From Desulfuromonas sp. TF (GTDB lineage: Bacteria; Desulfobacterota; Desulfuromonadia; Desulfuromonadales; ATBO01), in the NCBI RefSeq assembly GCF_000472285.1, contig NZ_KI421418.1:348618-392373 (forward strand): a stretch of 43,756 nucleotides of DNA, written 5' to 3'. How positions within the stretch are numbered: position 1 is the first letter of the stretch; each line of letters opens with the position of its first letter. Below are positions 1 to 43,756 of the stretch, piece by piece. The notes beneath the pieces were generated by a model. It was given only the letters and a program-made list of their open reading frames with translations, ran no database searches and was not told the origin of the DNA. The translations under genes were made by a program, and so were the position numbers.

Positions 1-434
1 ACCCCGAAGGGGATTTTAGCCCTGCATTGCGCCGCATGATCCAGGAGTTGGGCCTGAACAATGTTCACATGATCGACAAGGTCGATCATGAACAGCTCAA
101 CACCTGGTATTGCGCTGCCGACCTTTTCTGCCTGGCAACCCAGGGCGAAGGGTGTCCAAATGTTGTTTTGGAGGCTTTGGCCAGTGGTGTACCGGTTGTT
201 GTGACTGATGTTGGTGCCATAAGGGATTTTGTTGCGCCTGGGCATAACGGTTTCATTGCTGATATTCAGAATTTGAAGGCTTTGGAACAGAATATTAAAA
301 AAGCTTTGACTACTCTTTGGGATCGGAAAGAGATATCTGAAAGGATGCAGAGCAGGACATGGGAGGCCTGCGCCCGGCAAGTATTGGCTATTTATCGAAA
401 GGTCCTTGAACCTGTGGCAGATCAAAAGTGCTGA
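1..434 (+). CDS. Glycosyltransferase family 4, C-terminal part (runs off left edge)
   Basis: The frame is open from base 3, so the gene begins outside the window and only about 143 residues are seen. They are the nucleotide-sugar-binding half of a GT-B glycosyltransferase: the stretch EGCPNVVLEALASGVPVVV carries the E-x7-E motif typical of GT4 retaining enzymes, followed by GAIRDFV and HNGF, which often contact the nucleotide. The stop at 432-434 lies just upstream of the next glycosyltransferase start, so the two are cotranscribed. The sugar donor and acceptor cannot be told from the sequence. Its position next to an exosortase cluster suggests exopolysaccharide assembly at the inner face of the cytoplasmic membrane. 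Confidence 0.85.
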   Translation, partial: PEGDFSPALRRMIQELGLNNVHMIDKVDHEQLNTWYCAADLFCLATQGEGCPNVVLEALASGVPVVVTDVGAIRDFVAPGHNGFIADIQNLKALEQNIKKALTTLWDRKEISERMQSRTWEACARQVLAIYRKVLEPVADQKC

Positions 435-444
435 GGAGAAGTGT

Positions 445-1596
445 GTGAAAATTCTTTATCATCATAGAACTCTTGGCGATGGCGCAGAGGGTATTCATAT
501 TCGTGATATGGTTGCAGCATTCCGAGCACTTGAGCATGAGGTCATGGTTGTGGGGCCGGTTGGTGAGACAAAGCCGGAGCTCAATCAAAGGGTTGGCTTG
601 TTGACTAGATTGAAAAAGGGAATGCCCTGCATCCTATTTGAAGTCTGCGAGATTGCTTACACAATTTATAGTGCCTTTCAGATCTTTCGGTTAATCAAAA
701 AAAATCGACCTGATTTCATTTACGATCGTTATATAACTTTTAATGCCGGATGTATTTTGGCTGCAAAAATCAACAAAGTTCCGATACTGGTTGAAGTAAA
801 TGCTCCTCTTGCGCTTGAACGTAGTCAGGAACCGGATGAAAAATTGATTTTTCGCAAGTTGGCTTTTTTTATTGAGAGTTGGGTTTGCAAACATGCTAAC
901 AGAACGATAGTCGTTTCAACTCCACTCAAGGAATATTTAATCTCTGTGGGTGTACCGCAAGAAAAAATCATTGTCATGCCTAATGGTGTGAATGATAAAA
1001 AATTCATACCCGCTCCGAAGTCTCAAGAACTTCTCGATGAATTAGGCATCGGAAGAGATGATGTAACAATTGGCTTTACGGGAGTTTTACGGCCGTGGCA
1101 TGGAGTTGATATTCTGGTGCGGTCTGTTGCTGAGTTGTCAAAGGAAAAAAATATTTTTCTTCTGATTGTTGGGGACGGCCCCATCAGGCAGGAGATTGAA
1201 CAATTGATCAAGGAAACAGGCTTGGAAGGTAAAGCAGCGATCACCGGACGTGTTGACCATGAGAAAGTTCCCCAGTATGTAAATCTGATCGATATCGCGG
1301 TTAGTCCCAAGACCACCTTTTATGCATCACCCATGAAGGTCATCGAGTATATGTCAATGGGCAAGGCTGTTGTGGCACCGGATACAAAAAATCTTTTGGA
1401 TATTATTGACCCCGAGGTAAATGGAAAGGTTTTTCTGGTAGACGATTTCTATAGTCTGAGAGACGTCTTGGCATCGCTTTCTGAAAATGGGTGTTTCCGT
1501 AATTCCCTTGGCGCTTCGGCCAGAGAGAAAGTGAACAGACGACTGAACTGGGGCTGGAATGCCAGTGAAGTCTGTCGCATTGTTAGTGATTTATAG
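445..1596 (+). CDS. Glycosyltransferase family 4 (exopolysaccharide locus)
   Basis: A 383-aa GT-B enzyme. The N-terminus KILYHHRTLGDGAEGIHI is the acceptor-side Rossmann fold with its glycine-rich loop. The C-terminal half has GFTGVLRPWHGVD, DGPIRQEIE and a degenerate E-x7-E region near SPKTTFYASPMKVIEYMSMG. GTG at 445 is chosen because GAGGAG (433-438) lies 6 nt upstream; a longer reading from TTG 406 would overlap the previous gene. It is cotranscribed with the upstream glycosyltransferase and is clearly AT-richer than wecB and the genes beyond. Proteins of this type are common in exosortase-linked polysaccharide loci, but the exact sugar is unknown. Confidence 0.85.
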   Translation: MKILYHHRTLGDGAEGIHIRDMVAAFRALEHEVMVVGPVGETKPELNQRVGLLTRLKKGMPCILFEVCEIAYTIYSAFQIFRLIKKNRPDFIYDRYITFNAGCILAAKINKVPILVEVNAPLALERSQEPDEKLIFRKLAFFIESWVCKHANRTIVVSTPLKEYLISVGVPQEKIIVMPNGVNDKKFIPAPKSQELLDELGIGRDDVTIGFTGVLRPWHGVDILVRSVAELSKEKNIFLLIVGDGPIRQEIEQLIKETGLEGKAAITGRVDHEKVPQYVNLIDIAVSPKTTFYASPMKVIEYMSMGKAVVAPDTKNLLDIIDPEVNGKVFLVDDFYSLRDVLASLSENGCFRNSLGASAREKVNRRLNWGWNASEVCRIVSDL

Positions 1597-1674
1597 CCGA
1601 TTAATAGTGTTTTGGTATCCGTAACTGACAAAGACAAATGAGTGACCAGCGTAGCCGTTGTCCTGAAAACTCCA

Positions 1675-1715
1675 AGGCACAAAAGCCTCCGGATGACTCC
1701 GGAGGCTTTGTGCCT
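1675..1715. terminator. Strong hairpin between convergent genes
   Basis: The perfect 12-bp stem AAAGCCTCCGGA/TCCGGAGGCTTT (1682-1693 with 1698-1709) has a TGAC loop. A second block, AGGCAC/GTGCCT, extends it past one bulged A. It sits between the plus-strand glycosyltransferase and the minus-strand 1739 gene and can serve both, although the T-run is short on either side. Confidence 0.7.
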
Positions 1716-1738
1716 CTGAGTGAGATATAACAAATTCT

Positions 1739-3007
1739 TTAATTGATAATGCGCAGGTTCGCGACAGGTTTAGGTGGCGTACCTCCTGCTGAATCGGAAT
1801 CAGTTCCTGGTTTTAGATCATAGTCAATCGTGTGAATCAAAGAACTTGGTGCATTATGACCATCACCATTGGCCGTAGATGAAACATCTTTTATGGCAAA
1901 ATAGATTCTATTCACAGACTGCTCAATAGAATTTGGAATGGTGAAGCGAGTCCATGCCGGCTTTTTCCAAGAGTTTGGGCGCCTGAACTTATTTGTAGTT
2001 CCACGCTCCCAATACTCAGGCTCTGCTACGGTAGCTTGAGCATAATTTGCATTGGTGATAGGAGATGTGGAGTAGCGGACCTCGAAAGTCGACTGAGATG
2101 ACGAATTATATCCGGTTGCATTAAAAGAGTCGTCCATGAATCCAATTTCCCACTTGTCGCTTTCCGGCCAATATCCAACCCAGACTGAGTTAATTGAGAT
2201 ATCATTCTCTGGTTGACTTGTTTCACTTAACTTAACTTCGTCTAGGATATAATATGTTTTACTTGAATTCGGGTATCGAATTTCCAAATAAAAACTATTC
2301 ATAACGGAAAAGTAGTTGTACGGAGAAGGATTGTCGTCTGGTTTATCAGCCTCTTTCATACCTCTCTGGTGTTGGGGGTGGCGATTTAGCTGCATATGCA
2401 ACCATGTGCCTGAATTGACAGTGAACATGTGATAATAATGTTGGTTGTTGGCTTCTTTAGGACAACTTTCCCCTCCTAGACCGCCACCATCCCAACACAG
2501 ATATGTCCCAAAGTGAATATTACCGTTATTAGGATCAGATGTCAGGCCGCTATTAGAGATGCCGACAGGCTTGAAATAAAAATCAAGTCTATCTGTATCA
2601 TTGGTCGCCAAACCCTGGCTGCTAAAGTTTTTACCCCATTGAAACCAATGCCCAGCTTGATAAACAGAAGTTTTACCAGTGTCATATACCTTTAGAGATC
2701 CTCCAGATTCCGTACTAGGCGCCCTGTCTTGCACGATAGTACCAATACTATCATTGCCATAGTCACTTTTTTGGAATGCCCTTGGGAACCACCCTGAATC
2801 CCCATAATAAAACTTTCCGTCATTTTTCCTCCAGCCGGACCCTCCGTATCCATTTGTGTCATTTGACCAAGTCCATCCCGGCCAGGTTGTTCCAGACGTA
2901 CCCGATTCATTCCAATCAAATATGGTTTGCGCCCCAAAAGCGACACCGGAGCAAAGGAAGATGATTGCTATTGCCAAAAATGCTTGTTTGATAAAGTTTA
3001 TGCTCAT
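1739..3007 (-). CDS. Secreted protein of unknown function, 422 aa
   Basis: Not recognised as a named family. A signal peptide is clear: short basic start, hydrophobic core AFLAIAIIFLCSGV, probable cleavage at AFGA-QT. The mature part is rich in Trp, Asn, Ser, Gly and Tyr with many short beta-like stretches (for example DRLDFYFKPVG and YYILDEVKLSE), which suggests a secreted beta-sandwich such as a carbohydrate-binding or LamG-like protein. It ends in a Pro/Asp-rich tail, PPKPVANLRIIN. There is no PEP-CTERM tail and no lipobox. The start has AAAGGA just upstream. The gene is more AT-rich than its neighbours. Position next to EPS genes and a matrix-like protein suggests a surface or matrix role, which is inference. 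Confidence 0.75.
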   Translation of the reverse strand: MSINFIKQAFLAIAIIFLCSGVAFGAQTIFDWNESGTSGTTWPGWTWSNDTNGYGGSGWRKNDGKFYYGDSGWFPRAFQKSDYGNDSIGTIVQDRAPSTESGGSLKVYDTGKTSVYQAGHWFQWGKNFSSQGLATNDTDRLDFYFKPVGISNSGLTSDPNNGNIHFGTYLCWDGGGLGGESCPKEANNQHYYHMFTVNSGTWLHMQLNRHPQHQRGMKEADKPDDNPSPYNYFSVMNSFYLEIRYPNSSKTYYILDEVKLSETSQPENDISINSVWVGYWPESDKWEIGFMDDSFNATGYNSSSQSTFEVRYSTSPITNANYAQATVAEPEYWERGTTNKFRRPNSWKKPAWTRFTIPNSIEQSVNRIYFAIKDVSSTANGDGHNAPSSLIHTIDYDLKPGTDSDSAGGTPPKPVANLRIIN

Positions 3008-3186
3008 AATCGATCCTTTTAACTAAATGTTTCCCTATTAGCCAAGACTACGTTATTCATACTTGTATGCAACCTGCCTGAAAAACTTCCGTGCTCCTTC
3101 AGATACGGTGAATCCAGACCGTCGATGGGAGGCCGCAATACGGCAAGGCAGAAGACGGTCATACCATACGGCAGGTTGAAAGACAT

Positions 3187-5241
3187 TTACTTTTTCCCTT
3201 TCCCGGGATGCCCATCACCCCATTTCCCGTTTTTCCCCGAAGTATCTGAAGTGTCGTCCGCCATGCCGTTACAGTTCTCATCGATGCCGTTGCCGGTGAT
3301 TTCAGTGGCCCTAGGGTTGATGCTCGCATCGTTGTCGTTGCATTCAGTAGCATATCCATAGCCATCGCCGTCGAGATCGTCATCGTCCTCCATGCCGTTG
3401 CAGTTCTCGTCCAGCCCGTTGTAGGGGATCTCTTCCACGTTGGGATTAAGCAGGGGGTCGAGGTCATCGCAGTCAGTCGCCTGGCCGAATCCGTCGCGGT
3501 CCAAGTCATCGTCGTCGGCCATCCCGTTACAGTTCTCGTCCAGCCCGTTGTACGGGATTTCTTCGGCCCCCGGGTAGATCTGCGGATCGTTGTCATTGCA
3601 GTCAAGATCCTGGGGGGAGCCGTCAAGATCGAAGTCCGTGACGACCGGGGCAGGGTCGCTGATCTCGCCGACCTTTTTCAGGTAGAAGTAGTCCAGGCCG
3701 ACGTTCGCTTCGCGGCTGCGGAGAACGACGGTCGTCGTGCCGGCGGCCAGTTCGATGGTATAGGGATCGAACTGGGGCGTGGTGTAGTCGCCTTTTCCGC
3801 GGTTGGCAATGGGGTCATCCCGCCAGACATTGAACTCAGAAGCCGAAAGGTTCGGGTTGAGGTCCCAGACGAATTCGGAGCCGCCATTGATGGAGACATG
3901 GAAGGAGTCCGAAGCCTCGTCCGGTGCATGGACGCGGCCGATGATCTGGTAGACGCCCGCTGATTTTACATTGAAGACGAATTTGGCGCTCCCTGAATTG
4001 CTGGATGTGGTCTTGATGTAGGCGCCGCCCGAAACGGAGGTATCGGAGACCTTCTGTACGGTTCCGCTCAGGGTGGCCATCTCGGCCTCGAGGGTTCCGG
4101 ATGGCGCCGGGGAAACGTTCCCGGTATCCGCAGTATCGTCCGCCATGCCGTTACAGTTCTCATCGATGCCGTTACCGGTGATCTCAGTGGCCCCCGGATT
4201 GATGGCTGAATCGTTGTCGTTGCAATCAACGGCATATCCATATCCGTCGCCGTCGAGATCGTCGTCGTCTGCCATGCCGTTGCAGTTCTCGTCAATCCCG
4301 TTGTAGGGGGTCTCCTGGGCTCCCGGGTAGATCATAGGATCGTTATCATCGCAATCAAGTTCCTTGGGGTAGCCGTCCAGGTCGAGATCGGTGACGACCG
4401 GGGCGGGATCGCTGATCTCGCCGACCTTTTTCAGGTAGAGGTAGTCCAGGCCGACGTTCGCTTCCCGGCTGCGGAGAACGACGGTGGAAGTGCCGGCGGC
4501 CAGCTCGACGGTAAAGGGATCGAACTGGGGAGCGGTGTAGTCGCCGTTTCCGCGGTTGGCCATAGGGTCTTCCCGCCAGGCATTGAACTCGGAAGCCGAA
4601 AGGCTCGGGTTGAGATCCCAGACGAACTCGGAGCCGCCGTCGATGGAGACATGGAAGGAGTCCGAGGCCTCGCCGGGAGCATGGACACGGCCGATGATCT
4701 GGTAGACGCCTGCCGATTCGACATTGAAGGTGAACTGGGCGGTCTCTGATCCGCTGGATGTGGTCCGGATGTAGGCGCCGCCCGAAGCGGACGAATCGGA
4801 GATCTTCTTTATGGTGCCGCTCAGGGTGGACCACTCGGCCTCGATGGCTCCTGAGGGCGCCGTTGAGGCGGGGTCCTGCGCCGCCTGGATACATACCTCA
4901 TTGGAAACCCCGCTCTCCAGCCCAGACGTATTGTAGGCCGTGACGGTGAAGCAATGAGGCGAGCTGTCGTCGAGCCCTGACAGGGTGGCGGTTATGTTGT
5001 TGCCGACATCGATGGGTGAGGATCCTTCAAGAGCATCGACGCCGTTGTAGGAACCCGAGCCTGATCCATAATAAAGCCGGTATCCGATGACATCCGATTC
5101 CTGGTTCGGATCCCACTCCAGAGTGACGGCGAACGCCGAAGCCAGGCAAATCGAGTTGACCAGGCAGATGGCTAGAACCTGGAGCAATCTTACTGTAAAT
5201 CGATTGGTTGGAAGACTCGCAGCTTTGCTTTTCATTGACAA
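3187..5241 (-). CDS. Secreted FN3 + duplicated CBM-like + MopE-repeat protein, 684 aa
   Basis: A large secreted protein, probably an extracellular matrix or adhesive component. A signal peptide (about 1-38) is followed by a fibronectin-III-like domain (about 39-118). A 251-residue module then occurs twice (from about 130 and 381): a carbohydrate-binding-like beta-sandwich ([18 protein letters not shown]) plus acidic DxDxDG repeats ending NGIDENCNG, the putative metal-binding MopE type. There are five such repeats, two in the first copy and three in the second. The tail is short and basic (HPGKGKK). No PEP-CTERM. TTG 5241 has GGAGG 6 nt upstream; ATG 5235 is possible but 12 nt away. Its FN3 domain is clearly related to that of the 15542 gene. 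The leader holds two c-di-GMP riboswitches and a sigma-54 promoter. Confidence 0.85.
3379..4854 (-). repeat. In-gene direct duplication of a ~753-bp module
   Basis: The coding DNA for residues about 130-370 (4854-4132) and about 381-621 (4101-3379) is a direct repeat with a constant offset of 251 codons. Long identical stretches survive at the protein level, such as ASDSFHVSI and [14 protein letters not shown], so the duplication is fairly recent or kept uniform by recombination. Confidence 0.85.
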
Positions 5242-5290
5242 AAATTACCTCCATGGCGGATGGTCTTGAGCTGCTTCGAATAGAAGACCG

Positions 5291-5310
5291 ATCCGCCACC
5301 GGAGGCGGAT
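5291..5310 (-). promoter_or_regulatory. Hairpin between proximal riboswitch and start codon
   Basis: The perfect 7-bp stem ATCCGCC/GGCGGAT with a 6-nt loop lies between the proximal aptamer and the GGAGG ribosome site of the 684-aa gene. No U-run follows on the minus strand, so it is not a standard terminator. It may be part of the expression platform. Confidence 0.4.
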
Positions 5311-5323
5311 AACAGATTCTTCA

Positions 5324-5410
5324 GTCCGTTCGGCAACCCGACCATCCCGTTACGGCTTTGGGATTCGTGGCTTTGGTACCCCCCTTGCGGGGTTTACCCT
5401 TTTCGTGGAC
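5324..5410 (-). promoter_or_regulatory. c-di-GMP-I (GEMM-I) riboswitch, proximal copy
   Basis: On the minus strand the order is AAGGGTAAACC, a GC-rich stem-loop, ACCAAAGCCAC, a second stem-loop and GTCGGGTTGCC, closed by GTCC/GGAC. This is the GEMM-I skeleton with its AAAGCC core. The base at the position that separates c-di-GMP from cGAMP binders (position 20 of the Vc2 numbering) reads G, which favours c-di-GMP. The joint before AAAGCC is ACC rather than ACGC, so this copy is slightly divergent and may be weaker. Confidence 0.75.
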
Positions 5411-5593
5411 TTGGATTGTAGGTTGTGGGCTCCATCCGGAAATTGCGGATGGGAGATGGTTATGCTGTTACATTCGCATGTCTGAACGTATCTAAATTCA
5501 CCGGCCCTGTTGAAATCTTCTCCTCTTCACTCCAGACGCTCATCATCTGCCTTTTTCATCCCCTTTCTCGCTGATGGATTTGGTTCATTCACG

Positions 5594-5629
5594 AAAAAAG
5601 CGCTTTCCTTCATGCCGAAGAAAAGCGCT
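5594..5629 (-). terminator. Intrinsic terminator of the distal riboswitch
   Basis: On the minus strand AGCGCTTT/AAAGCGCT is extended by TCTTC/GAAGG to a 13-bp stem with a 5-nt loop, followed directly by a T-run (5598-5594). It lies about 35 nt downstream of the distal aptamer, the usual place for a transcriptional expression platform. Confidence 0.8.
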
Positions 5630-5663
5630 CCAGAACGGACCGATGCCCGCTTGTGATTGCGTT

Positions 5664-5757
5664 TCTCTTGGCAACCCGGCTATCCGCCATAGCCTTTGCG
5701 AAGGCGGACCCGTGGCTTTGCGTCACCGGATTACTCCGGTTTTGCCTTTGTCTGAGA
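5664..5757 (-). promoter_or_regulatory. c-di-GMP-I (GEMM-I) riboswitch, distal copy
   Basis: The minus strand reads AAAGGCAAAACC, the GTAA-capped stem CCGGA/TCCGG, GACGCAAAGCCACGGGTC, a second stem-loop and AGCCGGGTTGCC, closed by TCTC/GAGA. This is an almost textbook GEMM-I aptamer, including the GACGCAAAGCC core and the receptor-like GCCGGG. The specificity base reads G (c-di-GMP rather than cGAMP). It begins about 35 nt after the predicted sigma-54 transcription start. Confidence 0.88.
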
Positions 5758-5802
5758 AAAAATTACTATCTTTCCAGTGTTTGGATCGTTGGCCTATGTA
5801 GT

Positions 5803-5820
5803 TTGCACCTGGCGTGCCAA
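5803..5820 (-). promoter_or_regulatory. Sigma-54 promoter for the 684-aa gene
   Basis: The minus strand reads TTGGCACGCCAGGTGCAA, an almost perfect -24/-12 element with GG and GC separated by exactly 10 nt. The matching site upstream of the 15542 gene has the same GGCACGCCA core. The predicted start is near 5793. Confidence 0.85.
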
Positions 5821-6316
5821 TAACGATCATCTAAGAATGTCAGGGTCGATTCTCCACCCTGAGCCGTCGTTCTGCCAAAGCGCTTCCCCCTCCTGCCTGC
5901 ATAGGGAAATTTGCTTTCGGAGACGGTCTTTTCGAGTTGGAAGGGGGCGGGAGTACTGGACTTTTTAGGTCTTCGCGTTTTCACGCAGCGGAATGGCGCA
6001 AAACGTCACAACCCGTTGTTATACAAGCGAAAATTGATTGAAAAAATTTATCGATGGGGCCTGGCGGGTGAAGATTTTCACCCTTTTTTCACCTTTTCCC
6101 GGGACCGTTTGAGGTGTTCTTGCAACTCGGTGTGGCGTGCGTGACACGATCCGGGGATGGGGCGGCGGTGAACCGCTCTGCGGAAACAGAGTCTGCCATG
6201 GGACTGTTTCCATCTGAAACACCCCCCTGCCTTCCTGTTTCCGATCGCGCCATGGGTCCGCCAATCTTTTTGGGATGGAGCGAGTAAGTAGCTGAATTTT
6301 TGGAAAAAACCTTCTT
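5821..6316. repeat. Divergent control region, copy 1 (paralogue at 16667-17175)
   Basis: No protein-coding gene is seen. Colinear blocks shared with the glmS control region are: GTTTTCACG and GCAAAACG near 5977-6005, GTGTGG plus ACGATCCGG near 6130-6152, GAAACA-N14-TGTTTC at 6216-6241, and CGCCATGGG near 6248-6256. The offset between copies stays within 10831-10860 bp, so this is one duplicated block with small indels. It lies between divergent promoters and probably holds the activator sites. Confidence 0.75.
6066..6089 (+). terminator. Intrinsic terminator without an obvious gene upstream
   Basis: The perfect stem GGGTGAA/TTCACCC with a GATT loop is followed by TTTTTT. No plus-strand gene precedes it within the intergenic region. 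It may stop antisense readthrough into wecB or end a short unannotated transcript. Confidence 0.55.
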
Positions 6317-6332
6317 GGTATGGCTCTTGATA
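6315..6332 (+). promoter_or_regulatory. Sigma-54-like promoter for wecB
   Basis: TTGGTATGGCTCTTGATA has GG and TTG-A at exact sigma-54 spacing, but the -12 dinucleotide is GA instead of GC. The glmS promoter has the same change in the same place, which argues for a real but weaker or modified site. Confidence 0.55.
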
Positions 6333-6346
6333 AAAGATCTTTTATC
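6329..6346. promoter_or_regulatory. Perfect 18-bp palindrome at the wecB transcription start
   Basis: GATAAAAGATCTTTTATC is its own reverse complement and overlaps the -12 element and predicted start of the wecB promoter. It could be a repressor operator. It is absent from the paralogous glmS region. Confidence 0.5.
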
Positions 6347-6399
6347 TTCAATTGTGCAAATGACGTCCTTGGCCTTGAGCAAATACGAGGAGAAAGACT

Positions 6400-7506
6400 T
6401 TGAAGGTCATTAATATCGTCGGAGCTCGTCCCAACTTCATGAAGATGGCCCCGATCATCGAGGCCATGAACAAGCATCCGGAGAGAATCGAGCATATCCT
6501 CGTCCACACCGGTCAACACTACGACGAGAAAATGAGCGTGTCCTTCTTCGGTGATCTGGGCATGCCCCATCCGGACATCAATCTCGAAGTCGGCTCCGGC
6601 TCCCATGCCGAACAGACCGCCAGGATCATGGTCGCGTTCGAAAAGATCTGCCTCAAGGAAAAGCCCGACCTGGTCATCGTCGTCGGCGACGTCAACTCCA
6701 CCATGGCCTGCACCATCACCGCCAAGAAACTCGGTATCAAAGTTGCCCATGTCGAAGCCGGCCTGCGCTCGCGGGACATGACGATGCCTGAGGAAATAAA
6801 TCGCCTCTGCACCGATGTTCTCTGCGATTTTCTGTTCACAACCGATCATTGGGCTGACGAAAACCTCATGGCCGAAGGGATTCCTAAAGAGAAGATTTTC
6901 TTTGTCGGCAATGTCATGATCGATACCCTGCTCAAGCACAGGGAAAAGGCCAGGGAAGTCGGACTGGTCGACAAGGAGTGGCGGATCAAGCCGGGAGGAT
7001 TCGCCACCCTGACCATGCATCGCCCCTCCAATGTCGACGATCCCGGCGTTTTCGGCGGTCTTCTGAAGGCGCTGCACGAAATCTCAAGGGAACTCCCCAT
7101 CGTCTTTCCCATCCACCCCCGCACCCGGAAAATGGCCGAGCAGTTCGGGCTCTCTCATTACTTCAGCAGCGGCGATACGGTCGAAGGGATCTGGATGACC
7201 GAACCTCTCGGATATATGGAATTCCTGCACCTGAATATGAACGCCAGACTGGTTCTCACCGACAGCGGCGGACTCCAGGAGGAAACGACAGTCCTGGGGG
7301 TCCCCTGCATCACCATGCGAAACAACACCGAACGCCCCATCACCTGCGAGGTCGGGACCAACTTCCTGGTGGGAAACAACCCGGAGAAAGTCCTGGAGTG
7401 CGCCAGAAGGATATTGGAAGGTAATGTGCCTGAAGGAAGGGTGCCGGAGAGGTGGGACGGGCGGGCGGCGGAGAGGATTGTGCAGGTACTTCTGGAGAAA
7501 AGATGA
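6400..7506 (+). CDS. wecB: UDP-N-acetylglucosamine 2-epimerase (non-hydrolysing)
   Basis: Converts UDP-GlcNAc to UDP-ManNAc in the cytosol, a precursor for ManNAc or ManNAcA in surface polysaccharide. The 368 residues match the family length. Visible motifs: GARPNFMKMAPI at the start, HTGQHYDEKMS, HVEAGLRSRDMTMPEEINR, TMHRPSNVD, PIHPRTRK and the UDP-binding TDSGGLQEETTVLGVPCITMR. The start is TTG 6400 with GAGGAG (6387-6392) upstream. The stop overlaps the exosortase start (ATGA), so wecB heads the exosortase operon. A sigma-54-like promoter and an 18-bp palindrome lie upstream. A NeuC-type hydrolysing role is less likely in this context. Confidence 0.93.
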   Translation: MKVINIVGARPNFMKMAPIIEAMNKHPERIEHILVHTGQHYDEKMSVSFFGDLGMPHPDINLEVGSGSHAEQTARIMVAFEKICLKEKPDLVIVVGDVNSTMACTITAKKLGIKVAHVEAGLRSRDMTMPEEINRLCTDVLCDFLFTTDHWADENLMAEGIPKEKIFFVGNVMIDTLLKHREKAREVGLVDKEWRIKPGGFATLTMHRPSNVDDPGVFGGLLKALHEISRELPIVFPIHPRTRKMAEQFGLSHYFSSGDTVEGIWMTEPLGYMEFLHLNMNARLVLTDSGGLQEETTVLGVPCITMRNNTERPITCEVGTNFLVGNNPEKVLECARRILEGNVPEGRVPERWDGRAAERIVQVLLEKR

Positions 7507-8345
7507 TGGATACTGCTGCGGCGTATTTCCGGAAAAACCGGATATATTTTTTGTTGCTGCTCCCCTTTGTTGCGGTCCTCTACGCCACAATCATGCCCGA
7601 TCTGTTCGATGATTGGCTGAACGACCCCAACTACTCCCACGGTCTCCTCGTCCCTTTTATTTCGGGGTGGTTCGCCTGGCAGCGCCGAGGTGACCTGCAA
7701 GCATCCGAGGTGCGCTCCAGCAATGCCGGGCTGGTCGTCATCTTCACCGCCCTGGTGATGCTGATCGTCGGCGCCGCTGGAACCGAATACTTCACTCAGC
7801 GGATATCTCTGGTCCTTCTTCTCGCCGGCATCATTCTCTACTGGTTCGGTAGGGAGGTTTTAAGGATCCTCGCCCTTCCTGTCGTCTTTCTCGTTTTCAT
7901 GGTCCCTCTCCCCTATATCGTCTATGACGCCATCGCCTTCCCGCTGAAACTCCTGGTGGCCAAGGTTTCGGTGGCCACCCTCAAGGCTGCCGGAGTGATC
8001 GTATGGCGAGAGGGGAACATCATCATGTTCCCGAATGTCACGCTGGAGGTCGCCGATGCCTGCAGCGGTCTGCGTTCGCTGATGTCGCTTCTTGCCATCG
8101 GCGTCTCCTACGCATTTATCTTTCATAATTCGAGGCTGCAGAGGATCCTTCTGATCTTGATGGCGGTTCCGATCGCCATGATAAGCAACATGTTCCGAGT
8201 GATCGCTACCGGTTTTCTCGCGCAATATTACGGTGCCGCAGCGGCAGAGGGTTTCTTCCACGAATTCGCCGGACTTGCGGTTTTCGCCCTGGCGATGGGA
8301 CTTCTGCTGCTGACCGGTATGATCTTGAGGAGGATCGGAAGATGA
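7503..8345 (+). CDS. xrtA: Exosortase A
   Basis: A polytopic inner-membrane cysteine protease/transpeptidase that recognises PEP-CTERM tails and probably links the proteins to polysaccharide or the surface. The 280-aa protein has about eight hydrophobic segments. The catalytic residues of the family are visible: Cys187 in DACSGLRSL, Arg232 in ISNMFRV and His253 in FFHEFAGL. ATG 7503 overlaps the wecB stop as ATGA; ATG 7506 is the alternative. The neighbours epsI, prsK and prsR define the type A system. Two PEP-CTERM substrates lie about 6 kb downstream. Confidence 0.95.
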   Translation: MMDTAAAYFRKNRIYFLLLLPFVAVLYATIMPDLFDDWLNDPNYSHGLLVPFISGWFAWQRRGDLQASEVRSSNAGLVVIFTALVMLIVGAAGTEYFTQRISLVLLLAGIILYWFGREVLRILALPVVFLVFMVPLPYIVYDAIAFPLKLLVAKVSVATLKAAGVIVWREGNIIMFPNVTLEVADACSGLRSLMSLLAIGVSYAFIFHNSRLQRILLILMAVPIAMISNMFRVIATGFLAQYYGAAAAEGFFHEFAGLAVFALAMGLLLLTGMILRRIGR

Positions 8346-8974
8346 CCCAGCGCTATCGCTTCTTTGTCGTCTATGCCCTGCTGATCGTCGCTGCCCTGTA
8401 CCTCCATAACCATGAGGAATCAGCCGTTCCCACCAGCCGTCCCTTGAACGAGATCCCCATGCAGCAGGGAGCATGGGTAATGACCGGCGAAACCCGCTTC
8501 AGCGAACAGGTGCTGGCAGTCCTCAACCCGAGCGACTACCTCTACCGTGTCTATCACGACGCGGAAGGCCGGCAGGTTGCCTTCTATCTCGGCTACCACA
8601 ACGGTGGAAAGGAAACCGGATCGATCCATTCCCCCAAGCATTGTCTCCCCGGCGGAGGCTGGTTCGAACTGAGTGAGAAGAAAATGGCACTGCCGGTTGG
8701 CGAGAAGGCTGTCCGTCTGGTCTGTTCGGTCTACCAGAACGGGGATGCCAAGGAGATGTTTCTCTACTGGTTTCAGGTCAAGGGTAAGACACTCAATGAC
8801 GAGTACAGCCTTAAGCTGGCGGAGGTCACCAATTCCATTCTCCACGGTCGCCGCGATTCGGCCTTCGTTCGCATCTCCATTCCCTTCGAGGAGGACGATG
8901 AGGCGGCATTCGAAGCCGGGCGGCGGTTCATTGAGGAGTTCTATCCTGAGATCCGTTCTGTTTTGCCAATGTAG
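8342..8974 (+). CDS. epsI: EpsI, exosortase-associated protein (DUF3485)
   Basis: A 210-aa protein with an N-terminal membrane anchor (FFVVYALLIVAALYL) and a periplasmic DUF3485 domain. The conserved GSIHSPKHCLPGGGWF block carries the His and Cys typical of EpsI. EpsI always accompanies exosortase A and is sometimes fused to it; its biochemical role is not settled. The start overlaps the xrtA stop by 4 nt (ATGA), so translation is coupled. Confidence 0.93.
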   Translation: MTQRYRFFVVYALLIVAALYLHNHEESAVPTSRPLNEIPMQQGAWVMTGETRFSEQVLAVLNPSDYLYRVYHDAEGRQVAFYLGYHNGGKETGSIHSPKHCLPGGGWFELSEKKMALPVGEKAVRLVCSVYQNGDAKEMFLYWFQVKGKTLNDEYSLKLAEVTNSILHGRRDSAFVRISIPFEEDDEAAFEAGRRFIEEFYPEIRSVLPM

Positions 8975-9046
8975 GAGGTCTCTTTTCTTGGTCGAAAAGG
9001 TACGCTTTCAGCAGTTTCGGATGGCGGCGCGGTTGAGGTGAGTTAG

Positions 9047-10039
9047 TTGATCATGTCGATTAAATGGGCTGTTGGCATACTGATAACCCTGATGTATCTG
9101 GCCGTCGGCTTTTACCCTTTCAACTGGGTTTATAGAGCACACACTTTTAACAATGAAAAAGCTGTACTTACCGCAGCGGGCTACAATTTCAGCGGACCCG
9201 GTATCGCCTGCGCGGACACCTCCCCTGAGTGGGTACAAAAAACCATAGATGGCACTCCTCTGGAAATCGATTTGGAAATTAAAGCGGCGCACCTGCGGCA
9301 ATTCGGCCCTGCACGCATTTTTACTCTTTCTAAGGACCCATACTTTAGAAACCTGACCATCGCTCAGGAAGACGAGGATCTCATTGTCAGGATGCGGAAT
9401 CCGGAGACCGGACTGAACGGAATCCCTCCATACGTGGTGAAAGGCGTATTCTCTTCCTCGTCCTGGCATCGCATTAAGGTTTCGATTACGACGAGCGCTC
9501 TGCGCATTCATGTAGATGAATCAACGCCGCTTTATGTACCCCTGCCGGAGAAACCCTTTTCCCAGTGGGACCTGACTTATAATCTCGCCTTGGGAAATGA
9601 ACTGACATTCGACAGGCCCTGGCTGGGAAGTATCCGGCGGGCTACCGTTCGCTCGGGAAAAGAGTCCATTGAATATACTTTACCGGGCATGCTGAACGTT
9701 CCGGACAGATACGAAGTCCCGCGAAAGCCGCGCCCCTTACTTCAAACTTTGCTGGGTGGATCCGGCACCGGCGACATCCTTGATTACATGATAAATTTTT
9801 TCGGGTTTATCCCTTACGGCCTTATGATCATTTTTTTGAATTCAGGGCGCTCATGGGTGTTTGCGACGATCCTTTGCTTGGTATTGAGCCTGACGATCGA
9901 GACCGGTCAGCTGCTCGTCGTTACCGACAGGGTCCCGTCATTGGTGGACCTGACGCTCAACACGCTCGGCGGGATGTCCGGCGCATGGATGGGAGAGATA
10001 AGCCTCTCCCGCTGTTCCCCTCGTTTCAAGGTAAAATAA
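9047..10039 (+). CDS. VanZ-family membrane protein with LamG-like N-terminal domain
   Basis: The 330-aa protein has an N-terminal transmembrane helix (AVGILITLMYLAVGFYPF), a periplasmic segment of about 200 residues resembling a concanavalin/LamG sandwich (LEIDLEIKAA, SSWHRIKVSI, LALGNEL), and a C-terminal VanZ-like membrane domain of about three helices with FIPYGL, SLTIETGQL and LVDLTLNTLGG. VanZ-like proteins are frequent companions of exosortase A; their function there is not known. TTG 9047 has GAGGTG 6 nt upstream; ATG 9053 is two codons later. It follows epsI by 72 nt and is followed by prsK after 1 nt, so it is in the same operon. Confidence 0.85.
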   Translation: MIMSIKWAVGILITLMYLAVGFYPFNWVYRAHTFNNEKAVLTAAGYNFSGPGIACADTSPEWVQKTIDGTPLEIDLEIKAAHLRQFGPARIFTLSKDPYFRNLTIAQEDEDLIVRMRNPETGLNGIPPYVVKGVFSSSSWHRIKVSITTSALRIHVDESTPLYVPLPEKPFSQWDLTYNLALGNELTFDRPWLGSIRRATVRSGKESIEYTLPGMLNVPDRYEVPRKPRPLLQTLLGGSGTGDILDYMINFFGFIPYGLMIIFLNSGRSWVFATILCLVLSLTIETGQLLVVTDRVPSLVDLTLNTLGGMSGAWMGEISLSRCSPRFKVK

Positions 10040-10040
10040 G

Positions 10041-12131
10041 ATGCTACCGCAGACAGTCCTTCCCCTCATCGCCGTGTTCTTAGCAGCTCTCTACAGCCTT
10101 TTCCTTCTACTAAAGGCCGAGAAGCAGAGCGGCGGAGTCTATGCGCTGGCTGCAGGATTGTTGCTTTTTGCGGCTCTGGAGCTTTTCGACCTTCTGTCCG
10201 TGCTCCGGCCGGAGGAGCTCTGGACCTGGAGGCGGGGGGCACTTTGGGCCGAGTCCTTTCTCCCGGTGGCGTGGGGCCTTTTCTCCTTCATCTTCTGTCG
10301 GGAGATCAGGTTCCGGGATATCCTTCTTTCTTCTAAACTTTTTTTGTTCCTTTCGCTCGTCTTTCCATTGGTTATTCTGCTGGTCCCCCTCGATCGTTTC
10401 TACTACTCTCCCGATTTCGCCGAGGAGCGGCTTATCTTCCTTGGCCGTGCCGGATACTTCTTTTATTTCGGCCTTCTCATTTTTTTGATCTACGCTCTGA
10501 TGCAACTGGAACGGACATTGAGAGTGCTGGGAAGGCAGGAGCGCTGGCAGGCGAAGTTTGAGTTTGTAGGCGCCGGCGTCCTTCTTGGGGTTTCCATCGT
10601 CTATTTCAGCCAGGGACTCCTTTACAGCTCCCTCGACCTGGCCCTGTTGCCGGCCCGCTCCATTGCGCTGGTGCTGGGAGTGGCTCTGATGGCATTTTCC
10701 CGTCTGCGGCGCGGTGTCCCCACGCGACTCGCCGTATCTCGTCAAGCGGCCTATCGCTCAACGGTCCTCCTGGCGGTGGGCCTCTATCTCTTCGCGCTGG
10801 GTCTGGCCGGGGAGGGGATGCGCTATCTCGGGCCGCACTCGCAAAGGTATTTTGTGGTTCTGCTGGGTCTGGTCGGAGCCGTGGCGCTCCTGGCGCTGGT
10901 TCTCTCCGACACTCTGCGGCGCAGGACCCGGGTCTTCGTTCACAAGCATTTTTTCAAGGAAAAGTACGACTACCGGGCGCACTGGCTGGAGTTCACAAGC
11001 CGTCTGTCCAACTGCTCGGATCTGAACGAGGTGGCCGTCGTGGTGCTGGCGTTTTTCTCCGAAACCTTTTCGGTACGGGGCAGCGCCCTTTATCTGCGCA
11101 ACGGCGAGGGAGGGGATTTCAGGCCTTTTGCCGTCCATGAACTTGCCTTGCCTGTTCAGACCATCCCGGGCCGCGGAACCTTGGCTGCATTTCTGGGAGA
11201 GCGGCGCTGGGTGTTCAGTCACCGAGAGGGGCCCACGGAGATCGTCGAGGAAAACCGGACGCTGATGGAAAAGCAGGGGATCCATTTCGTGGTGCCGTTG
11301 TTCTTTGACGAACGCCTGGAGGGGATGGTGCTGCTGGGAGAACCCATCAATCCTGCGGAAGTATTCTTTTACGAGGATTATGACCTGATGAAGGTCCTCG
11401 CCCGCCAGGCCGCCGCCACCCTGATGAACCAGAAGCTCGCCGAGCAGCTTGCCGCCGGCCGGGAGCTGGCAGCCGTCGGCAAAGTGTCGGCATTTGTCAT
11501 GCACGATCTGAAGAACTCGGTGTCGAATCTGGCCCTCGTGGTGGAAAACGCCCGCAACTACATGGAGGATCCCGATTTTCAGGCGGACATGCTGGAGACT
11601 CTCGACAACAGTGTCCGGCGCATGAAGGGCCTGATCGAGCGTTTGCGGAATTTCGAAAAAAAAACCTGCTTGGAGCTTGCAAGTTGCGACCTTTCAGCCC
11701 TGGTGGCGGAGACCGCCCTTGAGATACCGAAAAAATGCATCACATGGGAGGGAGCCCCGACACGCTGCACGATCGACCGATCCGAAATCGCCAAGGTTGT
11801 GCAGAACCTGTTGCTCAACGCCCTCGATGCGACCGCCGGCAACGGCCCGGTGCGGCTGGAGGTCGGCTGCGACGGAATGGCGTTTATCCGTTGCCTCGAC
11901 CAGGGATGCGGGATGTCCGCGGAATTTATTCGCGAGCGGTTGTTCAAACCATTTGCGACAACCAAGCAGAAGGGCTTCGGCATCGGACTCTACCAGTGCA
12001 GGCAGATTGTCGAGGCCCACGCCGGCCGGATCGAGGTGAAAAGCACGCAGGGAGAGGGGACGGAGTTTACCGTTTGGCTGCCCTTGACCAATCAACTAAT
12101 CACGAATCACCAATCACCGGATTTTCTATGA
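10041..12131 (+). CDS. prsK: PEP-CTERM system histidine kinase PrsK
   Basis: Membrane sensor kinase of the exosortase system. The 696 residues hold about eight N-terminal transmembrane helices (to about residue 290), a GAF-like domain (about 320-450; GMVLLGEPIN), a HisKA box with phospho-acceptor His488 in FVMHDLKNSVSNL, and an HATPase domain (N-box VVQNLLLNALDA, then DQGCGMS and GFGIGLYQC). The kinase phosphorylates PrsR, which with RpoN drives PEP-CTERM genes (established for PrsK/PrsR families). The stop overlaps the prsR start as ATGA. The sensed signal is unknown. Confidence 0.93.
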   Translation: MLPQTVLPLIAVFLAALYSLFLLLKAEKQSGGVYALAAGLLLFAALELFDLLSVLRPEELWTWRRGALWAESFLPVAWGLFSFIFCREIRFRDILLSSKLFLFLSLVFPLVILLVPLDRFYYSPDFAEERLIFLGRAGYFFYFGLLIFLIYALMQLERTLRVLGRQERWQAKFEFVGAGVLLGVSIVYFSQGLLYSSLDLALLPARSIALVLGVALMAFSRLRRGVPTRLAVSRQAAYRSTVLLAVGLYLFALGLAGEGMRYLGPHSQRYFVVLLGLVGAVALLALVLSDTLRRRTRVFVHKHFFKEKYDYRAHWLEFTSRLSNCSDLNEVAVVVLAFFSETFSVRGSALYLRNGEGGDFRPFAVHELALPVQTIPGRGTLAAFLGERRWVFSHREGPTEIVEENRTLMEKQGIHFVVPLFFDERLEGMVLLGEPINPAEVFFYEDYDLMKVLARQAAATLMNQKLAEQLAAGRELAAVGKVSAFVMHDLKNSVSNLALVVENARNYMEDPDFQADMLETLDNSVRRMKGLIERLRNFEKKTCLELASCDLSALVAETALEIPKKCITWEGAPTRCTIDRSEIAKVVQNLLLNALDATAGNGPVRLEVGCDGMAFIRCLDQGCGMSAEFIRERLFKPFATTKQKGFGIGLYQCRQIVEAHAGRIEVKSTQGEGTEFTVWLPLTNQLITNHQSPDFL

Positions 12132-13510
12132 AAAACCTCCTGATCATCGATGACAATGCCGAAATCCGCAAACAGCTCAAGTGGGGCCTCGGTCGGGATT
12201 ATTCCATCCTGCTCGCCGGGGATGTAACCGAGGCGCTGAGCCTGTTCAAAAAGCATCGACCGCAGGTGTTAACCCTGGACCTGGGCCTGCCCCCGGATGA
12301 GGAGGGGGTGACGGAGGGGTTTCGTTGCCTGGAGAATTTTCTGGGCCTGGCACCGCAGACCAAGGTCATCGTACTCACCGGCAGGGGGGAACGGGAGCAT
12401 GCACTCAAGGCGTTGCAGATGGGGGCCTATGACTTCTATGCCAAACCTGTCGAGCTTGCCGAGCTGAAGGTGATGCTCCAGCGTGCCTTCCACCTGGCGG
12501 ACCTGGAGGAGGCTAATCGGCAGCTGCAGAAGGATCTGAGAGGCGAGAGCCCTGGCTTTCAGGGGATTTTCGGGCAGAGCCCGGAAATGCTGGAGGTCTT
12601 CGCCACCATCCGCAAGGTGGCGACCAGCGACGTGCCGGTTCTGATCCTGGGAGAGAGCGGAACCGGCAAGGAGATGGTAGCCAGGGCTCTCCACCGCGAA
12701 AGTCTGCGGCGGGACGGTCCCTTCATCCCGATCAACTGCGGCGCCATTCCGGAAAACCTTCTGGAAACGGAACTTTTCGGCCATGAGAAGGGGGCGTTCA
12801 CGGGCGCCCAGGCACGGGTGCAGGGGAAGGTCGAGTACGCCGACAAAGGGACCCTTTTTCTCGACGAGATCGGTGAGCTGCCGACCATGCTGCAGGTCAA
12901 GCTCCTTCGTTTTCTCCAGGATCATGTCATTCAACGGGTCGGCGGCAGGGAGAACATCCGTGTCGATACCCGGATCGTCGCCGCCACCAACGCTGATATT
13001 GGCAAGATCCTCGAAAGCGGCGCCTTCAGGGAGGATCTTTATTACCGGATCGGAGTGATCACCGTCAGCCTCCCCCCTCTGCGCCGTCGGGGCGACGACA
13101 TCATGCTGCTGGCCACCCTCTTCAAGCATCGCTATGGGGAGGCGTTTCGAAAACGGGTGCGAGGCTTCAGTGCCGCGGCCCTGGATGCCCTGCGGAGCTT
13201 CGACTGGCCGGGGAATGTGCGGGAGCTGGAAAACAGGGTCAAGCGGGCGGTCATCATGGCCGAGGGGCCGATCCTCGAGGCGGAAGATTTGGGATTGGCG
13301 GCGGTCGCAGGAAGGCTTTCGACCAAGGCAACAAATGCCGCCGGTTTGACTCTGCGGGAGGCTCGGGAGCAACTGGAGCGGGAACTTCTGGCGGCGGCCC
13401 TGGAACGACAGGAGGGGAACATCGTCAAGGCCGCCGGAGACCTCGGCGTCAGCCGCCCGACCCTGTACGACCTGTTGAAAAAGCACAAGCTGTATCAGCC
13501 GACGGAGTAG
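12128..13510 (+). CDS. prsR: PEP-CTERM response regulator PrsR, sigma-54 activator
   Basis: A 460-aa NtrC-family regulator. Receiver domain (1-120) with acidic pocket LIIDDN and phospho-acceptor Asp51 in LTLDLGLPP. AAA+ domain with Walker A GESGTGKE (from residue 175), the sigma-54-contacting GAFTGA loop (222-227) and Walker B FLDEIGEL. C-terminal Fis-type helix-turn-helix (IVKAAGDLGVSRPTLYDLL). ATG 12128 overlaps the prsK stop; a longer upstream reading is out of place because it covers the prsK kinase domain. The GG-N10-GC promoters found nearby are its likely targets. Confidence 0.95.
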   Translation: MKNLLIIDDNAEIRKQLKWGLGRDYSILLAGDVTEALSLFKKHRPQVLTLDLGLPPDEEGVTEGFRCLENFLGLAPQTKVIVLTGRGEREHALKALQMGAYDFYAKPVELAELKVMLQRAFHLADLEEANRQLQKDLRGESPGFQGIFGQSPEMLEVFATIRKVATSDVPVLILGESGTGKEMVARALHRESLRRDGPFIPINCGAIPENLLETELFGHEKGAFTGAQARVQGKVEYADKGTLFLDEIGELPTMLQVKLLRFLQDHVIQRVGGRENIRVDTRIVAATNADIGKILESGAFREDLYYRIGVITVSLPPLRRRGDDIMLLATLFKHRYGEAFRKRVRGFSAAALDALRSFDWPGNVRELENRVKRAVIMAEGPILEAEDLGLAAVAGRLSTKATNAAGLTLREAREQLERELLAAALERQEGNIVKAAGDLGVSRPTLYDLLKKHKLYQPTE

Positions 13511-13534
13511 GGCTCTCTCCATACCACCCTCCAG

Positions 13535-13588
13535 AGGGCGCCGGAAAAACTCTTGAAATTCTTAAGATGTTCCCGGCGCCCTTTTTTT
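13535..13588 (+). terminator. Terminator of the wecB-prsR operon
   Basis: The perfect 10-bp stem AGGGCGCCGG/CCGGCGCCCT (13535-13544 with 13573-13582) has a 28-nt loop and is followed by a run of six to seven T. It lies 25 nt after the prsR stop. Confidence 0.8.
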
Positions 13589-13781
13589 CTCCGATCGGGA
13601 AACATTGACCCCCTCGACCCGGCCGCTTTCGTTCTCATTGCGATGCAGGATGACCGTGGGATCTGTTCCGCCGCTCCCTCGGGAATGGAGAACGAGTTTT
13701 TTGATTGTCGGAAAAACTTACAAAGGCTGCGACAAGAGGAGTGCTGCGGAAAAAGGTCATTAAATTCCTATTATTGTAGCG

Positions 13782-13799
13782 TTGGCTTTGATTGTGCAA
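13782..13799 (+). promoter_or_regulatory. Sigma-54 promoter for the first PEP-CTERM gene
   Basis: TTGGCTTTGATTGTGCAA has GG at 13784-13785 and GC at 13796-13797 with exact 10-nt spacing. The predicted start near 13809 gives a leader of about 190 nt before the ATG at 13999. Confidence 0.75.
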
Positions 13800-13855
13800 A
13801 ACAGAAGATTAACGCTCGCGAGACAGGATACCTCAGGTCAAAAAGGGAGGATGAA

Positions 13856-13933
13856 ATGAGAGGTTTAATGAATTTTATGCGAGCAGGCCCCTGCATATCA
13901 GGATGTCACATGGAGCTGAGCGCAGGCGAGTGA
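13856..13933 (+). CDS. Possible 25-aa leader ORF
   Basis: A short reading frame, ATG 13856 to TGA, with GGGAGG ending 5 nt before the ATG. It lies between the sigma-54 promoter and the first PEP-CTERM gene, so it would be on the same transcript. The peptide has a Cys pair (CISGC) and four Met. It has no recognised family. It could be a leader peptide, a small protein or chance. Confidence 0.3.
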   Translation: MRGLMNFMRAGPCISGCHMELSAGE

Positions 13934-13998
13934 AGAGTGGCAGGGGGGGTGATAGACGGTTGACTCAAAACGTTCATCAAGGATAAAGGAGGCAAACT

Positions 13999-14502
13999 AT
14001 GAAAAAGTTCCTGGTCGTGGGATTTGTTACCTGCATGCTGTTCTGGGTAGGTACCGCATGGGCTACGCCGATCACCGGAGACCCAGTGGGATCAGTTAAT
14101 TTTAACTTCCCTAGTACAAACGCAGATAACTACAACAATGGAATAGCGCCCCAATTCCCGTACGTCCTTTTTGATTCAAATGATACGGACTCCGTTACGC
14201 TTAATTTTTTCAACACCACTGGTTTTTCAACGGTGGATTTTGATATTCGTATCGACAGCGCGGGCGGCCCGACCGAGCCTGACGTTGTCCCTGGCGTGAA
14301 TTCCTCTTTACTACAGACGTTCTCCGCAATCAGTTTTATAGATGTTCGCTTTAGTACCGGTCCCGAAAGAGACTGGCGTTTTGACTGGACTCGCTTCTAT
14401 GTGGCATCCGTCCCCGTCCCCGAACCCGGCACCCTGCTCCTTCTCGGAAGCGGCCTGGCCGGCCTTGGGGTAGTGACCTGGAGACGCCGGAGGAACGGGT
14501 AA
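13999..14502 (+). CDS. PEP-CTERM domain protein, 167 aa
   Basis: Exosortase substrate. Signal peptide 1-23 (cleavage near AWA-TP), then a Ser/Asn/Asp-rich beta-type region of about 110 residues without a known domain, and a classic C-terminal sorting signal: VPEPGTLLLLGSGLAGLGVV followed by WRRRRNG (PEP motif, transmembrane helix, Arg cluster). It is exported by Sec, cut at the PEP motif by XrtA and probably attached to the extracellular polysaccharide. AAAGGAGG lies 7 nt before the ATG. A sigma-54 promoter lies about 200 nt upstream and a terminator 100 nt downstream, so it is a single-gene unit. Confidence 0.92.
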   Translation: MKKFLVVGFVTCMLFWVGTAWATPITGDPVGSVNFNFPSTNADNYNNGIAPQFPYVLFDSNDTDSVTLNFFNTTGFSTVDFDIRIDSAGGPTEPDVVPGVNSSLLQTFSAISFIDVRFSTGPERDWRFDWTRFYVASVPVPEPGTLLLLGSGLAGLGVVTWRRRRNG

Positions 14503-14601
14503 GGCACGAGCCGGCACCTCCGGTCTTCTCAGCCGGATCGCCGCCAGAAGTGTAAAATATCCCGACGGAAATTTCCCCGGGAGATCGATCCTGAATACCT
14601 G

Positions 14602-14632
14602 TCCGGAGATCAGCTTCTCCGGATTTTTCTTT
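14602..14632 (+). terminator. Intrinsic terminator after the first PEP-CTERM gene
   Basis: TCCGGAGA/TCTCCGGA, a perfect 8-bp stem with a 6-nt loop, is followed by TTTTTCTTT. Confidence 0.85.
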
Positions 14633-14762
14633 GTCGGACTGACAGGGCGCGCCGGAGGGACTGCCGGGAGCCGGGGGGGAGATTATGTCGGAATTCTTTA
14701 CATCTTTATAGTTGAGCATATTTTCATTCGATAAAGTTATTGAAATTATTGCGGTTTACTTT

Positions 14763-14780
14763 TTGGAACGAACCTTGCTC
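14763..14780 (+). promoter_or_regulatory. Sigma-54 promoter for the lectin-like PEP-CTERM gene
   Basis: TTGGAACGAACCTTGCTC (14763-14780) matches the -24/-12 consensus, with GG at 14765-14766 and GC at 14777-14778. The predicted start is near 14790, about 50 nt before the ATG. Confidence 0.85.
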
Positions 14781-14838
14781 AACTTATAAGTGACCATCAA
14801 GAAATAATGAGGCCCCATACTGAAAAAGGAGGAAAAAA

Positions 14839-15441
14839 ATGAGAAAATCTATCTTGAGGCTATTTTTGGCATCACTATTCCTTGTCGGTTCAAGCGGTGT
14901 TGCATCCGCAATCTTGATTCACACAGCAACAGATTTTTCGACAGGAATCACCTATGAATTCTATTACGAGGCAAATGGCATTAGTTGGGGCGATGCTTAT
15001 TCAGCGGCCATGGATCTGGGTTGCATGCTGGCTGTCGTGGATTCAGAAGCAGAGAATGAGTTTGTCGCAACCGCGCTTGCCGGACTGTCGACGGACTTAT
15101 ACAATTCTTTTGGGGTCGGTCCTTGGCTGGGTGCTTCTGCCGAGTCGAGTATAGCAGGTTTTGAATGGGTAGACGGATCGGCATTTGGGCCATACACAAA
15201 TTGGTATGGAGGCGAACCCAACTTCGGTGAAGGCGGCGTGGCTCAAGGCCTTGTTTATTATAACGGTGGTACTCACTCTGGGTCCATGTGGGCTGATTAT
15301 GGCCAAAATGGTGGTTCCCACGGCCAAGTGGTGGGATATGTCGTCGAATGCGCCCCCGTCCCCGAACCCTCCACCTTCTTCCTCCTCGGTGGTGGTCTGG
15401 TGGGCCTGGCCTTTGCAGTTCGCCGGAGAAAGGAAGTATAA
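14839..15441 (+). CDS. PEP-CTERM protein with C-type-lectin-like domain, 200 aa
   Basis: Exosortase substrate with a probable ligand-binding domain. Signal peptide about 1-24 (GVASA-IL). Residues about 35-175 follow the C-type lectin pattern: GISWGDAYSAAMDLGCMLAVVDSEAENEFV, WLGASAESSIAGFEWVDGS, YTNWYGGEPN, MWADY and VVGYVVEC. Only one Cys pair is present and the WND calcium site reads WAD, so sugar binding is possible but unproven. The tail VPEPSTFFLLGGGLVGLAFA-VRRRKEV is a full PEP-CTERM signal. AAAGGAGGAAAAAA precedes the ATG. It is a single-gene unit with its own sigma-54 promoter and terminator. Confidence 0.92.
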   Translation: MRKSILRLFLASLFLVGSSGVASAILIHTATDFSTGITYEFYYEANGISWGDAYSAAMDLGCMLAVVDSEAENEFVATALAGLSTDLYNSFGVGPWLGASAESSIAGFEWVDGSAFGPYTNWYGGEPNFGEGGVAQGLVYYNGGTHSGSMWADYGQNGGSHGQVVGYVVECAPVPEPSTFFLLGGGLVGLAFAVRRRKEV

Positions 15442-15470
15442 ATTTACAGACACCAAATTTACAGACACCA
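15441..15470. repeat. Tandem 15-bp direct repeat
   Basis: AATTTACAGACACCA occurs twice back to back, starting at the last base of the lectin-like gene stop codon, and a third, broken copy begins with AATTACG. Probably slippage; no known function. Confidence 0.9.
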
Positions 15471-15486
15471 AATTACGATCAACACC

Positions 15487-15520
15487 AAGCCCCAGCCTTC
15501 CCCGGTTGGGGCTTTTCATT
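15487..15520 (+). terminator. Intrinsic terminator after the lectin-like PEP-CTERM gene
   Basis: AAGCCCCAGCC pairs with GGTTGGGGCTT (one G-T pair) around a 6-nt loop, followed by TTCATTT. The minus-strand gene ends 22 nt beyond it. Confidence 0.75.
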
Positions 15521-15541
15521 TCCTCAAATCTGCACCGAAAA

Positions 15542-16405
15542 TCAATTTTCCGTCATGAAACTCCCGCTCACGCTCTCATAGGTTTTGCCCTGAGCGTCCA
15601 TGCCAACGACCTTCCAATAGTATTTAGTGGCTGGCTCCAGATCGAAGGCGGTGTAATAGGTATCCCTCAGGCCGGCCACTGTCTCCAGGGTGGAACGGCC
15701 GCCGTCGATGGTGGGACCGGCTCCGTCGTCGCTGATGCCTCCAACGAGGGCCGGATCACTGCCGTCACCGTCACCACCGCCACCACCACCGCAACCGAAA
15801 ATGAGCACGGGGGCAAGCAGCAGGGCAATCACCAGGATTGCTTTCCCCCGTCGACGCGGTGCCCGGGCGAAGCCGATGAGGCCCATGAAGGCCCCGCCGG
15901 CCAGCGTCGCCGGAGTCTGGAAGGGGGTGGAAGCCATATTGCCGCCGGGTTCCAGGGCAGGATCGGTACTGTAATACAGGGTGTAAGTCATGTCCTCGCC
16001 GATGGGAGCGCTTTCCCAGCTGAAGGTCACCTCGGCCGGCGTCACGACTTCATTGGGCACCGGATAGTACAGTCCGGGAACCCAGTCGCTGACGACCATT
16101 TCCGAAAGCGGACTCTCCTGTCCAGCCGTATTGTAAGCTGTGACGGCGAAATAGTAGATCTGACCGTCGGGTAGACCGGTCAGGGTGGTGGTCACGTTGT
16201 CCTGAACGTCTATGGGCGAGGCACCTTCGGCGGCGGCGATACCGTCCAGTGGAAGGGAAGAAGATCCAGCCTTGTAGTAGACTCTATAACCTTCAATATC
16301 AGTCTCCGGATTTTCATCCCACGCCAGGGTGATATCCCTGGCCAGTGCCTGGCCGGTCGAGAAAATGGCGATAATTGAGAGCAAAACAAGTAATTTCCTG
16401 GTCAT
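15542..16405 (-). CDS. Secreted fibronectin-III protein with internal membrane/Gly-rich insert, 287 aa
   Basis: Signal peptide 1-22 (ALA-RD). FN3 domain 1 (about 23-105) is clearly paralogous to that of the 3187-5241 protein (shared GASPIDV, TAYNTAG). FN3 domain 2 starts at about 110 and finishes at 245-287 (KYYWKVVG, SFMTEN), but is interrupted at about 161-243 by a short hydrophobic stretch, the basic patch RAPRRRGK, a strong transmembrane segment (ILVIALLLAPVLIFGC) and GGGGGG. The LIFGC-G context looks like a lipobox but is internal. The leader has a sigma-54 promoter, a c-di-GMP riboswitch and a terminator. It could be a membrane-tethered matrix protein; the role is unknown. Confidence 0.8.
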   Translation of the reverse strand: MTRKLLVLLSIIAIFSTGQALARDITLAWDENPETDIEGYRVYYKAGSSSLPLDGIAAAEGASPIDVQDNVTTTLTGLPDGQIYYFAVTAYNTAGQESPLSEMVVSDWVPGLYYPVPNEVVTPAEVTFSWESAPIGEDMTYTLYYSTDPALEPGGNMASTPFQTPATLAGGAFMGLIGFARAPRRRGKAILVIALLLAPVLIFGCGGGGGGDGDGSDPALVGGISDDGAGPTIDGGRSTLETVAGLRDTYYTAFDLEPATKYYWKVVGMDAQGKTYESVSGSFMTEN

Positions 16406-16448
16406 TTTTTATCCCTGATGGATTCTGTTTTATCCCCAAAACGCGAAC

Positions 16449-16486
16449 AAAAAAAGCACACATCTGTATAAATCGAAGATGAGTGC
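16449..16486 (-). terminator. Intrinsic terminator, riboswitch expression platform
   Basis: On the minus strand GCACTCATCT pairs with AGATGTGTGC (one T-T mismatch) around an 11-nt loop, followed by seven T (16455-16449). It lies between the aptamer and the start codon of the FN3 gene, as expected for transcriptional control by c-di-GMP. Confidence 0.82.
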
Positions 16487-16505
16487 CTTGGGATTGCTTG
16501 CGGCA

Positions 16506-16600
16506 TCTCTTCGGCGGTCCGGCTATCCGCTGAAACCTTGGTGAAGGCGGACCCGTGACTTTGCGTCGCCGGATTGCTCCGGGTTTGCCCTTGTCGGAGA
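16506..16600 (-). promoter_or_regulatory. c-di-GMP-I (GEMM-I) riboswitch upstream of the FN3 gene
   Basis: The minus strand reads AAGGGCAAACC, the GCAA-capped stem CCGGA/TCCGG, GACGCAAAGTCACGGGTC, a second stem-loop and AGCCGGACCGCC, closed by TCTC/GAGA. It closely matches the distal aptamer at 5664-5757. The specificity base reads G (c-di-GMP). The T in AAAGTC and the altered 3' receptor (GGACCGCC) are small departures from the common form. Confidence 0.87.
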
Positions 16601-16647
16601 AAATTTCTGACTATTTTCCCATAGATTGACTTGTATGTTTCAAACGA

Positions 16648-16666
16648 GTGCACTTGGCGTGCCGAT
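16648..16666 (-). promoter_or_regulatory. Sigma-54 promoter for the FN3 gene
   Basis: The minus strand reads ATCGGCACGCCAAGTGCAC with exact GG-N10-GC spacing (GG at 16663-16662, GC at 16651-16650). The predicted start near 16638 is followed by the aptamer about 38 nt later. Confidence 0.82.
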
Positions 16667-17175
16667 AGAGCCCATGGAAGAAGATCGACCCCCGGTTACT
16701 TTGACGGCATCGTCGTTCGTAAAGGCGGTTTCATGCCCTCCTGGATCGGGTTTCTGATCTTGTGAAATAGGTCTCAGATCGGGAAGGGGGCGACAAGACT
16801 GGACTTCCAAGGTCGCGTGTTTTCACGTATTCCAACGACGCAAAACGGCACAAGGTCTTGTTTTGTAGAGAAAAAATAACTTAAAATTTTTTTTGTGGGG
16901 GCGTGGGAGTGGAAAATTTCCTATATTCCCCTCTTCCTCTGAGGCAAGTTTACAACGCGGGTGTGGTATGAGTGATACGATCCGGAGGGATTGCGAAGAG
17001 TCTACAGGTCGATGCCATAAGGGACACCCGTATTTAAGGGTCAATCCATGCCTTGCCAACACGTTGTTCCCATATGAAACAATCCCCCGCCTTCCTGTTT
17101 CAGATGGCGCCATGGGATCGCTGATCTCTTCATCCGATGGCCTCCAACACGTTGTAATCGCATTGAAATCTCTTT
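16667..17175. repeat. Divergent control region, copy 2 (paralogue of 5821-6316)
   Basis: No coding gene is supported. It carries the same ordered blocks as copy 1: GTTTTCACG (16819-16827) with CGCAAAACG (16839-16847), GTGTGG plus ACGATCCGG (16961-16985), GAAACA-N14-TGTTTC (17076-17101) and GCCATGGG (17109-17116). Confidence 0.75.
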
Positions 17176-17191
17176 GGTACGACTCTTGAAA
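17174..17191 (+). promoter_or_regulatory. Sigma-54-like promoter for glmS
   Basis: TTGGTACGACTCTTGAAA has GG at 17176-17177 and TTGA at sigma-54 spacing; the -12 reads GA instead of GC, the same deviation as at wecB. It lies about 55 nt before the glmS ATG. Confidence 0.55.
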
Positions 17192-17244
17192 TATGAATCC
17201 GTGAGGAATGAGGAGAAAAAAATTCAACCGGGCGGGAGGCTGAC

Positions 17245-19071
17245 ATGTGCGGTATCGTCGGTTTTATCGGGTCGAATGAGGCAACTCCCATCATTCTCGA
17301 CGGCCTGCGGCGGCTGGAATACCGCGGCTACGATTCGGCGGGCATTGCCACACTGAACCACGGCAAGGTGGAGATCCGTCGGGCTGCCGGAAAGCTGGTC
17401 AATCTGGAGATGATGCTGCAGGAGCGGCCGTTAGGTGGGAGCTGCGGCATCGGCCACACACGTTGGGCCACCCACGGCCGCCCATCGGAGATCAACGCTC
17501 ATCCTCACTGCGCCGGTGGCATTGTGGTGGTGCACAACGGCATCATAGAGAACTACCGGTTTCTGAAGGGGATGCTGACGGGAAAAGGGCATCACTTCCG
17601 CTCTGAGACCGATACCGAAGTCATCGCCCACCTGATCGAGCATCACTTCAAGGAGACCGGCAGCTTCGAAGCCGCCGTCCGTCTGGCTCTTTCCGAGCTG
17701 CGCGGCGCCTATGCCGTGGTCGTTCTCTGTGAAAAAGAACCGGGGCACCTGATCGCCGCCAAATCAGGCTCCCCCCTGGTGGTGGGCCATAGGGGAGGGG
17801 AGTTTTACGTTGCCTCCGACATCCCCGCCATGCTCTCCCGCACTCGCGAGATGATCTTCCTCGATGACGGCGAATTCGTCCTCTTCGGCAATAGGGATAT
17901 GAAGGTGTCCATGCTGGATGGACGAAAGGTGCGGAAGGAGTCGAAGACGATCACCTGGAATCCCCTGCTGGCCGAGAAGGGGGGGTACCGGCATTTCATG
18001 CTCAAGGAAATCCATGAGCAGCCCCGGGCCATCGCAGATACCCTTGCCGGACGGATCCAAGAGAAAGGGGAGGTCCAACTGGAGGAGCTCCATCTGACCG
18101 ACGTGGAGCTGCGCCGGATCGAGAAGCTGTTCATCGTCGCCTGCGGCACCTCATGGCATGCCGCCCTGATCGGCAAGTTCTTTATCGAAAAGCTGGCCCG
18201 GGTGCCGGTGGATGTCGACATCGCCAGCGAGTTTCGCTACCGCGATCCGATCGTCACCGGGAACACACTTACCCTTCTCATCAGCCAGAGCGGCGAGACT
18301 GCCGACACCCTGGCGGCGTTGCGCGAGGCCAAAGGGAAGAAAGGGAAGACAGTCGCCGTCTGCAATGTCGTCGAGTCCTCCATCGCACGGGAGAGCGACG
18401 GGGTTATCTATACCCATGCCGGGCCGGAGATCGGCGTTGCCTCAACCAAGGCCTTCACCACCCAAATCGTGGCCCTTTACATGTTTGCCATTCGGCTGGG
18501 TCTGGCGAGGGGGACGATCAGCTCTGGGCAGTGCCGGGGAATGATTCATGATTTGCAGGCTCTGCCTGAGAAGGTGGAAAAAACGCTGATGCAGGATGGG
18601 GCGATCGAGGAGGCGGCCCGCGCCTACATGGGGGCGAAGGATTTCCTCTTCCTGGGCCGCGGCAACCAGTATCCGATCGCCTTGGAGGGCGCACTCAAGC
18701 TCAAGGAGATTTCCTACATCCATGCCGAAGGCTATCCGGCCGGAGAGATGAAGCACGGCCCCATCGCCCTGATCGATGAGCAGATGCCGGTGGTGATCCT
18801 GGCCCCGCGCAACGAGACATTCGAAAAGGTGGCTTCCAACATGGAGGAGGTACGTGCCCGGGGCGGCAGGGTGATTGCCGTCACCGACCACGCCGGCGAG
18901 GAGCTTACGGGAAAAGCCGATCTGATCCTGAATCTTCCGGCGGTTCCCGACGATCTGATGCCCGTCATCACCGCCGTCCCGATGCAGCTTCTTGCCTATC
19001 ATGTCGCTGCTCTGCTGGGCAAGGACGTGGATCAGCCGAGGAATCTGGCGAAGAGTGTGACGGTGGAATAG
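17245..19071 (+). CDS. glmS: Glutamine-fructose-6-phosphate aminotransferase (isomerising)
   Basis: Makes glucosamine-6-phosphate from fructose-6-phosphate and glutamine, the entry step to UDP-GlcNAc for peptidoglycan, LPS and EPS. The 608 residues are standard length. Cys2 (after Met removal the N-terminal nucleophile) lies in MCGIVGFIG; the Ntn glutaminase domain runs to about 240 ([24 protein letters not shown]-like [12 protein letters not shown]). Two SIS domains follow ([38 protein letters not shown]), ending with the conserved [13 protein letters not shown]. The upstream region duplicates that of wecB, which uses the UDP-GlcNAc made downstream of GlmS. No glmS ribozyme was seen. Confidence 0.97.
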
Positions 19072-19207
19072 GGGAAATCTTTACCGAATCTTCATATCGG
19101 CTTTAAGCACCCTTTATCCTTTTGCCTTATGATGAGATCATAAATAAAGCAATGGGACAAGGTGCGGGTCGGGCTTGAGCCGGACACGACGCCGATTGGA
19201 GGTAATC

Positions 19208-20395
19208 ATGAAAACCCTGTTCACGGGATTCGTTGTTCTGGCGCTGATACTTGCCGGCTGTCAACAGAGCCGGGGAATGGATGAAGAAAGGAATCAGAAA
19301 GCGGGAGAGATGTCCGGGGCTACACGGACGGCGGTCTTTGCCGGCGGATGTTTCTGGTGTACCGAGTCCGATTTCGAAAAGGTGCCCGGGGTGATTGAAG
19401 CCGTTTCGGGCTACACCGGCGGGCATACGGAGAATCCGACCTATGAGCAGACCTCGGCCGGCGGAACCGGCCATATCGAAGCGGTCAAGGTGACGTACGA
19501 TCCGGAGCGGGTCACTTACGGCCAGCTGTTGACCTGGTTCTGGCGTCACGTGGATCCCACCGATGCCGGCGGCCAGTTCGTCGACCGGGGCGACCAGTAC
19601 CGCGGCGCCATTTTCTACGCCGACGAAGAGCAGCGCAGGCTGGCGGAGAGCTCGAAAGAGAAACTGGCCGCCTCGGGCCGCTTCGAGAAGCCTATCGCCA
19701 CGGACATCCTGCCCCTCGGTGAATTCTACGTGGCGGAGGAGTACCACCAGGATTACTATAAGAAGAATCCCATCCGCTATAAGTTTTACCGCTTCAATTC
19801 AGGACGCGATCAGTTCCTGGAAAAAGTCTGGGGAAAACAGTCGCCCGAAGCGATTCCGGAGGCCGATGGGAAGATGAAGTCCATGGCGGAAGCGGGCGGG
19901 ATGAGCGCGGCCGATTCCGGGATGGAGAAGGGAAATAAGGGTATGGAGAAGGAAAAGGAGTATGTCATTCCTGACGATGCGGAGCTGCGCCGTCGCCTTA
20001 CGCCGCTGCAGTACAAGGTCACGCGCGAGGACGGTACCGAGCCGGCCTTTCAGAATGACTACTGGGACAACAAGGAAGAGGGGATCTACGTCGACATCAT
20101 CTCCGGAGAGCCGCTTTTCAGCTCGACGGACAAGTATAAGTCCGGAACGGGGTGGCCGAGCTTCACCCGGCCTCTGGTCCCGGAGAACATCGTGGAGAAG
20201 GAGGACAGGAGCTGGTTTTCGGTGCGCACCGAGGTGCGGAGCCGCCACGCCGACTCCCACCTGGGACACGTCTTCGAGGACGGCCCCCCGCCCACCGGCC
20301 TGCGGTACTGCATGAACTCGGCGGCACTTCGGTTCGTTCCCAGGGCGAAGCTGGAGAAGGAGGGGTACGGTCAGTTTCTGAAGCTCTTCGAATAA
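19208..20395 (+). CDS. msrAB: Methionine sulfoxide reductase MsrA-MsrB fusion, lipoprotein
   Basis: Repairs both stereoisomers of methionine sulfoxide. The N-terminus [20 protein letters not shown] is a lipoprotein signal with the lipobox LAGC, placing the enzyme in the cell envelope. MsrA domain about 40-200 with catalytic Cys48 in GGCFWCTES. After a charged linker (KGMEKEKEY), the MsrB domain (about 255-390) has [18 protein letters not shown] and catalytic Cys368 in [11 protein letters not shown]. The zinc Cys pairs of many MsrB are absent ([10 protein letters not shown] where CxxCG is usual). ATG 19208 has GGAGG 6 nt upstream. The start at TTG 19175 is rejected because it would bury the signal peptide. 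Confidence 0.95.
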
Positions 20396-20454
20396 GCCGT
20401 GTCAGAAGTTTCCGACCATCATTGGAATCATTGTCCACTTCCAAGTCAGGCTGG

Positions 20455-20482
20455 TTGACAATCGCCTTAGGCCCATTATGAT
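20455..20482 (+). promoter_or_regulatory. Sigma-70 promoter for the CBS gene
   Basis: TTGACA (20455-20460 region) and TATGAT (20477-20482) are separated by about 16 nt. It lies 55 nt upstream of the CBS gene start. Confidence 0.55.
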
Positions 20483-20537
20483 TTATAAATGATTTGGGGA
20501 ATGTATTATATCTGACCAGCAGGCAATGGAGGTGTTT

Positions 20538-20969
20538 ATGAAGACAGTGCGACAGCTGATTGAAGCGAAAGGGCGGGATGTCTGGTCCGTCAGCCCGGAT
20601 CAGACGGTGTTCTCTGCCCTGGAGTTGATGGCGGACAAGGACGTCGGGGCGGTGATGGTGATCGAGGGGCAACAGGTCGTCGGCATCATGTCCGAGCGGG
20701 ATTACGCCCGCAAGGTAGTCCTGAAAGGGGTCTCCTCCAAAGAGGCAAAGGTTTCCGAGATCATGAGCAGAAAGGTCGTTTTTGTCCGACCCGAGCAGAG
20801 TGTCGAGGAGTGCCTGGCTCTCATGACCCAGAAGCACTGCCGGCACTTGCCCGTCATGAGCGGCAAAGACCTTGAAGGCCTGGTCTCCATCGGCGATGCG
20901 GTCAAGGCGATCATTGCCGAAAAGGAGTTCATGATCGGTCAACTTGAGAACTATATCCTTGCCGGATGA
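20538..20969 (+). CDS. CBS-domain pair protein
   Basis: A 143-aa protein that consists only of two CBS domains (a Bateman module), about residues 10-65 and 75-135, with DVGAVMVIEGQQVVGIMSERDYARKV and HLPVMSGKDLEGLVSIGDAVK. Such modules bind adenosyl nucleotides (AMP, ATP, SAM) and regulate a partner; the partner is not evident here. ATG 20538 is chosen: the upstream in-frame ATG at 20526 overlaps the GGAGG ribosome site. It forms a single-gene unit with its own promoter and terminator. Confidence 0.9.
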   Translation: MKTVRQLIEAKGRDVWSVSPDQTVFSALELMADKDVGAVMVIEGQQVVGIMSERDYARKVVLKGVSSKEAKVSEIMSRKVVFVRPEQSVEECLALMTQKHCRHLPVMSGKDLEGLVSIGDAVKAIIAEKEFMIGQLENYILAG

Positions 20970-20998
20970 CCTCCCTGAACGGTCCGGCAGCAGTCACA

Positions 20999-21032
20999 GA
21001 GGCGTACCTGCAATGGTGCGCCTCTTGCTTTT
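20999..21032 (+). terminator. Intrinsic terminator after the CBS gene
   Basis: GAGGCGTACC pairs with GGTGCGCCTC (one G-T pair) around TGCAAT, followed by TTGCTTTT. Confidence 0.8.
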
Positions 21033-21050
21033 AATGGGTGGTGTCGGGAT

Positions 21051-22748
21051 CTAACCGTTTTTGGAATAAATCCTGCTGAATTCCTCTTCCTGTTCGGGAC
21101 TTCCGATAAGAATCAGGCTCATCCCCTCCTCGAGAACCGTCTCAGGCGACGGTACGACCATCGGATCTTCCTTCCCTGACGATTCGAGCGCGACGATGGA
21201 ACATCCCGTTTTCGGGCGGATCCGAGAATCACCGATGGTCTGGCCGACCAGGCCGGGTGGCAGGGACCGTCGGAATACGTTGATCCCCTCGGTGAGAAAG
21301 GCCGAGGTCTTCGACTCGATGATGTTCAGAAGAATGCTGGCTCCCACCGAAGCCTGGGAGACGACAAAATCAGCGCCGGCGGCGTAGAGCTGGGTAACGT
21401 TCTCGTCGGTATTGGCCCGGGCGACGATGCGGATGTGGGGCTGAGTGTGTCGGCTGACCAGGGTGAGAAAAATGTTGGTACTGTCGTCGTTGGTGGTGAC
21501 GATCAGTCCCTTGGCGCTGTCGATGCCCGCTTTCTTGAGGACGTGGCGACCGGTAGCGTCCCCGTAGATCGTCACATGCTCGTCACAGGCCGAGTTCTCC
21601 TCGCGGTCGACAAGAAAGAAGGGAACCGGTTTGCGGTCGAGGAACGTCGCGGCTGCGCAGCCGATGCGGCCATGGCCGAGAATGAAGACCAGATCTTCAT
21701 CCGCCTGTTCACCCGTCAGTTTCTCTAGCTCGTCGAGCTGTTCACGAGTCCCCGCCAGCACCATCAGTGCCTCGTCGTCGAGCCTGGATTCGGCGGTGGG
21801 GATGGTGAAGCAGCCTCGTTCCCACAGACCGATAATAGCGAGACCGGTGCGCTGGCGTACCTGAGCCTCGGAAAGGGTCAGGCCGGAAAAAGGAGTACCA
21901 TGCACCGGGATCTCGGCGATCTGCAATCGTCCGAAGCTGTCGAGCACATGGGCCATGGCGCCCCTGGTGGTCGCACGCGTCGCCAGGTAGCTGCCGAGTA
22001 TCTTGTGCAGGGGAATGGCATGGTTGGCGCCGGCCAGCCGCAGAAGTTCCCCATGGGAAGCTTCGGAGACCGTTGCTGCGATCGGTGTGTCGCACAGGGA
22101 GCGCACCGTGAGGCAGATGTTGACATTCTCGGGGTCGGTGAGATTGGCGACCACATAACGAGCCGCGGCGATCCGGACCGATTCCAGGACCTGGGGATCG
22201 GTCGGTGAACCGCACACAACCCGGATTCCGTCTTCCTCCTCCAGGCGCAGAGCATTGTCGGAATCCGGGGTGACGACCACGAAGGGGATCTGTCGGTTCT
22301 GCAGTTTTCGGATCAGGGTGCGGGCGACGGCGTCGATGCCGAAGATCAGGACGTGCCCGGAAGTTTCAGGCGGAAGTTCAAGGGTTGGTCGATAACGCAG
22401 TCGATGTTCGATCCAGGGTGCCAGAAACAGGCTGATCAGTCCGAAGGGGAGGATGATGAGAAGGAAGATCACCCCCGTGAGCGTCACCACCGCGGCGAAG
22501 ATGTACCCAGGGTCGGTGTGGAAGGTGATGTCGCCGAAGCCCAGGGTGGTCATGACCGTGATGGCCCAGTAGATGCCGGCGATCAACGAAAACTCGCGCC
22601 CTTCCAGATGCCACATGAGAAAGCGGAACAGGACGGCATAGATGAGAATCATGGCGATCAGGAAAGCGCAGTAATAAACCAGGTACTTGAGGTTATGCTT
22701 GGCGCGCCCGCGAAGGAAGTAGGCGAGTTCCGAGGCGATGGTCTTCAT
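21051..22748 (-). CDS. Potassium channel with two RCK/TrkA domains
   Basis: A 565-aa inner-membrane protein. Two transmembrane helices (about 22-45 and 83-112) flank a pore loop with the selectivity-filter TTLGFGD. Two cytosolic RCK (TrkA-N) Rossmann units follow: GHVLIFGIDAVARTLIRKL near 130 and LVFILGHGRIGCAAATFL near 350, each followed by a TrkA-C-type segment (GTPFSGLTLSEAQV; PPGLVGQTIGDSRI). This is the layout of ligand-gated K+ channels of the Kch/MthK type, but with tandem RCK units in one chain. The second Rossmann has GHGRIG and the first GIDAVA, so nucleotide binding may differ between them. It is transcribed alone; no operon partner is obvious. Confidence 0.9.
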   Translation of the reverse strand: MKTIASELAYFLRGRAKHNLKYLVYYCAFLIAMILIYAVLFRFLMWHLEGREFSLIAGIYWAITVMTTLGFGDITFHTDPGYIFAAVVTLTGVIFLLIILPFGLISLFLAPWIEHRLRYRPTLELPPETSGHVLIFGIDAVARTLIRKLQNRQIPFVVVTPDSDNALRLEEEDGIRVVCGSPTDPQVLESVRIAAARYVVANLTDPENVNICLTVRSLCDTPIAATVSEASHGELLRLAGANHAIPLHKILGSYLATRATTRGAMAHVLDSFGRLQIAEIPVHGTPFSGLTLSEAQVRQRTGLAIIGLWERGCFTIPTAESRLDDEALMVLAGTREQLDELEKLTGEQADEDLVFILGHGRIGCAAATFLDRKPVPFFLVDREENSACDEHVTIYGDATGRHVLKKAGIDSAKGLIVTTNDDSTNIFLTLVSRHTQPHIRIVARANTDENVTQLYAAGADFVVSQASVGASILLNIIESKTSAFLTEGINVFRRSLPPGLVGQTIGDSRIRPKTGCSIVALESSGKEDPMVVPSPETVLEEGMSLILIGSPEQEEEFSRIYSKNG

Positions 22749-22811
22749 GTGGTCCCGTCATCGTAAGAATTTCAATCAATCACAGAACTATGACAGTTCA
22801 CGGGACAATCG

Positions 22812-23549
22812 TCAACGCCGACCCACCATCTCCTTCAGGCTCAGGGCGTTGCGAACGGCGTGGCCGCCGATGTCGTTGTTGAAATAGACGAAGACGCTCC
22901 GCCCCTCCTCACGCCAGGCGGTAATCCGCTTCGCCTCCCGTCTCAGTGCTTCTTCCGAATAACTGCCCGAGTACGAGGCTTCGGAAGAGCCGTGAAAGCG
23001 CAGGTAGACGATGCCGGCGGTCACCCAGTCGGGACATTTGCCGACAGCTCCGTGGTCGTGAATGCAGAAGGCGGCGCCGTATCGTGACAGCAACCCGCGG
23101 ATGGATTCCTGATGCCAGCTCTCATCGCGGAATTCGAAGACCTTGGTGAGCTCTCGCGGCAGGGCCCGCAGGAAATTTTCCAGGCGCTCCGCATCCGCTT
23201 CAAACCGGGGGGGAAGCTGAAAGAGAACCGGACCAAGGGTCTGGCCGGCCAATGCAGCCCGCTCGAGAAATTTCTCCAGTGAGGCCTCCGGGTCCTTGAG
23301 CCGCTTGATATGGGTGATATACCGGCTGGCTTTGAAGGTGTAGAGGAAGTTCGGCGGAGCCACCTCCCGCCAGTGATCGAAGGTTTCCGGTTTGGGGAGG
23401 CGATAGAAGGTGTTGTTGATCTCTACCGTGTCGAAATCCCGGACATAGTGTCCGAACCAATCGCGCTGCGGAAGGTCTTCAGGATAGTAATCTCCTTTCC
23501 AATGGGGATAAACCCAACCCGAGGTGCCGATACGAACGTCTCCTCGCAT
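22812..23549 (-). CDS. DUF72 family protein
   Basis: A 245-aa TIM-barrel-like protein of the DUF72 (YecE) family: RIGTSGWVYPHWKGDYYPED at the N-terminus, DFDTVEINNTFYRLP, FLYTFKASRYITHIKRL, LGPVLFQLPPRF and VYFNNDIGGHAVRNA near the end. The function is unknown for the whole family. The gene ends 63 nt before the potassium channel start and follows the hemerythrin-like gene by 12 nt, so the latter two probably form an operon. Confidence 0.93.
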   Translation of the reverse strand: MRGDVRIGTSGWVYPHWKGDYYPEDLPQRDWFGHYVRDFDTVEINNTFYRLPKPETFDHWREVAPPNFLYTFKASRYITHIKRLKDPEASLEKFLERAALAGQTLGPVLFQLPPRFEADAERLENFLRALPRELTKVFEFRDESWHQESIRGLLSRYGAAFCIHDHGAVGKCPDWVTAGIVYLRFHGSSEASYSGSYSEEALRREAKRITAWREEGRSVFVYFNNDIGGHAVRNALSLKEMVGRR

Positions 23550-23561
23550 ATTCGGGGTGCC

Positions 23562-24014
23562 TCAGTGCAGGTATTTCGAACGCACCTTGCCCAGTTTCTC
23601 TTCCGCCAGCAGACCCAGGTCCTCTGCCTGTTCGGGCGAAATCGCCTGGCGCGCCATCTCGAAGAGAGCGGTCTCCTGGTGTTCCAGGTAGGAGAGGATT
23701 TCGGTGTACAGTCTTTCGATCCAGTCTTGAAATTCCGGCTTTTCTTTAGAAGCCCGGGCCATCTCTTCTACCATGGCGAGGATTACCTTCTGCTCCCCAT
23801 AAAGAATTCGCGCCTGCTCCCGGGTGCTTTCCATGTTGAGAATGAGCGGATAAATGAACGATTCCTCCACTTCTTTCTGCGCCAACAGGCGGCCCCGGAT
23901 CTCCTCGATGAAATCCGACCGCTCCCAGTCCTGGTCCGCCGTGGTGTTCAGCAGCTTGCCGAGTGTTTTGCGTATCCGGGTATTTTCCACTTCCAACAAC
24001 TGGTAGAGATTCAT
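23562..24014 (-). CDS. Hemerythrin-like four-helix protein lacking metal ligands
   Basis: A 150-aa helical protein that follows the hemerythrin HHE pattern: LLEVENTRIRKTLGKL, QKEVEESFIYPLIL, GEQKVILAMVEEM and YLEHQETALFEM. The positions that are normally His (EH, HxxxEE, EH, HxxxE) read N, Q, Q and Y here, while the surrounding pattern is intact. Binding of an iron pair is therefore unlikely. It could be a structural or sensory relic. GGAGAT precedes the ATG by 6 nt. It is followed by the DUF72 gene. Confidence 0.7.
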   Translation of the reverse strand: MNLYQLLEVENTRIRKTLGKLLNTTADQDWERSDFIEEIRGRLLAQKEVEESFIYPLILNMESTREQARILYGEQKVILAMVEEMARASKEKPEFQDWIERLYTEILSYLEHQETALFEMARQAISPEQAEDLGLLAEEKLGKVRSKYLH

Positions 24015-24188
24015 CGATTATCTCCTTCGATTGCGGCCTGATGAGCATCGGAATAAACCTACCATGGCTTCCAATAATGTCAAAAACATGGATTTTCCCC
24101 ACAGTTCGGCCCGTAAAAGTCTACTCTCCCGACCCATCTCTCCTCAGACACCGTGTGGAAAATTTTGCGGCGGATCTCCAATCCCTGT

Positions 24189-24216
24189 TTGACATCCCTT
24201 TTTTTGTTGATATGGA
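24189..24216 (+). promoter_or_regulatory. Sigma-70 promoter for the 57-aa gene
   Basis: TTGACA (24189-24194) and TATGGA (24211-24216), 16 nt apart, lie 55 nt upstream of the small gene. Confidence 0.5.
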
Positions 24217-24271
24217 TTCATAAAGGAGGCCCCCCGGCTTAGACCACAACCTGGAAAACAATGGAGCTTGT

Positions 24272-24445
24272 ATGAACATACCGGAAGAAATCGACCGAAT
24301 CAAAGCGGCGATAAAGATGGTGGAAGATCCGGGCGCAGCGACGGCCCTGAGGCATGTGTGCAAAGTGCTGACGGAAATCAGCGATCAACTCGAATCGGAA
24401 GCGGGCAGAACCCTGAAAGAGGAGGAAGTGAGGGAGAGGCACTGA
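24272..24445 (+). CDS. Small acidic helical protein, 57 aa
   Basis: Not recognised. The ORF begins at ATG 24272 with GGAG 5 nt upstream and encodes a charged, probably all-helical peptide (PEEIDRIKAAIKMVED, VLTEISDQLESEAG, KEEEVRERH) with one Cys. A promoter precedes it and a strong terminator ends 20-55 nt after its stop, so it is a well-bounded transcription unit, which argues that it is real. Confidence 0.6.
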   Translation: MNIPEEIDRIKAAIKMVEDPGAATALRHVCKVLTEISDQLESEAGRTLKEEEVRERH

Positions 24446-24465
24446 ACCGTGACGCGAATACGGAC

Positions 24466-24501
24466 AAAAAGCCCGGTCAGCAATCGCTGGCCGGGCTTTT
24501 T
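24466..24501 (+). terminator. Strong intrinsic terminator after the 57-aa gene
   Basis: AAAAAGCCCGGTCAGC pairs with GCTGGCCGGGCTTTTT (16 bp, one G-T pair) around AATC. It is symmetrical and would work on both strands. Confidence 0.92.
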
Positions 24502-24627
24502 GCTTTACCTGAATTTGTCTTTCCGCTGAAAAGAGTCAAACTAAAAGTATCTTAGCCATCCTTCGAATCTTGCGAAGGCATCACGTATTGGCTTCCCGGT
24601 GGATGCTGTCTGGCGAAAGGACTTCTC

Positions 24628-27423
24628 ATGGGCGAACTGGAGTTTTTCTGGAAGGCGCCGGTACAGGCCGAACGGCTGAAGGAGCTGCTCAGCTCCGATC
24701 CGGAGACAAAGGACCTGCCCTTGCGGCGAGATGTCCGCTCCCTGGGGAAGCTTCTCGGGGTGGTCATCAAGGAGCAGGCGGGACAGAAGGTGTTCGACGA
24801 TGAAGAACGGCTGCGGCGTCTGGCGATAAAGCATCGCGAACTGGAAGACGCCCAGGGGGAGGACGGGCTTGAGAACCCCGCTGAGAGGGAGCTGCTGAAG
24901 GAGATGGCGCAAATCGTCGGGCAGATGAGCGATCTCGAAAGCCACCAGATCGTCAAGGCCTTCGCCACCTTTTTCGAACTCACCAATCTGGCCGAAACCA
25001 ACCATCGAAAGCGGCGCAGCCGCGCCCATCGGGTCGGCGGCATCCCCGACAAGCCGGGTTCCCTGCATGCCACCCTGGAGCGCATGCGGGGGGCGGGCAT
25101 CGATGCCGAAAAGGCCCTGGAGCGGCTGGGGCTGGTGGAGGTGGTTCCCGTGTTTACCGCGCATCCTACCGAGGTTGCCCGGCGAGTCGTTCTGTTCAAG
25201 CGCCGCCGCATTGCCGGCGAACTGGAGAAGCTCGATCGGCTCCCGCTGTCTGATTCCGAAGCGTCCGAAAGTCAGGAGGCGGTCCTGGCTGAAATCAGTG
25301 CTCTATGGCAGTCCGACGAAGTCCGCCGCCGCAAGCCGACGGTGCAGGACGAAATCGCCATGGGGCTCGATCACTACACGGTCTCCCTGCTCCCACCCAT
25401 TGCCGACTTCTACGAGAACCTGGCGGCGGATTTTCGGGACGTTTACGGAATAGATATCGATGCCGCCGATCTGCCGACGGTGGTGCGCTTCGGCTCCTGG
25501 ATTGGAGGCGACCGTGACGGGAACCCCTTCGTGACGGCCGAAAGCACCAGGGATGCCCTGGAGAAAGCCCGTGAGCTGATCCTTTCCGACTACCTGGATG
25601 AGGTGGAAGCCTTGAGCCGGCTCCTGACGCCCTCCACCTGCCAGGCGGGAGAGACCGACGAATTGCGTGCGGCTCTGGCGGACTGTTCCGCCGCATTCCC
25701 CGAAGCGGCGCAGGAGGCGGATGCCCTGCCCGAGTGCGAGCTGTACCGGCGTTATCTGACTATCATGCGTCACCGACTGCGCCGCGCCCTGATGGAGCCG
25801 CATCACCCGGACGCCTATCCCGATGCCGAAACCTTCGGAGACGACCTGAAGCTGCTGAGCCGGAATCTGCGCAAACAAAGGGGAGAACGCCTCGCCCGCC
25901 GCCTTGTCGACCCTCTGAGGCGCAAGGTGGATACCTTCGGTTTTCATCTCCATGCGCTCGATATCCGGCAGCATGCGCAGGTCCACGCCCGGGCGGTGGC
26001 CGAGTTGGCCGCCGGCGCCGGACATCTGGTCGACCCTGCAGGCCCTCTCCCTGCACCCCCCTCGGGCCAGACCGCTGAATTGCTTGACACCCTCCGGGCT
26101 GTGTCGCGGTTGAAGACGGAATACCCGTCTCAGGCGATCCGCAGCTACGTGATCAGCGGCGCCACCTCTGTACAGGATATCCTCTCCCTTGTCTGGCTGA
26201 TGGAGCTTTGCGGTATTTCCGCTGCCGGACACAGGGAAAAAGGGGATCCGGGCCTGATGCCGGTGCCGCTGTTCGAGTCGATCGAGGATCTGCGCAACGC
26301 TCCGGAAATCTGCCGCACCCTTTGGGCCAGCTCCGAATATGCTCCCTATCTGGACTCCTGGGGGCACTGGCAGGAGGTGATGCTCGGCTATTCCGATTCC
26401 AACAAGGACGGCGGCATGCTGACCAGCACATGGGAGATCTACAAGGCCCACCGCGCCCTCCACCGGGTGGCGGAGGAATGCGGCGTCTCCCTGCGCCTGT
26501 TTCACGGGCGCGGCGGAACGGTCGGGCGTGGCGGAGGCCCGACCCATCGGGCGATCGTCGCTCAGCCAGCCGGGGCTTTTTCCGGCGCTTTCAAGCTTAC
26601 CGAGCAGGGCGAAGTGATCAATTTCAAGTACTCGGATCCGGCCTTGGCCCGACGCAACCTCGAACTGATGGTTTCCGCTTCTCTGGAGGCTTTGACTCGC
26701 ACAGGCCTCGTCGAAGCGACCGCCCAGGCGGAGTGGGAGGAGGCCATGGAGGAGATGTCTTCCGCAGCCTATGCCTGCTATCGGGAGAAGATTGCCGACA
26801 ATCCTTCAATCCTTCCGTTTTTCGAACAGGCCACGCCGGTGCGTGAGTTCGAACTGGCCAAGATCGGCTCGCGCCCGGCGCGCCGCAAGGAGAGCAAAGG
26901 TCTGGAGGACCTGCGGGCCATCCCCTGGGGATTCGGTTGGATACAGAGCCGACTGCTCGTGCCGGCCTGGTTCGGGGTCGGAACGGCCTTCGAAAAATTC
27001 GCTTCCGGCAGCGAGGAGAAGAGGAGACTGCTGCAGATCATGATGCGACGTTTTCCGATGTTTTTCGACATGGTGCGGAACGTCGAGATGGCCCTGGCGA
27101 AAGTCGATCTGCCCCTGGCCCGCCAGTATGCTTCTCTGGTCGGCGACGCCGGTCTGCGCGATCGGGTCTTCACCCTCCTGGTGGACGAACTTCAGCGTAC
27201 CCGGCGCATGGTTCTCGAAATCACCGGCCAGAAGCGCCTGCTCGAAAACAATCCCGATCTGGCCCATTCCCTCCGTCTCCGCAACCCCTACGTGGATCCC
27301 ATGAGCATGATCCAGATCGAGCTGCTGAGACGCAAGTCGAGCGGCCGGGAAACCGATGAGCTCGACTATGTCCTGGCCGCTTCCATCAACGGCATAGCGG
27401 CCGGTCTGCGCAACACCGGCTGA
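24628..27423 (+). CDS. ppc: Phosphoenolpyruvate carboxylase
   Basis: Carboxylates PEP with bicarbonate to oxaloacetate, the anaplerotic entry into the TCA cycle. The 931 residues are in the family range. Catalytic motifs: VFTAHPTEVARR (His near residue 178), GSWIGGDRDGNPFV, GYSDSNKDGG, LFHGRGGTVGRGGGPTHRAI (near 625) and the C-terminal NTG carboxylate. The N-terminal 100 residues are charged and diverge from the E. coli enzyme. ATG 24628 has GAAAGGA 8 nt upstream. Allosteric control by aspartate or malate is usual for the family; the site was not traced. Confidence 0.96.
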   Translation: MGELEFFWKAPVQAERLKELLSSDPETKDLPLRRDVRSLGKLLGVVIKEQAGQKVFDDEERLRRLAIKHRELEDAQGEDGLENPAERELLKEMAQIVGQMSDLESHQIVKAFATFFELTNLAETNHRKRRSRAHRVGGIPDKPGSLHATLERMRGAGIDAEKALERLGLVEVVPVFTAHPTEVARRVVLFKRRRIAGELEKLDRLPLSDSEASESQEAVLAEISALWQSDEVRRRKPTVQDEIAMGLDHYTVSLLPPIADFYENLAADFRDVYGIDIDAADLPTVVRFGSWIGGDRDGNPFVTAESTRDALEKARELILSDYLDEVEALSRLLTPSTCQAGETDELRAALADCSAAFPEAAQEADALPECELYRRYLTIMRHRLRRALMEPHHPDAYPDAETFGDDLKLLSRNLRKQRGERLARRLVDPLRRKVDTFGFHLHALDIRQHAQVHARAVAELAAGAGHLVDPAGPLPAPPSGQTAELLDTLRAVSRLKTEYPSQAIRSYVISGATSVQDILSLVWLMELCGISAAGHREKGDPGLMPVPLFESIEDLRNAPEICRTLWASSEYAPYLDSWGHWQEVMLGYSDSNKDGGMLTSTWEIYKAHRALHRVAEECGVSLRLFHGRGGTVGRGGGPTHRAIVAQPAGAFSGAFKLTEQGEVINFKYSDPALARRNLELMVSASLEALTRTGLVEATAQAEWEEAMEEMSSAAYACYREKIADNPSILPFFEQATPVREFELAKIGSRPARRKESKGLEDLRAIPWGFGWIQSRLLVPAWFGVGTAFEKFASGSEEKRRLLQIMMRRFPMFFDMVRNVEMALAKVDLPLARQYASLVGDAGLRDRVFTLLVDELQRTRRMVLEITGQKRLLENNPDLAHSLRLRNPYVDPMSMIQIELLRRKSSGRETDELDYVLAASINGIAAGLRNTG

Positions 27424-27454
27424 TTTCGAGAGCCTCATGAAGCGAGGTTTCAGA

Positions 27455-27573
27455 CAATAAAAAAGCGCGTCAGGTAAGCAGGAGGGACCTGCAAAGGCGG
27501 GCACCGTAACGCGCAAAGTTGGCGAATTGTTTTTCGGGGGAATCATGCTTTGTTCATAATCAATTGCTTTGCT
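27455..27573 (-). ncRNA. Candidate small RNA with own promoter and terminator
   Basis: On the minus strand TTGACA (27606-27601) and an extended -10 TGATATTTC (16 nt apart) predict a start near 27572. About 100 nt later the stem GCGCGT/ACGCGC encloses a CAGGT/ACCTG inner stem and is followed by TTTTTT (27463-27458). No ORF of note lies between them. It could equally be the terminator of prs readthrough. No known RNA family was recognised. Confidence 0.4.
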
Positions 27574-27662
27574 CAAAAGAAATATCAGCCCGCTTCAATC
27601 TGTCAAGGCGGGGGGAAATTTTATTCGGCAATAAAAGCTTTCCTGATTGAAAGGAGACCACA

Positions 27663-27791
27663 ATGGTCCTCACCTACCAACCGGTTATTGCCCTGATCGC
27701 CGGGATTCTCATTTTGATTTTTCCTCGGCTCCTGAATTATATCGTGGCCATTTACCTGATCCTGGTCGGCATCTTCGGTCTGATCGGATGA
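27663..27791 (+). CDS. Small membrane protein, DUF3096 family, 42 aa
   Basis: ATG 27663 with AAAGGAGA 6 nt upstream. The product is almost entirely hydrophobic: VIALIAGILILIFPRLLNYI followed by VAIYLILVGIFGLIG, two helices joined by FPRLLN. This matches the DUF3096 family of very small inner-membrane proteins, whose function is unknown. It lies convergent to prs with only 24 nt between the stops. Confidence 0.8.
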   Translation: MVLTYQPVIALIAGILILIFPRLLNYIVAIYLILVGIFGLIG

Positions 27792-27815
27792 CCGGACACC
27801 GGATACCTCACCGGG

Positions 27816-28742
27816 TCATCGCAAACATGAATTCTCCTCGGGAATCCGGTGCAGGCGATCTATCCCCTTAGCGATGACCTTTTTCAGGCTGACGGTTTCA
27901 AGAGGAAAGGAAGAGAAGTCCCGCTGCACGCTGTCCGTGGTCAAAAACCGGCGGACGGGCAGTTCGGCCAGGCTCTTCTCCGCCTCGCCGACCAGCAGGG
28001 CATGACCGACAGCTACAGTGATCTCCGCCAGGCACCCTTCTTCGAGAAGTGCCCGGACCGCCGACACCACGGTCCCTCCGGTGCTGATCATGTCGTCGAC
28101 GATGATCGGCCTGCGCCCCTTCACCGATCCGATGACCCGTCGAACGCTGACATCCTCGCCGCTGTGGCGGATCTTATGAATGTAAGCGACCGGCAGTCCC
28201 AGCCGATCGCCGTACTCTTGGGCCAGTTTGACCGCACCCAGATCGGGAGCCACCAGGATGGCCTCCTCATCGAGACCGCTGCGCAGGGCTTCCGCCAGCA
28301 GCGGGACGACCGAAAGGTGTTCAACAGGAATGGCGAAGAAGCCTTCGATCGCCGGATTGTGCAGGTCGACGACGACGATCCGGTTGAACCTCAGGCTCAG
28401 CAGGTCGGCTACCAGCCGTGCCCCGACCGGTTCCATCTTCCCGGTCCGGCGATCCTGGCGGGCATAGCCGAAATAGGGGATGACGGCAGTCAGGTGCCCG
28501 GCCCCGGCCCGTCGGCAGGCATCCGCAAGAAGAAGAAGTTCCAGAAGGTGTTCGGCCACCGGCGGGCTGGTCGGCTGGATCAGGTAGACGTCGGCGTTTT
28601 CCAGCGGCTCCTCAAGTTCGACATGGATTTCGCCGTCCGGAAAATCCTCGATGCTGCAGGCGCCGCAGCGTATTCCAAGCTCTCCAGCGATTCCCTGTGC
28701 GAGGGCGGGATTGGCCCGACCGGTGAAAATGACTTTTTTCAT
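27816..28742 (-). CDS. prs: Ribose-phosphate pyrophosphokinase
   Basis: Makes PRPP from ribose-5-phosphate and ATP for nucleotide, His and NAD synthesis. The 308 residues fit the family. Motifs: FPDGEIHVELEE, ATP-loop IPYFGYARQDRR, VVDLHNPAIEGFF, and the PRPP-binding IIVDDMISTGGTVV. The loop usually written RPTCxPVNDNLMELL reads QPTSPPVAEHLLELLLL here, and the catalytic-loop Lys-Arg region is HKIRHSGEDVSV, so it belongs to a divergent subgroup, perhaps a second PRPP synthetase. ATG 28742; no SD of strength seen. It is transcribed divergently from the nicotinamidase gene. Confidence 0.88.
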   Translation of the reverse strand: MKKVIFTGRANPALAQGIAGELGIRCGACSIEDFPDGEIHVELEEPLENADVYLIQPTSPPVAEHLLELLLLADACRRAGAGHLTAVIPYFGYARQDRRTGKMEPVGARLVADLLSLRFNRIVVVDLHNPAIEGFFAIPVEHLSVVPLLAEALRSGLDEEAILVAPDLGAVKLAQEYGDRLGLPVAYIHKIRHSGEDVSVRRVIGSVKGRRPIIVDDMISTGGTVVSAVRALLEEGCLAEITVAVGHALLVGEAEKSLAELPVRRFLTTDSVQRDFSSFPLETVSLKKVIAKGIDRLHRIPEENSCLR

Positions 28743-28957
28743 CTACCTTTTCGCCTATCTTACTTATATGCAGGCTGAAGAAAATCAGTCGCCCAAACCA
28801 CGCACGGCGCCGTGGGACTCCCTTTAATGGTTCATGTACCCACTCTATCGGGGAGAAGAGATTTTGCAATTCAACATGACACATTCATCGGGCTGGACAG
28901 ACCGATTATCTGCGATACGTTAGGGGGGTAATCCCCATACCGTGAGGAGGAATGATA

Positions 28958-29530
28958 ATGGCCGATCCGCGAGAGATCATCCGGTCGGGAGATGGATTGC
29001 TGGTGGTTGACGTCCAGAATGACTTTTGCCCTGGCGGCGCTCTGCCCATAGAAGATGGCGACAAGGTCATCCCGGTTCTGAACTACTGGCTCGCCGTCGC
29101 TCGCGACCGTAAGATTCCGATCTACGTTTCCCGCGACTGGCATCCGGCCGGGCACATCAGTTTCGAAAAAGAGGGGGGTAAATGGCCCCCCCATTGCCTG
29201 CAGGACACTCTGGGGGCGGAGTTTCATCCCAAACTCACCCTGGTCGGCGATGAGGTGATCATCACCAAGGGGGTGCGCTTCGATCAGGACCAGAATTCCG
29301 TCTTCGATCAGACCGGACTGGCGCATCGGCTCCGGCACGACGGGGTCGGAAGGCTGCTCGTCGGCGGGCTGGCCCAGGACGTCTGTGTCCTTGCCTCCGT
29401 CCTCGACGCCCGAAAGGAGGGGTTTGATGTATCCGTAATCAGTGGGGCCACCCGTCCGGTGAGTATCGAGGCGGGAGCGGAGGCGATGACGCAGATGAAA
29501 GAGGCCGGAGCGGAAATCCTGAACGAATGA
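28958..29530 (+). CDS. pncA: Nicotinamidase / isochorismatase-family hydrolase
   Basis: Hydrolyses nicotinamide to nicotinate for NAD salvage. The 190 residues have Asp in LLVVDVQNDFCPGGAL, the metal-site DWHPAGH, Lys in VIITKGV and the nucleophilic Cys in GLAQDVCVLASVLDA, the catalytic triad and metal ligands of pyrazinamidase/nicotinamidase. ATG 28958 lies 7 nt after GAGGAGG; ATG 28952 would be too close to it. The divergent prs gene also feeds NAD synthesis (PRPP), a plausible functional link. Confidence 0.92.
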   Translation: MADPREIIRSGDGLLVVDVQNDFCPGGALPIEDGDKVIPVLNYWLAVARDRKIPIYVSRDWHPAGHISFEKEGGKWPPHCLQDTLGAEFHPKLTLVGDEVIITKGVRFDQDQNSVFDQTGLAHRLRHDGVGRLLVGGLAQDVCVLASVLDARKEGFDVSVISGATRPVSIEAGAEAMTQMKEAGAEILNE

Positions 29531-29548
29531 GCCTGAATATCCTGTTTC

Positions 29549-29617
29549 CACGAAGAGCACGAATAAACACGAAGAAGCCAAGCGTTACTTCGTGAAGCTT
29601 CGTGTCCTGCGTGGATA
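29549..29617. repeat. Palindromic intergenic repeat
   Basis: CCACGAAGAGCACGAA and AACACGAAG on the left face CTTCGTG, CTTCGTG and TCCTGCGTGGA on the right as imperfect inverted arms. This type of CACGAA-rich dispersed repeat is seen in many bacterial intergenic regions. It may act as a terminator for pncA and MES, which converge here. Confidence 0.55.
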
Positions 29618-29633
29618 GATACTTTTAAGTGCA

Positions 29634-32600
29634 TCATCTGCAGGCGACAAACCGGATCGTGCTGCGGGTTTCGCGCAGGGTCTCTTCCAGGGAGCGAAGG
29701 ACATAGTCTATGTCCTCGGCGATGTTGCCTGTTCCCAACGAGAAGCGTACCGCGCAGTGAGCCTGCTCGGCAGTCAGCCCCATGGCCAGCAGGGCAGGGG
29801 AGGGTTCGGGGTTTCCCGACTTGCACGCCGAACCTGACGAGAAAAAGACGCCGCGCCGGTCGAGGAACAGAACGAGAGACTCGCCCCGTATTTCCGGCAG
29901 GGTCATGTTCAGCGTATTCGGCAGACGCCCTTCGCCCGGCCCGTTGCGCCGGGCTCCCGGCAGAAGCTTGCGGATGCCGGCCTCCAGCCGGTCGCGCAGC
30001 TTCGAAACCCGCAGCATTTCGTCTTCGTTCAGCCGCCGCTGGGCCAGTTCGCAGGCTTTGCCGAATCCGACGATTCCGGCGACATTTTCCGTGCCGGAGC
30101 GCAGACCCCGCTCCTGACCGCCGCCGGTGATGAGGGGTTTCAGCTCCATGTCGCGCCTGACGTAAAGAGCGCCCACCCCCTTGGGACCGTGGATCTTGTG
30201 CGCCGACAAAGAGAGGAGGTCCACGCCGAGTTCTTCCACGTCGACGGGAATCTTCCCCAGGGCCTGCACCGCATCGGTGTGAAAGGTGACGCCCCTGCTC
30301 CGGGCGATGGCGGCGAGTTCGGCCACCGGCTGGATCGCGCCCGTTTCGTTGTTGGCCAGCATGATGCTCACCAGTGCCGTATCGGGCCGCAGAGCTTCGG
30401 CCAAAGACTCTGGTCGGACAATGCCGTCGCCGTCGACGGGCAGAACAGTGACCTCATAGCCATCCTGCTCCAGGGAGAGGCAGGTCCGGAGGATTGCCGG
30501 ATGCTCGATCGCCGAGGTGATCAGGTGACGGCCTTCGCGGTATGGGAGAAGCCCGCGGATGGCGAGGTTGTCCGCCTCGGATCCGCTGCCGGTGAAGACG
30601 ATGCGCCGGGCGGTGCAGTTGAGCATCTGCGCCACCCTGCGACGGGCCCCTTCCACAGGAGTGCGGCTGCGGTTGCCGAGGGTGTGAATGCTGGAAGGAT
30701 TGCCCCAGTCCTCCCGGAGGAAGGGGAGCATGGCTTCCAGAACCTCGGCATCGAGAGGGGTGGTGGCGTTATGGTCGAGATACACCCGTCTGCTCGGCCG
30801 CCCCTCGGCGGCAAGCTCTCTTTCCTGCTGGGTGTCGGATTCCGCTTCGTGGTCTATCGTGGCTGCTAATCCGCTTCCTTCCGCCCGGCTGACCTGGCAG
30901 AGGAGGGTCTTGTAGACGGGAAAACCTGAGATGGGATCGTAATTCTCCAGGTCGGTCAGCGCATTGACATTGGCTTCCCGCCACGCCTCTGGACCGAGGG
31001 GGCCGCCTCCTCCCATGGCCGCGTCGACGGCACCGCTAACGATATAGTCACTGAGCCTGGCCCTCAGGCGGACGCGGCCGCGCGGCGTCTCGACCCACAC
31101 CGGATCGCCATCGAGGATTCCCCGCGGTGCGGCGTCGTCCGGATGCATGATCACGTCGGGTTCCGGGTGTTTTTCGGAGAGTCCCCGGACGCCGTGATGC
31201 TGGCTGCGGAAGTCATAGGGGGTGCGGGTGCCTGAGTTGAAGACGAGGGGATAGCGCCTGGCCAGATCCGGCTGCGAGAGGGGGCCTTCTTTTGGTTCGG
31301 TATAGACCGGCAGGGGATCGTAGCCGTGCTCGGCGAGGATCGACGAGGCGATTTCAAATTTCCCGGAAGGGGTGTCGAACCCGGCTTTGCCGTCGGAGCG
31401 CAGCAGTCCCTTCTCCCATTTCTTGTACTGCATCATTGCCGTCGGCACCCGGACCGAGCCGCCGGCGCGGCGCACTTCGGCGGTCGTGAAGCCGGTTCCT
31501 TCAAGGGCCGTTTCGAGAATTTCCTCCTCGCTCTGGGGGAAGAGGTGTCCGTAGCCGAGACGACGGGCGAGTTCGGCGAGGATGAGAAAGTCGTTGCGCG
31601 CCTCCCCGATCGGCTCGACGAGTCTTTCTCGGATCTTGAACAGGGGGCCATAGCGCATGAAGGAAGTCGTTTCATACTGAGTGGTGGCGGGCAGGACCAG
31701 GTCGGCATAGGCTGAATCGGCGGTATGGTAGCGGTTGATGCAGACGGAGAAGTCGAGGGCCTCGAAAGTCCTTCGCCAAAGATCGGGATTCGGCCACGAA
31801 GTGATGATCGAGCCCCCGAGGTTGATCAGCGCCCGGATTCTGTAAGGCTCCCCTTCGAGAACCGAATCGGGGAGGGCGATGGCATGGGATTCGCCGCGAT
31901 AATGGCTGTAGACGGGAAAGCGGTCCCGGCCGAGGGCCTTGCGCATGTCCGGGTTGGCGATCAGGCGCCGGCGGTTCTGTGGGAAGGTGTTTTCCTTCAT
32001 CCGGAAAAGGAGGCCGCCGGGGACATCGAGCTGACCGGCCAGGGCCCAGAGGGTGAAAACGGCGCGAATCGCCTGCACTCCGCTGTCCGAATATTCGAGT
32101 CCGGTGTACATGATCGGGCAGGCGCCCCGGGCCGAGGCGATCCTGCGGGCCGTTCGGCGCACCGTCTCGGCGGGTACGCCGGTGATCCCTTCGACGATCT
32201 CCGGGCGGTAATGCTGAACCAGATTCTTCAGTTCGGCAAAGCCGACGGTCCAGTGATCGACGAAATCGTCATCGTAAAGCTCCTCTTCGAGGAGGACCTG
32301 GATCATCCCAAGGGCGAGGGCGCCGTCGGAGCCGGGTCGAACGCCGATCCATTCGGCCTTCGCTTCTCGAGCCGTGCCATTTCTTCGGGGGTCGATGGCA
32401 ATAACCTCGGCGCCCCGCCGCCGGGCTCTCAGGATCTGCTCGTGCGCCAGAGGGGGAGAGTCGGTTGCCGGGTTGGCGCCCCAGATCACGATCAGTTCGG
32501 CCTGCTCGATATCGGTATCCATGGTGACGTACAGCTCTCCCATGGTGACGTGCGGAGCGATCATGGCGAAAGAGACGTAGCAGAGGGCGCCAACTCCGAG

Positions 32601-33032
32601 GGTGTTCGGCGATCCGAAGGGGAAGAGGACGCTGGAGGCGGAGGAGACGGCGACGCCCGCCGGCTGGAAGAGGTCGCACATGGCCATATCGAAGCTGCCG
32701 CGGCCGGTGTAGATGGCCGCCGCTTCCGGGCCGGACTCTTTCTTGATCGACAGCAGTTTATCCGTAAGGAGGTCGTAGGCCTCATCCCAGGAGATGCGTT
32801 CGAACTCCCAGGTCCCCTTGGGCCCGCGGCGGCGCAGGGGAAATTTCAACCGGTCGGGATCATGGACGATCTGCGGCGATGCCAGGCCGATCCGGCACAT
32901 GACGCCGAGAGGATGGTCCGGCAACGGCTCCACCGCTTCCAGCCTCCCGTCGCGAAGGCGGGCGCGCACCCAGCATCCCGCCGGACAGATGCCGCAGAGA
33001 CCATCGCGTTCCTCCACCGTGGCCTGCTTCAT
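29634..33032 (-). CDS. Molybdopterin oxidoreductase-cysteine desulfurase fusion (probable metallopterin-dependent ergothioneine synthase)
   Basis: The 1132-aa fusion has an N-terminal DMSO-reductase-family module (1-715). Cluster cysteines are 13, 16, 20 and 46 (CGICPAGC, GVMCRIG) and Cys151 is the likely Mo/W ligand (GALCYVS). After a linker (about 716-748) comes a complete NifS-type desulfurase: YLDHNATTPLDAEV, EHPAI, FHTDAVQ, PLP-Lys946 in SAHKIHGP and catalytic Cys1070 in SSGSACKSG. This layout matches the enzyme reported from Caldithrix abyssi, which moves sulfur from cysteine to trimethylhistidine. The start overlaps the egtD stop (TGATG) and egtD makes trimethylhistidine, so function is well supported by context. 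ATG 33032 is chosen over a longer reading that overlaps egtD. Confidence 0.9.
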   Translation of the reverse strand: MKQATVEERDGLCGICPAGCWVRARLRDGRLEAVEPLPDHPLGVMCRIGLASPQIVHDPDRLKFPLRRRGPKGTWEFERISWDEAYDLLTDKLLSIKKESGPEAAAIYTGRGSFDMAMCDLFQPAGVAVSSASSVLFPFGSPNTLGVGALCYVSFAMIAPHVTMGELYVTMDTDIEQAELIVIWGANPATDSPPLAHEQILRARRRGAEVIAIDPRRNGTAREAKAEWIGVRPGSDGALALGMIQVLLEEELYDDDFVDHWTVGFAELKNLVQHYRPEIVEGITGVPAETVRRTARRIASARGACPIMYTGLEYSDSGVQAIRAVFTLWALAGQLDVPGGLLFRMKENTFPQNRRRLIANPDMRKALGRDRFPVYSHYRGESHAIALPDSVLEGEPYRIRALINLGGSIITSWPNPDLWRRTFEALDFSVCINRYHTADSAYADLVLPATTQYETTSFMRYGPLFKIRERLVEPIGEARNDFLILAELARRLGYGHLFPQSEEEILETALEGTGFTTAEVRRAGGSVRVPTAMMQYKKWEKGLLRSDGKAGFDTPSGKFEIASSILAEHGYDPLPVYTEPKEGPLSQPDLARRYPLVFNSGTRTPYDFRSQHHGVRGLSEKHPEPDVIMHPDDAAPRGILDGDPVWVETPRGRVRLRARLSDYIVSGAVDAAMGGGGPLGPEAWREANVNALTDLENYDPISGFPVYKTLLCQVSRAEGSGLAATIDHEAESDTQQERELAAEGRPSRRVYLDHNATTPLDAEVLEAMLPFLREDWGNPSSIHTLGNRSRTPVEGARRRVAQMLNCTARRIVFTGSGSEADNLAIRGLLPYREGRHLITSAIEHPAILRTCLSLEQDGYEVTVLPVDGDGIVRPESLAEALRPDTALVSIMLANNETGAIQPVAELAAIARSRGVTFHTDAVQALGKIPVDVEELGVDLLSLSAHKIHGPKGVGALYVRRDMELKPLITGGGQERGLRSGTENVAGIVGFGKACELAQRRLNEDEMLRVSKLRDRLEAGIRKLLPGARRNGPGEGRLPNTLNMTLPEIRGESLVLFLDRRGVFFSSGSACKSGNPEPSPALLAMGLTAEQAHCAVRFSLGTGNIAEDIDYVLRSLEETLRETRSTIRFVACR

Positions 33033-34150
33033 CACGAACTGCCTTTCAATGCTTCGCCGCTTCTTTTGGGAAGGGTTTTTTCCAGTAGCAGCAAGGCAAA
33101 CCACTTCTGTTCGTCGGTGAAGACACGCCGGGCCCGGAAGCCGAGCATTCCCAAACTTGGCAGAAGGGTCTCGATGCTGAATTTACGGCTGATTTCGGTC
33201 AGGATCTCTTCTCCGGCCTCAATTTTGAAAGAACGCTGCAGGATGGGAAGGTCGATGGTCTGGGACCTCTTGAACCGGGCATGGATTTCGATCTGCTCGA
33301 GCTCGCTGTTGAAGCGGGCCACATGCTCAACCCCTGAGATGTCGATATCGCTTTCCAGTTCCCGATTCATGCGCACGAAGAGGTTGCGGGTAAATTCATC
33401 GCTGATTCCGGCGGCGTCGTTATAGGCCGCTTCCAGAAGTTCCGGATCTTTCAGGAGGTCAACGCCCAGGAGGAAATGGTCCCCTGGATCCAGATGATCA
33501 GCTACCCGGTTGAAAAATTCCATGGATTCCTTCCGGCTCATGTTGCCGATGGTGCTGCCCAGGAAGATGACCATGATGGGAGAGGCGACGTCGAAGACCG
33601 GGAAGGCTTCCTGGTACGTTCCATGGATGCCGATGACCTGAACGCCGGGATGGCGTCGATTGATGTTGCGGATTGCTCCTCGCAGGGCGCTTTCGCTGAC
33701 GTCGATGGGAACGTAACAGAGCGCCGGATTCTGTTTCATGTAAGCCGATAGCAGATAGTCCGTCTTCACCGAATATCCGGAACCGAATTCAACCAGGGTC
33801 GAAGGCCCGGTCATCCTGCTGATCTCGGTGGAGTGACGGGCCAGAATGGATGCTTCGGTGCGGGTGAGATAGTATTCGGGCTGCACAGTGATCTGCTCAT
33901 ACAGCCTGCTTCCGCGTTCATCATAGAGAAATCGGCAGTCGAGTCGGCGTGGCTGACGGTCGAGGCCGGCGGCGACTGAAGAGGCGAAATCCAGGACGGG
34001 GTCAGATCGGTTCGAGCCTGCTTTCAGGAGCACGCTGCGGGTCCTTCTTTCCAGGGCGCTCAGAAATCCCCGGGGCAGTTCGTTCTCCCGGTTTATCAGG
34101 TCGGAGAGCAAGAGTAGACTCCTTTCTCGGGGGAGTTGGAAATTCGTCAT
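33032..34150 (-). CDS. egtD: L-histidine N-alpha-methyltransferase
   Basis: SAM-dependent trimethylation of histidine to hercynine, first step of ergothioneine synthesis. The 372 residues include an N-terminal extension of about 45 aa. Motifs: RLYEQITVQPEYYLTRTEASIL (histidine-binding Tyr region), SAM loop LVEFGSGYSVKTDYLL, PIDVSESAL, MVIFLGSTIGN, GVDLLKD and AYNDAAGISDEFTRNL, then ILTEISRKF, which has the Glu and Ser of the imidazole pocket. The common FN of the substrate loop reads FT here, a change worth testing. Translation is coupled to the downstream fusion gene. No canonical EgtB or EanB is in the window. Confidence 0.9.
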   Translation of the reverse strand: MTNFQLPRERSLLLLSDLINRENELPRGFLSALERRTRSVLLKAGSNRSDPVLDFASSVAAGLDRQPRRLDCRFLYDERGSRLYEQITVQPEYYLTRTEASILARHSTEISRMTGPSTLVEFGSGYSVKTDYLLSAYMKQNPALCYVPIDVSESALRGAIRNINRRHPGVQVIGIHGTYQEAFPVFDVASPIMVIFLGSTIGNMSRKESMEFFNRVADHLDPGDHFLLGVDLLKDPELLEAAYNDAAGISDEFTRNLFVRMNRELESDIDISGVEHVARFNSELEQIEIHARFKRSQTIDLPILQRSFKIEAGEEILTEISRKFSIETLLPSLGMLGFRARRVFTDEQKWFALLLLEKTLPKRSGEALKGSS

Positions 34151-34194
34151 TCTTCTGAATAGGATTGAATATGAATCAGTTTAAGGTCTGACCG

Positions 34195-34226
34195 CCCCAT
34201 GTCAAGCCGGTTCAAGGGACATGGGG
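34195..34226. promoter_or_regulatory. Inverted repeat in the egtD / hydrolase-OsmC divergent region
   Basis: CCCCATGTC and GACATGGGG are a perfect 9-bp inverted repeat with a 14-nt spacer. It lies 45 nt upstream of egtD and may be a regulator site or a hairpin in a leader. Confidence 0.4.
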
Positions 34227-34341
34227 AAGGTGGAAATTCAGTCTCATCAGGGGCTTGTTTTTTTATCAGGGCGAATTGGAATGTTAAGATAGGAACGACT
34301 GGAGAATCAGGAGATTCCGGAAGGCCCAAAGGAGGAAAGAG

Positions 34342-35574
34342 ATGAAACAGAAAAAGATTACCTTCACCAATGCGGAGGGTACGGAGCTTGTCGGTCTTCT
34401 TGATCTGCCGGAGGACGAAAAGCCGGTCGCCTATGCTCTCTTTGCACACTGTTTCACCTGTACCAAGAATCTAGCCGCAGCCGCAAATATCTGCAGAGCG
34501 CTTTCCCGAAGGCGTATTGCCGTCCTGCGGTTTGATTTCACCGGAATCGGGGAAAGCGAAGGGGAGTTCGCGGACACGACTTTTTCAACCAATATCAGCG
34601 ATCTCATCGAAGCCTCGCGCTTTCTGGAGAAGGAGTACGGGGCGCCTCGCATTCTTATCGGTCATTCCCTTGGCGGTACGGCGGCTCTGATGGCGGCTGA
34701 CCGGATTTCTTCGGTATCGGCCATAGCCACCATTGCAGCTCCCTGTCATCCACGGCATATAGGGAGACTGCTGAAGGACTCCCGGGAAGAGATCGAGCGC
34801 TCCGGCAAGGCCACCGTCAGGCTTGCCGGACGGGATTTCACCATTCGCAGGGAGTTCCTGGAGGATCTGGAAAAACAGGACCCCGTGGAGAGAATTGCCC
34901 GTCTCGGAGCGGCGCTTATGGTCATGCACTCGCCTCGAGATCGAATCGTTGGAATCGACAACGCCGCCGACATCTACAGAGCGGCCAGGCACCCGAAGAA
35001 TTTCATCTCCCTCGACCCGGCGGACCACCTTCTTTCGCGCCCGGCGGATTCACGTTATGCCGGCCACATGATCGCCTCCTGGGCCGAACGCTATCTCGAG
35101 GCCGCCGAAGAAACCGAAGCCTTGCCGGAGATGATCGACAACCGGGTGACCTCGCGCACCGGCAGGGAGGGATTCCGCACCGACCTTTTCGCCAACGGCT
35201 TTGCCCTGGTTTCCGACGAACCGGAATCCTATGGGGGCAGCGGGCAGGGACCTTCACCCTACGACCTGCTGCAGGCCGCCCTCGGCGCCTGCACAGGGAT
35301 GACCGTGCAGATGTACGCCCGCCGTAAAGAATGGCCTCTTGAGGAGGCGGTGGTCCGTCTTCGCCATGAAAAAATTCATGCCGATGATTGCGTTCACTGC
35401 GAGGAGAAGGGGCGCAGGATAGACCGATTCGAGCGGGAGCTCGAACTGAAGGGACCCCTGAAAGAGGAGCAGCGCCGGCGCCTGCTCGAGATTGCCGAGA
35501 AATGTCCGGTTCACCGCACCCTGAACTCCGAGGTGCTGATCGAGACCCGGCTGCGGAGGGAGGAAGAAGACTAA
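34342..35574 (+). CDS. Alpha/beta hydrolase-OsmC fusion protein
   Basis: The 410-aa protein joins two redox/stress domains. Alpha/beta hydrolase (about 1-255): HCFTCTKN oxyanion region, nucleophile Ser109 in GHSLGG, DxR acid region SPRDRIVGID and His in PADHLLS. OsmC/Ohr-like domain (about 270-405): Cys317 in LGACTGMTVQMYA and Cys388 in EKCPVHRTL, the pair that reduces organic peroxides, plus CVHC (near 353). Such bifunctional proteins are known as a family; their substrate is not. AAAGGAGG lies 6 nt before the ATG. It is divergent from egtD. Confidence 0.92.
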   Translation: MKQKKITFTNAEGTELVGLLDLPEDEKPVAYALFAHCFTCTKNLAAAANICRALSRRRIAVLRFDFTGIGESEGEFADTTFSTNISDLIEASRFLEKEYGAPRILIGHSLGGTAALMAADRISSVSAIATIAAPCHPRHIGRLLKDSREEIERSGKATVRLAGRDFTIRREFLEDLEKQDPVERIARLGAALMVMHSPRDRIVGIDNAADIYRAARHPKNFISLDPADHLLSRPADSRYAGHMIASWAERYLEAAEETEALPEMIDNRVTSRTGREGFRTDLFANGFALVSDEPESYGGSGQGPSPYDLLQAALGACTGMTVQMYARRKEWPLEEAVVRLRHEKIHADDCVHCEEKGRRIDRFERELELKGPLKEEQRRRLLEIAEKCPVHRTLNSEVLIETRLRREEED

Positions 35575-35594
35575 AAAAACAGAAAGGAAAAAGA

Positions 35595-35700
35595 TATTCT
35601 TTATCCGCAGATTACGCAGATGTCCGCAGATGAAATCAGGATTGACGCTGAGCTTTACAAGGTCCTTAGCGCTAATCTGCGTTCATCTGCGGAAAAATAT
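35595..35700. repeat. Palindromic intergenic repeat
   Basis: TTTATCCGCAGATTACGCAGAT (split: TTTATCCGCAG, ATTACGCAGAT) on the left is inverted against AATCTGCGTTCATCTGCGGA on the right, with an internal CCGCAGATG copy. Repeats of this CCGCAGAT type occur in many genomes between genes. Here it separates two convergent genes and can act as a terminator. Confidence 0.65.
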
Positions 35701-35705
35701 GTTTT

Positions 35706-36179
35706 TTAGAAAATGGCGGCGATCCGTTCGAAGGATTTCTTCAGGCGCGTGGAAACGGTCATCAGCATCCCTTTAAGAAGGCGAACTCCGGACTCGGGGT
35801 GTTCGATGAGGAAACGATCGAAATCCTGCCGATTGAGGATCAGCAGTTCGACTTCATCACAGGCAACGGCGGTCACCACCCGGGGTGAACTGTCGAGGAG
35901 GCAAAGTTCGCCGGCAATCGAGCCTCGGCCATAGATGCCGACGATCATCTGCCGTCCGGCGAATTCGGTGTTCTTCTTGATTTCAAGATTGCCTGAAATG
36001 ATGAACACCATAAAGCCGCATTCCCCTCCTTCCAGCCACAAGGTCTCTTCCGGTTTCAGTTTCCTGCAGTCGAGATAACGGGCCAGAAGTGAAATATCCT
36101 CTTGACGAAGGAAACGGAAGTAGTGGAGGTCCGCCTTCATCCGGGCACAGATCTGTTCGGACGATAAAGTCATTCTCAC
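35706..36179 (-). CDS. Cyclic-nucleotide-binding domain protein
   Basis: A 157-aa protein that is essentially one cNMP-binding beta-roll (about 20-135): LKPEETLWLEGGECGFMVFI, GSIAGELCLLD (phosphate-binding cassette) and PRVVTAVACDEVELLIL. There is no helix-turn-helix, so it is not a DNA-binding Crp. The usual Arg of the phosphate cassette is present in SPRVVT. GTG 36179 overlaps the mlaC stop (GTGA) with GGAG 7 nt upstream; ATG 36173 is the alternative. It is the last gene of the mla operon, so it may tune or sense lipid transport. Confidence 0.85.
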   Translation of the reverse strand: MRMTLSSEQICARMKADLHYFRFLRQEDISLLARYLDCRKLKPEETLWLEGGECGFMVFIISGNLEIKKNTEFAGRQMIVGIYGRGSIAGELCLLDSSPRVVTAVACDEVELLILNRQDFDRFLIEHPESGVRLLKGMLMTVSTRLKKSFERIAAIF

Positions 36180-36799
36180 GGGTCTTCTCCCGCAGTATCC
36201 GAGCCGCTTCTCAGCTCGGTCAGTTTTTCCTCCATTCGCTGCAGAAGGCGATCGATTCCCTCCTTCCGCACGATCTCATCGTAGGTGCTGCGGTAGTTGC
36301 GAACGAGGCTTACGTTTTCAATCACCACATCGTAGACTTTCCATTCTCCATCTTTGCGGATCATGCGATAGATGATGGGGATCTCGGTGCTTTGAGTCAC
36401 CAGCATGGTCTCCACCAAAGCCCGGTCATCTTCGATCCTCTCCTCGCCGTAATCCACCCGTTCATTGGTATATTGCTCGATCTTGCTCACATAAGTCGAT
36501 TTAAGAAGCTCGGAAAACAGGTCGATGAAGCGCCGCTTCTGGGTTTCCGTCGCCCTGCGCCAGTTGACGCCGAGCACCGATTGGGACATGATCCGGAAAT
36601 CGAATCGCGGCCGTATGATCGAAGTCAGGTTCTCCCGCCGGGCGGCAGCGGTGAGAGTTTCGTCCTTGAGAGTTGCAATAACCTGATCGACCGTGGCCTT
36701 TACCTCAGTCCGGGGCGATGCTGCCGGAGAAGACGAGGGAAAGAGGAAAAGAATGGCAATTAAGGCCGGTGTTATGAGTCTGGAAAGGATCATGGTCAT
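36176..36799 (-). CDS. mlaC: MlaC, periplasmic phospholipid-binding protein
   Basis: A 207-aa protein with a signal peptide (about 1-26, SPAA-SP) and a Tol-Tol-Ttg2D/MlaC fold: DQVIATLKDE, RPRFDFRIMSQSVLGVNWR, FIDLFSELLKSTYVSKIEQY, EIPIIYRMIRKDGEWKVYDVVIENVSLVRNYR. It shuttles phospholipids between MlaA at the outer membrane and MlaFEDB at the inner membrane. The start overlaps the mlaA stop (ATGA). A later ATG at 36793 is possible. Confidence 0.93.
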   Translation of the reverse strand: MTMILSRLITPALIAILFLFPSSSPAASPRTEVKATVDQVIATLKDETLTAAARRENLTSIIRPRFDFRIMSQSVLGVNWRRATETQKRRFIDLFSELLKSTYVSKIEQYTNERVDYGEERIEDDRALVETMLVTQSTEIPIIYRMIRKDGEWKVYDVVIENVSLVRNYRSTYDEIVRKEGIDRLLQRMEEKLTELRSGSDTAGEDP

Positions 36800-37548
36800 T
36801 TCTTTATAGCGGCCTCACGCCTCTGGGCGTAGGCATCGCGGATGAAGAGGTAGGGGTCGAGAGCATCCCGCTTGATTCCCTCGTAGGTGTCCTTGTCAAG
36901 GGAAAGGGCATTTTCCTTCTCGACCGCAGTGACGGCGATGCGCTCTTCCGTATCGAACGCATAGGTAAGAGGAGAGAGGAAATAATCGCCGACGCGCCCT
37001 ATGGCGTCCCGGGCGTTGGAAGGTCCGAAGACGGGCAGAACGAGGTATAATCCGGACCCGACTCCGTACCGCCCCAGCGTCTGGCCGAAATCCTCGTCCC
37101 GTCTTACGATACCTCCTTCTTTTTTGGCGATATCGAACAATCCGGCGACGCCGAAGGTGCTGTTGAATATAAACCGCGCCAATTCGTCGCTGGCATCGTC
37201 AAATTGCAGCTGCAGCACATTGTTGAGGAAGCGAAGCGGAGCGGAAAGGTTGTCGAAGAAATTGTCGGCTGAAACGCGGACCCTTTCGGGCACAACCCGC
37301 AAGCCTTTGGCCACCGGTTTGAACAGGTAAAAATAAAGCTTGTCATTAAACCAGAAGACGGCGCGATTGATCGGCTCGATCGGATCATGAACGGTCAGCG
37401 GAGGCTCTTCGTCGAAGAATGCGAGATCGTCCTCGAAAAATTCTTCATCCGCCGTCGATTCGCCGCCGATGACGGGAGGCTCTTCGGCGACCGAATTGAA
37501 GTGCGGATACAGCAAAAGGAGCAGCAGAAAAGCAATGATCGCTCTCAT
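36796..37548 (-). CDS. mlaA: MlaA/VacJ outer-membrane lipid-transport protein
   Basis: A 250-aa VacJ-family protein: DPIEPINRAVFWFNDKLYFY, FKPVAKGLRVVPERVR, FFDNLSAPLRFLNNVLQ, FNSTFGVAGLFDIAKKEG, DEDFGQTLGRYGVGSGLYLV and FGPSNARDAIGRVGD. E. coli MlaA is a lipoprotein; here the signal region MRAIIAFLLLLLLYPHFNSVAEE has no Cys, so it is probably a soluble or uncleaved form. It normally works with MlaC, which overlaps it here. Confidence 0.93.
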   Translation of the reverse strand: MRAIIAFLLLLLLYPHFNSVAEEPPVIGGESTADEEFFEDDLAFFDEEPPLTVHDPIEPINRAVFWFNDKLYFYLFKPVAKGLRVVPERVRVSADNFFDNLSAPLRFLNNVLQLQFDDASDELARFIFNSTFGVAGLFDIAKKEGGIVRRDEDFGQTLGRYGVGSGLYLVLPVFGPSNARDAIGRVGDYFLSPLTYAFDTEERIAVTAVEKENALSLDKDTYEGIKRDALDPYLFIRDAYAQRREAAIKK

Positions 37549-37587
37549 TCAGGTTCCTTTTATTCTTGATGGTTTCCCAAAAAATCC

Positions 37588-37622
37588 TTTTTCCTCACAG
37601 AGGACATAGAGAACGCAGAGGT
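37588..37622. repeat. Dispersed-type intergenic repeat inside the mla operon
   Basis: CACAGAGGACATAGAGAACGCAGAGG lies in the 118-nt gap between mlaD and mlaA. The CACAGAG/GCAGAG repeat type is widely found in intergenic DNA. Only one arm is present. Confidence 0.45.
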
Positions 37623-37666
37623 AAGTTGTTAATTTCAAATTACTTTCACCGTGACCTCGAATTTAT

Positions 37667-38113
37667 TCATTCTTTCTCGAAAATGTACTTCCCAAGCAGC
37701 TCTTCCAGGTTGATGGCGGATTCCGTCTCCTGGATTTTTCCCCCTGCGCTGAGAAAATCGGGAGCGCCTCCGGGCGAGATGCTGACGTAGCGGTCGCCAA
37801 TGATGCCCGCGGTGCGGATGGAGGCGATACTGTCCTCGCTGATTTTCACTCCTTCTCTGATGGACATGAATACCTCGGCCTCGTAATACTCCTGATTCAG
37901 GTTGATGTCCGAGACTTCTCCCACGGGGACCCCCGCTATTTCGACGACGGCCCCTTCCCTGAGTCCGGAAATGGAGCCGAAGTTCGCCGAGACCTGATAT
38001 GTTCCGGGACCCAAGAAGGAAACATCCCCCAACCTGACCGAAATCCAGGCGAAACAGAGAAACCCCAGTACCAGAAAGATACCGACGCCGGTTTCGAGGT
38101 TGAATCTTCTCAT
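37667..38113 (-). CDS. mlaD: MlaD, MCE-domain lipid-transport protein
   Basis: A 148-aa protein with an N-terminal transmembrane helix (GIFLVLGFLCFAWISVRLG) and one MCE domain: VSANFGSISGLREGAVVEIAG, GEVSDINL, IASIRTAGIIGDRYVSISPGG. MlaD hexamers bind lipid above MlaE. The C-terminal tail NLEELLGKYIFEKE may contact MlaC. The start overlaps the mlaF stop (ATGA). Confidence 0.94.
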   Translation of the reverse strand: MRRFNLETGVGIFLVLGFLCFAWISVRLGDVSFLGPGTYQVSANFGSISGLREGAVVEIAGVPVGEVSDINLNQEYYEAEVFMSIREGVKISEDSIASIRTAGIIGDRYVSISPGGAPDFLSAGGKIQETESAINLEELLGKYIFEKE

Positions 38114-38898
38114 AGGGTATATTCCTCCCGTTCACTCTTGTAGATCGGCCCCATGGTTTCCTCGACGTAATCGCGTATGATCGGATTATCCGAGATCTGG
38201 AAGGCTTCCGGCGTAAGACAATCCTGAATCACCCCCTCGGCCAGCATCGCCACATAATCGGCCAGCTTGAGGATCTTCGGCACGTCATGGCTGACGATGA
38301 CCGCCGTGTAATTGAGTCTGGTCTGGGTTTCGTAAAAGAGGCGGTAGATCTCGTTCGCCTTGTTGACGTCGAGACCGGTGGTCGGTTCGTCGAAAAATAT
38401 AACCTTCGGATTGAGCACCAGGGCCCGGGCCAGGCCGGCACGCTTGCGCATTCCTCCGCTGAGCTGGGCCGGATACTTGTCTTCGGCTCCCTCGAGATCC
38501 ATAAGCGCCAGCTTTTCCATCACCTTGGTGCGGATCTCTTCTTCCGCCATGGAGCTGCGCTCGCGCAACGGCAAAGCGACGTTGTCGTAGACGGTCAGGG
38601 AGTCGAAGAGTGCTGCATTCTGAAAGAGAACCCCGAAATTCATACGGATTTTCTTCAATTCCTTCCTGGTGATTTTCGCCAGATCCCGGCCGAAGACCAG
38701 AACCTGACCCTGGTCCGGGCGGATAAGTCCCAGCATATGTTTGAGAATCAAGCTCTTGCCCGTGCCGCTGGCCCCGACGATGACCGTTGTTCTGCCCTCC
38801 CGCACCTCGAGGTTGATGCGCCGCAGGACCTGTTGGCGGCCGAACGATTTTTCCACCTCGATCAACTGGATGGCTATCTGCTCATCCTTCTGACTCAT
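38110..38898 (-). CDS. mlaF: MlaF, ABC ATPase of the lipid transporter
   Basis: A 262-aa ATPase: Walker A GASGTGKSLI, Q-loop VLFQNAALFDSL, signature LSGGMRKRAG, Walker B VIFFDEPTTGLD, and H-loop VIVSHDVPK. It powers the MlaE permease. ATG 38898 has GAGG 10 nt upstream; a TTG 18 nt earlier is rejected. Confidence 0.95.
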   Translation of the reverse strand: MSQKDEQIAIQLIEVEKSFGRQQVLRRINLEVREGRTTVIVGASGTGKSLILKHMLGLIRPDQGQVLVFGRDLAKITRKELKKIRMNFGVLFQNAALFDSLTVYDNVALPLRERSSMAEEEIRTKVMEKLALMDLEGAEDKYPAQLSGGMRKRAGLARALVLNPKVIFFDEPTTGLDVNKANEIYRLFYETQTRLNYTAVIVSHDVPKILKLADYVAMLAEGVIQDCLTPEAFQISDNPIIRDYVEETMGPIYKSEREEYTL

Positions 38899-39036
38899 AG
38901 TATCCGAACCTCGCAACGATTCATGTTCAAAACATCGTGTTAGGAGGCTGTCGGACTATCCATGAGCCGGCTGCAAATTCGGCTGCTTGGCCCATATTTC
39001 AACTCCTTTTCGGCCCATAGCTATGGCTATGAGCTC
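38899..39036. repeat. Gap between mlaE and mlaF with a possible palindromic repeat element
   Basis: No gene. It contains GGCTGTCGGACTATCC, GCCGGCTGCAAATTCGGCTGC and the hairpin CATAGC-TATG-GCTATG. Sequences with these signatures resemble dispersed palindromic repeats of related genomes, though this is from memory of the type only. The element lies directly downstream of the altered mlaE end. Confidence 0.4.
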
Positions 39037-39798
39037 TCATACATCGTTTATCAGAGCATGATGGCGCTGATCAGGTAATCCCAATCCACCGGATTTTTCC
39101 AGGTGCAGGTAATAGCCCTTTGCTGCGGGGATCCAGACGATCAGAAGGGCGAAGACGAAGGACTTGACGAGTCCCATTTCGATATCCGCCCATTCCACGC
39201 TTCGATACATCCCCTGGAAATAGGTTCCCTCGTTGATGCCGAGCAGCACGACTCCGACAAGGTACCCTCCAAGGATGCCCATTAAGTCGAAAATAAACGT
39301 CAGAAGGGGGACTGAAATGATCCCCGCCACGTATTTTGGCGCCAGCAGAAATTTGTAGGGATCGATGGCCATGCACTCCAGGGCGTCGATCTGCTCCGAG
39401 TTGCGCATGATACCCACTTCGGCGCAGATGGCCGACCCGGCTCGGCCGATAACCATGAGTGCTGCAATGACGGGTCCGAGTTCACGGACCAGACTCAAAG
39501 CTACGGCTGAACCGAGAAGTCCTTCGGAGCTGAACTTGCGAAGGGTATAGTATCCTTGCAGTCCAAGAACCATTCCGGTGAAAGCACCGGTGAAAAGAAT
39601 AACGAAGACCGAACGAGAGCCGATAAAGTGGATCTGTCGGATTACCGCGTCTATCTTATACGGCGGCCGGACCACGCTCCACAGGCAGACCAGCAGGAAA
39701 ATCCCCATGCGGCCGATTCGCTCGAGGGTTTCGAGGCAGTAGTCGCCAATGATTTCAAACATTCTCAGCATTTTGAAAGCATATCCTAGCGGACGCAT
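39037..39798 (-). CDS. mlaE: MlaE permease with an altered C-terminus
   Basis: The 253-aa inner-membrane permease has LTGAFTGMVLGLQGYYTLRKF, RELGPVIAALMVIGRAGSAI, EVGIMRNSEQIDALECMAIDP and FDLMGILGGYLVGVVLLGIN, all MlaE/DUF140 hallmarks. The usual tail GAEGVGRATT...DYFLTxxxF is missing: after KGYYLHLEKSGG the frame reads LGLPDQRHHALINDV. In the next frame the codons 39080-39051 give WDYLISAIML-stop, which looks like the normal end. ATG 39798 has GGAG 5 nt upstream; GTG 39825 lacks an SD. It may be non-functional, or a sequencing gap; it heads the operon. Confidence 0.85.
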   Translation of the reverse strand: MRPLGYAFKMLRMFEIIGDYCLETLERIGRMGIFLLVCLWSVVRPPYKIDAVIRQIHFIGSRSVFVILFTGAFTGMVLGLQGYYTLRKFSSEGLLGSAVALSLVRELGPVIAALMVIGRAGSAICAEVGIMRNSEQIDALECMAIDPYKFLLAPKYVAGIISVPLLTFIFDLMGILGGYLVGVVLLGINEGTYFQGMYRSVEWADIEMGLVKSFVFALLIVWIPAAKGYYLHLEKSGGLGLPDQRHHALINDV

Positions 39799-39933
39799 CC
39801 TCACTCCAATGTCGGCATTAACCACACCCTGGAGGGAAAAGTCCGCTCAGCCGAGGAGAAAATCAGATAGGCACCCGTGTCTCTCCAGCTTCAGTCGGGC
39901 ACCTTTTTTGTGATGAAAGAGGAGACGATGGAA

Positions 39934-40155
39934 ATGAGAATTGACGATGTTTTGGAAAGAGCATTACTTGAAAACCGTATCAGCAGGCAGGAATGGGAAT
40001 CGATAATCGATATTGCAACCATTGAATATGAAACCATCCTTTCGGTGGAGAAAGACAGCCTGATGCGGCTCGTGACATTGCTGGAAGGCGGCGTGGTGCA
40101 GGTGGAAGGCGTTCCTCAGGCGGAGATTCTGCGGCGGCTGTCGGTTTTCGTCTGA
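39934..40155 (+). CDS. Small conserved-looking protein, 73 aa
   Basis: Not recognised. The product is mainly helical and acidic (IDDVLERALLENRISRQEW, IIDIATIEYETIL) and ends in VVQVEGVPQAEILRRLSVFV. GAGGAG (39919-39924) is 9 nt before ATG 39934; ATG 39928 is only 3 nt from it and ATG 39913 precedes it. It is divergent from mlaE. The sequence shows no membrane segment or known motif. Confidence 0.55.
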   Translation: MRIDDVLERALLENRISRQEWESIIDIATIEYETILSVEKDSLMRLVTLLEGGVVQVEGVPQAEILRRLSVFV

Positions 40156-40257
40156 CACGGAATTTCTTCGCCGGCGGCTTTATGAAGGCAGAGACCGCAT
40201 CTCGGATTCCGATTTCATCCGATCTGTTTCCCAGCCGCTGTTTTCTCTATTTTGTCC

Positions 40258-40287
40258 TTGACACCCTGATATCGGATTTGGTATCAA
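40258..40287 (+). promoter_or_regulatory. Promoter of tRNA-Cys
   Basis: TTGACA (40258-40263) and TATCAA (40282-40287) with an 18-nt spacer lie about 36 nt before the tRNA 5' end. Confidence 0.55.
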
Positions 40288-40322
40288 TACCGAGCTTTTT
40301 CGGCACCCTGTCGTGTCGTAAC

Positions 40323-40396
<74 letters not shown>

Positions 40397-40405
40397 TTCA
40401 CCTGC

Positions 40406-40433
40406 AAGCCAGCCTCCCGGGGCTGGCTTTTTT
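40406..40433 (+). terminator. Terminator after tRNA-Cys
   Basis: AAGCCAGCC pairs with GGCTGGCTT around a 6-nt loop, followed by a T-run that ends 17 nt before the ATG of the next gene. Confidence 0.9.
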
Positions 40434-40450
40434 CATTTCATTCGATCGAC

Positions 40451-41275
40451 ATGCATCTATTCGCTCCCGACATCCTCATCATGTTCGTTTTCCTTGGCTC
40501 TCTGGCCGGTTTTCTGGCAGGTCTGCTGGGGATCGGGGGCGGAATCATCCTGGTCCCGCTTTTTCTCTGGAGCTTCAGCCTTGCCGGATTCGCACCGGAT
40601 CTCATCGTTCACGCCGCGTTCGGTACCAGTCTGGCCATAATCATTCCAACGGCATTCAGCAGTACCCTGGGTCATCGAAAGAGGGGGAATGTGGACTGGC
40701 GTCAGGTCCGATACCTCGTCATGGGGGGGGTGATCGGGGCGATAACAGGTGCGACGCTTGCGGCGGAACTCTCCGGAGTCCGGCTCAAGGGTCTCTTTGG
40801 TCTGATGCAGATCATGGTGGCCCTGGAACTCCTTTTCTTTCACCCTCACCTTCCTCCGGAGGAAACCGGTCGCCTGGCTCGCACTCCGCTGCTGCTGGTC
40901 GGTTTGGCCGGCGGCGCCTTCTCCGCTTTTTTCGGCGTCGGGGGTGGAGTAATCGCCGTACCGCTCATGGTGATTCTGCTTCGACTGCCCATTCATCTGG
41001 CGGTCGGCAATTCAAGCGCGCTGATTGTCATTTCCTCTTTTTTCGGAGCCCTGTCCTATGTCATACACGGTTGGGAGATCCCTCTCCTGCCTCCTTTTTC
41101 TTTTGGGTACGTCAATGCCCTCGTGGCCCTGATTGTCGCTCCTTTCACCATGCTGTCGGCCCGCCTGGGGGTCAGGGTTGCCTGCCGGGTTCCCCATGAT
41201 AAACTGGTCAGGATGTTTGCGGTTATTCTTCTGCTGGTGGGCTTCAGAATGATCATCAAGACCTTCTTTCCCTGA
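40451..41275 (+). CDS. TauE/SafE family permease
   Basis: A 274-aa inner-membrane protein with about eight helices in two repeats, each with the family motif: GLLGIGGGIILVPL near residue 25 and FGVGGGVIAVPL near 160. Family members export or import sulfite, sulfoacetate or related anions; the substrate is not known. ATG 40451 is the first in frame after the tRNA terminator and has no clear SD; a start at ATG 40481 is possible. A longer reading would overlap the tRNA. Confidence 0.88.
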   Translation: MHLFAPDILIMFVFLGSLAGFLAGLLGIGGGIILVPLFLWSFSLAGFAPDLIVHAAFGTSLAIIIPTAFSSTLGHRKRGNVDWRQVRYLVMGGVIGAITGATLAAELSGVRLKGLFGLMQIMVALELLFFHPHLPPEETGRLARTPLLLVGLAGGAFSAFFGVGGGVIAVPLMVILLRLPIHLAVGNSSALIVISSFFGALSYVIHGWEIPLLPPFSFGYVNALVALIVAPFTMLSARLGVRVACRVPHDKLVRMFAVILLLVGFRMIIKTFFP

Positions 41276-41314
41276 TCTCTGTCTCACCACTCTCTCTTCG
41301 GTTCAGGAGGCCCT

Positions 41315-42121
41315 ATGCAACGATTGCCTGCGGTGGCCGGCCAGTTCTATCCGGATAATCCGGGATCGCTGCGTGAAACAGTGACGGACCTTCTTGGATC
41401 GCCACGGGAGAGACGGTCCGCAATCGGCCTGATCGTCCCTCACGCCGGATATGTCTATTCAGGAGCCATTACCGGTCAGACCCTCGCCCGGGTGCTCATT
41501 CCCCGGCGCGTCGTCATTATTGGTCCAAACCACCATGGCTACGGCCATCCCGCCGCCGTGTACGCCTCCGGGACGTGGGTATCGCCACTGGGAACCACGG
41601 CCATTGATTGTGAACTGGCAAAATCGATCCTGAACGCCTGTCCCACTCTGGCCTCCGATGAGTCGGCCCACCGCTTTGAACACTCCCTGGAAGTTCTGCT
41701 CCCCTTCATTCAGGTTCTGGCGCCTGAGACGGCCATTGTCCCGATCTGCCTCGGCCGTCTGCCCCTGGAAGATCTGCTGGCCCTGGGTGACTCCCTGGGG
41801 AAGGTCCTGGCTGCCTCCGGTGAAGAGATCCTGCTCGTGGCAAGCTCGGACATGACCCATTACGAGTCTGGGGATATCGCCAGGGAGAAGGATATGCTGG
41901 CCCTGCAGAGAGTTCTCGAACTCGATCCTGCCGGGCTCTACAGAACCGTTGCCGCGCGGAAGATCACCATGTGCGGGGTCATCCCGGTCACTGTGATGCT
42001 GGCGGCGGCCCGGCAGCTTGGCGCCCGCAGCGCCACCCTTGTGCAATATGGCAACTCCGGAGATGTGACGGGTGATCAGTCGCAGGTGGTGGGGTATGCC
42101 GGGGTGATTCTCGACGTCTGA
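41315..42121 (+). CDS. amrB: MEMO1-family protein (AmmeMemoRadiSam system protein B)
   Basis: A 268-aa MEMO protein: [44 protein letters not shown], ALSAPGxW-like [34 protein letters not shown], and a C-terminal GVIPVTVML. The His, Asp and Cys residues resemble the metal/thiol site of extradiol dioxygenase-like proteins. In many anaerobes it accompanies AMMECR1 and a radical SAM protein; neither is seen here. The reaction is unknown. GGAGG is 7 nt before the ATG. It may share a transcript with the TauE gene (39-nt gap). Confidence 0.92.
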
Positions 42122-42188
42122 TCGAGGGGGCATCCGGAGGAGTCTGCAAAAAGTCCTTGTCAAGGTCGGGTCATTCCAGTATAAAAAC

Positions 42189-42215
42189 GGGGCCGCGAAG
42201 GCGGCCCTTTTTTTT
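42189..42215 (+). terminator. Intrinsic terminator before gltX
   Basis: The perfect 7-bp stem GGGCCGC/GCGGCCC with loop GAAG is followed by eight T. It ends the TauE/MEMO unit. Confidence 0.92.
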
Positions 42216-42234
42216 CATGACAAGGAGCATGCTC

Positions 42235-43632
42235 ATGTCCGCACTGCGCGTTCGATTCGCCCCCAGTCCAACGGGTTACCTGCACATCGGCGGCGCCCGC
42301 ACGGCGCTCTTCAATTACCTTCTTGCCCGCAAGGAAGAGGGGACCTTTATCCTGCGCATCGAGGATACCGATGTCGCCCGCTCCACCCAGGAGTCGACGG
42401 ACGCCATTCTGCAAGCTATGGAATGGCTGGGACTCTCTTATGATGAAGGCCCTTATTATCAGTCGCAGCGTTTCGATCTTTACCGGGAAAAGGTGGAGCA
42501 GCTTCTGGCCGAAGGGAAGGCGTATCGCTGCTACTGCTCCCCTGAGGAGCTGGAAGCCAGACGGGAAGCGGCCCTGAAGAGCGGGCAGAAGCCTAAATAC
42601 GACGGCACCTGCCGGGACTGCACCGACCTCCCCGCCGGCCGTCCGTTTGTGGTGCGCTTCCGCACGCCCCGCGAGGGTTCGACGTCATTCAACGACCGGG
42701 TCAAGGGGCCGATCACCTTTCAGAACGACGAACTCGACGACGTGATCATCCAGCGCTCGGATGGCACCCCGACTTATAATTTCGTCGTGGTGGTCGATGA
42801 TGCCGATATGGGACTCACCCTCATTCTTCGCGGCGATGACCATATCAACAACACGCCCCGGCAGATCCTCATGTACCAGGCGCTCGGCTACCCGGTTCCC
42901 GAATTCGCGCACGTGCCGATGATTCTCGGCTCCGATAAGGCGCGCCTGTCTAAACGTCATGGCGCTACGTCGGTGATGGCGTACAAGGAGATGGGTTATC
43001 TCCCCGAGGCCATGGTCAATTACCTGGTTCGTCTCGGTTGGTCCTACGGCGACGAGGAAATCTTTTCCATGGAAGAGCTGATCGAAAAGTTCAGCCTCGA
43101 CAACGTCGGTAGATCGGCCGGTGTCTTCAATCCGGAAAAACTCCTCTGGCTTAACGCCCACTATATCAAGAACGGCGACCCCAGGCGCCTTGGCGAGTTG
43201 CTGCGCGAGCATCTGGCAGCAAAAGGAATCGACACTGCAGGCGGCCCGGACCTGTCCGCCGTTGTCAGAACGCTCCAGGAACGCTCCCACACCATGGTGG
43301 AAATGGCCGAGGGCGCCACCTTCTATTTCCGGAAGGACATCGACTTCGATCAGGAAGCCGTCGAGAAATTTCTGACGGCGGATAAAGAGCCGGTTTTCAA
43401 AACCATTATCGGTCACCTGGAGGCCTGTGACGAGTGGACCCATGAAGGTATCGCCGCCGCCTTTTCCAGGGTGACTGAGGAGACAGGCCTCAAACTCGGC
43501 AAGTTCGGCCCTTCAGTCCGGGTCGCGCTTGTGGGCGGAACGACCAGTCCGAGCATTTACGAGGTCGTCGAGGTCCTGGGAAAGGACGAAAGTCTGCGTC
43601 GGCTTAAGGCCGTCCTTGAAATGCTTCGCTGA
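42235..43632 (+). CDS. gltX: Glutamate-tRNA ligase
   Basis: Charges tRNA-Glu (and in bacteria that use GatCAB also tRNA-Gln) with glutamate. The 465 residues have the class I signatures HIGG in [19 protein letters not shown] and KLSKR-type ARLSKRHG. The Cys motif CYCSPEEL and CRDCTDLP near 100-125 could be a zinc site. ATG 42235 with AAGGAG 8 nt upstream is chosen over earlier in-frame ATGs. A tRNA-Gln gene follows by 57 nt. Confidence 0.96.
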
Positions 43633-43646
43633 GAGTAAATTTTTTC

Positions 43647-43674
43647 TTGACTCGATCCGTGTTCTCTGTTAAAA
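43647..43674 (+). promoter_or_regulatory. Promoter of tRNA-Gln
   Basis: TTGACT (43647-43652) and TTAAAA (43669-43674) are 16 nt apart, 15 nt before the tRNA. Confidence 0.5.
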
Positions 43675-43688
43675 ACTCGATCTCTCCT

Positions 43689-43756
43689 TGGGGTGTCGCC
43701 AAGCGGTAAGGCACTGGACTCTGACTCCAGCATTCCTAGGTTCGAATCCTAGCACC
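43689..43756 (+). tRNA. tRNA-Gln (CUG), 3' end beyond window
   Basis: The acceptor 5' strand TGGGGTG, D-arm GTCGCCAAGCGGTAAGGC, anticodon stem CTGGA/TCCAG with loop CTCTGAC (anticodon CTG), and T-arm CTAGGTTCGAATCCTAG are all seen. The last bases of the acceptor and the CCA lie past the right edge. Confidence 0.93.

Follow-up and report, generated by a model that had tools for sequence, protein, structure and literature searches.

The stretch of Desulfuromonas sp. TF DNA analysed here (43,756 nucleotides, hereafter the window) very probably carries a two-gene operon for the synthesis of the antioxidant ergothioneine, in which egtD is followed by the gene of a 1132-residue fusion protein that is, judging by its sequence, a member of the known family of metallopterin-dependent ergothioneine synthases (MES). 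The family was described in Caldithrix abyssi (CaMES; Beliaeva and Seebeck, 2022, PMC9516567, cited here for parts of its text). From the homology to CaMES we infer the following steps. EgtD would trimethylate histidine with SAM to give hercynine (TMH); within the fusion, the desulfurase half would draw sulfur from cysteine by means of PLP on Lys946 and carry it as a persulfide on Cys1070; the C-terminal Cys1131 would relay it to a bis-MGD centre with Mo or W, held via Cys151 in the other, N-terminal half of this polypeptide; and the metal-sulfido centre would transfer this sulfur to the hercynine ring at C2, releasing ergothioneine, this last conversion presumably consuming no O2. The metal-sulfido mechanism is a tentative proposal of the MES paper itself (PMC9516567). 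The same O2-independent route from histidine through hercynine to ergothioneine had been proposed from the letters alone (the sequence-only reading), and it is still the best reading of the locus: the residues essential in CaMES are kept, and the N-terminal module groups with MES.

Table 1. Features of the predicted ergothioneine operon (positions in the window)
Feature	Position	Strand	Basis
egtD, histidine N-alpha-trimethyltransferase, 372 aa	33032..34150	-	ORF with ATG start; profiles
MES-type fusion, 1132 aa	29634..33032	-	ATG at 33032, stop at 29634; 63.0% identity to L119
N-terminal Mo/W bis-MGD module, residues 1-720	30873..33032	-	PF00384 and PF01568, predicted from sequence
C-terminal NifS/IscS-like cysteine desulfurase module, residues 748-1132	29637..30791	-	PF00266
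Region with [4Fe-4S] cysteines Cys13, 16, 20, 46	32895..32996	-	each in 89/90 MES rows, one gap
Cys151 codon, predicted metal ligand (CaMES Cys153)	32580..32582	-	90/90 MES rows
Lys946 codon, PLP lysine (CaMES Lys952)	30195..30197	-	90/90 MES rows
Cys1070 codon, persulfide cysteine (CaMES Cys1074)	29823..29825	-	88/90 MES rows, two gaps
Cys1131 codon, penultimate relay cysteine (CaMES Cys1135)	29640..29642	-	85/90 MES rows; four gaps, one Leu
TGATG, overlap of egtD stop and fusion start, one base common to both	33030..33034	-	sequence
GAAAGG, candidate ribosome-binding site 9 nt 5' of the fusion ATG	33042..33047	-	sequence; function inferred
Promoter-like site 5' of egtD	34178..34205	-	1 found, 1.0 expected by chance; alone no evidence

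Relation of the fusion protein to CaMES

Both halves of the fusion were recognised far above chance, the Molybdopterin domain (PF00384) at 2.3e-40 and, in the same chain, a class V cysteine desulfurase (Aminotran_5, PF00266) at 4.3e-81; the best profile for the latter module is NifS, with 490.7 bits, under the equivalog cut-off of 530.75. For the alignment with the Caldithrix enzyme, which the sequence-only reading had put forward as a check, we used the protein of the C. abyssi HyVt-577 MAG (L119), whose length and residue numbers, counted from the sole Met near its start, are those of the published CaMES; the identity is 63.0% over 1129 columns. In this alignment Cys13, 16, 20 and 46 correspond to CaMES 14, 17, 21 and 48, Cys1093 corresponds to Cys1097, and every residue whose mutation inactivated CaMES is conserved, Cys1131 included. 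As reported for CaMES (PMC9516567), the C153S variant makes almost no ergothioneine, Cys1135 is essential and Cys1097 plays a minor role. The four cluster cysteines, Cys151, Lys946 and Cys1070 all stand where the sequence-only reading had placed them. Cys1131 and Cys1093 had been overlooked there.

The conservation counts in Table 1 refer to an alignment of 90 MES rows, the fusion itself and 89 others. Six of these 89 end in something other than CR; one of them (L072) has its stop 12 codons ahead of the usual end, with FVPCR after the stop, and another (L136) contains a run of N. An additional C-terminal domain considered for L136 was rejected, as the frame passes through the run of N into what follows. 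Selenocysteine as the metal ligand was rejected as well, cysteine being found at this position in all 90 rows and in the stand-alone rows displayed. The fusion is not peculiar to this window: a scan of contigs gave 389 matching stretches, 365 of them holding relatives of the N-terminal module, fused or not, and the best 80 from that scan were examined.

Phylogenetic analysis placed the fusion inside the clade of the Caldithrix enzyme in two trees, with an SH-aLRT of 97 in one and bootstrap/SH-aLRT of 89/96 in the other, the bootstrap thus being slightly below the 95 mark. MES and their stand-alone relatives were separated from the four reference chains (FdhH, FdhF, PsrA/PhsA) with support of 99 and, in the second tree, 100/100. 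A grouping of the module with formate dehydrogenases or polysulfide reductases, which the sequence-only reading had named as contrary evidence, was not obtained.

Among solved structures, the best match of the N-terminal module is acetylene hydratase (2e7z, 238 bits), followed by 2vpw (206) and 7qv7 (169). The identity to 2e7z is 31%, and its cysteine aligns with the metal ligand. The label "acetylene-hydratase-like" given earlier to the module holds as regards this score and no further, acetylene hydratase having a very long branch and an uncertain position in both trees. As to the Asp that follows the second cluster cysteine in 2e7z, it does align with Pro17, as had been stated; however, Pro17 is weak evidence for a different reaction, and we rejected it as a signature of a new one, since the family has Ser and Ala there too (86 Pro, 2 Ser, 1 Ala and 1 gap in 90 rows). 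That the module is a hydratase of the acetylene hydratase type, linked to egtD incidentally, has a next to negligible probability: although 2e7z tops its PDB matches, the Asp is replaced by Pro, Cys151 and Lys946 are kept in all 90 aligned fusions, and the link to egtD is frequent and persists through inversion of the gene order. It is also very unlikely that the fusion runs mainly in reverse, stripping or exchanging sulfur on ergothioneine acquired or made earlier while the desulfurase keeps the metal centre charged. Along with residue dependence and intramolecular transfer, reversibility was demonstrated for CaMES, whose K952A variant exchanges sulfur reversibly between ergothioneine and TMH (PMC9516567); nevertheless, wild-type CaMES and three homologues produce ergothioneine in E. 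coli (PMC9516567), and the adjoining egtD provides the substrate of the forward reaction.

Pairing with egtD and the oxygen relations of the host

The assignment of EgtD is based on the equivalog profile TIGR03438, passed with 322.8 bits at a curated cut-off of 290.9, and on Methyltransf_33 (PF10017), at 2e-98 far above chance; no other protein of the Desulfuromonas sp. TF genome matches PF10017. In the alignment with the M. smegmatis EgtD structures (2.1e-64), Y39, Y56, N166, Y206, E282 and S284, which we take to be the substrate residues, are retained. The overlap of the egtD stop with the start of the fusion, noticed in the sequence-only reading, is indeed there, positions 33034-33030 of the minus strand reading TGATG. 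The locus has in common with CaMES the architecture and length of the protein, all the tested residues and the linkage to egtD; it differs from CaMES in its gene order, egtD preceding MES with overlapping stop and start codons.

The close coupling to egtD, in which the sequence-only reading saw the value of the locus, turned out not to be new: egtD is co-encoded with MES in 55 genomes according to PMC9516567, and the pairing is the rule among our fusions. The fetched stretches of 69 of the 89 other non-duplicate fusions contain egtD, on the same strand upstream (39) or downstream (28), or upstream on the opposite strand (2). The gene is absent from the stretch in 20 cases; 14 of these were checked, and 13 have egtD elsewhere in the genome. 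A Spirochaetia MAG with MES (L146) gave no EgtD match genome-wide. No third conserved gene was found at the MES loci, the widest cluster covering 12 loci at scattered positions as against 59 loci for egtD. The neighbouring OsmC-hydrolase gene was rejected as a part of the system, since a search of the fetched MES loci at E 1e-20 gave no homologue of it. In G012, a close relative (two pieces, 85 and 82% identical), egtD is intact and MES has lost roughly 140 bases, judged by eye, in a deletion that disrupts its frame; therefore, unless this is an assembly error, the MES gene can be lost.

The hosts of CaMES-type enzymes are described as anaerobes in the parts of PMC9516567 cited here, whereas Desulfuromonas sp. 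TF has genes for two terminal oxidases, of the caa3 and cbb3 types. A well-supported MES operon in such a host argues against regarding the pathway as an indicator of strictly anaerobic organisms. The oxidase genes were also counted against the MES reading, the MES hosts in the cited parts of that paper being strict anaerobes.

Ergothioneine is also made from hercynine by the EgtB/Egt1 sulfoxide synthases, which share precursor and product with MES, but are O2- and iron-dependent and unrelated to it as proteins (PMC9516567), and by EanB, which, like MES, transfers sulfur to hercynine independently of O2 (PMC9516567) but is an unrelated, rhodanese-like enzyme. A search of the Desulfuromonas sp. 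TF genome for EgtB gave no match at E <= 0.001, and therefore, EgtB having been searched, MES is the sole route to the ergothioneine C-S bond found in this host. Of 71 MES genomes tested, 8, including two from isolates, do carry EgtB alongside MES; in isolates with both, for example Anaeromyxobacter terrae SG22 and Thiorhodococcus minor DSM 11518, a single hercynine pool may supply two sulfur steps, one aerobic and one anaerobic. Both the oxidase genes in the host and the co-occurrence of MES with EgtB go beyond the parts of PMC9516567 cited here. Ergothioneine is absent from the literature matches listed for four MES host names.

Stand-alone relatives and a possible route to ovothiol

In the trees, the sister clade of the MES N-terminal module consists of a stand-alone Mo/W enzyme (type A) with no fused desulfurase. 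A methyltransferase gene lies directly upstream of it in 21 of 22 genomes, the sole exception (L236/G617) having none within about 8 kb. At the type A locus L050, for instance, the methyltransferase gene occupies 11256-12194 and the Mo/W enzyme gene 9022-11229, both on the minus strand. Where tested, by profile, sequence and predicted fold, the nearest relatives of this methyltransferase are the C-terminal domain of OvoA, OvoM and OvsM, a kinship that concerns the sister loci only. TIGR04345 is the top family for each of three type A partners, although its scores of 111.8, 100.3 and 88.7 bits are all below the cut-off of 170. The predicted fold matches OvoM, OvoA and OvsM with Z of 23.1-24.1 and the next structure with 17.6, a shared fold proving no function. 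Compared with these relatives, the type A partner has an additional zinc-ribbon N-terminus, and it is paired with a Mo/W enzyme, whereas the OvoA domain is paired with an iron sulfoxide synthase. No OvoA sulfoxide synthase scored over the cut-off in any of the 22 sister-clade genomes, which, together with the kinship of the methyltransferase, tentatively suggests an O2-independent, ovothiol-like thiohistidine pathway in the sister loci. This observation goes beyond the cited parts of the MES paper (PMC9516567).

We suppose, giving it somewhat less than an even chance, that the MES N-terminal module belongs to a wider Mo/W family sulfurating the imidazole of histidine. In this case type A, together with the OvoM-like N-methyltransferase, would lead to 5-thiohistidine and ovothiol, or a close relative, without O2; type B, a second and more distant Mo/W enzyme whose gene adjoins that of a related methyltransferase, may act likewise; and MES would have arisen from this older enzyme by fusion to a sulfur supply of its own and a switch to hercynine as substrate. 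To an alternative we also assign not quite an even chance, namely that the stand-alone enzyme oxidises, for instance by hydroxylation, an N-methyl-imidazole supplied by the partner methyltransferase, no C-S bond being formed. After OvoM, OvoA and OvsM the predicted methyltransferase fold is nearest to RlmA and CARNMT1, the latter methylating an unthiolated imidazole; no desulfurase is fused to the enzyme, and a scan of six type A loci gave no desulfurase-like gene; and C-O bond formation is typical of most enzymes of the family (PMC9516567). On the other hand, OvoM-type relatives use 5-thio- or 5-selenohistidine according to the titles of their database entries, the match of the predicted model to OvoM-type folds is 6 Z units over that to CARNMT1, and among known enzymes MES, which inserts sulfur, is the nearest in the trees.

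In the parts of PMC12631010 and PMC10903977 cited here, ovothiol biosynthesis is described only with the O2-using sulfoxide synthase OvoA, and no molybdenum route to ovothiol appeared in the titles and abstract starts of the literature matches listed, which is no proof that the reading of the sister loci as a sulfurating pathway is unpublished. Should that reading be true, there would be an O2-independent route to the sister antioxidant ovothiol, C-S bond formation at Mo/W would be a family trait and not a single oddity, and the sister clade would be to ovothiol what MES is to ergothioneine. Among the stand-alone matches, in-frame stops were reported in L034, L041 and L043, and among the fusions in L018 (stretch L072).

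The egtD-MES unit and its family

The unit in the window is delimited to two genes by its surroundings, a divergent hydrolase-OsmC gene and a convergent isochorismatase-fold gene. The overlap of the egtD stop with the fusion start, pointed out in the sequence-only reading, is borne out by TGATG at 33034-33030, common to both genes. The EgtD score lies above the curated equivalog cut-off, and the 4.4 Mb host genome has no other PF10017 match; the fusion joins a molybdopterin module to a NifS/IscS-like desulfurase. The feature is a sound, ordinary operon of EgtD and MES (metallopterin-dependent ergothioneine synthase).

Features of the window and of the compared loci
Feature	Location	Strand	Remark
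egtD	window 33032-34150	minus
MES-type fusion	window 29634-33032	minus	1132 residues
Alpha/beta-hydrolase-OsmC fusion gene	window 34342-35574	plus	divergent from egtD
Isochorismatase-fold gene	window 28952-29530	plus	convergent with the MES-type fusion gene
Three c-di-GMP-I riboswitch aptamers	window 5329-5408, 5666-5755, 16509-16598	minus	each above the gathering score
Type A pair	L050: 9022-12194		stand-alone MES N-module sister and upstream OvoM-like zinc-ribbon methyltransferase
Type B Mo/W enzyme	L224: 5432-8437 and 10 further loci		motif CRLCSSCC; directly downstream of a partner-related methyltransferase

According to PMC9516567, four MES homologues make ergothioneine in E. coli, and the Caldithrix abyssi enzyme (CaMES) loses activity when Lys952, Cys1074, Cys1135 or Cys153 is mutated. 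A protein from the metagenome-assembled genome (MAG) named Caldithrix abyssi HyVt-577 (L119) is 1136 residues long from the sole Met near its start, which equals the published length of CaMES, and has Cys14, 17, 21, 48, 153, Lys952, Cys1074, 1097 and 1135 all at the numbers published for CaMES. The alignment that had been proposed as a check gave 63.0% identity between the window protein and L119 (711 identities in 1129 columns), with all nine residues kept. The cluster cysteines, Cys151, Lys946 and Cys1070 read from the window protein are indeed present and conserved across 90 rows (the window and 89 non-duplicate fusions): Cys151 and Lys946 occur in all 90, the cluster cysteines are each kept in 89 rows, and Cys1070 is kept in 88. 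Two further cysteines, Cys1131 and Cys1093, are present in 85 and 84 rows respectively. Duplicates (L138, L149) and truncated or broken genes (L057, L073, L122, L129, L135, L137) were left out of this count. In L057, on a 3.96 Mb contig of genome G012, MES is interrupted by a deletion of about 140 bases that destroys the reading frame, while egtD is intact, which may be either natural loss or an assembly error. One Scalindua assembly (JAIQZR) carries two MES genes, L118 and L124, on different contigs.

A 112-row tree groups the fusions in a single clade (SH-aLRT 97) whose sister is a clade of stand-alone proteins; other stand-alone proteins fall outside. The 103 rows of fusions and stand-alones are set apart, with support 99, from the formate dehydrogenases FdhH and FdhF, polysulfide/thiosulfate reductase (PsrA/PhsA), acetylene hydratase and five host paralogues, so the placement among formate dehydrogenases or polysulfide reductases that would have spoken against an MES was not obtained. 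A careful 54-row tree is concordant (bootstrap/SH-aLRT: MES with sister 100/99, sister 100/100, MES 89/96, all these with deeper stand-alones 100/100). The description of the N-module as acetylene-hydratase-like stands as far as score is concerned, acetylene hydratase being its top-scoring solved relative; the position of that enzyme in the tree, however, is unsettled because of its end branch of 7.05 (112 rows) or 3.51 (54 rows) changes per column.

Pairing with egtD, oxygen and dual-route genomes

Among 395 genomes sampled from the host phylum, 14 contain full fusions and one a fragment (E <= 1e-150); egtD lies on the fetched stretch in all 14 of these 15 genomes besides the host. Over 89 fusions, egtD is upstream on the same strand in 39, downstream on the same strand in 28 and upstream on the opposite strand in 2, so gene order is not fixed. 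The other 20 lack egtD on the fetched stretch, partly where the contig ends; EgtD is encoded elsewhere in 13 of the 14 of these checked genome-wide, the sole exception being the Spirochaetia MAG of L146, where it was not found. The counts and genome-wide checks therefore show the pairing, in which the sequence-only reading saw the value of the locus, to be real, but it was already known: PMC9516567 reports a histidine methyltransferase and an MES fusion co-encoded in 55 genomes. What makes the case interesting is that the host is O2-capable, that some genomes hold both routes and, most of all, that the sister pairs exist.

PMC9516567 states in its abstract that only anaerobic species encode MES homologues. 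Two oxidase sets are present in the host, one of caa3 type (COX1, COX2 with cytochrome c, COX3) and one of cbb3 type (COX1, FixO). COX1-family matches above the cut-off occur in 10 of 19 host-phylum genomes with an MES gene or remnant, the family also including NO reductases and subunits having been examined for the host only. In the host genome no EgtB was found at E <= 0.001. Canonical EgtB exceeds its cut-off in 8 of 71 MES genomes: six of a first 21 (14 of them picked for a non-adjacent egtD or an unclear case, and one, G012, with broken MES) and two of 50 further ones. Two of the eight are isolates, Anaeromyxobacter terrae SG22 (L112/L159/L170) and Thiorhodococcus minor DSM 11518 (L125/L155/L171), whose EgtB and EgtD matches lie on one strand, 71 and 140 bases apart respectively, away from the stretch bearing MES; the remaining six are by title MAGs or unnamed bins, in which misbinning is possible. 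The published search would not have listed such genomes because, by PMC9516567, its starting set was of genomes lacking candidates for EgtB or EanB.

Sister clade of the MES N-module and its methyltransferase partner

The 395-genome sample also yielded, in 12 genomes, 13 stand-alone proteins related to the N-module at 42-50% identity; EgtD was found in none of the 12. Six of these proteins make up the sister clade, type A (motif CGxCFHSPGC), and all six have, immediately upstream and on their own strand, a gene for a methyltransferase of 313-318 residues. A search of 194 genomes from the order of genome G438 gave three fusions and 18 proteins of type A, which share 67-100% identity with that of locus L050; the methyltransferase is upstream in 17 of the 18. 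Since two of these had already been counted among the first six, there are 22 distinct genomes, of which 21 have the pair. Across the 395 genomes, the methyltransferase profile exceeds 500 bits in six, exactly those with type A, and gives 302-355 bits in 38 others.

For three partners tested, the top NCBIfam family is TIGR04345, the OvoA C-terminal 4-mercaptohistidine N1-methyltransferase (111.8, 100.3 and 88.7 bits; next family at most 40.8), although they are not filed as members because these scores are below the cut-off of 170. The top PDB sequences for the L050 partner are the N-methyltransferases OvsM (5-selenohistidine), OvoA and OvoM (5-thiohistidine). The fold predicted for this partner (20 rows, mean pLDDT 83) matches OvoA, OvsM and OvoM chains in the first 11 places (E 1.7e-18 to 5.2e-16), followed by RlmA (8.2e-11); a second comparison gave Z 23.1-24.1 for OvoM, OvoA and OvsM (3.2-3.4 Å over 228-235 residues), then RlmA (17.6) and CARNMT1 (17.5). 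Thirty positions are common to at least 18 of 20 partners and to both OvsM and OvoA; the shared Asn205, Trp249, Ile293, Arg294 and Thr296 are taken to lie outside the SAM site. The zinc-ribbon N-terminus, with four invariant cysteines, is weakly Trm112-like. M19 dipeptidase genes occur near the OvoM-like methyltransferase in L221 and L049 (by Pfam) and in L235 and L056 (by similarity), as does a B12-binding radical SAM gene in L221 and L235.

The OvoA sulfoxide synthase domain exceeds its cut-off in none of the 22 type A genomes, G438 alone having a match below it (84 bits). Among columns conserved to at least 90%, MES and type A have 218 in common and differ at 41, some of them close to the metal ligand (150, 153, 156-158 and 161), a pattern to be expected if one chemistry acted on different substrates, or if the chemistry were different. 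The homology and gene pairing of type A are direct observations; we infer sulfur insertion, its ring site and the sulfur donor. The main weakness of the sulfur-insertion reading is that a scan of six type A loci revealed no desulfurase-like gene.

A more distant pair, type B

At 11 of 19 loci examined from the 38 genomes with the weaker methyltransferase match, type B, a different Mo/W enzyme roughly 685 residues long, lies right downstream (two of the 11 genes are cut or split); at the other 8 it is absent from that position. Type B is 26-34% identical to MES, and its GSPN...C ligand stretch is the same in eight aligned enzymes. In the 54-row tree it branches as a clade of its own and is not the sister of type A. 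TIGR04345 is again the top family, below its cut-off, for all five methyltransferases tested from the 19 loci, three of the five adjoining type B. Of seven genomes with type B that were tested, one also has the OvoA sulfoxide synthase domain, so that type B is unlikely to be a mere substitute for that domain there.
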